Assembly: GCA_030066985.1 (NCBI GenBank)
Contig: JASJAN010000045.1
Coordinates: forward strand, 1 to 35,910
Length of the DNA stretch: 35,910 bases
Direction: 5' to 3'
Source of the DNA: Desulfobacterales bacterium
GTDB taxonomy: Bacteria; Desulfobacterota; Desulfobacteria; Desulfobacterales; JAHEIW01
Every line of letters starts with the position of its first letter. The first letter of the stretch is position 1. A program made the position numbers and the translations under genes. Below, one piece after another: positions 1 through 35,910 of this stretch. A model generated the notes under the pieces. The model did no database searches. It was not told where the DNA came from and was given only the letters and a program-made list of their open reading frames with translations.

Positions 1-30
1 AATATCAATATTATATCAAATAATCTTAAT

Positions 31-1005
31 ATGGAAATCACCGAAAAGTATATTAGGCAAGTTTCTGATAATCTTCTATTTTTCCTTAGTGAGGAACTTG
101 GTGATACGAAATTAGACTACGAAATTCCTCCATCACTACTTCAGGGCGGTTATGATACATCTGTTTTCCAGTTTAAGTTGAAGAACGTTCATTTGTCTCT
201 TTCAGGGCCTCTGGTTCTTCGAATATTCCGAAAGTCTCATCCCCCTAAACAGGCCATCATGGAAAGGGTCATACATAATTCTTTGGTAGATCAAGGATTT
301 ACCGTGCCATATGTATATTATGCCTGTGTTGATGATAAATATCTGGCAAACCAATTCTTGATTATGGATTTTTTGCCCGGAGTGCTTTTACCTTCAGTTT
401 TTGGTCAGAATACTGCCATCGTGCTCGGTAAAACACATGCTGCGCTTCACAATGCCGATTCAAGCCAATTGAGAGAAGATATGATCTCAGCGGGATTTGG
501 CGGACGACAATATGGAATAGAAGGGAGACTCGATTATTTAATCAAGGCAAGTGAGCACTTACCGTGGTTGGAAGAAATTGTTTTGTGGCTGATAGAAAAC
601 AGACCATCTGATAGTGAGCATCTTTCCATTTGTCATGGAGATTTCCATCCATATAATGTGCTGGCCAAGGATGGCGAAGTAACAGCGATTTTAGACTGGA
701 CTGCATGTAGAATTGGTGATCCAGCCATGGATATAGCTTCTACATTGGTGATATTTAACGCGGCAGCCAAACATATAATTCCCGCATTCGATTCAAATAT
801 CGAAACCCAAAAATATCTGGATGCGTACAGGGATGAAAGGGATTTGAATGAGCAGCATTTAGGATATTATCAAGTATTATTCAGTGCATTACGTCTATTC
901 ATCGGAACTAAGGAAGCAGCTGTTTGGACCCAACTTCCTATACGGAATGAATTAATTATTATTATTTATGAAGTTACAAAAATACATGTAGAAGTTCCAA
1001 GATAG
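31..1005 (+). CDS. Aminoglycoside/choline-kinase-like phosphotransferase
   Basis: A 324-residue cytosolic protein with the protein-kinase-like fold of the APH/choline kinase family. The catalytic loop CHGDFHPYNVL lies near residue 200 (Asp base, Asn metal ligand). The metal-binding Asp follows in ILDWTACRIGDPAMD near residue 220. Such enzymes transfer the ATP gamma-phosphate to a small-molecule hydroxyl; the substrate cannot be read from sequence, and resistance is only one possibility. The ATG at 31 is close to the window edge, but the length fits the family, so the gene is probably complete. It is the first of six same-strand genes separated by attC-like palindromes, which suggests it is a cassette gene. 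Confidence 0.85.
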   Translation: MEITEKYIRQVSDNLLFFLSEELGDTKLDYEIPPSLLQGGYDTSVFQFKLKNVHLSLSGPLVLRIFRKSHPPKQAIMERVIHNSLVDQGFTVPYVYYACVDDKYLANQFLIMDFLPGVLLPSVFGQNTAIVLGKTHAALHNADSSQLREDMISAGFGGRQYGIEGRLDYLIKASEHLPWLEEIVLWLIENRPSDSEHLSICHGDFHPYNVLAKDGEVTAILDWTACRIGDPAMDIASTLVIFNAAAKHIIPAFDSNIETQKYLDAYRDERDLNEQHLGYYQVLFSALRLFIGTKEAAVWTQLPIRNELIIIIYEVTKIHVEVPR

Positions 1006-1042
1006 GAATTCGAAACTTCCATATAGGAAATTGCGTTGAACT

Positions 1043-1106
1043 TTCTAACAAGCGATTTCACAAAGGACCGCTCGTACTACGCGGCCTGTGAACCGCGGCG
1101 CTACTC
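1043..1106 (+). other. Degenerate attC-like site 1
   Basis: Imperfect palindrome between two genes. The left end TTCTAAC (1043–1049) resembles an R'' box. The inner arms TTCACAAAGGACCGC and GCGGCCTGTGAA pair with bulged bases. The right R' box is poorly conserved (GCTACTC, about 1100–1106). The next gene starts 12 bases later. This is the weakest of the five sites; the other four support it. Confidence 0.45.
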
Positions 1107-1118
1107 TGCAGGGAAAAT

Positions 1119-1706
1119 ATGTTTACTTCACGTTTCCAACAGTTGTCCAGCGGACGAGTCATTAAATTCGCCATTGAGTATGACTCGTCGCCGGTATCGT
1201 ATGCTGAAGTTCTACGTCAATGGCAGAACAATTCGGACTTCCGAATATTTTTCATTGATCTGTTGTTGGAATCACCTTTTCCCGCCTTTCGATGGGAAAC
1301 GCCGCCAGTCACAATTGCAACAGCAGGTCAGCCTTTTGAGTTCGTGCTGATAGACAGCCCTGAAATATCACTTGATCCGGATCCAGCCGCATTCGCCGAG
1401 TATTTCGAAAAATCGGGGCCGGGAGGGGTTGTCAAGTTTCCGAACCTTGGTGGAGACGCGATTTTGATAGCACCATGTCCGGACGATTCCCCGCGCGACT
1501 ATGGGCACCTCGCAGCGTATCTGCGAAATTCACATTTACCACAGCAGCACTTGTTGTGGGAGCTGGTAGGTGCGGCGATGGAGCGTAGAATCAGTTCGAA
1601 GCCGGTTTGGCTGAACACTGCAGGAGGCGGCGTTGCCTGGTTACATGTACGACTGGATGATCGACCGAAGTACTATGCTTACGCACCCTACCGCAATGCC
1701 GCCTAA
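1119..1706 (+). CDS. DUF6940-like protein
   Basis: A 195-residue soluble protein of unknown function. The pattern RFxxPPVT…PFEFVL, then VKFPNLGGDAILIAP, then LHVRLDDRPKYYAYAPYR at the C terminus matches what I recall of the DUF6940 family. No signal peptide or membrane segment is visible and no catalytic motif is evident. The ATG at 1119 has a short purine run (AGGG) upstream. Its stop codon lies in the first bases of the next attC-like site, a common arrangement for integron cassettes. A longer frame at 1036–1350 overlaps it and is treated as a shadow. Confidence 0.75.
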   Translation: MFTSRFQQLSSGRVIKFAIEYDSSPVSYAEVLRQWQNNSDFRIFFIDLLLESPFPAFRWETPPVTIATAGQPFEFVLIDSPEISLDPDPAAFAEYFEKSGPGGVVKFPNLGGDAILIAPCPDDSPRDYGHLAAYLRNSHLPQQHLLWELVGAAMERRISSKPVWLNTAGGGVAWLHVRLDDRPKYYAYAPYRNAA

Positions 1707-1774
1707 AAAGCGCATGCCGTCGGACCCTTCGACTCGCACTGCTCGCTCAGGGCCGCTGAAGCGCAGCGTTAGGT
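1701..1774 (+). other. attC-like site 2
   Basis: The left end GCCTAAA (1701–1707) resembles RYYYAAC with a final mismatch. The right end is a consensus R' box GTTAGGT (1768–1774). The arms between pair imperfectly: GCGCATGCCGTCGGACCC with GGGCCGCTGAAGCGCAGC. Length (74 nt), architecture and position directly after a stop codon fit an integron recombination site. Confidence 0.7.
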
Positions 1775-1832
1775 GCTAAATGAGAGACTAGGGATCAAGT
1801 ATAGGTTTAAGGGTAAAGATAAAGGAGGCGTT

Positions 1833-2828
1833 ATGTTGTCACGACATCTTGGGCAATCGGGGATTTCAGTATCGGCCATTGGACTCGGATGTATGGGACT
1901 TTCCGAGTTTTACGGGGAACCCACGCAAGAGTCAGAGGCCATCAATCTACTCCACCAGGCCGTAGATCTGGGTGTCACTCATTTTGATACCGCGGAAATC
2001 TACGGCCAAGGACACAATGAGCAGCTACTGGGCAAGGCTTTTGCCGGACGTTGGGACCAAATTGTTCTGGCGACCAAGTTTGGTCCCCAACGGGACCCGG
2101 CCACGGGCGCCTTCGTGGGGGTGGACGGCTCTCCGGTCAATGTCCGGAACTCTTGCGAAAAGAGTCTTAAACGTTTGGGTACCGAAAAGATTGACCTGTA
2201 TTATCTCCACCGTGTTGATCCGGCCACGCAGATCGAGGATACAGTGGGTGAGATGGCGAAATTAGTTCAAGAAGGCAAGATCGGGGCTGTTGGCTTGTCA
2301 GAGGCTTCAGCCAGGACGATTGAGCGGGCACATGCTGTTCATCCCATATCCGCCCTTCAGACCGAGTACTCGATATTTAGCCGTGATATTGAGAAGGATA
2401 TACTTCCCACATGTGTGGCGCTTGGCATCAGCCTGGTAGCCTACTCGCCCTTAGGCAGGGGCATGCTGACCGGCCGCTATTCCTCAACCAGCGATCGGCC
2501 CACCAGCGAGACTGATTTCCGGGCCCAGATGCAGCCTCGGTTTCAGCCGGGAAATATCGAGTCTAACCTCAAACTGGTGGAGGCGATCAAGGAGATTGCT
2601 GCCCAAAAGGAATGCGTGGCAGCTCAGGTTGCTTTGGCCTGGGTGTTGGACCAGGGAGATCATGTTGTAGCCATTCCAGGCACGACCAAACTCGCCAATC
2701 TCCAGACCAACCTGGGGGCACTTGACTGTCGTCTCACAGAGGAGAATCGAGCGACGCTAAATGAATTGGCAGATCAGGTGCTCGGGGATCGATATTCGCC
2801 TGAGGGGATGGCGGCGGTCAACCAGTAA
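1833..2828 (+). CDS. Aldo/keto reductase
   Basis: A 331-residue NADPH-dependent oxidoreductase with a TIM-barrel fold, acting on carbonyl compounds in the cytosol. The family tetrad is visible: Asp and Tyr in FDTAEIYG (about residues 51–58), Lys in LATKFG (about 82) and His in YYLHRVDP (about 126). The start at 1833 is chosen because AAAGGAGG (1821–1828) lies just upstream; an upstream in-frame GTG at 1773 falls inside the attC-like site. It resembles the YajO/general-stress AKR group; the substrate is unknown. It sits between attC-like sites, suggesting a cassette-borne enzyme. Confidence 0.92.
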   Translation: MLSRHLGQSGISVSAIGLGCMGLSEFYGEPTQESEAINLLHQAVDLGVTHFDTAEIYGQGHNEQLLGKAFAGRWDQIVLATKFGPQRDPATGAFVGVDGSPVNVRNSCEKSLKRLGTEKIDLYYLHRVDPATQIEDTVGEMAKLVQEGKIGAVGLSEASARTIERAHAVHPISALQTEYSIFSRDIEKDILPTCVALGISLVAYSPLGRGMLTGRYSSTSDRPTSETDFRAQMQPRFQPGNIESNLKLVEAIKEIAAQKECVAAQVALAWVLDQGDHVVAIPGTTKLANLQTNLGALDCRLTEENRATLNELADQVLGDRYSPEGMAAVNQ

Positions 2829-2870
2829 CGGATGCGAGCCCTGACTACCAGTCTGGGCCAACAGCTTTCC

Positions 2871-2945
2871 GCCTATCAGGGCGCTGAAGCGGATCACCAA
2901 AAGCGCTGCGCACCTTTGGCGACCGCTTAGCCTGGTACGTTATGC
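2871..2945 (+). other. attC-like site 3
   Basis: This is the best folded of the five sites. The left box GCCTATC (2871–2877) and right box GTTATGC (2939–2945) frame arms GCTGAAGCGG and CCGCTTAGC, which pair with one extrahelical base as is typical of attC. The apical hairpin is CCAAAAGCGC/GCGCACCTTTGG. It lies 43 bases after the reductase stop codon and 25 bases before the next start. Confidence 0.7.
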
Positions 2946-2970
2946 TCATATTAAATTGACAGTCAATTCT

Positions 2971-3771
2971 ATGAAAAACGATAAGGGATTCCAACATTAC
3001 GATGGTTTGAAAATAATTGCCGCTATTGGGGTGATAGCGGCAATGGTTACCCCTGCGCTTATAAAGTATCTTGAACAATATGAATCTGATAAGCTGTACT
3101 GGCTTAGGTTTTGTTCTACACTCGTAGTCACTGTTCTACTCGTTTTTTTGGTCTTAGTGCTGATATATTTCTTTTTAACTAGAGATACTGAGACCAAAGA
3201 AGAACGTATTCATAGAGAGCAGGAGGAGAGATGTTCTACCCTCCTGACTAAAGCCATAGTTTCCTGTCGTAGTGCCTCCGAGAACGCAATAGGGTATCAA
3301 AAGACTTGGCGGAAGCCGAAGAATACTGTAGTGCGACAGGCCATATGGGGAACTCATCCTGTTGAAAATCCAGAGTTAATGGCAATCCTGCTAAATGCAT
3401 GGAAAGCGGGAGACCGTGACACGGAGCTTGCCCTGCAGTTGATGTACGCCAGTTGGGGCCTCTGGGATCAGTGTTATGATTACGATTCCATACAGCAAAG
3501 AGGACTTGATGACCAGGCTCTCATCTTGGGATTCCAGCAGCCTTACGAATACTTAGGTGGACACCAGTCCGAAAACCACACCCTGCTGCTGATTGCAGGC
3601 CATATGATAACACTTTTTGATTACCAGACAGGTCTGGCCTTAAACGATTCTGAGATGTGCTTAAAGCGTTTTTTGGAGATATGTCCTGAGGGAATTCCGG
3701 ATGCCGAATTTGAGGGGCGTGGCGACTTTGGCGAATATTTTTCCCACATTATTGGACATCGAGGACAATAA
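2971..3771 (+). CDS. Unknown protein with two N-terminal membrane helices
   Basis: A 266-residue protein I do not recognise. Two hydrophobic segments are visible near residues 10–30 (IIAAIGVIAAMVTPALI) and 45–72 (STLVVTVLLVFLVLVLIYFF). A charged stretch (TKEERIHREQEER) and a soluble C-terminal domain of about 190 residues follow, containing AIWGTHPVENPELMAILLNAW. The likely topology is a membrane-anchored cytoplasmic domain. ATG 2971 is preferred over an upstream TTG. Placement between two attC-like sites suggests a cassette ORF, which commonly lacks known relatives. Confidence 0.7.
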   Translation: MKNDKGFQHYDGLKIIAAIGVIAAMVTPALIKYLEQYESDKLYWLRFCSTLVVTVLLVFLVLVLIYFFLTRDTETKEERIHREQEERCSTLLTKAIVSCRSASENAIGYQKTWRKPKNTVVRQAIWGTHPVENPELMAILLNAWKAGDRDTELALQLMYASWGLWDQCYDYDSIQQRGLDDQALILGFQQPYEYLGGHQSENHTLLLIAGHMITLFDYQTGLALNDSEMCLKRFLEICPEGIPDAEFEGRGDFGEYFSHIIGHRGQ

Positions 3772-3820
3772 TGAAGTAATGATATACGATATTGGGGGGA
3801 ATTCGTGAAATTGGATGTAA

Positions 3821-3889
3821 TACGAACAATCGCTTCACATGGCTTGCCAGCACCGATTTGCTGACACCCTGTGAGCTCAATCGTTAGCT
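3821..3889 (+). other. attC-like site 4
   Basis: The left box TACGAAC (3821–3827) and right box GTTAGCT (3883–3889) flank arms that pair imperfectly: CTTCACATGGCTTGCCAG with CTGACACCCTGTGAG. It ends 24 bases before the start of the next gene. Both boxes deviate from RYYYAAC/GTTRRRY by one position. Confidence 0.6.
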
Positions 3890-3913
3890 TTGAAAACAAA
3901 CACAAAGTAAAAA

Positions 3914-4414
3914 ATGATAATAAGACAAGAAAAAAATACGGATATTGAAGCAATTACACAAGTAACAATTGCGGCGTATGAAAATCATCCTATCAGCCGC
4001 CAAACTGAGCATTTTATTATTAATGCCTTAAGATCAGCAGGTGCGTTAGCCCTCTCGCTGGTTGCAGAAATTGATGAAAAAATAGTTGGTCACATATCTT
4101 TTTCGCCTATTGCAATCTCTGATAGAAAAGCAAGCTGGTACGGACTCGGCCCTGTTTCGGTATTACCAGACCATCAGAAACAAGGAATAGGAAAAGCGCT
4201 TGTCAATGCAGGTTTGTCTTTATTAAAAGGCATGAACGCTCAAGGATGCGCCCTTGTTGGACCTCCTGAGTATTATCAAAAATTTGGATTTAAAAATTAT
4301 CCAGAAATGATTCATGAAGGAATTCCCCAGGAAGTTTTTCTTGTGTTGCCTTTTAGTGAAAAAATGCCAAAAGGAACTGTAAGCTTCAATGAAGCATTCA
4401 AAGCGGAAAGCTAA
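3914..4414 (+). CDS. GNAT N-acetyltransferase (YhbS-like)
   Basis: A 166-residue GNAT-fold acetyl-CoA-dependent acetyltransferase. The acetyl-CoA P-loop is VLPDHQKQGIGKAL (about residues 83–96), with the late strand/helix ALVGPPEYYQKFGF typical of the YhbS group. The acceptor is unknown. Its stop codon TAA lies inside the left box of the following attC-like site (AGCTAAC), a close stop/attC overlap often seen in gene cassettes. Codon use is AT-rich compared with the genes after 12 kb. Confidence 0.88.
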   Translation: MIIRQEKNTDIEAITQVTIAAYENHPISRQTEHFIINALRSAGALALSLVAEIDEKIVGHISFSPIAISDRKASWYGLGPVSVLPDHQKQGIGKALVNAGLSLLKGMNAQGCALVGPPEYYQKFGFKNYPEMIHEGIPQEVFLVLPFSEKMPKGTVSFNEAFKAES

Positions 4415-4467
4415 CAAGGCAATTCAACGGATGTCGCTACACGCTGAAGCTGATTTTTAGCGTTTGT
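4409..4467 (+). other. attC-like site 5
   Basis: The left box AGCTAAC (4409–4415) overlaps the upstream stop codon. The right end is GCGTTTGTGC near 4460–4469. Inner arms CAATTCAACGG and CGCTGAAGCTG pair imperfectly. It is shorter than the other sites (about 59 nt) and its right box departs from GTTRRRY. It may mark the end of the cassette run. Confidence 0.5.
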
Positions 4468-4535
4468 GCTCTAATAATGTGGTCGCAAATTGCGACCAGA
4501 TAAGCTCTACCGTCAGATTATTAGGTGATTTATTT

Positions 4536-4976
4536 ATGCCCATCAAAGTCAGATATTTGGATAATGGAATTGGTGTATCGCTCATTGGTGAGGGGAAAAT
4601 TGTCGGTGATGATATCATTAAAGCCAACAGAAAAATTTTTGCCTCCGCAGAAAAAATGAAAAAGTATAAATACGGCCTGGTAGACTATTCAAGAATTACG
4701 GAAATTGACGTATCGGCTTCGGAGGTTGATAAAATAGCTGCCCAGGATAAAAAAGCCTCTGAATTTATACCGGAGGCGGTCCTGGCAATCGCAGCTAAAA
4801 AGGATCTTGAATTCGGTCTAACTCGCATGTGGGAAATAATTGTCGAAAATTCCGGTCTGCCATGGGAAACAATGGTTTTTAGAGATATAAATAAAGCTGA
4901 AAAGTGGATAAAACAAAAGGTTAAAGAAAAATTCGATATTGATATAACAATGACACAAAGAAAGGGAGAGAAATGA
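4536..4976 (+). CDS. SpoIIAA/STAS-like protein
   Basis: A 146-residue soluble protein. It opens with a beta-rich segment (IKVRYLDNGIGVSLIGEG), followed by KYGLVDYSRITEIDVSASEV and EFGLTRMWEIIVENSG, a layout like the SpoIIAA-like/STAS alpha-beta proteins found as stand-alone genes. No phosphorylatable Ser can be assigned with certainty. ATG 4536 is chosen because AGGTGA lies 7 bases upstream; an in-frame upstream GTG at 4464 would overlap the attC-like site. It ends in an ATGA overlap with the next gene, implying translational coupling. A distant relative lies at 8754–9098. Confidence 0.7.
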   Translation: MPIKVRYLDNGIGVSLIGEGKIVGDDIIKANRKIFASAEKMKKYKYGLVDYSRITEIDVSASEVDKIAAQDKKASEFIPEAVLAIAAKKDLEFGLTRMWEIIVENSGLPWETMVFRDINKAEKWIKQKVKEKFDIDITMTQRKGEK

Positions 4977-5443
4977 GAGTTTTCCAGACTATTCTTTTGA
5001 TATTGTTTCTTATGGTATCCGTTGGAAACGGCTTTGCCCAGGATGCAGATGCGGAAAGTGCGAAAAGATTTTTTGAACAGTATGTTAAGTTGGGAGAACG
5101 TTTTGATGCATCGATGGCAGATTTATTTTTGGATTCTGCCACTATTAAAAATTTACGAAGATATCCAAACGGGCTGGAAAAAACAATGCAATTAACAGGC
5201 GCCCAGTGGAAAGCTCTGATTATAAAAACAATGCCATTAGCAAAGGCAAAAGGAGATGTAAGTACGTTCAGTGAGATATACGTGTCCATTGATGGAAAAC
5301 GGGCTAAGATTAAAGCAAACCGCTATTCCAACCTCAAGTGCTACACAGATACCGGATATTATATGATTATCGAACGACAACCGGATAGTGAATATAAAAT
5401 TGTCAGAGAGTATACGGAAACTCAACCAAACTCTGACTGTTAA
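4973..5443 (+). CDS. Secreted protein of unknown function
   Basis: A 156-residue protein with a clear Sec signal peptide (MRVFQTILLILFLMVSVGNGFAQ, cleavage probably after GFA near residue 22). The mature part begins AESAKRFFEQYVKLGERFDASMADLF and could be NTF2-like, but I cannot assign a family. Two cysteines near the C terminus (LKCYTD, NSDC) could form a disulfide in the periplasm. Its ATG overlaps the stop of the SpoIIAA-like gene, so the two are probably co-translated. Confidence 0.75.
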   Translation: MRVFQTILLILFLMVSVGNGFAQDADAESAKRFFEQYVKLGERFDASMADLFLDSATIKNLRRYPNGLEKTMQLTGAQWKALIIKTMPLAKAKGDVSTFSEIYVSIDGKRAKIKANRYSNLKCYTDTGYYMIIERQPDSEYKIVREYTETQPNSDC

Positions 5444-5470
5444 ACAATCTCTGTGGGTAACTGCAAGTAA

Positions 5471-5995
5471 GTGCCGGATTACTGCAAATGCACTGCTGTT
5501 TTGGAGTATGTCTCAGACAAACAGTTTAGCTCAAACGATATGATTAATTTCAAGAATGATCAGAAAGACAAACCCAATTTAGACAAAATACACTCAAAGA
5601 CACCTTTGGGTCTCAATATTGCTCGATATGGTATTTTAATTTTGGCCATTATTTTTTCATTGGGACTAATTTCTCAATTGATTTTGGATTTGTCTGCTTC
5701 ACGTTCAGAAGTTTTTTATGGGCTTTTAGGTCATTGCATTGGTCTCTGGATCATATATTTTGGGCTTAAAAAGATAAAAAGCTGGTCTGTGGTTTTGATT
5801 TTACTTTATGCTTACTTAGCATTCCTGGGGACCATCCTTGGATTTTTTCAGATTCAAGTTGTGGATGGTTTTGACCTTTTAGAAAAGTTTTTTTTCCTGT
5901 GCTTGCTTTTTTTTTACGCTTTTCTAATCATCATCTTTTCGAGATCTGAAACGAAACGGTATTTTAAAGAAAAAGGAACAACAATCATATCATAA
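5471..5995 (+). CDS. Four-helix membrane protein, unknown
   Basis: 174 residues from a GTG start. About four hydrophobic helices are visible: YGILILAIIFSLGLISQLIL, FYGLLGHCIGLWIIYFGL, WSVVLILLYAYLAFLGTILGF and FFFLCLLFFYAFLIIIF. A charged C-terminal tail (SRSETKRYFKEKG) is probably cytoplasmic. An internal ATG at 5540 would give 151 residues and still includes every helix, so the start is uncertain. I recognise no family. Confidence 0.6.
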   Translation: MPDYCKCTAVLEYVSDKQFSSNDMINFKNDQKDKPNLDKIHSKTPLGLNIARYGILILAIIFSLGLISQLILDLSASRSEVFYGLLGHCIGLWIIYFGLKKIKSWSVVLILLYAYLAFLGTILGFFQIQVVDGFDLLEKFFFLCLLFFYAFLIIIFSRSETKRYFKEKGTTIIS

Positions 5996-6100
5996 TCAAC
6001 GAATGAACCCGAAGGGTCTTTGCTTCGAAGCTTTTCCGCAGTAAACCATATAATATCTCACAGCGGCACAAAGCTTAGCCGAAGTACTAATAATAAGATT

Positions 6101-6469
6101 ATGAAATTGATCGCCTCAGTTATTACCTTTTTACTAATAGCGCATTTTGCTCACGCTCAGCAGGAGTGTGTCTTCGACACAGTCGATCAGGAAAAAGTTC
6201 TGATAGCGCTTCAAAAGCAATATCCAGGCGCCACTTTAGACATAAAACAGAAAACACTGGAAACCAAATGGGACAAAGGCGTCATCAGGTATCAGAGGGG
6301 AGGATGCAACCACTTTGGTGAAAGAATCACATATGTGACATCAGAAAATTCTGACTTTTCAAATAAAAATATCCTGTTCGCTCAGGTCGTCAAAATGGCA
6401 AAAGAGTTCTTTAGAGATCTGATTTCAGGAAATGAACTGGAAGATTTGCTCATAAAGAGAAAGTATTAG
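6101..6469 (+). CDS. Small secreted protein, unknown
   Basis: A 122-residue protein with a signal peptide (MKLIASVITFLLIAHFAHAQ, cleavage after AHA). The mature region contains two cysteines (QECVFD and RGGCNHFGE) that could pair. ATG 6101 is preferred over an upstream TTG at 6020 because it places the signal peptide at the N terminus. The 105 bases before it hold no gene. Family unknown. Confidence 0.65.
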   Translation: MKLIASVITFLLIAHFAHAQQECVFDTVDQEKVLIALQKQYPGATLDIKQKTLETKWDKGVIRYQRGGCNHFGERITYVTSENSDFSNKNILFAQVVKMAKEFFRDLISGNELEDLLIKRKY

Positions 6470-6655
6470 TCGTCAAATTCGGGATCTGACAATATCTACG
6501 CTATTATTCATGATCAATTAATTGATTTATCAATTCGATATTCACGCAAGGAGCAAGACCACTCAATTGAGGTCGGATATTACATTAACTGAAATTTACA
6601 TTACACTCACAGGAAACCGAAAATTAAGTCCACATCTAATTGTTAATCGAAAATT

Positions 6656-7039
6656 ATGGATATTTTAAAATTGAAACTCGACAACAGAAAACTTACAGTC
6701 GCATTCGTTGCTCTGGTTTGCGTGTGCGTGGCCATATCAATAATGAGCTTTAAACATAAATGGGGGGGCTGGCCGGATCTGTCTGACGTTTTGATGGGTC
6801 TGTCACTGCTGGCCCCATTTACAATACCCAAAGCCTTTGGGGATACATTGGGTCTCACCAATCCGCGCTCCACCAGCGGTGTTTTGCCCATGATGGTTGT
6901 ATACTGGCCGATCGTTCTCGGTTTGGGGTGGTACACCGTTCGATCCCGCAGGATAGCTGTATTTTCAATACTGGCCCTGATCACCCTGCTTGCATCATTT
7001 AGCTGGCAGATTGTGGCCACCGGCATGATGGGTATATAG
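6656..7039 (+). CDS. Small membrane protein, unknown
   Basis: 127 residues with three to four membrane segments (VAFVALVCVCVAISIMS, VLMGLSLLAPFTIP, VVYWPIVLGLGWYTV, FSILALITLLASFSW). No recognisable motif. An open frame of about the same length on the opposite strand (6643–7026) is treated as a shadow because it lacks hydrophobic or other family-like patterns. No strong ribosome-binding site is visible ahead of the ATG. Confidence 0.6.
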   Translation: MDILKLKLDNRKLTVAFVALVCVCVAISIMSFKHKWGGWPDLSDVLMGLSLLAPFTIPKAFGDTLGLTNPRSTSGVLPMMVVYWPIVLGLGWYTVRSRRIAVFSILALITLLASFSWQIVATGMMGI

Positions 7040-7561
7040 GATCACCCGCCACAAAGATAAATAGCAATATAGTTAAATAGTACACCTGCACAGGGATTCA
7101 ATTCGTTGTTTTCTTCTAGCCCATCATCCCATAGACCTACCTTTCCGCACAGGGTCCTCCTGATCTGCTTTAACTCCTAAATGCGAAATTGAACAGATCA
7201 TCTTCCCCAGAGTATATTCTTTTCCTAACCGACACATTATGAAAAATTGAAGACGGTCTTAGAAATATATTTAAACAGTTATTTCAGGCAGTTATAAACT
7301 TTTTGTTGATTAAAACAAAGGACTCGTAATAAAATTATAGAAAGGTCGTTGTATTACTTTGCGCTTTGAAGACAACTTATTCAGATTATTCGCTTTCTAT
7401 CCCGACCAGCCTAACCCCTGACAATCAGACCGAATTTCTTGGCGCATTCTCAGTATATAACATCAGCTGACAACAATAATAAAAATTACGGAAGACCATA
7501 CGGGTTTAGGATCTTCTCTAAAAGTGATGAACACTTGTAGAAAACTCATTGGAGGCAAAAT
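7040..7561. other. Gene-free AT-rich interval
   Basis: About 520 bases without a convincing coding frame. An inverted repeat TGATCTGCTT (7161–7170)/GAACAGATCA (7191–7200) could form a hairpin but has no T-run after it. A GGAGG at 7551–7555 belongs to the next gene. No RNA gene was recognised. Confidence 0.5.
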
Positions 7562-8023
7562 ATGTCGGAATTAAATATAAAACTGACCGGCTGGAAAGCT
7601 GCGGTCGCAATTGTCGTTTTAATCGGGATCTTTGGCGTAAGGCTGATGACATTCAGTGATTTAAGAGATGATGAGACCTTAATGAAAAAGATAGAGTTGC
7701 AACTTTTGACAGATTACTTCCCGGATGATGTGGAAACATTAAAGGCTGCTATGGAGACAGGAGATACGGATGAGATAGAGGAAGTGGCAAACTCGATTAC
7801 CAGCACCACGCTCAATGTCGAGTCGGTAGAGGCAAGTTATCCGCTTTTTAAATTTTCGAGCCCCAAGAAAGTCGTCGTAAAAGTGACCTATTCATTGGAT
7901 GACGATTCCGGAACAAGAGAAACGGCAACGAATTTCTATCTTTTCAAACATGGTTCCCTTGGCAATATCTGGACATACAAACACGAAACAACTGCCGTCA
8001 GCTATTATCTCAATTTTATTTGA
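7562..8023 (+). CDS. Membrane-anchored protein, unknown
   Basis: 153 residues with one N-terminal membrane helix (WKAAVAIVVLIGIFGVRLM, about residues 12–30). An acidic segment (DDVETLKAAMETGDTDEIEE) and a beta-rich C-terminal domain (FSSPKKVVVKVTYSLDDDSG) follow, probably outside the cytoplasm. GGAGG sits 6 bases before the ATG, the best ribosome-binding site in this stretch. I recognise no family. Confidence 0.7.
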   Translation: MSELNIKLTGWKAAVAIVVLIGIFGVRLMTFSDLRDDETLMKKIELQLLTDYFPDDVETLKAAMETGDTDEIEEVANSITSTTLNVESVEASYPLFKFSSPKKVVVKVTYSLDDDSGTRETATNFYLFKHGSLGNIWTYKHETTAVSYYLNFI

Positions 8024-8104
8024 TACGACCTGGGAAAAAGAAACAGATGGCTAACTAAACTTTTTGAATCAACGCCTCAAACTTACGCAGAGAAAAAGCA
8101 GATC

Positions 8105-8686
8105 ATGGAACAGCACGGCAATCGTGAGACATACGGTCACAGAATAGATAAAAATGATATTATCATCGGTGTGAGCGACAATTGGTACTCATTCGCACTG
8201 GAAAACCTGGGTGCCCAAAGCTGTTCACCCGAGAATATTATTGGGTCATCCTTGTGGGATCATATTCGCGATCCTGAGACAAGGCACCTGTATGAAATGA
8301 TACTGCAAAAAGTCCGGGAACATCATCAGCAGGCGACTTTTTCATTTCGCTGCGATTCACCGGAACAGCGCCGTTTCCTCAAGCTTACAGTTATTCCACT
8401 GGAAGACGGCTCTGTCGATTTTGAAAGTCAAACAATTAAAACAGAGCTAAGAAAACCCGTTGAGTTGTTGAGATCTGATGTAGAAAGATCAGAGGAGACA
8501 ATAAGAATTTGCAGTATGTGCAAGAAAATAGCGATGTCCAAGACTGATTGGGAGGAGCTCGAATTCGCGGTACAAAAATTGAAATTATTTGAGAAAACCC
8601 GTCTGCCGCAGTTTACGCACGGCATCTGCCAATCATGTTATGATGAAACTACTGCAGAACTCAAAAAGTTGTCCAATTCTAAGTAA
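8105..8686 (+). CDS. PAS-like sensor protein with C-terminal zinc-binding cysteines
   Basis: A 193-residue cytosolic protein. The N-terminal half resembles a PAS domain (IIIGVSDNWYSFALENLGA … IIGSSLWDHIRDPETRHLY). The C-terminal half carries RICSMCKKIAMSKTDWEEL and THGICQSCYDE. This CxxC…HGICxxC module is often found at the C terminus of PAS, GGDEF and response-regulator proteins of deltaproteobacteria, where it probably binds a metal. No output domain is present, so it may act through a partner. The next gene (8754) starts 67 bases downstream and could be that partner. Confidence 0.8.
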   Translation: MEQHGNRETYGHRIDKNDIIIGVSDNWYSFALENLGAQSCSPENIIGSSLWDHIRDPETRHLYEMILQKVREHHQQATFSFRCDSPEQRRFLKLTVIPLEDGSVDFESQTIKTELRKPVELLRSDVERSEETIRICSMCKKIAMSKTDWEELEFAVQKLKLFEKTRLPQFTHGICQSCYDETTAELKKLSNSK

Positions 8687-8753
8687 AAAAATAAGTCTTT
8701 CACTGTTTATATATGAGTTGACATGTTCGCAACTATCCAGAAAGGCAGCACAG

Positions 8754-9098
8754 GTGATTGCCTACCAATATGACAAAGCTAAAAATATAATTGAAGTCTT
8801 TATCGAAGGCACGTTAGGTGCCCAGGATGTTTTGGACTATTTCGATGTCATCATGGAAGACGATACGGTGGGTCCCGGCGCCATTGAGAAAGTACATTTT
8901 GATCAAGTAAGGGATTTTGCATTTACCCATGTTGATGTCATGAAAATGCGCAATAAATATGAACACCTGAAGAGAAAAAAGCAAATCGCTGAAACCAGGT
9001 TTATCGTTTGTAACGACCTCGGCTTTGGTATGGCAAGGACGATGCAAATGATATCTGAAGCCATAGAGCACCCCACTACCATCGAGCGGCTCGACTAA
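8754..9098 (+). CDS. SpoIIAA/STAS-like protein
   Basis: A 114-residue soluble protein beginning at GTG 8754, with AAAGG upstream at 8741–8745. An open frame extends back to 8589, but that part overlaps the PAS gene in another frame and looks non-coding. The pattern IIEVFIEGTLGAQDVLDYFDV … VHFDQVRDFAFTHVDV … FGMARTMQMISEA is like the stand-alone SpoIIAA-like fold and shares the FGxxR…I.E element with the protein at 4536–4976. It may be an antagonist-type partner of the PAS protein, which is inference from adjacency. Confidence 0.65.
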   Translation: MIAYQYDKAKNIIEVFIEGTLGAQDVLDYFDVIMEDDTVGPGAIEKVHFDQVRDFAFTHVDVMKMRNKYEHLKRKKQIAETRFIVCNDLGFGMARTMQMISEAIEHPTTIERLD

Positions 9099-9225
9099 AA
9101 GGCCTCGGTACAACGGAAAAGGACAACTTCCAACCGCTGAGCTGCATTTTGATCAGCAGGCGAAAACCGATGGAAAATTGAAGTCAGAATGCCATTTGGC
9201 CAATACGTTCATCAACGGAGACAAG

Positions 9226-9732
9226 ATGGAAATAGACATTCAGCTAAACAAAGAAGATTGGTTGAAATTTAATCAATTCGTTCAAAAGCGCACGTTGAAA
9301 AAGCTTAAAGGGTTTGTGGATGGGTTCTTTGGAAATCTGGTCATTTGGCTTATCTTGATTTCGCTTTTTGCCATTATATTCTTAACGGTTAAGGTCTGGC
9401 ATTGGCCAACCGCCATATCTGTTGCCACCGTTTTTATCGCAATGATTGGCCTGTTTCTATTGAACATTTATAGAATGCAATCCTCGCTAATGCCGTCCGA
9501 GCGAGGCAGTTTCATCGGTAAACATCATTTTGTTTTTGATGAAAAGGGCATCCATTCAGAAGGAAAAGGATACACCGGTTTTCACAGTTGGGATGTTGTC
9601 CAATCCATTGAACACCACAGCGGTCTGGTCATACTCTTTTTGGATACCGCCTTTGGATATATTTTCCCGGAAGATCAGCTCGAAAACACCGCTGATTTTA
9701 TAGAAAGAATGAATCAGTTCAAGCCATCATAA
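9226..9732 (+). CDS. YcxB-like membrane protein
   Basis: A 168-residue protein. Two membrane helices (LVIWLILISLFAIIFLTV and AISVATVFIAMIGLFLLN) are followed by a C-terminal domain: HHFVFDEKGIHSEGKGYTGFHSWDVVQSIE … TAFGYIFPEDQLE. This layout matches the YcxB-like group, which has a PH-like cytoplasmic domain of unknown role. ATG 9226 is chosen because GGAGA lies 6 bases upstream; an in-frame TTG at 9178 lacks one. A terminator-like hairpin follows. Confidence 0.75.
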   Translation: MEIDIQLNKEDWLKFNQFVQKRTLKKLKGFVDGFFGNLVIWLILISLFAIIFLTVKVWHWPTAISVATVFIAMIGLFLLNIYRMQSSLMPSERGSFIGKHHFVFDEKGIHSEGKGYTGFHSWDVVQSIEHHSGLVILFLDTAFGYIFPEDQLENTADFIERMNQFKPS

Positions 9733-9756
9733 ATTGAAACAAACCATGAGATGCTC

Positions 9757-9780
9757 AAAAACCTGAAGGCTTCGGTTTTA
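9757..9780 (+). terminator. Possible intrinsic terminator
   Basis: AAAAACC-t-GAAG pairs with CTTC-GGTTTT around a one-base loop and one bulge, followed by TTAT. It lies 25 bases after the YcxB-like stop codon. The stem is short and AT-rich, so its strength is doubtful. Confidence 0.4.
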
Positions 9781-9820
9781 TCATCTGCATCGTTTAGCGA
9801 TTCATAGTTTAGTCATCAAT

Positions 9821-10141
9821 ATGATTTATACCTGCAAAGCGTGCGGATTAAGTGGGGGTCGAGGTATTCTCCCGCATACGACCTGTAGTTTGCTGCTAAT
9901 TGTTTATATGAGCATGGCGTTTGTGCCATTAATAGTCATTTTGCGACTGATATTTCCGGAAGGATTGGGGTGGTGGTGGCTGCTGGGCGGCCCGGCGCTT
10001 TTTGCAGCTTCATTGATCATGTCATTTTTTATCGGTTTTTGTGTTGAACTGATCGAGTGGTTGTGGTTTTGCCGTCGAAAATTTTCCATTTGCGGCAAAA
10101 GAAAATGGTCATGGGGCTACACACAGGGTTTTGGTCTTTGA
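9821..10141 (+). CDS. Zinc-finger-like membrane protein
   Basis: A 106-residue protein. The N-terminal MIYTCKACGLSGGRG is a CxxC knuckle. Two membrane helices follow (LLIVYMSMAFVPLIVILRLI and WLLGGPALFAASLIMSFFIG). The C-terminal tail is CRRKFSICGKRKWSWGYTQGFGL. The two cysteine pairs flanking the helices could come together to bind a metal on the cytoplasmic side. Small proteins with this layout and the SWGYTQGFGL ending occur in many bacteria; their function is unknown. The C-terminal pair is C-x6-C rather than the usual CxxC. Confidence 0.65.
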   Translation: MIYTCKACGLSGGRGILPHTTCSLLLIVYMSMAFVPLIVILRLIFPEGLGWWWLLGGPALFAASLIMSFFIGFCVELIEWLWFCRRKFSICGKRKWSWGYTQGFGL

Positions 10142-10226
10142 CAAGACTGAATGAAGTTCAAGCGATAAAAACACAGATAGGCGCTGTTACATTTAACAAC
10201 TCATCAAAAAGAGAGACTAAGAAATA

Positions 10227-10673
10227 ATGAGCTTTGAACATTCTCAAATCAGGCATGGTGTTATAAATGGCGTCCAAGTCATAGTTATTTTGATAGCAGG
10301 TGTATTATTCTATTTTATAGATAAAAAGTTCTACGGCAGAGACATTGGGTATTTGTTTAATACGGGCTTTATTGTGCTTTTACTATTATTCGCAATATAT
10401 TTAATCCAGAAGCTAAAAAGAAGAACAGAATATACACAAACAGTTACAGATGAGATGATCGAGTTTAAGTCAAACGGAGCCACAACACACCAATTTCAAA
10501 AAGATGACATTAGCAAGATTGACATAAAGATCAGAAGACATCCTCGGATAAAATTTTTTATGAAGTCTGGGAAAAAGGTTACAATGCCAGGTTGCTATTT
10601 TTTTAATCCTGATTCACTTTTCAAAGAACTGATGTTGTGCGGATACCCGGTAGTTGATAAGCAATACGATTAA
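10227..10673 (+). CDS. PH-like membrane protein, unknown
   Basis: 148 residues. Two membrane helices (VQVIVILIAGVLFYFID and NTGFIVLLLLFAIYLIQ) precede a basic cytoplasmic domain: TVTDEMIEFKSNG … DDISKIDIKIRRHPRIKFFMKSGKKVTMP. The order of strands resembles the bacterial PH-like domains of the YcxB/YdbT type, but the match is weak. GAGA occurs shortly before the ATG. It sits between two other proteins of similar build. Confidence 0.65.
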   Translation: MSFEHSQIRHGVINGVQVIVILIAGVLFYFIDKKFYGRDIGYLFNTGFIVLLLLFAIYLIQKLKRRTEYTQTVTDEMIEFKSNGATTHQFQKDDISKIDIKIRRHPRIKFFMKSGKKVTMPGCYFFNPDSLFKELMLCGYPVVDKQYD

Positions 10674-10700
10674 TTCAATAAGATAAAATTATTTATATAA

Positions 10701-11309
10701 ATGGTTGAATATACTTTATCAAAACAACTGATGGATCGTATCAAAAGCACGCTTGAGCCTGAAGAGCAAATTGAATGGCTGGGAAAACCAACCCCCAGTT
10801 ATTTTGCTCATGGCGGTATTGGCGCATTGGTATTCGGGATACCATGGACGGCTTTTATTATCTTTTGTTATATTAAAATACTCAGCCATGTAGGATTACA
10901 TCCCGCTTTGCTATATATGCTACTGCCCTTGATTTTTGGATTGCTCATTTTATCAATCCCTATCTGGAATCGCCGCAATTGGACAAAAAACGTATACATC
11001 ATTACCAACAAGAGGGCGATCAGAATTTATCAAGGACGGTCTAACCGCATAATCCAATCTTTTTACCCCAAACATCTTCAGGACATTTACACCAAAGAGC
11101 ATAAAAATGGATTAGGTGACGTCATCATTACGTGCCAGACACTGCGTAACTCCTGGTTTGCTAAGCAATATGAGCCCCTGGGGTTTTTGCTGTTAAAGGA
11201 ACCCAAGGAAATTGAAGACAAATTAAAACAACTCGCCGTAAAAGTGGCCGAATCCAGCCCCGCCTTATCCACCAGGGCACAACCATGGCGCATCAAAAGA
11301 GCATTATAA
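10701..11309 (+). CDS. Bacterial PH-domain membrane protein
   Basis: 202 residues. An N-terminal segment (LEPEEQIEWLGKPTPSYFAHG) is followed by two membrane helices (ALVFGIPWTAFIIFCYI and LLYMLLPLIFGLLILSIPI). A domain with YIITNKRAIRIYQGRSNRIIQSFYPKHL and DVIITCQTLR comes next, the pattern of bPH_2-type domains (VTNxRA…). A polar tail ends the protein. Function unknown. Its stop codon overlaps the ATG of the next small gene (TAATG), so the two are probably coupled. Confidence 0.75.
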   Translation: MVEYTLSKQLMDRIKSTLEPEEQIEWLGKPTPSYFAHGGIGALVFGIPWTAFIIFCYIKILSHVGLHPALLYMLLPLIFGLLILSIPIWNRRNWTKNVYIITNKRAIRIYQGRSNRIIQSFYPKHLQDIYTKEHKNGLGDVIITCQTLRNSWFAKQYEPLGFLLLKEPKEIEDKLKQLAVKVAESSPALSTRAQPWRIKRAL

Positions 11310-11440
11310 TGAAATTGGCTGCAATAATTGTTGTTTGGCTGTCTTTATGTGCCTGCGAACCTTCTTATTGGTTAAGTGGACCTGTCGGAAAAGCGATAAG
11401 AAATGAAGTCCGCGTTGCCCAAAAAACAAGCAAAGCTTAA
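11309..11440 (+). CDS. Tiny lipoprotein (43 residues)
   Basis: A very short gene whose ATG overlaps the preceding stop (TAATG). The product starts MKLAAIIVVWLSLCACEPSY, a typical short lipoprotein signal with a lipobox-like LCAC. Lipidation at Cys16 would leave a 28-residue mature peptide ending AQKTSKA. The overlap with the PH-domain gene and the good signal sequence make it likely to be real despite its size. Function unknown. Confidence 0.6.
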   Translation: MKLAAIIVVWLSLCACEPSYWLSGPVGKAIRNEVRVAQKTSKA

Positions 11441-11443
11441 TAC

Positions 11444-11767
11444 ATGAATACAAAACAAAAATTCTGTATTGCAACGATCGTTATTTTGTTAATTATCAGC
11501 GTACTTTTCGCAGCATTAAACATGTTTTACTTCAGGGCAAACGGTCATCATTTTAAGAATCTAGCAGACCTTGTTTTCGATGAATCCGTCATTTCATGTT
11601 TTGTTCTCAAGAAAAATAATCCAGATATTAGCTCCATCTATAAAAATATAGTGGTCACCAGCCATGTACAGCAAATCGTTTTCATTTTTGTAATCTTTAT
11701 CAATTATATTATCATTTCGATGAGTTTAATCTGGTTACACCGCACGCTTAAGCGTCAGAAAATCTGA
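11444..11767 (+). CDS. Small two-helix membrane protein, unknown
   Basis: 107 residues. One helix lies near the N terminus (FCIATIVILLIISVLFAALNMF) and one near the C terminus (IVFIFVIFINYIIISMSLIWL), so both ends are probably cytoplasmic with a periplasmic loop of about 55 residues. The basic tail is HRTLKRQKI. It begins 3 bases after the tiny lipoprotein stop codon and probably shares its transcript. No family recognised. Confidence 0.6.
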   Translation: MNTKQKFCIATIVILLIISVLFAALNMFYFRANGHHFKNLADLVFDESVISCFVLKKNNPDISSIYKNIVVTSHVQQIVFIFVIFINYIIISMSLIWLHRTLKRQKI

Positions 11768-11890
11768 CCCCACGCTACCTGGCCTACCAATAAACAAATT
11801 TTGGGGTTTGATTCTGAACCCAAAATTGTCTATGCTAAATCACGATCGCTGCTTCCTGATTTGCAGGTATACTAAAAAAAGGAGGGGCCT

Positions 11891-12382
11891 ATGAAGATTA
11901 ACCCGGAGCTGGCTTCGCCCTGCGGCCTGTATTGCGGTGTGTGTGCCATTTATATCGCCCATCGCGATAACAATCAAAAATTTAAGGAACGACTCGTGGC
12001 ACTGTATAAAGGGGGCGTTCCCGGTAAAGGCACCCTGCCGAACAGTGAAAACCTTTCACTTGAAGATATGCAATGCGATGGGTGCATGTCCGATAATCGG
12101 TTTATGCACTGCCAGCAGTGTGAAATCCGTGACTGCACCCAGGAAAAAGGCTACAGCGGGTGTCATCAATGTGATGAATTTCCATGTGAGCATATTGAAA
12201 ATTTTCCGATGATGGTTGGCAAAAAAGTGATTTTAAGAGCCGTTCATTATAGACGCGAAGTCGGTACGGAAAAATGGATCCAGGATGAAGAAGCCCGTTA
12301 TTTTTGCCCGGATTGCGGCAACAAGGTTTTCAGAGGGGCTGTCAAATGTAATCGGTGTAAAAGCATGCTGGACCTGGATTAG
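11891..12382 (+). CDS. DUF3795 cysteine-rich protein
   Basis: A 163-residue cytosolic protein with 15 cysteines. The opening SPCGLYCGVCAIY is the signature of DUF3795. Further pairs are MQCDGCM, HCQQCEIRDC, GCHQCDEFPC and a C-terminal zinc ribbon FCPDCGNK … CNRCKS. The cysteines suggest several zinc or iron–sulfur sites; the biochemical role is not known. A strong GGAGG lies ahead of the ATG. It ends 24 bases before the MerB-like selenoprotein candidate and is probably co-transcribed with it. It starts the GC-richer half of the window. Confidence 0.88.
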   Translation: MKINPELASPCGLYCGVCAIYIAHRDNNQKFKERLVALYKGGVPGKGTLPNSENLSLEDMQCDGCMSDNRFMHCQQCEIRDCTQEKGYSGCHQCDEFPCEHIENFPMMVGKKVILRAVHYRREVGTEKWIQDEEARYFCPDCGNKVFRGAVKCNRCKSMLDLD

Positions 12383-12406
12383 GTTTGCAGTCTCGGAGGG
12401 TAAAAA

Positions 12407-13153
12407 ATGAAAGAGCAAGTGTTATCCGTTACGGAAAACCAGTTTTCGGAAATCCCCAGGGAATCCTGGGCACAGCATGTTCAGCAAAGAGCATCGGAAT
12501 TACCAAAACTGCTCGACTTTATGACCGAAGATCATCATCTGATCCGTTATTTTGTGGTCAGGGAGCTGCCCCGCCTCGCAAAACCCATCCCGCCGGAGCA
12601 CATCGCTGAAAAATGTGACCTGCCATTATCAAAAACGACCGCGATTCTCGATGATCTGGAGAAGAATCTTTTTTTTCTGGTACGAAATGACAAAGGTGAG
12701 GTCCTCTGGGCCTATCCGGTTAGCGCTGACAAAACACCGCATCAACTGACGTTCAGCAGCGGCGAAAAAATTAATGCCGCCTGAGCGGTCGATGCCATTG
12801 CCACGCCCTTCGTGCAGGGGCACCTGCGAAAAAAATCGATCAGCGTAACAATCGATACGGTCTGCGCGCACAGTGATCAAGCGATACAAATCGTGATGGA
12901 CAGCGAAATGAACTACGAGGTCTACCAGGGAAATTGCACGCCTCACATCATCTCCCCCCTGGTGGATTGGGATTCGTTTTCAGCCCCCAATATCATCCCT
13001 GACTTCTGACAGAAATCAGTATTCTTCTGTTCAGAAGAACACGCCAGAGCGCATTTTGCAGCATCTGAACCGGTCAATGGGTTGGTTTTAAGCATCGATC
13101 AGGCGGTTTATTCAATACCGATCATCCAGGCCGCCCTGTTTGCATTTAGCTAA
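12407..13153 (+). CDS. MerB-like (organomercurial lyase family) protein, candidate double selenoprotein
   Basis: Read with TGA at 12782 and 13007 as sense codons, this is a 248-residue protein ending at TAA 13151–13153. GGAGG lies 7 bases before ATG 12407. Residues about 35–105 form a winged-helix-like N-terminal domain (DHHLIRYFVVRELPRL … LPLSKTTAILDDLE) as in MerB. Next come SSGEKINAA-U126-AVDAIATPF, matching the MerB CALD catalytic Cys96/Asp99 (Asp129 here), a TGC Cys at 153 matching Cys117, and NIIPDF-U201-QKSVFFCSEEHA, matching Cys159. MerB cleaves the carbon–mercury bond using these cysteines and Asp. The frame is otherwise intact and each TGA is followed by a SECIS-like hairpin. The alternative is a pseudogene with two nonsense mutations. 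No merA, merR or merT lies nearby, so the substrate may not be organomercury. Confidence 0.8.
12785..12828 (+). promoter_or_regulatory. Candidate bacterial SECIS for the first TGA
   Basis: Downstream of TGA 12782–12784, GCAGG (12814–12818) pairs with CCTGC (12823–12827) around the loop GGCA. A weaker alternative is GTGC/GCAC. The loop G lies about 34 bases after the TGA, near the upper limit of the range usually allowed for bacterial SECIS elements, with G in the first loop positions as expected. Confidence 0.5.
13010..13039 (+). promoter_or_regulatory. Candidate bacterial SECIS for the second TGA
   Basis: A perfect 7-bp stem TTCTTCT (13022–13028)/AGAAGAA (13033–13039) closes a GTTC loop. 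The loop G is 20 bases after TGA 13007–13009 and is followed by T, as in the GU of the E. coli formate dehydrogenase SECIS. It lies wholly inside coding sequence, as bacterial SECIS elements do. Confidence 0.6.
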
Positions 13154-13237
13154 TCCCTATGGCAACATTAGCCATGGTATACAGAAAAGATGCGCATCCG
13201 GAAGGCATCATTAGCGAGGTATTTGGTTTAATCTGAA

Positions 13238-13663
13238 ATGTGTTACTTAGTTTACCTGTCGACTGACTTTGAGGGGGATTTATCACAGCACAACTGCGCG
13301 CTCATCCGCTTTGAAAAAAACTTCAGCGACACCGATCCAGCCGTATTGGATCTGCTGGAATATGAAGACCGGTGGTTTGTGGGCTCAAAAGCAGGCTGCA
13401 GCTGCACCTTTCGCCATTTGCTGTCGGTTGAGCTTGGTTTTGGTGAACCGGTTGAATGGTTTCCGGAAGAAGCGGATGAAATCGAGGCCACAAAGCTATT
13501 TTACGATGTGGTTTCTGACCTCATATCTGCCGGGCATAAGGTAGATTGTATCCAAATTTGGAGCGGCACAAAAAAGGACCAGATTAAACGCCTTGCGGTT
13601 GACCTTGACGGTGTTTCAAGGGACTCGTTTCGCTTCTTTGAGAACCATCACTTAATTTTTTAA
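13238..13663 (+). CDS. Conserved-looking soluble protein, unknown
   Basis: A 141-residue protein beginning MCYLVYLSTDFEGDLS. It has a GSKAGCSCTFRH cysteine pair (about residues 53–55), an acidic middle (EWFPEEADEIEA) and an alpha/beta C terminus ending FFENHHLIF. It is soluble, with no signal or helix. The opening resembles hypothetical proteins I associate with proteobacteria, but I cannot name a family. No good ribosome-binding site precedes the ATG. It begins 84 bases after the MerB-like gene. Confidence 0.75.
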   Translation: MCYLVYLSTDFEGDLSQHNCALIRFEKNFSDTDPAVLDLLEYEDRWFVGSKAGCSCTFRHLLSVELGFGEPVEWFPEEADEIEATKLFYDVVSDLISAGHKVDCIQIWSGTKKDQIKRLAVDLDGVSRDSFRFFENHHLIF

Positions 13664-13707
13664 GCAAAGGGTAGAAGCCGCCTAAAGGGTCTGATAGAGA
13701 GGAAAAC

Positions 13708-14460
13708 ATGGCAGAGCATAGTGCGCAAATTAAAGCCTTGATCGAATTGCATCGCGGTCTGGAGCGCCAGGGCCCGGGTGATCCGTCATTTTCAGAACAC
13801 ATCTTATCCCTGCTGCCGGAATTGCCGCCCAAACCCCGCATTGTCGATCTTGGCTGCGGTGCCGGAGCCGGGGCCCTGATTCTGGCCAAATGGTTTAAAA
13901 CCCAGATCATTGCGGTCGATTTTTCAGGCCCTTTTCTGGAAGACCTGAAAGACTTTGCCAAAGCGCAGGGCCTGGATCACCTGATCGAAACCGTTGAGGC
14001 CGATATGGGAAGCCTTGACTGGCGGCTGGCCAGCGTCGATCTGTTGTGGTCGGAAGGCGCCGCCTATAACCTGACATTTGAGGGCGCTTTAAATACCTGG
14101 CGCCCCCTGCTGGCCCCCGGCGGCCTGGCGGTCATCTCGGAAATCAACTGGTTCACCGATCAGATACCGCAGCCGGTCTTAGACTTCTGGCAGGCGGCGT
14201 ACCCGCAAATTGCCAGTGAAAGCGAAAACGCCAAACTGGCACGCCGCAGCGGATTTGAGGTGCAGGGCGTCCATCGCCTGCCCACCCAGGCCTGGTGGAC
14301 ATACTACTACGAACCGCTGAAAGACCGCATGGATGCGCTGCGGCCTGCAGCCGACCCGGTTATGCAGGGGGTCATCTCCGAAACCGAGTCTGAAATCGAA
14401 TTTTTCGAAAAATACAGCGACAGTTACGGCTACTCATTTTATTTGCTGCAAGCTGTTTAG
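13708..14460 (+). CDS. Class I SAM-dependent methyltransferase
   Basis: 250 residues with a Rossmann-type methyltransferase fold. Motif I is RIVDLGCGAGAGALILAK (about residues 44–61). The acidic end of the second strand is IIAVDFSG and motif IV is DLLWSEGAAYNL. The N terminus (IKALIELHRGLERQGPG) is typical of the small-molecule methyltransferase group in deltaproteobacteria; the substrate is not predictable. AGAGAGGA precedes the ATG at 13708. An 18-base gap separates it from the SGNH hydrolase, so they may be one transcript. Confidence 0.9.
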   Translation: MAEHSAQIKALIELHRGLERQGPGDPSFSEHILSLLPELPPKPRIVDLGCGAGAGALILAKWFKTQIIAVDFSGPFLEDLKDFAKAQGLDHLIETVEADMGSLDWRLASVDLLWSEGAAYNLTFEGALNTWRPLLAPGGLAVISEINWFTDQIPQPVLDFWQAAYPQIASESENAKLARRSGFEVQGVHRLPTQAWWTYYYEPLKDRMDALRPAADPVMQGVISETESEIEFFEKYSDSYGYSFYLLQAV

Positions 14461-14477
14461 TCCTTGCGGGATTTGTC

Positions 14478-15209
14478 ATGCGAAGCATCCTATTCTGGGC
14501 CTTGCTGCCATTTATACTGCCGCAGGCCCTTTATGTCCGCAAAACCGCACCTCGCTTCTCGGCAGCAGGCGGGTCCCGGGAAGGTATTGCGGGTTCCGGG
14601 AAAAAATATCACCTGATTGCCATCGGTGATTCCATTATCGCAGGGGTCGGCGCCTCAACTCTTGCGAAAGCGCTGGTGGGTCGAACCGCAGAGCGGCTAG
14701 CCGTATTGTGCAATTGCGCCATCAGCTGGAAGACGATCGGGCGCATCGGGGCAGTGTCAAAACAGGTGATCGAGCGGCTTGTCCCCCAGTTGCCCGAAAA
14801 GCGGCCGGATATCATGGTCGTGTCTGTGGGTGTCAATGATGCCACCTCGCTGTCCAGTGTGGTCAAATGGCGCCAAAACCTTTCAAAACTTTTGGGCGCT
14901 CTGGTCGCTTATGCCCCCGACGCTACCATTGCTGTTGCCGGCATACCGCCGCTCAGAGGCTTCCCGATTTTGCCCCAGCCCATGCGGGCCCTGTTCGGCA
15001 TCCGCGGTGAAACCTTTGACAGGGTCCTGCGGCAAGAAATCGCACGGCACCAAAATGCGATTCACGTCCCCCTGGACTTTGAACCGGAGCCGCAGATGTT
15101 TTCGGCCGATGGCTTTCACCCATCGGAGGAAAGCTATCAAGAGTTTGGTGAGATGATGGCAAGCGGGATAGCCGCGCGACTCGAGGCCAAAGAATCCAAA
15201 AACGCATAA
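14478..15209 (+). CDS. SGNH/GDSL hydrolase
   Basis: A 243-residue esterase-type hydrolase. Block I is IAIGDSIIAGVGA (catalytic Ser near residue 53). Block III is VVSVGVNDATSL (Asn) and block V is SADGFHPSEESYQ (Asp and His of the triad). The N terminus MRSILFWALLPFILPQALYV is hydrophobic and may be a membrane anchor or signal, placing the enzyme outside the cytoplasm. The length fits single-domain lysophospholipase-type members. The acyl substrate is unknown. Confidence 0.88.
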   Translation: MRSILFWALLPFILPQALYVRKTAPRFSAAGGSREGIAGSGKKYHLIAIGDSIIAGVGASTLAKALVGRTAERLAVLCNCAISWKTIGRIGAVSKQVIERLVPQLPEKRPDIMVVSVGVNDATSLSSVVKWRQNLSKLLGALVAYAPDATIAVAGIPPLRGFPILPQPMRALFGIRGETFDRVLRQEIARHQNAIHVPLDFEPEPQMFSADGFHPSEESYQEFGEMMASGIAARLEAKESKNA

Positions 15210-15336
15210 TCCATCTGCGGCCATCTGGTGCTATCAACCATCGTATCGAGCAAAATCTTGCGCCTGGTTTTGATATAGGATATCAAGCGTTAGGAATTTT
15301 TAGATATACCTAAAACTCAACCCAGGCACAGGAGAC

Positions 15337-15735
15337 ATGATGAGCTCAATGGTCAGTCGGCCTCCGGCCGCAGATTCCGAACGGGCGTTAAAGCATTTTG
15401 AAAGTTTGCTTGAATTTGAAACAGATTGCTGGGATGTGCATCATGCCATGACCAACGATCGTCAAGACTTTGTGCTGCTCGATGTTCGGGGAGAAAAACT
15501 TTACAAAAAAGGGCATATCAAAGGCGCCGTCAGCCTGCCGCATGCCCGTATTAACGAAGACACGCTCAATGCCTATCCGCCGGATACGCTGTTTGTGGTC
15601 TATTGCGCCGGCCCGCATTGCAATGCCACTGAAAAGGCTGCGGTTCGATTGGCCAGGCTGGGCCGGCCGGTAAAAAAAATGATCGGCGGTGTTACCGGCT
15701 GGATCGATGAAGGCTTCAGCCTTGTTCAGGTTTGA
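15337..15735 (+). CDS. Rhodanese-like sulfurtransferase
   Basis: 132 residues, one rhodanese domain. The family signature FVLLDVRGEKLYKKGHIKGAVSLPH is followed by the active-site loop VVYCAGPHCNAT, with the persulfide-forming Cys at about residue 90 and a second Cys five residues on. The C terminus is the usual GGVTGWIDEGF. It transfers sulfane sulfur in the cytosol. AGGAG lies 2–6 bases before ATG 15337; the adjacent ATG at 15340 has better spacing and may be the true start. Confidence 0.9.
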   Translation: MMSSMVSRPPAADSERALKHFESLLEFETDCWDVHHAMTNDRQDFVLLDVRGEKLYKKGHIKGAVSLPHARINEDTLNAYPPDTLFVVYCAGPHCNATEKAAVRLARLGRPVKKMIGGVTGWIDEGFSLVQV

Positions 15736-15852
15736 TGTCGGGGGATATTTTTTTGCATCATGAAAACCTTAAAATTACTGTATCCCGAGCGGCAAATGCT
15801 GGGCATGCATCTGAGCCTGATAATTAATTGACTTGAAAATGAGGAGATTCTT

Positions 15853-16488
15853 ATGAAGGTCATATCTATTTTCGGTGGTCCGAGAAGAAAAGGAAACACG
15901 GCAACCGTTCTGGGTTGGGTAGAAGCGGAATTACAATCTCAGGGGCACCAGGTCAAACGAATTAATTTAGCTTCCAAAAAGATCAATGGATGTATCAGCT
16001 GTTACAAGTGCAAGGATAAACCAGACGAACCCGGCTGTGTTCAAAAGGATGACGGCCCAATGATCATCGATCAGATGGTGGCCAGTGATATTGTTATTTA
16101 TGCCTCGCCCTTGTACTACTGGGGCTTTAGTGCCCAGATGAAGGCACTGATTGACCGCTGCTATTGTCTTTACAGGGGGGAATGCGGCGCACCGAATCAT
16201 ACGTCTTTTGTCGAAGGTCAGCGCCAGGCACTGATCGTGACTGCTGCGGATCCATTTGAAAACAATGCCGAACAGGTTCTGACCTCGTTTCAAAGAATGC
16301 TGGTATACAATAAGACCCATTCCGCCGGTGAGCTATTGGTCTGCAATAGCACCACCCCGGCAGAACTGGGCGAAGATGTTAAGGATCAGGCCGGTCAATT
16401 TGCCAATCAATTATTTGCCGCAACCCAAAGGCCCTATGCGCTGCTGATTCCCGGCGGGGCCATAAAACTGGTTCCGCAAGGCGAATAA
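15853..16488 (+). CDS. NADPH-dependent FMN reductase/iron–sulfur-flavoprotein-like
   Basis: A 211-residue flavodoxin-fold protein. The FMN phosphate loop is GGPRRKGNTATVL (residues 8–20). Residues 47–62 hold CISCYKCKDKPDEPGC, spaced C-x2-C-x2-C-x8-C, close to the compact motif that binds a 4Fe-4S cluster in archaeal-type iron–sulfur flavoproteins. The flavin loop SPLYYWGFSAQMKALIDR follows. It probably carries electrons or reduces small quinones or oxidants in the cytosol. GAGGAG lies upstream of the ATG. A radical SAM gene follows after 40 bases, and it could be that enzyme's reductant. Confidence 0.88.
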   Translation: MKVISIFGGPRRKGNTATVLGWVEAELQSQGHQVKRINLASKKINGCISCYKCKDKPDEPGCVQKDDGPMIIDQMVASDIVIYASPLYYWGFSAQMKALIDRCYCLYRGECGAPNHTSFVEGQRQALIVTAADPFENNAEQVLTSFQRMLVYNKTHSAGELLVCNSTTPAELGEDVKDQAGQFANQLFAATQRPYALLIPGGAIKLVPQGE

Positions 16489-16528
16489 AACCGATTCGTT
16501 TCCCTTTAGGAAGAAAAGAGGTAAACCG

Positions 16529-17323
16529 ATGCGCATTTCGACATGCACCCAGCGCCCGATTCTAATACCCTGCAACCTGCAAAACATTGCGTACCAGGTT
16601 GACCCGTACGTTGGTTGCGGGCACTACTGCTACTACTGCTATGCCCTTAACCAGGCTGAGACAGACTGGGAAAAGGAAATTCACATACATAGTGACATAG
16701 CCGGTCAACTCGCTGAAGAACTGGAAAATATATCTCCACAGAAGATCTATCTGAGTTACTACACCGATCCGTACCAACCCTGTGAAGACGAGCAGCGCCA
16801 GACCCGCAGGGTTCTGGCGCTGCTCTTGGAAAAGGGGTTTTGGGTAAGTATACTCACCAAGTCTGATCTGGTCGTTCGCGATATGGATCTGTTGCAGGAA
16901 ATGCAGGATGCCTCGGTCAGCGTCTCGGTGGCCTTTAACGACAACCGTGTCCGCCAACAGTTTGAAGCCCATACCATCGATACCGAGGACAGAATTGAGG
17001 CGTTGCGGAAATTAAGCGCAGCCGGCATCAAGACCAATGCCCTCATCTGCCCGGTGATCCCGTATATTACCGATGTGAAACCGCTGATTGATATGCTCGC
17101 GCCCCACACGGATACCATCTGGATATACGGACTCAGCATGCAGGCACGCTCGGATCGAAACTGGCAAAACCTTGAAAGCATCTTGCAACAGCATGTTCCT
17201 GACTTGAAGGATAAAATTAAAGAAGTGGTCTTTTCAAACGACCATTCCTATTGGGCCCAACTCCGGCAGAAATTAGAACAGCTGCAGAAAGATCAACAGC
17301 TCAATCTGAATATCCATTTATAA
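16529..17323 (+). CDS. Radical SAM protein, SplB-like
   Basis: 264 residues. Cys30, Cys34 and Cys37 in YVGCGHYCYYCYA bind the SAM-cleaving 4Fe-4S cluster. The downstream KIYLSYYTDPYQPCE and GFWVSILTKSDLVVRD segments are typical of the spore-photoproduct-lyase-related (SplB-like/Rv2578c-type) group. That group is much broader than true DNA repair lyases, so the reaction is unknown. AGAGG precedes the ATG. It is immediately downstream of the cluster-binding flavoprotein, a plausible electron donor. Confidence 0.88.
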   Translation: MRISTCTQRPILIPCNLQNIAYQVDPYVGCGHYCYYCYALNQAETDWEKEIHIHSDIAGQLAEELENISPQKIYLSYYTDPYQPCEDEQRQTRRVLALLLEKGFWVSILTKSDLVVRDMDLLQEMQDASVSVSVAFNDNRVRQQFEAHTIDTEDRIEALRKLSAAGIKTNALICPVIPYITDVKPLIDMLAPHTDTIWIYGLSMQARSDRNWQNLESILQQHVPDLKDKIKEVVFSNDHSYWAQLRQKLEQLQKDQQLNLNIHL

Positions 17324-17404
17324 CAATTTTGATTGTGGACGACTCGAAAGCTTTAGCAAGCATGGCACAAGACCTGACTATCAGTATGTGCCCGTAGCAA
17401 CAAT

Positions 17405-17758
17405 ATGATGAAACTCATTGTCGTAGAAGCGCACAAATCAAACTATCCGGATCCCATTCATTTCCAAAAAGGGGATCGTTTGATGATCGCAAAGAGAGAC
17501 ACTGAGTTTAAGGGCTGGATTTGGGTGACGACTAAGGATGGTAATCAGGGCTGGGCACCGGTACAGTACCTCCAAATCATAGATGAACGAAAGGCAGTTG
17601 CCAAACAAAATTATACGGCCGTTGAACTGGATACCTGTGCTGGTGATGAACTGCTGCTGCATGATGAGGTCAATGGCTGGGGATGGGTTGAAAAAAAAGA
17701 TGGTTCCAGCGGGTGGGTGCCGATGAATACCACAAAATTGCATAGTGATTCCATTTAA
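17405..17758 (+). CDS. Tandem SH3-like domain protein
   Basis: A 117-residue protein made of two repeats of an SH3-type fold. The first contains GDRLMIAKRDTEFKGWIWV and GNQGWAPVQYL. The second contains GDELLLHDEVNGWGWVEKK and GSSGWVPMNTT. There is no signal peptide, so it is presumably cytosolic, unlike the cell-wall-binding bacterial SH3 proteins. Partners are unknown. ATG 17405 and 17408 are both possible starts. Confidence 0.8.
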   Translation: MMKLIVVEAHKSNYPDPIHFQKGDRLMIAKRDTEFKGWIWVTTKDGNQGWAPVQYLQIIDERKAVAKQNYTAVELDTCAGDELLLHDEVNGWGWVEKKDGSSGWVPMNTTKLHSDSI

Positions 17759-17802
17759 GGGCTTTTGCTGCATCGAATTCTAATCCTTTGAGCAGGCAAC
17801 AA

Positions 17803-18480
17803 ATGATTTTTTTTGATATTGACGAAACCCTGTTGAACAACAGCGCGGCAGAGCGAGCGGCTGCCGACAAATTTTATGACCTCCATAAAGATGTGCTGCA
17901 GGAACCGCTGGATGCGTTTATTGATCGCTGGCAATCATTAACCGAGTGCAATTTTCAGCGCTATCTATCCGGCGAGCTTTCCTTTCAGGGGCAACGACGC
18001 GAGCGCCTCAGGCAAGTTTTTGCAAATAGACGATCTATAAGTGATGCTGAAGCCGACACCATCTTTGATGTCTATCTTCGCTTTTATGAAAGCAGCTGGC
18101 AGTTGTTTGCCGATGTTGAGGACTGCCTCGATGATATGAGCGATTTTCATTTGGGTATTATTTCCAACGGTGACGCTTTTCAGCAGCGGCAAAAGCTGGA
18201 GGCATTGGGAATTTCCGATAGATTTGCAACGGTTGTGATCTCCGGTGACATCGGTATGACAAAACCGGCTTCAGAAATATTTCACCTGGCCTGTGAAAAA
18301 GCCGGGTCAAAACCATCTGAATGCTGGCACATCGGAGACGATTTGAAGGCCGATGTTAAAGGCAGTCTTGCGGCGGGGATGAATGCCGTCTGGCTAAATC
18401 GAAACGGCAAAGCGCAGTCGACCGGAATTACGACGATCAAATCTTTGGCAGAACTGATGGGCAAAATAAGTGCAGAATGA
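17803..18480 (+). CDS. HAD-family hydrolase
   Basis: A 225-residue HAD-fold phosphatase. Motif I is MIFFDIDETLLNN, with nucleophile Asp5 and acid Asp7 at the very N terminus. Motif II is LGIISNGD, motif III is the Lys in GMTKPASEIF, and motif IV is HIGDDLKADVKG. The helical cap between motifs I and II indicates a small phosphorylated substrate. ATG 17803 gives a standard HAD N terminus; an in-frame TTG at 17788 is the alternative. Confidence 0.9.
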   Translation: MIFFDIDETLLNNSAAERAAADKFYDLHKDVLQEPLDAFIDRWQSLTECNFQRYLSGELSFQGQRRERLRQVFANRRSISDAEADTIFDVYLRFYESSWQLFADVEDCLDDMSDFHLGIISNGDAFQQRQKLEALGISDRFATVVISGDIGMTKPASEIFHLACEKAGSKPSECWHIGDDLKADVKGSLAAGMNAVWLNRNGKAQSTGITTIKSLAELMGKISAE

Positions 18481-18497
18481 GTTGCGGAAAGGCCTAA

Positions 18498-19184
18498 ATG
18501 ATCTTTGTTGATCAATATGATAGCTCTTTTTGGGAAAAATTTGCCTTCAGCGGCTGGATATTGTTGACCCTTTTTGTGTGTTTGTGGCTGCTGTTTGCCG
18601 ATTATATGACATCGAGCATGTGGCTGAAACAGTACCAATTGGCCGGCGATCCGCTCAGACGAATACTCCTGGCGGTGGGTTTGATCATCTACTATGTACG
18701 ACTTCAGATCACCGTCTGGGTTTTCCAGAAACGCCGCTGGACATGGTCTGAAACGATAACCATTACGACTTTCATCTCACTGGTTTTGCTTGCTGTCGCC
18801 TGGTTTGGCGGTAACAACAAGCAACAGGTGGGTATTGTCGAGGTGATCGGCATCCTGCTGTACCTGGCAGGCTCTTATCTGAATACCTATTCCGAGTACG
18901 CACGGCACATATGGAAATTAAAAACGAAAAACAAGGGGCAGCTGTATACGGAGGGATTATTCCGCCTGTCGATGCATATCAATTATTTCGGCGACCTTGT
19001 CCTTTTTACCGGGCTTGCCATGCTAACAGCCCGCCTTGGTATGCTGCTGATTCCCTTGTTCATGACGGTAAATTTTATCTTCAATATCATCCCGGCGCTC
19101 GATCGCTATCTTGAAACAAAGTATAAAGACGAATTCAGAGAATACGCCAGTAAAACCAAAAAACTTATCCCGCTGATATATTAG
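18498..19184 (+). CDS. DUF1295/isoprenylcysteine-methyltransferase-like membrane protein
   Basis: 228 residues with about six membrane helices. The C-terminal part carries TEGLFRLSMHINYFGDL, in the position of the RHPNYFGE element of DUF1295 and ICMT-type enzymes, then YLETKYKDEFREYASKTKKLIPLI, the family ending. Members are membrane methyltransferases or steroid-reductase-like enzymes. Here His-Ile replaces His-Pro in the conserved element. The substrate is unknown. Confidence 0.8.
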   Translation: MIFVDQYDSSFWEKFAFSGWILLTLFVCLWLLFADYMTSSMWLKQYQLAGDPLRRILLAVGLIIYYVRLQITVWVFQKRRWTWSETITITTFISLVLLAVAWFGGNNKQQVGIVEVIGILLYLAGSYLNTYSEYARHIWKLKTKNKGQLYTEGLFRLSMHINYFGDLVLFTGLAMLTARLGMLLIPLFMTVNFIFNIIPALDRYLETKYKDEFREYASKTKKLIPLIY

Positions 19185-19260
19185 CGCTGTTTGCCACAAA
19201 AACCCGGCACAAAGACCTAATCCATGATACAATTAATAAAAAATATTCCTAACAATATGG

Positions 19261-19593
19261 ATGGTCTTTGATATGAAGAACTTTAAAGCACTAAAATTCG
19301 GGTACACCCTGCTAAGCGGCATTCTGGTACTAGCGGGGATTTCGGCTGTGTTTTACGTTGGCGCTTATATGAACAAAGGGCATCCGCCGGCATCCGGCAT
19401 TTATGCGCTCATCGTCGTGCTGGTGATTACACCTTTATCTGTTTTGAGTTTAATTGCAGCTTTTATCGGTGCCAATAATTATTCCGGCCGCCGGTTAGGC
19501 ATATATTTCGTATTTCTAGGCATCAATATTTTCTATTTGTTCTGTATCGGCCAGGTCTGGTTTTATAAGGCCATTCTGGGCAAGCCCATTTAA
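19261..19593 (+). CDS. Small three-helix membrane protein, unknown
   Basis: 110 residues from ATG 19261; ATG 19273 would remove four residues. Three membrane helices are visible (LLSGILVLAGISAVFYVGAY, ALIVVLVITPLSVLSLIAAF, IYFVFLGINIFYLFCIGQVW). There are no recognisable motifs, and no strong ribosome-binding site is seen. Confidence 0.65.
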   Translation: MVFDMKNFKALKFGYTLLSGILVLAGISAVFYVGAYMNKGHPPASGIYALIVVLVITPLSVLSLIAAFIGANNYSGRRLGIYFVFLGINIFYLFCIGQVWFYKAILGKPI

Positions 19594-19660
19594 TTGATCA
19601 TGAGCTTAAACCTCAAGGGCTCGGCGGCGCGGTGCTGACGCCGATAATCGAATTAAACAT

Positions 19661-20281
19661 ATGGAAGCCATTCAACTCAAATCCCGCTACGATCACCAGG
19701 GCAAGGCAAAAAAATACGAAAGAACCTATGCCTTTTATGATGATCACGGACAACTCTATACGATGTGCGATGTTTATGGCGCCTGCATATCTGCACCCAC
19801 AGTTTATTCAAGTGCGAACCGTGAAAGCATGAATTTTACGATGGCGGCCAAAGGAAAATTGATGAATGCCACCTATTTTCTTGAAGACCCGGGCGGTGCA
19901 CGGTTTGCCACCATCACCCGCAAAGGCATCGGCTTTCGCTGGAAGATTTTAGGTCAAAATGATCAGGAAATAGCACGGATTATCGATCCGGCCAGCAGGA
20001 AAGAAGCATTTTTCCGCGATTTAATGAGCGCTCAGCCAGACAGCTATGCGGTGATGTCTAACGCGGACATGATCGCCATTGTCAAAAAAGAGGACCTGCA
20101 CAAAGCCATACGGATCAAACCCAAAAACGTCCTCGGTAAATTGATGGATAAGGTTATTCCGCAGCGGGGGCTGACCATGCGCTTTGAGCCGCAGCACACC
20201 CTTGCGGTCGATCATCGGGCGCTGGTGGCCGGGATGACGCTGCTGGAGGTCCATGACATCAAAGGTGTCAACAGACAATAG
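19661..20281 (+). CDS. LURP-one/Tubby-like fold candidate
   Basis: A 206-residue soluble protein. Repeating strand segments such as YDHQGKAKKYERTYAFYDDHG, TYFLEDPGGARFATITRKGI and RWKILGQNDQEIARIIDPAS resemble the beta-barrel of LURP-one/scramblase-like proteins. The similarity is by pattern only, and I would not rely on the family name. No active-site residues are known for that fold. It precedes the SDR gene by 66 bases. Confidence 0.55.
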   Translation: MEAIQLKSRYDHQGKAKKYERTYAFYDDHGQLYTMCDVYGACISAPTVYSSANRESMNFTMAAKGKLMNATYFLEDPGGARFATITRKGIGFRWKILGQNDQEIARIIDPASRKEAFFRDLMSAQPDSYAVMSNADMIAIVKKEDLHKAIRIKPKNVLGKLMDKVIPQRGLTMRFEPQHTLAVDHRALVAGMTLLEVHDIKGVNRQ

Positions 20282-20347
20282 CCTGCGCGGCAGCGACGAT
20301 GAAAGAACATCGTCCGGCGCCGGCAGTCAAATCCGGAGGTGCACAAA

Positions 20348-20944
20348 ATGAGAATCATCGTCGTAGGCGCCAGCGGCACACTGGGCAAAGCCGCGGTAGA
20401 TGCGCTAAAGCAGCAGCATGACATCATTCAGGCCTCTAGAAACAGTGAGGTCCAGGTGGATCTGAGCGATCCCGCATCCATTAAAGCCATGTATGCGCAG
20501 GTAACCGATATCGATGCGGTGGTCTGTGCGGCTGGCGATGCACGTTTCGGGCCGCTGGCGGATCTGACTGATGCCGATTTTGATTTGAGTCTGGGCAATA
20601 AGCTGATGGGACAAATCAACCTGGTTCGTTTCGGCCGCGAGCACCTAAATGAAGCCGGCGTCTTTACGCTGACCACCGGGATGCTGGCGCATATGCCCAA
20701 CGCAGCCACCGTAATGCTGACGATGATCAACCGCGCGCTGGAGGCTTTTGTGGAAGCCGCCGCACTTGATATGCCCAGAAATCAAAGACTGAATGCGGTC
20801 TGTTCGCCCATGGCCAAGGAAACCGCCGAAAAAATGGGCTGGGGGCCGGGCGGGGTGCCGGCCGCAGAAATAGCCAAGTATTATGTTCAGTCGCTGGAAA
20901 GCGACCTTAATGGGGCGCTGATCGGGCCGGCCCATAGTGATTAA
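20348..20944 (+). CDS. Short-chain dehydrogenase/reductase, compact form
   Basis: 198 residues with an N-terminal nucleotide-binding loop MRIIVVGASGTLGK (G7-x2-G10-x2-G13) and VDLSDPASIKAMYAQV. The catalytic YxxxK of classical SDRs is not visible; the corresponding region reads LTTGMLAHMPNAATVMLTMIN. It may be a non-catalytic member or use another proton relay. ATG 20348 is chosen because GGAGG lies 9 bases upstream, over an in-frame GTG at 20339. Confidence 0.85.
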   Translation: MRIIVVGASGTLGKAAVDALKQQHDIIQASRNSEVQVDLSDPASIKAMYAQVTDIDAVVCAAGDARFGPLADLTDADFDLSLGNKLMGQINLVRFGREHLNEAGVFTLTTGMLAHMPNAATVMLTMINRALEAFVEAAALDMPRNQRLNAVCSPMAKETAEKMGWGPGGVPAAEIAKYYVQSLESDLNGALIGPAHSD

Positions 20945-20970
20945 ATAAAATTTTTAAAGGTAGAGCGAAT

Positions 20971-21660
20971 ATGAAGACCATTGGCCTGCTGGGCGGCATG
21001 AGCTGGGAGAGCACCGAGCTTTATTATCGCTGGATTAACGAAGAGACCAAACGCATCCTGGGTGGACTGCACTCGGCCCCGATCGCCATGGTCAGCGTGG
21101 ATTTTCAGAAAATAGAGGCGCTGCAGCACAAAGGCGACTGGGCGGCAGCCGGTGATATTCTGGCCCACGCGGCAGGTCAGGTGGAAGCCGCCGGCGCGGA
21201 TTTTTTGCTGATCTGCACCAATACCATGCACAACGTGGCCGCCCGGATAGAGGCGGCTATCCGCATTCCCCTGCTGCACATTGCCGACGCCACTGCCGGT
21301 CAAATCCAGCAGGCCGAAATGGACACGGTTGGATTGCTGGGCACAAAATTTACGATGGAGCAGGACTTTTACAAGGGCCGCTTGCAGCAAAAAGGCATCA
21401 ACGTGCTGGTCCCCCCGGATGAGGACCGCGCCATCGTCCATCGAACAATCTATGAGGAACTGTGTCTGGGCAAAGTGCTCGACAGCTCGCGCCAGGAATA
21501 CTTGCGGATTATCGATCAGCTGCACGACGAAGGCGCACAGGGGGTTATCGAAGGCTGTACCGAAATCGTCATGCTCGTCCAGCAACAGCATACCCGGGTA
21601 CCCCTTTTTGACACCACCGCGATTCATGCCCGCCAAGCGGTTGCCGAGGCGCTCAAATAA
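20971..21660 (+). CDS. Aspartate/glutamate racemase family protein
   Basis: 229 residues. The N terminus MKTIGLLGGMSWESTELYYRWIN is characteristic. The two catalytic cysteines of cofactor-independent racemases are present: Cys82 in LLICTNTMH and Cys196 in VIEGCTEIVM. The length matches YgeA/aspartate racemase. It interconverts L- and D-aspartate or a related amino acid in the cytosol. AAAGG is upstream. It follows the SDR by 26 bases and may be in the same transcript. Confidence 0.92.
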   Translation: MKTIGLLGGMSWESTELYYRWINEETKRILGGLHSAPIAMVSVDFQKIEALQHKGDWAAAGDILAHAAGQVEAAGADFLLICTNTMHNVAARIEAAIRIPLLHIADATAGQIQQAEMDTVGLLGTKFTMEQDFYKGRLQQKGINVLVPPDEDRAIVHRTIYEELCLGKVLDSSRQEYLRIIDQLHDEGAQGVIEGCTEIVMLVQQQHTRVPLFDTTAIHARQAVAEALK

Positions 21661-21876
21661 GGTCAGCCGTATGACGGGGTCGTCGACCGGCACAGGCGAT
21701 GTCCGTTAAGCTTTAAACCACCGGAGCCTTCTGAAATTAAAAACCATCCAATTAAATACCGTTATCTTTTTATCAGCGCTGCTATATTAATCGTCCTGAT
21801 CAACTTTGCGATTGTCGGTTTTGCGCCCTATTTCATCGTCCTCATACCCGCCTTCCCTTTTTGCCTGCTGTTCGTT

Positions 21877-22392
21877 TTGCCGATATCCCGACAATATGTC
21901 GGCCAACCGGATACAGCGGGCCTTATCGGTGCGGGAATCGGCGCACTGATATCTGTGCTTCCGGTAACCGTTATTCTAACATACGATATGATAACTGGCT
22001 GGAAAGGCGGTGCCGATATCGAGCTGGGGATGCTTTATCTGTTTTTGCCCGTGTATTCAGCTCTCATTATGGCCCTGGGATATTTTATCGCTGAAACGGC
22101 AAGTTTGATGCGTCAGCGAAATTTTAGCAGGGTACCCGAGATTTTAAGATCCCTGTCTTTGTTCATCGGTATTGGATTCAGTTTTTATTTTCTGCTAAAG
22201 TCACATAGCGCTTACACCCTGTGGCGCTATTACAAAATAGAAGATCCATCCGCCGCTGAACTATACGGGATCGATGTTTGGCTATTTGCCATAATGTCAG
22301 CCGCTGCCTTGCTTATTCCGATTGTCATTTATTTAATGACGCGAAAAAATAAACAAGGAAATAAGGATATGGATCTAACTGAACCATCATAG
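21877..22392 (+). CDS. Multi-helix membrane protein, start uncertain
   Basis: 171 residues from TTG 21877, with several membrane helices (LIGAGIGALISVLPVTVIL, LYLFLPVYSALIMALGYF, LSLFIGIGFSFYFLL, WLFAIMSAAALLIPIVIYL). The frame stays open upstream to beyond 21736 and encodes more hydrophobic sequence (LFISAAILIVLINFAIVGF … FIVLIPAFPFCLLFVLP). The real protein may therefore start near 21736, possibly at an ATT codon with GGAG upstream. No ATG or GTG is available there. No family recognised. Confidence 0.65.
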   Translation: MPISRQYVGQPDTAGLIGAGIGALISVLPVTVILTYDMITGWKGGADIELGMLYLFLPVYSALIMALGYFIAETASLMRQRNFSRVPEILRSLSLFIGIGFSFYFLLKSHSAYTLWRYYKIEDPSAAELYGIDVWLFAIMSAAALLIPIVIYLMTRKNKQGNKDMDLTEPS

Positions 22393-22401
22393 GGGCCGAA
22401 C

Positions 22402-22995
22402 ATGCATGTTTACATCATATTTGCACACCCCGGTCAGGATACTTTCAACCGTGAGGTTCTGAACACCTTTGTGCAGGGGCTAAAAGATGCCGGTCACACA
22501 TACGACATCGGTGATTTGTACCGCATGGACTTTCAAACTGACATGGATCCGGTGCAATACCTGCGGGAGGTCGGGCTCGACCCGGCAGTGCCGGTCCCGG
22601 ATGATATCAAGGCCGAGCAGGTGAAAATCAATCGGGCCGATGCGCTGGCGTTTATTTACCCGGTGTGGTGGAGCGACTGCCCCGCCAAATTAAAGGGCTG
22701 GTTTGACCGGGTGTGGACCTATGGGTATGCTTATGTTTATGATGAAAACGAGGCACGCTACACCCGGATTGACATCCGCAAGGCCCTTGTCATCTGTTCG
22801 GCCGGTCACCCGGTAGAGCACCTTGAAAAGACCGGCATTGCCGAAAGCATGCGGCAGATCATGCTCAATGATCGCCTGCTGGGCATCGGCGTAAAGGAAG
22901 CCCGGATGGAAATTCTGGGCGGCATGATGCCCCAAGACAATACCTACCGGCAATCCAACCTTGAAAAGGTCTATCAACTGGGCAAAAATCTGTGA
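22402..22995 (+). CDS. NAD(P)H quinone oxidoreductase, flavodoxin-like fold
   Basis: 197 residues. The N-terminal MHVYIIFAHPGQDTFNREVL, the flavin-binding FIYPVWWSDCPAKLKGWFDRVW and YGYAYVYDENEARYTRI are hallmarks of the MdaB/KefF/NQO-type family. These use FAD or FMN to reduce quinones by two electrons in the cytosol. The length is right for the family. It begins 9 bases after the membrane protein stop. Confidence 0.92.
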   Translation: MHVYIIFAHPGQDTFNREVLNTFVQGLKDAGHTYDIGDLYRMDFQTDMDPVQYLREVGLDPAVPVPDDIKAEQVKINRADALAFIYPVWWSDCPAKLKGWFDRVWTYGYAYVYDENEARYTRIDIRKALVICSAGHPVEHLEKTGIAESMRQIMLNDRLLGIGVKEARMEILGGMMPQDNTYRQSNLEKVYQLGKNL

Positions 22996-23020
22996 GGCTG
23001 TGGTCATCTGATTTAAATTC

Positions 23021-23311
23021 ATGATGATTTTCAATTACTCGGGTCATATGTTTGAATTCAATCCATTCAGCAATGAAAAACGAACACTACAAATCCTGTT
23101 CTGGGTAATCATACCACTCATTTTCTTTGTTTTCTTTCGCCTTTTCTGGCTGGTCTTTGGTTTAATATATGGTGGATTAGTGTCAATGATCCTTGGATCA
23201 CGATTTAGCGGGCTGATTTCAATTATCTCATTAGCAACCGCACTGGTATTTACATTTTTGACTTGTCGATACCTGTATCAGCAATTTAAGAAGCATATTA
23301 TTGGAAAATGA
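23021..23311 (+). CDS. Small membrane protein, unknown
   Basis: 96 residues with two to three membrane helices (ILFWVIIPLIFFVFFRLFWLV, LIYGGLVSMILG, LISIISLATALVFTFLTC) and a basic C terminus (QFKKHIIGK). ATG 23021 and 23024 are both possible. AT-rich relative to its neighbours. No family recognised. Confidence 0.55.
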   Translation: MMIFNYSGHMFEFNPFSNEKRTLQILFWVIIPLIFFVFFRLFWLVFGLIYGGLVSMILGSRFSGLISIISLATALVFTFLTCRYLYQQFKKHIIGK

Positions 23312-23401
23312 TTAGAATTAGGATGAAGACTTTAAGGCCCTGATGAACTTGTTAACGATTTGCCGCAGCAATATAAACATCGCGCATGAAAGGATACAAT
23401 T

Positions 23402-23590
23402 TTGAATCTGGAAGGTTTGATACCGCTGCTCGGCGGGCTCTATGCTTTTTTACTGGCCCGCGGAGTTGTTCGCGCCAGTAAAGACCCGGTCAAAAACGAT
23501 GCCTGGCTTCGCAAATGGGGCCCCATACTCAAATGGATCGCGCCGCTGGTCATGCTGTTTGGCATTTTGCAGCTGTCAGGCATCCTTTAA
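23402..23590 (+). CDS. 62-residue membrane protein
   Basis: Starts at TTG 23402 with GAAAGGA about 9 bases upstream. Two hydrophobic helices (LIPLLGGLYAFLLARGVV and LKWIAPLVMLFGILQLSGIL) are joined by a polar loop ASKDPVKNDAWLRKWG. No family assigned. The clean stop and the gene-dense context favour a real gene. Confidence 0.5.
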   Translation: MNLEGLIPLLGGLYAFLLARGVVRASKDPVKNDAWLRKWGPILKWIAPLVMLFGILQLSGIL

Positions 23591-23632
23591 ATACCGCAGC
23601 TTAAACGACATCTTAAAGGTGAAGGTGACACT

Positions 23633-24016
23633 ATGCCATCAAAGAAAAATCGATTGGATCGTGACGAAATGAATCGGGTGGTCGCCGAGGCCCGCAGCAG
23701 CCGTCAGAAACGATTGCAGGGATATCGGGAGCAAGCGCTCAAGATTCTTCCCCGGGTCTGCGCCCGTTGCGGGCGCGAATTTGAAGGCAAGAAACTGCGC
23801 GAACTGACGGTCCATCACAAAGACCACAACCATGAAAACAATCCACCTGACGGAAGCAACTGGGAACTGTTGTGTATTTACTGTCACGACAACGAACACT
23901 CACGTCACCTGGACGCGGAAGGCTACGGTGATGTGGTGCCCGGCGATGAACCGCAACCGGCCGGCACGTTTAAACCTTTTGCCGACTTAGATAAGCTACT
24001 CAAAAATAAAAAGTAA
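23633..24016 (+). CDS. HNH-endonuclease-like protein (YajD-like)
   Basis: 127 residues. The zinc-binding CARCGREFEG and LLCIYCHDNEH pairs frame the HNH core TVHHKDHNHENNPPDGSNW. The arrangement matches YajD, a small stand-alone HNH protein of unclear biological role. The N terminus is basic (SSRQKRLQGYREQALK), suiting nucleic-acid contact. AAGGTGA precedes the ATG. Confidence 0.9.
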   Translation: MPSKKNRLDRDEMNRVVAEARSSRQKRLQGYREQALKILPRVCARCGREFEGKKLRELTVHHKDHNHENNPPDGSNWELLCIYCHDNEHSRHLDAEGYGDVVPGDEPQPAGTFKPFADLDKLLKNKK

Positions 24017-24038
24017 GCCATCGAAAAAAGCCCGCTGT

Positions 24039-24437
24039 ATGGAAAACAGGCGTTTCTGCATATGGATTATTTTCTTTGCCGCTCTGGCCGCTGTGAATTG
24101 CTCGGAGGTCAATTCAGATGAAGTGCCGGATTGCAGCCGGTCTTTTTGCGGATGCTGGAAGGATGTGATCCTTGAATTTAACACCACAATTTTAAACGAA
24201 AGCGATCAGCCTCTGACCGATATCGAAATCTACTGTGCCGGTGAGGAAACGCCCCGCGCAGTCAGCGATCCGTCCGGCGCTGCCGGGTTCAAGGTCGCCA
24301 CCGAGTACAGCCCGGGCTGTCATTACGCCCTCTGCAGTAACCTAATATTCAAAGATAAAAAGCAGCGCTACCCAAAAAAGGAATTGACCGTATATCAGGC
24401 CAATGGCCAGAGCATTCATCTGATGCGTGCGAAATAA
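24039..24437 (+). CDS. Putative lipoprotein with Ig-like fold
   Basis: 132 residues. The signal segment MENRRFCIWIIFFAALAAVNC leads to a possible lipid-attached Cys21, although Asn at -1 is unusual for a lipobox. The mature part has several cysteines (PDCSRSFCGCWKD) and a carboxypeptidase-regulatory/transthyretin-like strand pattern (ILNESDQPLTDIEIYCAGEE). Probably periplasmic. Function unknown. Confidence 0.65.
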   Translation: MENRRFCIWIIFFAALAAVNCSEVNSDEVPDCSRSFCGCWKDVILEFNTTILNESDQPLTDIEIYCAGEETPRAVSDPSGAAGFKVATEYSPGCHYALCSNLIFKDKKQRYPKKELTVYQANGQSIHLMRAK

Positions 24438-24469
24438 TTCCGCGAAGCTCCTCCCGGGAGGAATTTCCA

Positions 24470-24895
24470 ATGAATCTGCGTCAACAATTTATCAACGCGG
24501 CCCAAAAGGACTTTTCATTTTTAGCGGATGAGTATGGCTTCAGTTACACACCGCCTGAATCCGACAGCTCGCTGGAATCCTTACGCTATGAAAAATTGCC
24601 ACTTTACGTTGAAATCAGCTGGTATAAAGGAGAGATGGATGTCATTGTCGGCTATGCGGGTGAAACCGCCATCCTGCGACCGTATAAATCCAGAATTTTC
24701 TTGTTAACGGAGATTGCCCTGCATCGGGATTCCAGCGCATTAAAAGATGCACCGCGATTTCCAAACTATATCACCACGGAAAATGAGATCCTGACCGCCG
24801 TTGCATATTGGTCTCAAACACTGAAAAAATATGGTCCCGAACTGCTCAACGGCGATATATCCTTACTAGAAGACATCGCCACAAAGCGAAGTTGA
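24470..24895 (+). CDS. Soluble protein, unknown
   Basis: 141 residues with no signal or membrane segment. It has alternating strands (LPLYVEISWYKGEMDVIVGYAG) and a helical C terminus (TAVAYWSQTLKKYGPELLNG). GGGAGG lies 7 bases before the ATG, so the gene is probably expressed. I do not recognise the family. Confidence 0.7.
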   Translation: MNLRQQFINAAQKDFSFLADEYGFSYTPPESDSSLESLRYEKLPLYVEISWYKGEMDVIVGYAGETAILRPYKSRIFLLTEIALHRDSSALKDAPRFPNYITTENEILTAVAYWSQTLKKYGPELLNGDISLLEDIATKRS

Positions 24896-24952
24896 AATCA
24901 AACATTCTTTTAGATAAAATGCGGCCTGTAGATAGGAACATAAAGGAGAAGA

Positions 24953-25666
24953 TTGTTGAGCGATACCGGCCCGACCACACCTGACTGGCTTGACCAATGG
25001 ATGGCCACCCATGGCATTGAACTCTGGGGAGCGGCGGATCTGCGGGACTTTGCCACGCCGCAGTTTAAAAATGGGCGGCTGCCGTCCGCGCTTTCATGGG
25101 CGCTTCCCATGAACCCGCACATAATGGTCACCATTCAACAGGGCCCCAATCAAGCCTATGCCGATGAATATGCCCGGGTCAATGATCGTTTAAATGAATT
25201 GGCCCAACTGCTGGCAGACACCATCATCAGCCACGGCTTTCAAGCAGCTGCCCTGGCGGCCTCTGAACGCACCGACAGGGTCAACATCAAAGGCGTTTTT
25301 CCCCAGAAAACCGCTGCCACCCGGGCAGGATTGGGCTGGATCGGTCGACACTGCCAACTGATCACGCGCAATTACGGCTCCTGGGTCCGGCTGGGCACCG
25401 TTTTCACCGATATGATACTCCCGTTTGGCAAGCCAATGGCGCGCAGCTTTTGCGGCCGCTGCATGCGTTGTGTTGAAGCCTGCCCGGCCGATGCATTGCA
25501 GGGCAGCGCCTGGTACCCGGGAATTGAAAGACATAAAATTTTAGATGTGCGCGCCTGCGATCGCTGGAAAAAGGAAAATTACTTACAATACCACCAGGGG
25601 CACAACTGCGGCATTTGTTCAGCGGTTTGCCCCTATGGTCTTAAGGTTTTAAAAAAGCAGCCCTGA
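24953..25666 (+). CDS. 4Fe-4S double-cluster protein, QueG-like
   Basis: 237 residues. The C-terminal half carries two ferredoxin-type clusters (CGRCMRCVEACPADAL and CGICSAVCPYG). Before it stands KTAATRAGLGWIGRHCQLITRNYGSWVRLGTVFTD, as in epoxyqueuosine reductase QueG. QueG is about 350–380 residues and ends in HEAT-like repeats; those are missing here, so this is a short homolog whose reaction may differ. TTG 24953 or 24956 is the start, after AAAGGAG. A second queuosine-related gene lies at 30190. Confidence 0.85.
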   Translation: MLSDTGPTTPDWLDQWMATHGIELWGAADLRDFATPQFKNGRLPSALSWALPMNPHIMVTIQQGPNQAYADEYARVNDRLNELAQLLADTIISHGFQAAALAASERTDRVNIKGVFPQKTAATRAGLGWIGRHCQLITRNYGSWVRLGTVFTDMILPFGKPMARSFCGRCMRCVEACPADALQGSAWYPGIERHKILDVRACDRWKKENYLQYHQGHNCGICSAVCPYGLKVLKKQP

Positions 25667-25739
25667 TATATTCAGCATGAAAGGATCACCTTATGACGCA
25701 GTGCCGCCGATCTGAATGTTTTTATGTCATTATCCAATT

Positions 25740-26171
25740 ATGAGACGACATTTGATCATAGCGCTGCTGGTCAGCCTGTGCGTTGTCACGTGTGCCAAAG
25801 AATATAAAGATTCAATTACGATTCTACACATCGAAGGCCGCGTGCTGGATCAGGCGTCCAACTTTCCGCTTGAAGCGGTCGATGTGTACTTTATCGACAC
25901 CGGATATGATGATGTTCTTTCACAACGGCAAGAGCCGATCAAAGTCGGCCAGAGCGATGCAAGAGGTAAAATTACGGCGCGAGTTAACTACTGGTGGGGC
26001 AGAAAAACATCGGTATTTGACGATCAGCCCGGAGCAACATTTGACATACTTTTAACCCGTGAGGCCTATGTGGACAAACGCATACCATTTAAGGAATCGG
26101 AGCTAAAAACCGATGGGTTGACATTTTTAGTCAATCTGGAAGATGTTCACCTGGTTCGCAAAAATGAATGA
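25740..26171 (+). CDS. Putative lipoprotein with transthyretin-like domain
   Basis: 143 residues from ATG 25740. The signal MRRHLIIALLVSLCVVTC has lipobox VVTC (Cys18). The mature part HIEGRVLDQASNFPLEAVDVYFID … DARGKITARVNYWW has the carboxypeptidase-regulatory/transthyretin-like strand order. An upstream in-frame start at 25716 would bury the signal. Its end overlaps the next gene by 8 bases. Confidence 0.7.
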   Translation: MRRHLIIALLVSLCVVTCAKEYKDSITILHIEGRVLDQASNFPLEAVDVYFIDTGYDDVLSQRQEPIKVGQSDARGKITARVNYWWGRKTSVFDDQPGATFDILLTREAYVDKRIPFKESELKTDGLTFLVNLEDVHLVRKNE

Positions 26172-26790
26172 CAAATCACATCGCTCATCAACAGTCGGTT
26201 ATACGCTTGTCATACAGTGTCTGGTGCTGTTGATCTTATCCTGTTCATCTTACTCTCAGAGCAATGAACAAGCCCTGAAACCAGCAGCAGGCGGTACGGC
26301 CAATCCTGCGGCTTCTAAGATTTGGAGCGAGCTGCTTAGAAAATCACCGTTTCCGCATACCGCCCCGCTGCCGCCGCAGGCGTCCAGTGTCGTAGATGGC
26401 ACCTATACCAAGTTCGACCCCAAAAAAACACCACCGATGCCCTGCCGGCGGTGCCCGGATTATGTCCCTGATGGGGGCATATGGAAACTGCATTTAAGCA
26501 AGGGTGTTTTTCGAATCTTTCACGAATTTAGCGGCTGGCGCAGTATCGGTTCTTTTGTTGTCGAGGAAAACAAGGTGTGGTTGTTTAATGACCCCACCTG
26601 CATGGAGGCGACGGGATCTTATTGGTGGACTTTTGAAGGCGGGCAATTATCACTGCAGGTGATCGAAGATGAATGTGCCATCCATATGCGCGCACAAAAT
26701 TTAACCAAGCAACCCTGGCGGTCCTGTCAGCCGCCGACGATGGAAGCCGGCGTTGGTGGTCATTGGGATAGGCCACCGGGCTGCGACTAA
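26164..26790 (+). CDS. Putative lipoprotein, unknown
   Basis: 208 residues from ATG 26164, overlapping the previous gene. The signal (VGYTLVIQCLVLLILSCSS) has lipobox ILSC at Cys27. The mature domain contains CRRCPDYVPDGGIWKLHLSKGVFRIFHEFSGW, FNDPTCMEATGSYWW and a conserved-looking tail WRSCQPPTMEAG … HWDRPPGC. The barrel-like pattern with several cysteines suggests a disulfide-stabilised periplasmic domain. I cannot name a family. It is probably co-expressed with the preceding lipoprotein. Confidence 0.65.
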   Translation: MNDKSHRSSTVGYTLVIQCLVLLILSCSSYSQSNEQALKPAAGGTANPAASKIWSELLRKSPFPHTAPLPPQASSVVDGTYTKFDPKKTPPMPCRRCPDYVPDGGIWKLHLSKGVFRIFHEFSGWRSIGSFVVEENKVWLFNDPTCMEATGSYWWTFEGGQLSLQVIEDECAIHMRAQNLTKQPWRSCQPPTMEAGVGGHWDRPPGCD

Positions 26791-26850
26791 TAGCGCAAGC
26801 GCTTTCTGTCTGAATTTGCATTAAGCAATAAGTATAAACAAGGATAAACG

Positions 26851-27345
26851 ATGCTTGAAATCAAATTGGCAACCGATGAAGATTTTGTCCAGATCTGGCC
26901 CATTATTCATGAAATATTGCGCACAGGTGACACGTATCCGTTTGCGCCGGAAACCACCCGGGACGAAGCTTTTCAGATCTGGATGAAAAAACCAAAAGCC
27001 ACCTATGCTGCCCTTCTGGATGATCAACTTGTGGGCACTTATTACATCAAAGCCAATCAGCCGGGGCTGGGGTCGCACGTGTGCAACTGCGGCTACATGG
27101 TGGGTGCCGCCGCTCGCGGCAAAGGGATCGGCCGGGCCATGTGCCAGCATTCGCTGGTTAAAGCCTGCAAGCTTGGATTCAAGGCCATGCAATATAATCT
27201 GGTGGTCAGCACCAACACCGGGGCGGTTAAGCTGTGGCAGGATTTGGGCTTTGATATTGTCGGCACCCTGCCCAAAGCCTTTCATCACCATGAAAAAGGG
27301 TTTATTGATGCCTTTGTCATGTATCAATGGCTGGATGAGAAATGA
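26851..27345 (+). CDS. GNAT N-acetyltransferase
   Basis: 164 residues. The acetyl-CoA loop is VGAAARGKGIGRAMCQH (about residues 89–105), preceded by CNCGYMV and followed by the strand/helix MQYNLVVSTNTGAVKLWQDLGF typical of GNAT C termini. The acceptor is unknown. AAGGA lies before the ATG. It ends in an ATGA overlap with the next HAD gene, so the two are coupled. Confidence 0.9.
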   Translation: MLEIKLATDEDFVQIWPIIHEILRTGDTYPFAPETTRDEAFQIWMKKPKATYAALLDDQLVGTYYIKANQPGLGSHVCNCGYMVGAAARGKGIGRAMCQHSLVKACKLGFKAMQYNLVVSTNTGAVKLWQDLGFDIVGTLPKAFHHHEKGFIDAFVMYQWLDEK

Positions 27346-28106
27346 CGATACAGGGATATTTTTTTGATCTATACGGCACCCTGCTGGTTTACGGGGATAT
27401 GAATCGTGCCTGGTCGGACTGGCTTTCCACCTTTTATGATCTGTTAAACGCACAGGGAATGCAGTGCACCAGAGCCGATTTTTCAGAGGCCTGCGACGGC
27501 TTTTTCAGCGCCGCTCCGCCGGTAGTGGCCCGGGGAGATCAGTTAACGGTTCTCGAACGCCGAATCCTGCGTTTGTGCGCAGCATACAACCATCAACCGG
27601 GTAAGACCGAATTGCGGGAAATTGCCGATCGGATCGCCGCCGCATGGCAAACCCATATTGCTACCGATCCTCAAGCCATGCCGGTTTTAAAGCAGTTAAA
27701 GCAGCTGCAAAAAACCGTCGGTCTGGTGAGCAATTTTGATCACCCGCCGCATGTACGGCGTCTATTGGCAGAAAATGGCTGGGCCAATATCTTTGATACC
27801 ATTATCATATCCAGTGAGGTTGGGGTCAAAAAACCGGATCCGGCCATTTTTGAACTGGCGCTGCAGCACGCCGGGATTGCGCCGGCACAAGCTGTTTATG
27901 TCGGCGATACGCAGGATGATGTGACCGGTGCCATTGCTGCCGGGATCCAGCCGGTTTTTATTACCCGTACGGACAACCCCACAGACAGCAGTGCTCTGGA
28001 TTTTCAGATGGCCGTAGGTCAGCCACCGGTTGCAGAAAACAGTAGCTCGAACAGCGCGCTGATGACCATTTACGATTTAGAGGAAATTTTAACCCTGGCA
28101 ACCTAG
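27342..28106 (+). CDS. HAD-family hydrolase, haloacid-dehalogenase-like
   Basis: 254 residues. Motif I reads GYFFDLYGTLL: nucleophile Asp9 followed by Tyr rather than the Asp of phosphatases, as in L-2-haloacid dehalogenase-type members. Motif II is VGLVSNFD, motif III is the Lys in VGVKKPDPAIFELAL and motif IV is VYVGDTQDDVTGA. Either a dehalogenase or a phosphatase lacking the usual general acid is possible. Start codon overlaps the GNAT stop. Confidence 0.9.
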   Translation: MTIQGYFFDLYGTLLVYGDMNRAWSDWLSTFYDLLNAQGMQCTRADFSEACDGFFSAAPPVVARGDQLTVLERRILRLCAAYNHQPGKTELREIADRIAAAWQTHIATDPQAMPVLKQLKQLQKTVGLVSNFDHPPHVRRLLAENGWANIFDTIIISSEVGVKKPDPAIFELALQHAGIAPAQAVYVGDTQDDVTGAIAAGIQPVFITRTDNPTDSSALDFQMAVGQPPVAENSSSNSALMTIYDLEEILTLAT

Positions 28107-28155
28107 AAAGGAAAATCCATCAACTTGCACCAACCCATGCTAACAGGAGATGCCC

Positions 28156-28704
28156 ATGACGTCAGATCAGCATTCGAAATTTAACGCCCAAAGAGTCACC
28201 CGCCAGTATGTTCAAACCATTCAGGCCACACCGTCTGTGGTTCATGCGTTGATCTGCCCGGTCAAAGAGGCCGAGTGGCTCGAAAGCTGGAATTATAAAC
28301 TGATCTTTTCGCATTCCGGGGTTGCCGAACTCGGCTGCGTTTTTACCTCCCAAAGTGCAGGGGAAGAAACCATCTGGCTGATCACCAAAAGAGATGATGC
28401 CCGTTGCGAGACCGAGTTTGTGCGGCTCACCCCGGGCTCCAGAGTGGCAGTCGTGACGGTGCGGATCGAAGATGGCGGACAACAGACCTCGCGGGTTCAC
28501 ATCAGCTATACCATCACTGCGCTAACTGCAGCCGGAAATGCGTTTATCGACAGTTTTAGCGAAGAAAATTTTGTCAAGGACATGCAATTCTGGGAAGCTA
28601 CCATGAATCATTATTTAAAAACCGGCAAGGCACTGGCCCATTCTGATGCCGCGCACTGGTTAAACTATGAATCCAATCCGAACGCAGCGCAGGAGGACCC
28701 ATGA
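28156..28704 (+). CDS. SRPBCC/START-like domain protein
   Basis: 182 residues. The N-terminal pattern YVQTIQATPSVVHALICPVKEAEWLESWN is that of polyketide-cyclase/START-like (SRPBCC) proteins, which bind hydrophobic ligands in a deep pocket. The C-terminal long helix is NFVKDMQFWEATMNHYL. ATG 28156 is chosen because AGGAG lies 6 bases upstream; ATG 28150 overlaps that site. The gene ends in an ATGA overlap with the DUF2238 gene. Confidence 0.8.
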   Translation: MTSDQHSKFNAQRVTRQYVQTIQATPSVVHALICPVKEAEWLESWNYKLIFSHSGVAELGCVFTSQSAGEETIWLITKRDDARCETEFVRLTPGSRVAVVTVRIEDGGQQTSRVHISYTITALTAAGNAFIDSFSEENFVKDMQFWEATMNHYLKTGKALAHSDAAHWLNYESNPNAAQEDP

Positions 28705-29342
28705 AGTCCTTACCGTTTTCCTATTACCGCACGCCGTTAGTCCTGCTGGGCATTGTCATCGCTGTCTGTGTTGCCACCGTATGGGCGCCGCCGGCCGGCA
28801 GAATCAGCTGGCTGCTGGAGGTGGGTCCCGGGCTGGCTGGTATTGCGGTGCTCATCTGCCTTTACCGCCGCTTTCCCATGTCGCAGATGGTCTACTGGTG
28901 CGTTTTTTTGCATATGTTTATTTTAATCTACGGCGGTTTTTACACCTACGCCAAAACGCCCCTGGGCAACTGGGCCATGGACGCCTTCGGCTTCAGCCGC
29001 AATCATTATGATCGCGTGGGCCATATCGCCCTGGGTGTTTTTCCGGTTTTTATCGTTCGCGAAGTTTTGCTGCGCGTCACCCCCTTGCAAAAAGGGGGCT
29101 GGTTTTATTTTATTGTCTTTAGCATCATACTGGCGATAGCAGCCTTCTGGGAGCTGCTCGAGTGGTGGATCGCGCTGCTGGCGGCCCCGGATGTCGGCAC
29201 CGCCTTTTTGGGTTCCCAGGGCGATATCTGGGATGCGCAGTGGGATATGTTTTTAGCCCTTGTGGGGGCAATGGTCGCTGTGCCGCTGATGTATCGCCTG
29301 CATGACAAATCGATGGCACGTACAGAAAAGTATTTAGCCTGA
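28701..29342 (+). CDS. DUF2238 membrane protein (YjdF-like)
   Basis: 213 residues with about six membrane helices. Typical elements are FILIYGGFYTYAKTPLGNW, FSRNHYDRVGHIALGVFPV, AAFWELLEWWIALL and GSQGDIWDAQWDMFLAL, matching DUF2238/YjdF. The conserved Asp, Glu and Trp residues within the membrane suggest an enzymatic or transport role that is not established. Coupled to the upstream SRPBCC gene by ATGA. Confidence 0.9.
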   Translation: MKSLPFSYYRTPLVLLGIVIAVCVATVWAPPAGRISWLLEVGPGLAGIAVLICLYRRFPMSQMVYWCVFLHMFILIYGGFYTYAKTPLGNWAMDAFGFSRNHYDRVGHIALGVFPVFIVREVLLRVTPLQKGGWFYFIVFSIILAIAAFWELLEWWIALLAAPDVGTAFLGSQGDIWDAQWDMFLALVGAMVAVPLMYRLHDKSMARTEKYLA

Positions 29343-29371
29343 TAAATCGCAACGAGGACAGGGAGCCGATC

Positions 29372-29857
29372 ATGGCGCAAGACATCACCATCCGCATAGC
29401 CAAACCAACCGACCATGTTGAAGTGATCGCCGCCCTGCAGAACTGGTGGGGCGGGCGCGATCTGACGGCCATGCTGCCCAAACTGTTTTTAAACCACTTT
29501 AACGACACCTCCTTTGTGATGGAGAACAAAGGCCACATGATTGGGTTCTTAATCGGCTTTATGTCCCCTGCCCTTGAAAACGAGGCCTACGTTCATTTCA
29601 TGGGGATCCACCCGGATTTTCGCAACCAGGGGCTGGGCCAAACCATCTATGAACGCTTTTTTGAGGTCTGCCGCCGGCAAAATCGCACAATCGTCCGGGC
29701 GTGCACTTCACCGGTCAATAAAGGCTCGGTCGCTTTTCACCAGAAAATCGGGTTTCGGGTGGAATCCGGTGATGACCGGATCGATGGCATCCCGGTTAAA
29801 CGCGATTACAACCGCCCCGGTGATCATAAAGTCATGTTTACCAAATTGATCGACTAA
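29372..29857 (+). CDS. GNAT N-acetyltransferase
   Basis: 161 residues. The acetyl-CoA loop is HPDFRNQGLGQTIYERFF (about residues 79–96), with SPVNKGSVAFHQKIGF near the C terminus. The group resembles small GNATs of the diamine-acetyltransferase-like type, but the acceptor cannot be named. AGGGAG precedes the ATG. It follows the DUF2238 gene by 29 bases. Confidence 0.9.
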   Translation: MAQDITIRIAKPTDHVEVIAALQNWWGGRDLTAMLPKLFLNHFNDTSFVMENKGHMIGFLIGFMSPALENEAYVHFMGIHPDFRNQGLGQTIYERFFEVCRRQNRTIVRACTSPVNKGSVAFHQKIGFRVESGDDRIDGIPVKRDYNRPGDHKVMFTKLID

Positions 29858-30189
29858 CATAATAGACCGGTTGGATCCCTTAACCTGCCGCAGCGATACC
29901 TGCCTGTATTTCCGTATAACTACCTGACCGCAGGGCCCAGCTATCGCGCCGATGAGACGGGCCAAATCCGCATGATTCGCGTCAGGAGCAAAAACCACCT
30001 GCGCCCGGCAGACGCCCCGGTGATCATGAAAGTAGACGCACAGGATTTGCAGAAACCACACCACGCCTCCTAATGTCAACAGATATAGACCTACCGTTTG
30101 CCGCTAAAACAGGGCATATGGATTTTTGATTGCGAAGCCCATTCATCCATGATGTAACCTTTTATAAAAACGGCAGACAGGAGTGCCTC
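29858..30189 (+). other. Interval with a possible unstarted small reading frame
   Basis: A 332-base gap. The plus-strand frame directly after the GNAT stop stays open to TAA 30071–30073 and encodes a protein-like stretch (LNLPQRYLPVFPYNYLTAG … IRMIRVRSKNHLRPADAPV … DLQKPHHAS). It has no ATG, GTG or TTG start until ATG 29972. It may be a gene remnant, or a small gene with an unusual start. A minus-strand open frame (29708–30079) runs antisense into the GNAT gene and looks like a shadow. Confidence 0.25.
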
Positions 30190-31155
30190 ATGGGTGTCAG
30201 ATTGCTGGATCGGGTCCGCGCGGCCTGCAAAACCGTGGCCGAGAACGCGACCCACATCCAAATCGAATATGACCGCATAGCGGCCTATGCCGCGTCTTTG
30301 CCTCTGGATCAGATCGGCCGGCCCGCGCATGATCCTGACTGCCATTATCTGGGCCACGGCGATGATACGGCAGCGTTCTTTTTGACCCTGGATAGCATCA
30401 ATTTTGGCTCGGGTTATTTCCCGCATCTGCGCAAACACACCGGCAAATCAGGATATTTTACGGTGGCCGGCTGCTTGAATGCGCATTTTATAAAAGAGGG
30501 ACCTTTTTCGGCCAGGGCGTTGACCCGCCTGACCGCCGCGGACTGCACCCGCATATTCGCACAAGATCCCAACAATCAGCCGATTGCAGCCCTCATGCAG
30601 CTTTTTGCCAGTGCGTTAAATGAGTTGGGTGCCCATCTACAGGCCCAATTCAACGGCAGCTTCAGTCAATTGGTCACAGCCGCAGACGCATCCGCCCAAC
30701 GCCTGGCGGAGCTACTCGCTCAAATGCCCTGTTTTAAGGATGTTGCGCTATGGGACGGGATTGAAGTGCCCTTTTTTAAACGTGCCCAACTGGCGGCAGC
30801 AGATCTGTCGCTGGCCTTTAAAGGCAAAGGGCTGGGCCGATTTGAAGATCTGGATGACTTAACCATTTTCGCTGACAATCTGGTGCCGCATGTATTGCGG
30901 GTGGACAAGATTCTCAATTATTCAGGCTTGTTAAGGGCTCGGATCGAAGCTGGCCTGCGGATTGCGGCCGGCTCGAAGGAGGAAATCGAAATCCGGGCCT
31001 GCGCCCTGCATGCGGTTGAGCTGATCAAAGCGGCGCTTCTGGCATCCGGGCAAACGATCAACGCCATGACACTGGATTTTTTGCTGTGGAATCGCGGTCA
31101 GCTCCCGACCTATAAAGCCATCCCACGCCATCGCACCCGTACCCTGTTTTATTAA
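30190..31155 (+). CDS. Queuosine salvage protein (DUF2419/QNG1-like)
   Basis: 321 residues. The sequence follows the queuosine-nucleotide N-glycosylase family: TLDSINFGSGYFPHLRK, then SGYFTVAGCLNAHFIKEG, IEVPFFKRAQLAAADLSLAF, LTIFADNLVPHVLRVDKILNYS and a C-terminal TLDFLLWNRGQ. Members release queuine from queuosine monophosphate so that it can be reused for tRNA modification. ATG 30190 is chosen because AGGAG lies 6 bases upstream, over an in-frame TTG at 30130. Confidence 0.85.
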   Translation: MGVRLLDRVRAACKTVAENATHIQIEYDRIAAYAASLPLDQIGRPAHDPDCHYLGHGDDTAAFFLTLDSINFGSGYFPHLRKHTGKSGYFTVAGCLNAHFIKEGPFSARALTRLTAADCTRIFAQDPNNQPIAALMQLFASALNELGAHLQAQFNGSFSQLVTAADASAQRLAELLAQMPCFKDVALWDGIEVPFFKRAQLAAADLSLAFKGKGLGRFEDLDDLTIFADNLVPHVLRVDKILNYSGLLRARIEAGLRIAAGSKEEIEIRACALHAVELIKAALLASGQTINAMTLDFLLWNRGQLPTYKAIPRHRTRTLFY

Positions 31156-31179
31156 GCCCAATTCACCGCATCACTACAG

Positions 31180-31209
31180 GGCCGGTCATTGATAGCGATT
31201 TGACCGGCC
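31180..31209 (+). terminator. Hairpin after the queuosine salvage gene
   Basis: GGCCGGTCA (31180–31188) pairs perfectly with TGACCGGCC (31201–31209) around a 12-base loop, 25 bases after the stop codon. Only a weak T-run follows (CATTTC), so termination efficiency is uncertain. Confidence 0.5.
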
Positions 31210-31225
31210 GCATTTCATCAAAAAT

Positions 31226-31255
31226 TTGCAAAATACCGGATTTATCTGTTAAAAT
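31226..31255 (+). promoter_or_regulatory. Possible sigma-70-type promoter
   Basis: TTGCAA (31226–31231), an 18-base spacer and TAAAAT (31250–31255) lie in the 314-base gap (31156–31469) before the DUF2752 gene. Beyond this and the hairpin just upstream, I see nothing else in the gap. Based on consensus resemblance only. Confidence 0.3.
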
Positions 31256-31469
31256 TATAAGATAGCAACCACTTAGGACACCGCAGGTTCGTTTTTGGAA
31301 GCATAATCAGACAGCACGATATCAATCCATCTGTCTCACCGCTTGCATCGGATAAGCATAAAGATTTTCAACAAATTGCCGATAATTAGATAATGCCGGT
31401 AAGACATTCATTGGGCAGATGGCAGACTGCTGCTGTTCAATGCCAAGTTCGTCGATTGCAGGAACTTCA

Positions 31470-31922
31470 ATGAAACCCAATCGGATCCGCTTGACCGCTG
31501 TCAGACAACAATTGTTTACACCTGTGCTGGCGCCTGCGATGCAAAACCGCTGGGTGTTGCTCCTGCTGGGCGCCGCAATCGTGTTTCAGGTAGCAGTCGC
31601 CGCCATGGCGTCCACAGCCTGGCAATGTCCGCTAAAATCAACGCTGGGCATCGCCTGTCCCGGCTGTGGTCTGACTCGGGCAATGGTTTTGCTGGTACAG
31701 GGAAAATGGCTGGATGCCGTTCATTTACACGCATTTGCCCCGATCGCAGTGGGCATCGCTGCGCTGCTGATAACGGGCATGCTGTTGCCGAATGCATTGC
31801 GCCACAGGGCAGCAGAAACGCTGGCAGCTTTTGAAAGCCGCAGTGGGATTGTCGTCTGGCTGGTGTTAAGTGTGCTGATCTACTGGGTATGCCGCTTGAT
31901 GATTTTCAATTCAATACATTAA
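31470..31922 (+). CDS. DUF2752 membrane protein
   Basis: 150 residues from ATG 31470, with AGGA upstream. Three membrane helices are visible (VLLLLGAAIVFQVAVAAM, AFAPIAVGIAALLITGMLLP, GIVVWLVLSVLIYWVCRLM). The defining DUF2752 motif QCPLKSTLGIACPGCGLTRA sits between the first two. Function unknown. The next gene, 73 bases downstream, starts with a similar short-membrane-helix region. Confidence 0.9.
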   Translation: MKPNRIRLTAVRQQLFTPVLAPAMQNRWVLLLLGAAIVFQVAVAAMASTAWQCPLKSTLGIACPGCGLTRAMVLLVQGKWLDAVHLHAFAPIAVGIAALLITGMLLPNALRHRAAETLAAFESRSGIVVWLVLSVLIYWVCRLMIFNSIH

Positions 31923-31995
31923 GACCGTCGCGGTAAAATTTTAAAATATGGGGGGCACTCCGCTCAGGAGCGAAAATAAACAGGAGAGGTAAACC

Positions 31996-32853
31996 ATGAC
32001 AGATATAATTCTCAGTTTTGTATTTCCAGTGTTGAATTTTATCGGCTTTATTGTCTGCATCGTTGTTTTGATCAAACAATTCAAGCATGCCGGAGTGTTA
32101 CATGGTATCCTCGGCATTATCACCTGCTCGTTGTGGACCTTTATCTGGGGTTGGATCAAACACAAAAACCTGGCGTTGACGAAGCTGATGATTACCTGGA
32201 CCGTTGTTACGGTGGTACCCCTATTAATGATTCCGGTGTTTGGCGCAGCGATGTTTGGCGAAGTTTACAAAATAATGAATGAAATTAAAAACGACCCGAA
32301 CCTGGTGGTGAAGCAGGACAGGGACAAGATGGCCGTGCCGGGGATCAAACGCAATAAATCACGGAAAAGGCCCCCAAAACGCAACGTCAACAGAGCCCAA
32401 AAGGACTGGAGCGCTGAGGCCATGGCACTGTGGCAAAACGGGCAATACAGCGACCCGAACAGGGCCAAGCAATACTGGGACAAGGCCATTGCTGCCAATC
32501 CCAAGGTTGCCGAAGCATATAACAACCGGGGTTTGGCGCTTTACAACCTAAAGCAGCACCAACAGGCCATTGTTGACTTCAACCAGGCCATTCAGATCAA
32601 TCCGAAATATACCGAGGCCTATAACAATCGCGGCAATGCCTATTATGCTATGGAGCAATACCAGCAGGCCGAGGCCCAATTTTCGGAGAGTATTATGCTC
32701 AATCCCAAATACGCCAAGGCGCATCTAAACCGGGGTCTGGCCAAGTTCCAGATGCAAAAAATCCCCGAATCCTGCAGTGATTTCAAGCGCGCCTGCAACC
32801 TGGGCGATTGTGACGGATTGCAGTGGGCGACGCAGAATGGACACTGCAAGTAA
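31996..32853 (+). CDS. Membrane-anchored TPR protein
   Basis: 285 residues. Two N-terminal membrane segments (VLNFIGFIVCIVVLIKQF and ITWTVVTVVPLLMIPVFGAAMF) flank a short IWGWIKHKN loop, resembling small membrane modules often found beside DUF2752. A basic linker (KRNKSRKRPPKRNVNRAQK) follows. Three tetratricopeptide repeats come last (AYNNRGLALYNLKQHQQAIVDF, AYNNRGNAYYAMEQYQQAEAQF, AHLNRGLAKFQMQKIPESCSDF). The repeats give a protein-binding surface, probably in the cytoplasm. GAGAGG precedes the ATG. Confidence 0.88.
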   Translation: MTDIILSFVFPVLNFIGFIVCIVVLIKQFKHAGVLHGILGIITCSLWTFIWGWIKHKNLALTKLMITWTVVTVVPLLMIPVFGAAMFGEVYKIMNEIKNDPNLVVKQDRDKMAVPGIKRNKSRKRPPKRNVNRAQKDWSAEAMALWQNGQYSDPNRAKQYWDKAIAANPKVAEAYNNRGLALYNLKQHQQAIVDFNQAIQINPKYTEAYNNRGNAYYAMEQYQQAEAQFSESIMLNPKYAKAHLNRGLAKFQMQKIPESCSDFKRACNLGDCDGLQWATQNGHCK

Positions 32854-32871
32854 CCTTCTTTATATCAATCG

Positions 32872-32967
32872 GTTTGCCGGTTGCCGGTTGAGCCGGCCGA
32901 AGGTCCTCGTGAAACGGGATTGTGCCCGTTAAAAAAATATCTAATTTAATATTCCTAACCGGCAAAC
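32872..32967. repeat. Nested foldback structure
   Basis: GTTTGCCGGTT (32872–32882) is the exact reverse complement of AACCGGCAAAC (32957–32967). Between them AACGGG/CCCGTT (32913–32918/32925–32930) forms an inner hairpin. It lies just after the TPR stop codon and could be a structured 3' end or a small mobile repeat. Confidence 0.4.
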
Positions 32968-32978
32968 GGGCGAGTCTC

Positions 32979-33000
32979 CCAAAGGCGGACAAGGGGTAAC
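32979..33000. repeat. Short repeat, inverted copy at 35704
   Basis: This 22-base segment has a near-identical copy in opposite orientation at 35704–35726 (one inserted base, one substitution). The two copies flank the minus-strand operon. Confidence 0.4.
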
Positions 33001-33073
33001 GGGCTCAACCATAAATTAGAAGCATCTTTAAGATCGGTTTGAAGATACGGAAAGAAGGAAGGAAACTAAAAAA

Positions 33074-33115
33074 GCGGCCTGTCTGTCTTTTGAATAAAGA
33101 CCGACAGGCCGTTTT
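33074..33115. terminator. Bidirectional intrinsic terminator
   Basis: CGGCCTGTCTGTCTTT (33075–33090) pairs with AAAGACCGACAGGCCG (33096–33111), one mismatch, five-base loop. TTTTT follows on the plus strand and AAAAAA precedes it, giving a T-run for minus-strand transcripts too. It sits between convergent genes, the TPR gene and the DsrK-like gene. Confidence 0.88.
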
Positions 33116-33140
33116 TGTTTGGTGCTGTGCTGCTCGCCGG

Positions 33141-34397
33141 CTATTGAACCAGGGCGTCTGCAACCATCGAGCTTAAAAACCGGACCTCGACCCCCATCTG
33201 GTAGTGGGCGTTTAAACTATCCAGCTGGGCGTGACAATTTTCACAGGCAGTGGCTAAAATTTTGGCGCCACTGGAATTGACCTGGTCGACTTTAACCCGG
33301 GCGGATTTCATCCGAAAATCAAGGGTATCTTCTCCCATGGCAACCAGTCCGCCGCCACCGCCACAACACCAGTTGTAGCGCGGATCATCACTTAGCTCCC
33401 GGTAGTCATCGGTCAGATGCTGCAAAATATAGCGCGGTTCATCGATAACGCCGGCGTTGCGCGCAATCTGGCAGGGATCATGATAGGCAACCGCGCCATC
33501 CACGATGGTTTTGTCCAGCCGGATGCGGCCTTGTCGAATATAGCGAGCATGTACTTCAGTAACCGAGCTGACCTTAAACGGCTGCTCGCCGGCCAGTTGT
33601 TTCATCACCCGATAGGCCGTGCCGCATTCACAGATACAGACCTCTTTGACTTTGAGGCGTTTGGCTTCATTGATAATCCGATTCAGTATCAATTGGGTCT
33701 TGGTGGGATCGCCAACAAAAGCGCCGAAATTAACCGCTTCGAAAAAACTCAGCGTCCAGTTTTCTTTAGCGGCATTAAAAATGGCGGCCGCTGGAATAAT
33801 CGAATGCGCCCCGGCCAGGGCAACATACAACAAATCAGCGCCGGTGACATCCACCGGAATAGCGGTTTCACCGGCTTCGACTTGCCATTTTGAGACCACA
33901 TCTGCTTCAAGCCTTTTGATGCCCGCCATAAAGCCCTCTTTGAGCAGATCAATGGACTTGCCTTTTTCAATCGAGGTATCGGCCAGCAGCGTTAGGATTT
34001 CGGGTTCCATTTCAGCCCCCACCAGCAAGAGTTTGGCAATCGACATCAACATCTGGGTATCGATACCAAAGGGGCAGTACACCATGCACCGACGGCAACC
34101 GGTGCATGAATAGGCGGCTTCGTATAAGTCATCAAGGGCCATTTCACTGAGCGTTTTGGCCTCACCGACCGACGGCCAAAAGTTGCCGCGACTTTTGAAA
34201 TATTTTTTGTACAGGCGGCGGATAATTTCGGCCCGATAGGCGGCAATGTATTTCACCTGCCCCATTGAGGCGTGCACATGACAGGCCTCGGTGCACACAC
34301 CACAGCGCGTGCAGGTTTCCAGATAAAGCCGCATGGCCTGGTTTAATTTGCTTTCAAACAACTTAAGCAAATCATCTCTGGTTTTTTCATCCATCAT
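33141..34397 (-). CDS. Heterodisulfide-reductase-like Fe-S protein (HdrD/DsrK-like)
   Basis: 418 residues. Two ferredoxin-type 4Fe-4S motifs lie at Cys29–Cys39 (CTRCGVCTEACH) and Cys98–Cys108 (CTGCRRCMVYCPFG). The C-terminal half carries one clear CCG-type site (NWCCGGGGGLVAMGE plus ACENCHAQLD, with HDPCQIARN before it) and a degenerate first one (VCICECGTAYRV). DsrK and HdrD use this site to act on disulfides or trisulfides. It is cytosolic and probably docks on the cytochrome-like membrane protein encoded upstream. It is shorter than classical DsrK (over 500 residues). The operon partner TusA suggests sulfur-carrier chemistry. Confidence 0.85.
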   Translation of the reverse strand: MMDEKTRDDLLKLFESKLNQAMRLYLETCTRCGVCTEACHVHASMGQVKYIAAYRAEIIRRLYKKYFKSRGNFWPSVGEAKTLSEMALDDLYEAAYSCTGCRRCMVYCPFGIDTQMLMSIAKLLLVGAEMEPEILTLLADTSIEKGKSIDLLKEGFMAGIKRLEADVVSKWQVEAGETAIPVDVTGADLLYVALAGAHSIIPAAAIFNAAKENWTLSFFEAVNFGAFVGDPTKTQLILNRIINEAKRLKVKEVCICECGTAYRVMKQLAGEQPFKVSSVTEVHARYIRQGRIRLDKTIVDGAVAYHDPCQIARNAGVIDEPRYILQHLTDDYRELSDDPRYNWCCGGGGGLVAMGEDTLDFRMKSARVKVDQVNSSGAKILATACENCHAQLDSLNAHYQMGVEVRFLSSMVADALVQ

Positions 34398-34486
34398 CTC
34401 GCCCTCAACAGGTGTCGTTTTGGCGTCTTTGGAAAAGTGTTTTTCTGGAGATTCATATAATCCAAACTTAAGGTGTCAGTGTTCAG

Positions 34487-34600
34487 GTGTCAGGTGTCAA
34501 ATTCTGAATTTCAGAATTGCCCCTGAATCCTATGGTTTTATATTGTTTCTGAAGTGATTTCAGGTGGTGATGTGACACGCAATGCCCTGACACCTGACAC
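34487..34600. repeat. Inverted repeat between the DsrK-like and DsrM-like genes
   Basis: GTGTCAGGTGTCA (34487–34499) is the exact reverse complement of TGACACCTGACAC (34588–34600). The first arm is part of a short tandem run of the GTGTCAG unit from 34473. It lies in the 244-base gap within the minus-strand operon and may be an RNA-processing or attenuating structure, or a mobile repeat. Confidence 0.55.
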
Positions 34601-34641
34601 CCGAAACCTGAAAACTTCTTTATGCTGATACCCGAAACGAA

Positions 34642-35358
34642 CTACTTACCTATCTTGAGCTTATTTACAGCCAACGACATAAACGAATGCATGCTCTGGC
34701 TGAACGGAAAAAATATCAGAAACACATTGGCAAAAAAGATATGCAGCACCAGCATGAACGAATGACCCGATTCCGTCAGCTCGGACGGCAGATAAGGGTC
34801 AAATGTCAAAAGACTACCAAGATATTCCCGATACTGCTCAACGGTCACCGTTTCGTAAAAATACCATCGACGGGCCCAGTCCATCTGGCTGCCGAACAAC
34901 ACCACCAGAAAAAGCAAAATTAGCAGGTAATAATCTTCGGGAACCGACAGCTCCCTCACCGGTGAGATAAATCGGCGAAATAAAAAATACAGCAATGCGA
35001 TGGAAGCGACCAGGCCCACAAACCCCTGGCCCAGAAAAATCTCATGGGGAATCAGCTGCAGTATTTGAATGTCGCCGAATAGCTCCAGATGCCCGATAAT
35101 GAGCAGTAGGATGCAGATATGAAATGCCATCAGAAAAAGCCACAATATGGGTTTGTGCTTGCGGACGGTGGGGAATAACAAGGTGTCATGCAGGGCCCAC
35201 AGCCACCCGGGTTTTTTTTCAGGATAAATCTGAAGTGGGGCCGGATGTTTGGGCGCACGCCAGATTTTGATCAAACGGACCGCTGTGCCAATAAAAAAAA
35301 TGGCAAAGGCCAGGTAGACCATCGGCACCAGTATGATGTAATACAACGTTTCCAACAT
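34642..35358 (-). CDS. Cytochrome b-type membrane subunit (DsrM/NarI-like)
   Basis: 238 residues from ATG 35358; an in-frame TTG at 35391 would add 11 residues. About five to six membrane helices are visible. The NarI/DsrM-type heme-binding pattern appears as FHICILLLIIGHLELF and SGHSFMLVLHIFFANVFLIFFPFSQSMHSF, with histidines at helix ends. The family passes electrons between menaquinone and a cytosolic Fe-S subunit. It lies between tusA and the DsrK-like gene, so the two encoded proteins probably form a membrane-bound DsrMK-like complex. Confidence 0.82.
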   Translation of the reverse strand: MLETLYYIILVPMVYLAFAIFFIGTAVRLIKIWRAPKHPAPLQIYPEKKPGWLWALHDTLLFPTVRKHKPILWLFLMAFHICILLLIIGHLELFGDIQILQLIPHEIFLGQGFVGLVASIALLYFLFRRFISPVRELSVPEDYYLLILLFLVVLFGSQMDWARRWYFYETVTVEQYREYLGSLLTFDPYLPSELTESGHSFMLVLHIFFANVFLIFFPFSQSMHSFMSLAVNKLKIGK

Positions 35359-35430
35359 GCCCCCCGTAAAAGGTGCGCCAATCACCTTCAACAGCGACAG
35401 CGCAAGAAGATGCAGCAGCCGAGGATCGAT

Positions 35431-35673
35431 TTAGGCGTTGCGCTTGATGAAAAACTTTATCACATCATCATCCTGTTCGGTTTTCAAAACTTCATTGCCG
35501 CTGGTTCGGGCCCAGGCGGGTATGTCGGTCAGCGATCCCGGATCCGTCGAGTGGGCTTCAATCACCTGACCCACCTCAACCTCTTTGATGCCCTTGCTGA
35601 TCTTAACCACAGGCATGGGACAGGGGAGCCCCTTTAAATCAAACACTTTGTCAACTTTGATATCATCACTCAT
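35431..35673 (-). CDS. TusA-family sulfur carrier
   Basis: 80 residues, the family's usual length. The sulfur-carrying motif LKGLPCPMPVVKISKGI holds the conserved Cys-Pro-x-Pro (Cys near residue 18). TusA carries sulfur as a persulfide on this cysteine. GGAGGA just upstream of the ATG (near 35680–35685) gives a strong ribosome-binding site. It is the first gene of the minus-strand operon, followed by DsrM-like and DsrK-like genes, suggesting that its sulfur is handed to or from the redox complex. Confidence 0.92.
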   Translation of the reverse strand: MSDDIKVDKVFDLKGLPCPMPVVKISKGIKEVEVGQVIEAHSTDPGSLTDIPAWARTSGNEVLKTEQDDDVIKFFIKRNA

Positions 35674-35703
35674 TTTTTCCTCCTCGTTAAATCGGTCGTA
35701 CCG

Positions 35704-35726
35704 GTTACCCGCTTGTCCGCCTATGG
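35704..35726. repeat. Short repeat, inverted copy of 32979
   Basis: Matches the reverse complement of 32979–33000 except for one inserted base and one substitution. It lies about 30 bases upstream of the tusA start, so it could also hold operon regulatory signals. Confidence 0.4.
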
Positions 35727-35813
35727 TGGGTTAGCCTGTTATCCCGTTGTGCAGGAAACAAAACGATATGACCGGCTCAGTTTCTATGCTTTTTATTTAA
35801 ATAACCTGTAAGA

Positions 35814-35910
35814 ACCTATTTCAAAAATAGTAGATTACGTCCAAGGGCAAGGCGAAAAACGATTCGAAAGTGGAGCATACACGATAGTATTCGAGCATTT
35901 CGAATCGGTT
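35814..35910. repeat. Palindromic intergenic repeat, cut by the window end
   Basis: A segment starting near 35814 (TTTCAAAAATAGTAGATTACG) leads into GATTCGAAA (35861–35869), which is inverted as TTTCGAATC (35898–35906). The combination of an AT-rich head and a palindromic core resembles multi-copy intergenic repeats of Desulfobacterales; only part of it is in view. Confidence 0.5.

Follow-up and report, generated by a model that had tools for sequence, protein, structure and literature searches.

In the organomercurial lyase MerB, Cys96, Cys159 and Asp99 encircle the mercury, and Asp99 participates in proton transfer, according to a passage of PMC4525700. A MerB-related selenoprotein has also been described, namely SaoL (NF040728), a MerB-like lyase for organometals that belongs to the SAO system. 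According to Table 1 of PMC13188914, the single selenocysteine (Sec) of SaoL lies in a CU motif; the protein is named after a Sec-assisted organometallic system. Among the entries of the 2026 prokaryotic selenoprotein inventory, which counts 119 families or subfamilies, this one-Sec protein is the sole MerB representative (PMC13188914). Two Sec residues are listed in Table 1 of that inventory for MbdU (NF045648) and for the putative mercuric reductase-related family NF041115, both linked to metals by their names. A MerB with two Sec residues is not named in titles and abstract openings on selenium together with organomercurial lyase or methylmercury demethylation, and term searches of the text of PMC2398784, PMC5029168, PMC12013277, PMC9312934, PMC11639659 and PMC8261052 did not find one. 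Two publications by Haft, which treat SaoL and double selenoproteins, lie outside this literature scope and may mention such a protein.

Herein, a gene of this kind is described from a Desulfobacterales bacterium (GenBank assembly GCA_030066985.1, contig JASJAN010000045.1, positions 1 to 35,910; this whole stretch of 35,910 nucleotides is called the window). A single forward frame of 248 codons leads from ATG 12407 to TAA 13151-13153, and its sole interruptions are TGA codons 126 and 201 (Table 1), as an earlier note on this DNA had observed. The note read both codons as selenocysteine, a proposal now supported by complete Sec machinery in the host, conservation of the TGA columns, hairpins 3' of the codons and the modelled MerB fold. 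The double-selenocysteine reading is consequently regarded as close to certain. From sequence and structural modelling, we infer a real double selenoprotein of MerB fold, into which the cell would insert Sec at both sites.

Table 1. Features of the MerB-like locus, with positions in the window.
Feature	Position	Strand	Details	Basis
DUF3795 gene, directly upstream	11891..12382	+	24 bases between it and the MerB-like gene	Neighbour comparison
Shine-Dalgarno-like GGAGG	12395..12399	+	Ends 7 bases before ATG	Sequence
Gene of the predicted double-selenocysteine MerB-like protein	12407..13153	+	248 aa, U126 and U201	Frame, PF03243, relatives, modelled fold
TGA codon 126, predicted selenocysteine	12782..12784	+	MerB Cys96 position	Frame and alignment
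Asp129 codon GAT	12791..12793	+	MerB Asp99 position	Alignment
SECIS-like hairpin, site 1	12805..12821	+	Stem 12805-12810/12816-12821, with one G-U pair; loop CGUGC 12811-12815	Frozen codons, pair counts, stability tests
TGA codon 201, predicted selenocysteine	13007..13009	+	MerB Cys159 position	Frame and alignment
SECIS-like hairpin, site 2	13022..13039	+	Stem 13022-13028/13033-13039; loop GUUC 13029-13032	Frozen codons, pair counts

Kinship with MerB and SaoL

With Cys written for each TGA, the protein matches the MerB family PF03243 at E 4.9e-13 (49.6 bits against a gathering cut-off of 27), and a direct match of the same profile to the DNA also exceeds the cut-off (32.9 bits). When the PDB was searched with the single sequence, no MerB was returned (best E 0.92), MerB being found by profile only: a profile of 19 members of subfamily B (defined below), this gene included, matched MerB2 (5c17, E 2.9e-8) and MerB (1s6l, E 4.1e-5). 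In the profile alignment to these structures, TGA 126 occupies the column of MerB Cys96, Asp129 that of Asp99, Cys153 that of Cys117 and TGA 201 that of Cys159, exactly the correspondence that the earlier note had proposed. Furthermore, an AlphaFold2 model built from 42 sequences reached a mean pLDDT of 94.5 and a pTM of 0.91. A Foldseek search with this model placed MerB or MerB2 at all of ranks 1-11 (best E 2.3e-12), and VIA-align superimposed it on MerB2 with Z 22.4, an rmsd of 2.5 and 15% identity across 206 residues. The fold that the model shares with the PF03243 structures 1S6L, 3F0O, 3F2F and MerB2 5C17 extends over 194-206 residues with Z 20.1-22.4, and the catalytic columns Cys96, Asp99 and Cys159, together with the Cys117 column, line up. 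Identity to the solved structures, however, is only 15-16%, and both catalytic cysteines are replaced by predicted Sec encoded by TGA. Altogether, the PF03243 gathering score and the modelled fold assign the product to the MerB superfamily.

Within this superfamily, the product falls outside both the canonical MerB and the SaoL families as defined by the NCBIfam cut-offs, scoring 37.7 of 193 bits with NF009710, 33.4 of 200 bits with NF033555 (both MerB) and 48.2 bits against a cut-off of 140 with NF040728 (SaoL). A SaoL-type Cys/Sec gene, L024, passes the last of these with 165.5 bits, and carries Sec at the second (Cys159) place only, whereas the present gene has TGA at both columns, in the residue contexts AAU and FUQ instead of a CU motif. 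In NCBIfam (June 2026), the matches of the product are limited to SaoL and the two MerB models, which separates it from MbdU and NF041115, and no model closer than SaoL was found for it. All 19 subfamily-B profile members match the same three models, with E values of at most 0.001 for both MerB models. Of the selenoproteins described so far, SaoL comes closest, and a double-Sec MerB is a new variant relative to NCBIfam and the entries of the 2026 inventory. The earlier note knew of no described MerB with two Sec residues.

Relatives, selection and gene neighbourhood

The two-TGA arrangement recurs widely. In the six genomes of the host's family, all six MerB-family matches (distributed over four genomes) contain two TGAs. 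The 389 genomes of the class yielded 63 MerB-family matches in 55 genomes, 49 of them (44 genomes) with exactly two TGAs, nine with no stop, four with one TGA and one with TAG. Fifty two-TGA genes were extracted, namely the 49 of the class set, with the present gene among them, and one more from the family set; in every one, the TGAs lie in the two catalytic contexts. These genes form clade A (n=7), clade B (n=19, including the present gene) and clade C (n=24), each with an SH-aLRT of 99, in a tree whose deep branches are weak and long and whose branching order is weakly supported at that depth. For the tree, clade B was supplemented with four Sec/Sec and two Cys/Sec genes, and the partial genes G341c and G367 were left out; G351 and G383 are not among the extracted genes. 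The match broken by TAG is G351:C1:5750353-5750547, and the short or partial one-TGA matches are G367:C1:5664254-5664550 (L076), G341:C347:22770-22940 (L075) and G383:C288:375-602. One of the four one-TGA class matches is intact, the SaoL-type L024, and none of the broken or partial matches examined belongs to subfamily B.

The host genome itself contains a second MerB-like two-TGA gene on another contig, with the contexts WGN-U-VWD and GFT-U-ATI. This gene (G000:C16:73118-73489; L044:7903-8601, L010) belongs to subfamily A, and both of its TGAs are in catalytic contexts. In subfamily C, Sec (TGA) occupies both columns, and Glu stands at the Asp99 place in 23 of the 24 genes; L026, L028-L032, L064, L066-L071, L077-L081 and L083 are among its members. 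Glu at the Asp99 place also occurs in Cys/Cys genes (L018, L021, L022, L027).

In subfamily B, TGA is found at both columns in the present gene and in 18 of 18 Pfam-found relatives. A scan of named genomes, using search patterns that contained no TGA codons, gave 126 relatives of subfamily B. The best 80 were retained, and TGA stands at both columns in 77 of them; two have Cys followed by TGA (L130 and L140) and one is unreadable because of masking (L118). The 98 readable subfamily-B rows, from which one unreadable row was dropped and in which some genes appear from two collections, consist of 96 U/U and two C/U rows and nothing else, with Asp at the Asp99 place in all 98. In addition, the matched frame contains no TAA or TAG in the 79 readable relatives among the best 80 of 126. 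Both comparisons had been proposed in the earlier note as checks, of the homologue columns and of frame disruption in close relatives, and both went in favour of its reading. The hosts of the best 80 of 126 include Deltaproteobacteria/Desulfobacterales, Chloroflexi/Anaerolineae, Acidobacteria, KSB1, Rokuibacteriota, Bacteroidota, Nitrospirae and others, a phylum spread that is subject to possible binning errors, all 80 being MAGs. Judged from these sequences, double-TGA MerB-like genes are a large family across several phyla.

Substitution rates speak against a pseudogene. Compared with L087, the closest relative among the best 80 of 126, the gene has a dN/dS of 0.20 overall (0.17 before the TGAs, 0.17 between them and 0.47 in the short segment after them). 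The comparison with L088 likewise gives 0.20 overall (0.24 before, 0.18 between and 0.15 after), and with L089, where synonymous sites are saturated, the middle segment alone gives a value, 0.11.

The surroundings of the gene are less constant. The DUF3795 gene directly upstream, which encodes a cysteine-rich protein and may possibly be cotranscribed with the MerB-like gene, has kin that also precede the gene of L087, and that gene is likewise flanked by kin of the methyltransferase gene at 13708. Among ten neighbouring ORFs scanned with Pfam, the families found were DUF3795, methyltransferase, GDSL lipase, rhodanese, FMN reductase, radical SAM and HAD, and three ORFs had no match. No mercury- or SAO-type family was found among the ten: the lack of any mer-type family distinguishes the locus from MerB, and neither an ABC transporter nor another SAO-type Pfam family was among them. 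Across 80 subfamily-B loci (79 of the best 80 of 126 and the present gene), there is no conserved operon or partner gene. Seven of the 80 (L101, L117, L126, L132, L157, L159 and L160) have a MerR-family regulator immediately upstream, and six have a MarR regulator upstream, which in five of these is the adjacent gene. Identification of the seven as mercury-type MerR proteins was rejected, as their sequences do not contain what we take to be the usual mercury cysteine set of MerR. Similarly, 21 loci of subfamilies A and C showed no conserved operon, their top neighbours being two gene families present at three loci each.

Selenocysteine machinery and RNA signals downstream of the TGA codons

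The host genome (5.07 Mb in 81 contigs) contains tRNA-Sec (75.2 bits), SelB (376), SelA (614) and SelD (356), all over cut-off; the complete set whose presence the earlier note had named as a check is accordingly found. The host selD match (G000:C48:37903-38817) has one in-frame TGA of its own. Among the 44 double-TGA genomes of the class set, tRNA-Sec is over cut-off in 32, among them all 19 genomes with a completeness of 90% or more and a contamination of no more than 5%. The 12 genomes with no tRNA-Sec match are all less than 90% complete, save those excluded for contamination.

Synonymous codon use points to RNA signals at both sites. In 78 subfamily-B genes (77 of the best 80 named-genome loci and the present gene), 93 columns of conserved amino acid were tested, and the mean z was 6.5 in the 19 columns lying at most 13 codons 3' of a TGA versus 0.83 in the other 74. 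The most strongly frozen codons are CCC UUC GUG CAA GGG at +8 to +12 of site 1 and UUC UUC UGG UCA GAA GAA at +5 to +10 of site 2. The effect also appears in the 19 Pfam-found subfamily-B genes, which were not picked by peptide patterns (mean z 3.1 in 18 columns versus 0.82 in 66), and in 24 subfamily-C genes (4.3 in 20 columns near the TGAs versus 0.69 in 93). In seven subfamily-A genes codon freezing is weak (0.93 near the TGAs versus 0.35 elsewhere). Separately, the Ser166 codon AGC (12902-12904), 40 codons past the first TGA, has a z of 9.1, a conservation above the prediction from codon use that is perhaps mere lock-in of the AGY box.

Base pairing was counted in two-TGA genes only, in 87 distinct sequences of 96, with positions numbered from the U of UGA; L118 was left out of the codon, SECIS and neighbour counts, and L130 and L140 of the SECIS counts. 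At site 1, pairs 25-39, 26-38, 27-37 and 29-35 are formed in 87/87 sequences, with a change from C-G to U-A at 25-39 in four. Pair 28-36 is present in 85/87, and 24-40 in 82/87, variously as G-C, U-A, C-G, A-U and G-U; the outermost pair tried, 23-41, forms in only 60/87. The loop CGUGC is found in 83/87. At site 2, pairs 16-33 to 22-27 are present in 85 to 87 of the 87, the innermost as U-A in 78, C-G in six and U-G in three. Further out, pair 14-35 occurs in 84/87 and 13-36 in 63/87, and 15-34 is a mismatch (11/87). The site-2 loop is GGUC in 84/87 and GUUC in three, one of which is the present gene. The SECIS of E. coli fdhF also has GGUC as its apical loop.

Folding energies support site 1, with a mean percentile of 0.24 (p 3e-12) and a mean z of -1.11 versus -0.21 in controls, windows that begin a few bases earlier being equally stable. 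Site 2 shows no unusual stability (percentile 0.49, p 0.81; z -0.10, p 0.77), and the case for its hairpin therefore depends on the frozen codons and pair counts. The two Cys/TGA relatives point in different directions. In L140, the site-1 hairpin codons have been lost and site 2 has been kept, and its close kin L134, with TGA at site 1, keeps both. L130 still has its site-1 hairpin codons, which would fit a recent change to Cys. Rfam gave no match in the window at the gathering threshold. Frozen codons and compensatory changes are what SECIS elements would need, and a putative SECIS is accordingly placed 3' of each TGA.

Predicted catalysis, alternatives and significance

From sequence and model, the protein is predicted to break the carbon-metal bond of organomercurials or other organometals, probably under anaerobic conditions. 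We give a probability of roughly 0.6 to a Sec/Sec organometal lyase acting on organomercury. In the proposed mechanism, SelB and tRNA-Sec would place a selenocysteine at each of the two UGAs with the help of a separate hairpin starting about 12 to 20 bases downstream. The selenolates of Sec126 and Sec201 would replace the MerB thiolates Cys96 and Cys159 and clamp the soft metal of the organometallic substrate, most likely methyl- or alkylmercury, and a proton from Asp129 at the Asp99 place would release the alkane. Two selenolates in MerB geometry would hold soft metals more tightly. As stronger soft nucleophiles that are reversibly oxidised, they would suit a low-substrate, sulfidic, anaerobic setting. 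In a chemical parallel, selones that mimic organomercurial lyase outpace their sulfur analogues in the cleavage of Hg-C bonds, according to a passage of PMC11639659.

MerA is over cut-off in only one of the 44 two-TGA genomes, a further difference from MerB, and the classic two-step pathway is thus missing. Because MerA is nearly always absent, the released Hg(II) is proposed to pass to small thiols, selenide or sulfide, which would probably accept it. The host has HgcA (434 bits, over cut-off; G000:C35:82743-83720) and is probably also a mercury methylator. With HgcA presence taken as a best E below 1e-82 (a reading of the cut-off), which 164 of the 389 class genomes reach, it is found in 27 of the 44 two-TGA genomes versus 137 of the 345 others (Fisher p 0.009, uncorrected for kinship), and many hosts are probable methylators.

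The substrate could instead be another organometal or organometalloid, with a double-Sec lyase of MerB fold acting on organic As, Sb, Sn, Pb, Se or Te compounds. The ten scanned neighbours without a mer-type family and the rarity of MerA agree with this alternative, as does the name of the one-Sec relative SaoL, taken from a Sec-assisted organometallic system (PMC13188914). So does the Glu at the Asp99 place in nearly all subfamily-C genes, and Ser99 in MerB-like proteins is discussed in a passage of PMC8261052 as a possible shift to general organic metalloid detoxification. The MerB-like Asp of every readable subfamily-B row and the many probable mercury methylators among the hosts weigh against it, and we consider another substrate class rather unlikely, if still a serious contender.

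A double-Sec metal sensor or chaperone, which would bind Hg(II) or another soft metal through its selenolate pair and N-terminal winged helix with no C-metal cleavage, appears improbable. It draws on the structure comparison, where the matches below the MerB entries are mostly winged-helix regulators, some of them metal-sensing, all at Z < 6, and on the lack of a conserved partner enzyme at the loci compared. The winged-helix part, however, also aligns with the N-terminal domain of MerB itself, and pure binding would not obviously need the Asp that is invariant at the Asp99 place in the subfamily-B alignments.

Less probable again, and hardly to be expected, is a MerB-derived oxidoreductase in which Sec would serve redox or peroxide resistance, the two selenols forming a diselenide. 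Uncharacterised selenoproteins are mostly thought likely to be redox proteins (section 7 of PMC13188914), but conservation here extends to Asp129 and the remaining catalytic columns of MerB, and the residue contexts of the two TGAs, AAU and FUQ, give no UxxC or CxxU motif. Finally, a pseudogene, a sequencing error or another genetic code (code 4) would account for two in-frame stop codons under table 11 and can be dismissed almost outright: the identical two TGAs occur in many genomes assembled separately, far beyond the chance hits that the earlier note had already thought unlikely for random nonsense mutations at exactly these codons, dN/dS is about 0.2, hairpins follow the TGAs, and TGA is also an ordinary stop there, as it ends 12 of the 44 ORFs counted in the window.

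It is unusual that, in the predicted organomercury lyase, two predicted selenocysteines stand in for the entire pair of catalytic thiols and are kept in several phyla. The existence of Sec/Sec, Cys/Sec and Cys/Cys forms provides a natural experiment on the gain that selenium brings to C-metal cleavage. Such genes are easily overlooked, as gene calls stop at the first TGA and one merB survey used a search model made from sequences selected by Cys96 and Cys159 (a passage of PMC9948709); surveys of mercury breakdown probably miss them. In a survey covering 80,925 bacterial genomes, the main text holds no word starting with selenocyst (PMC8261052). A more far-reaching proposal, offered tentatively and more doubtful than the lyase activity itself, is that a hidden family of selenium-dependent organomercury lyases may be one of the main pathways by which methylmercury is degraded in anoxic sediments, operating without MerA. 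If this were true, two-selenolate cleavage of methylmercury would take place in cells that frequently also methylate mercury through HgcA, and the family could explain part of the demethylation now called non-merB. The role of MerB in cells without MerA is posed as a question in a passage of PMC8261052, and the double-Sec MerB-like family makes this question directly testable in anaerobes.
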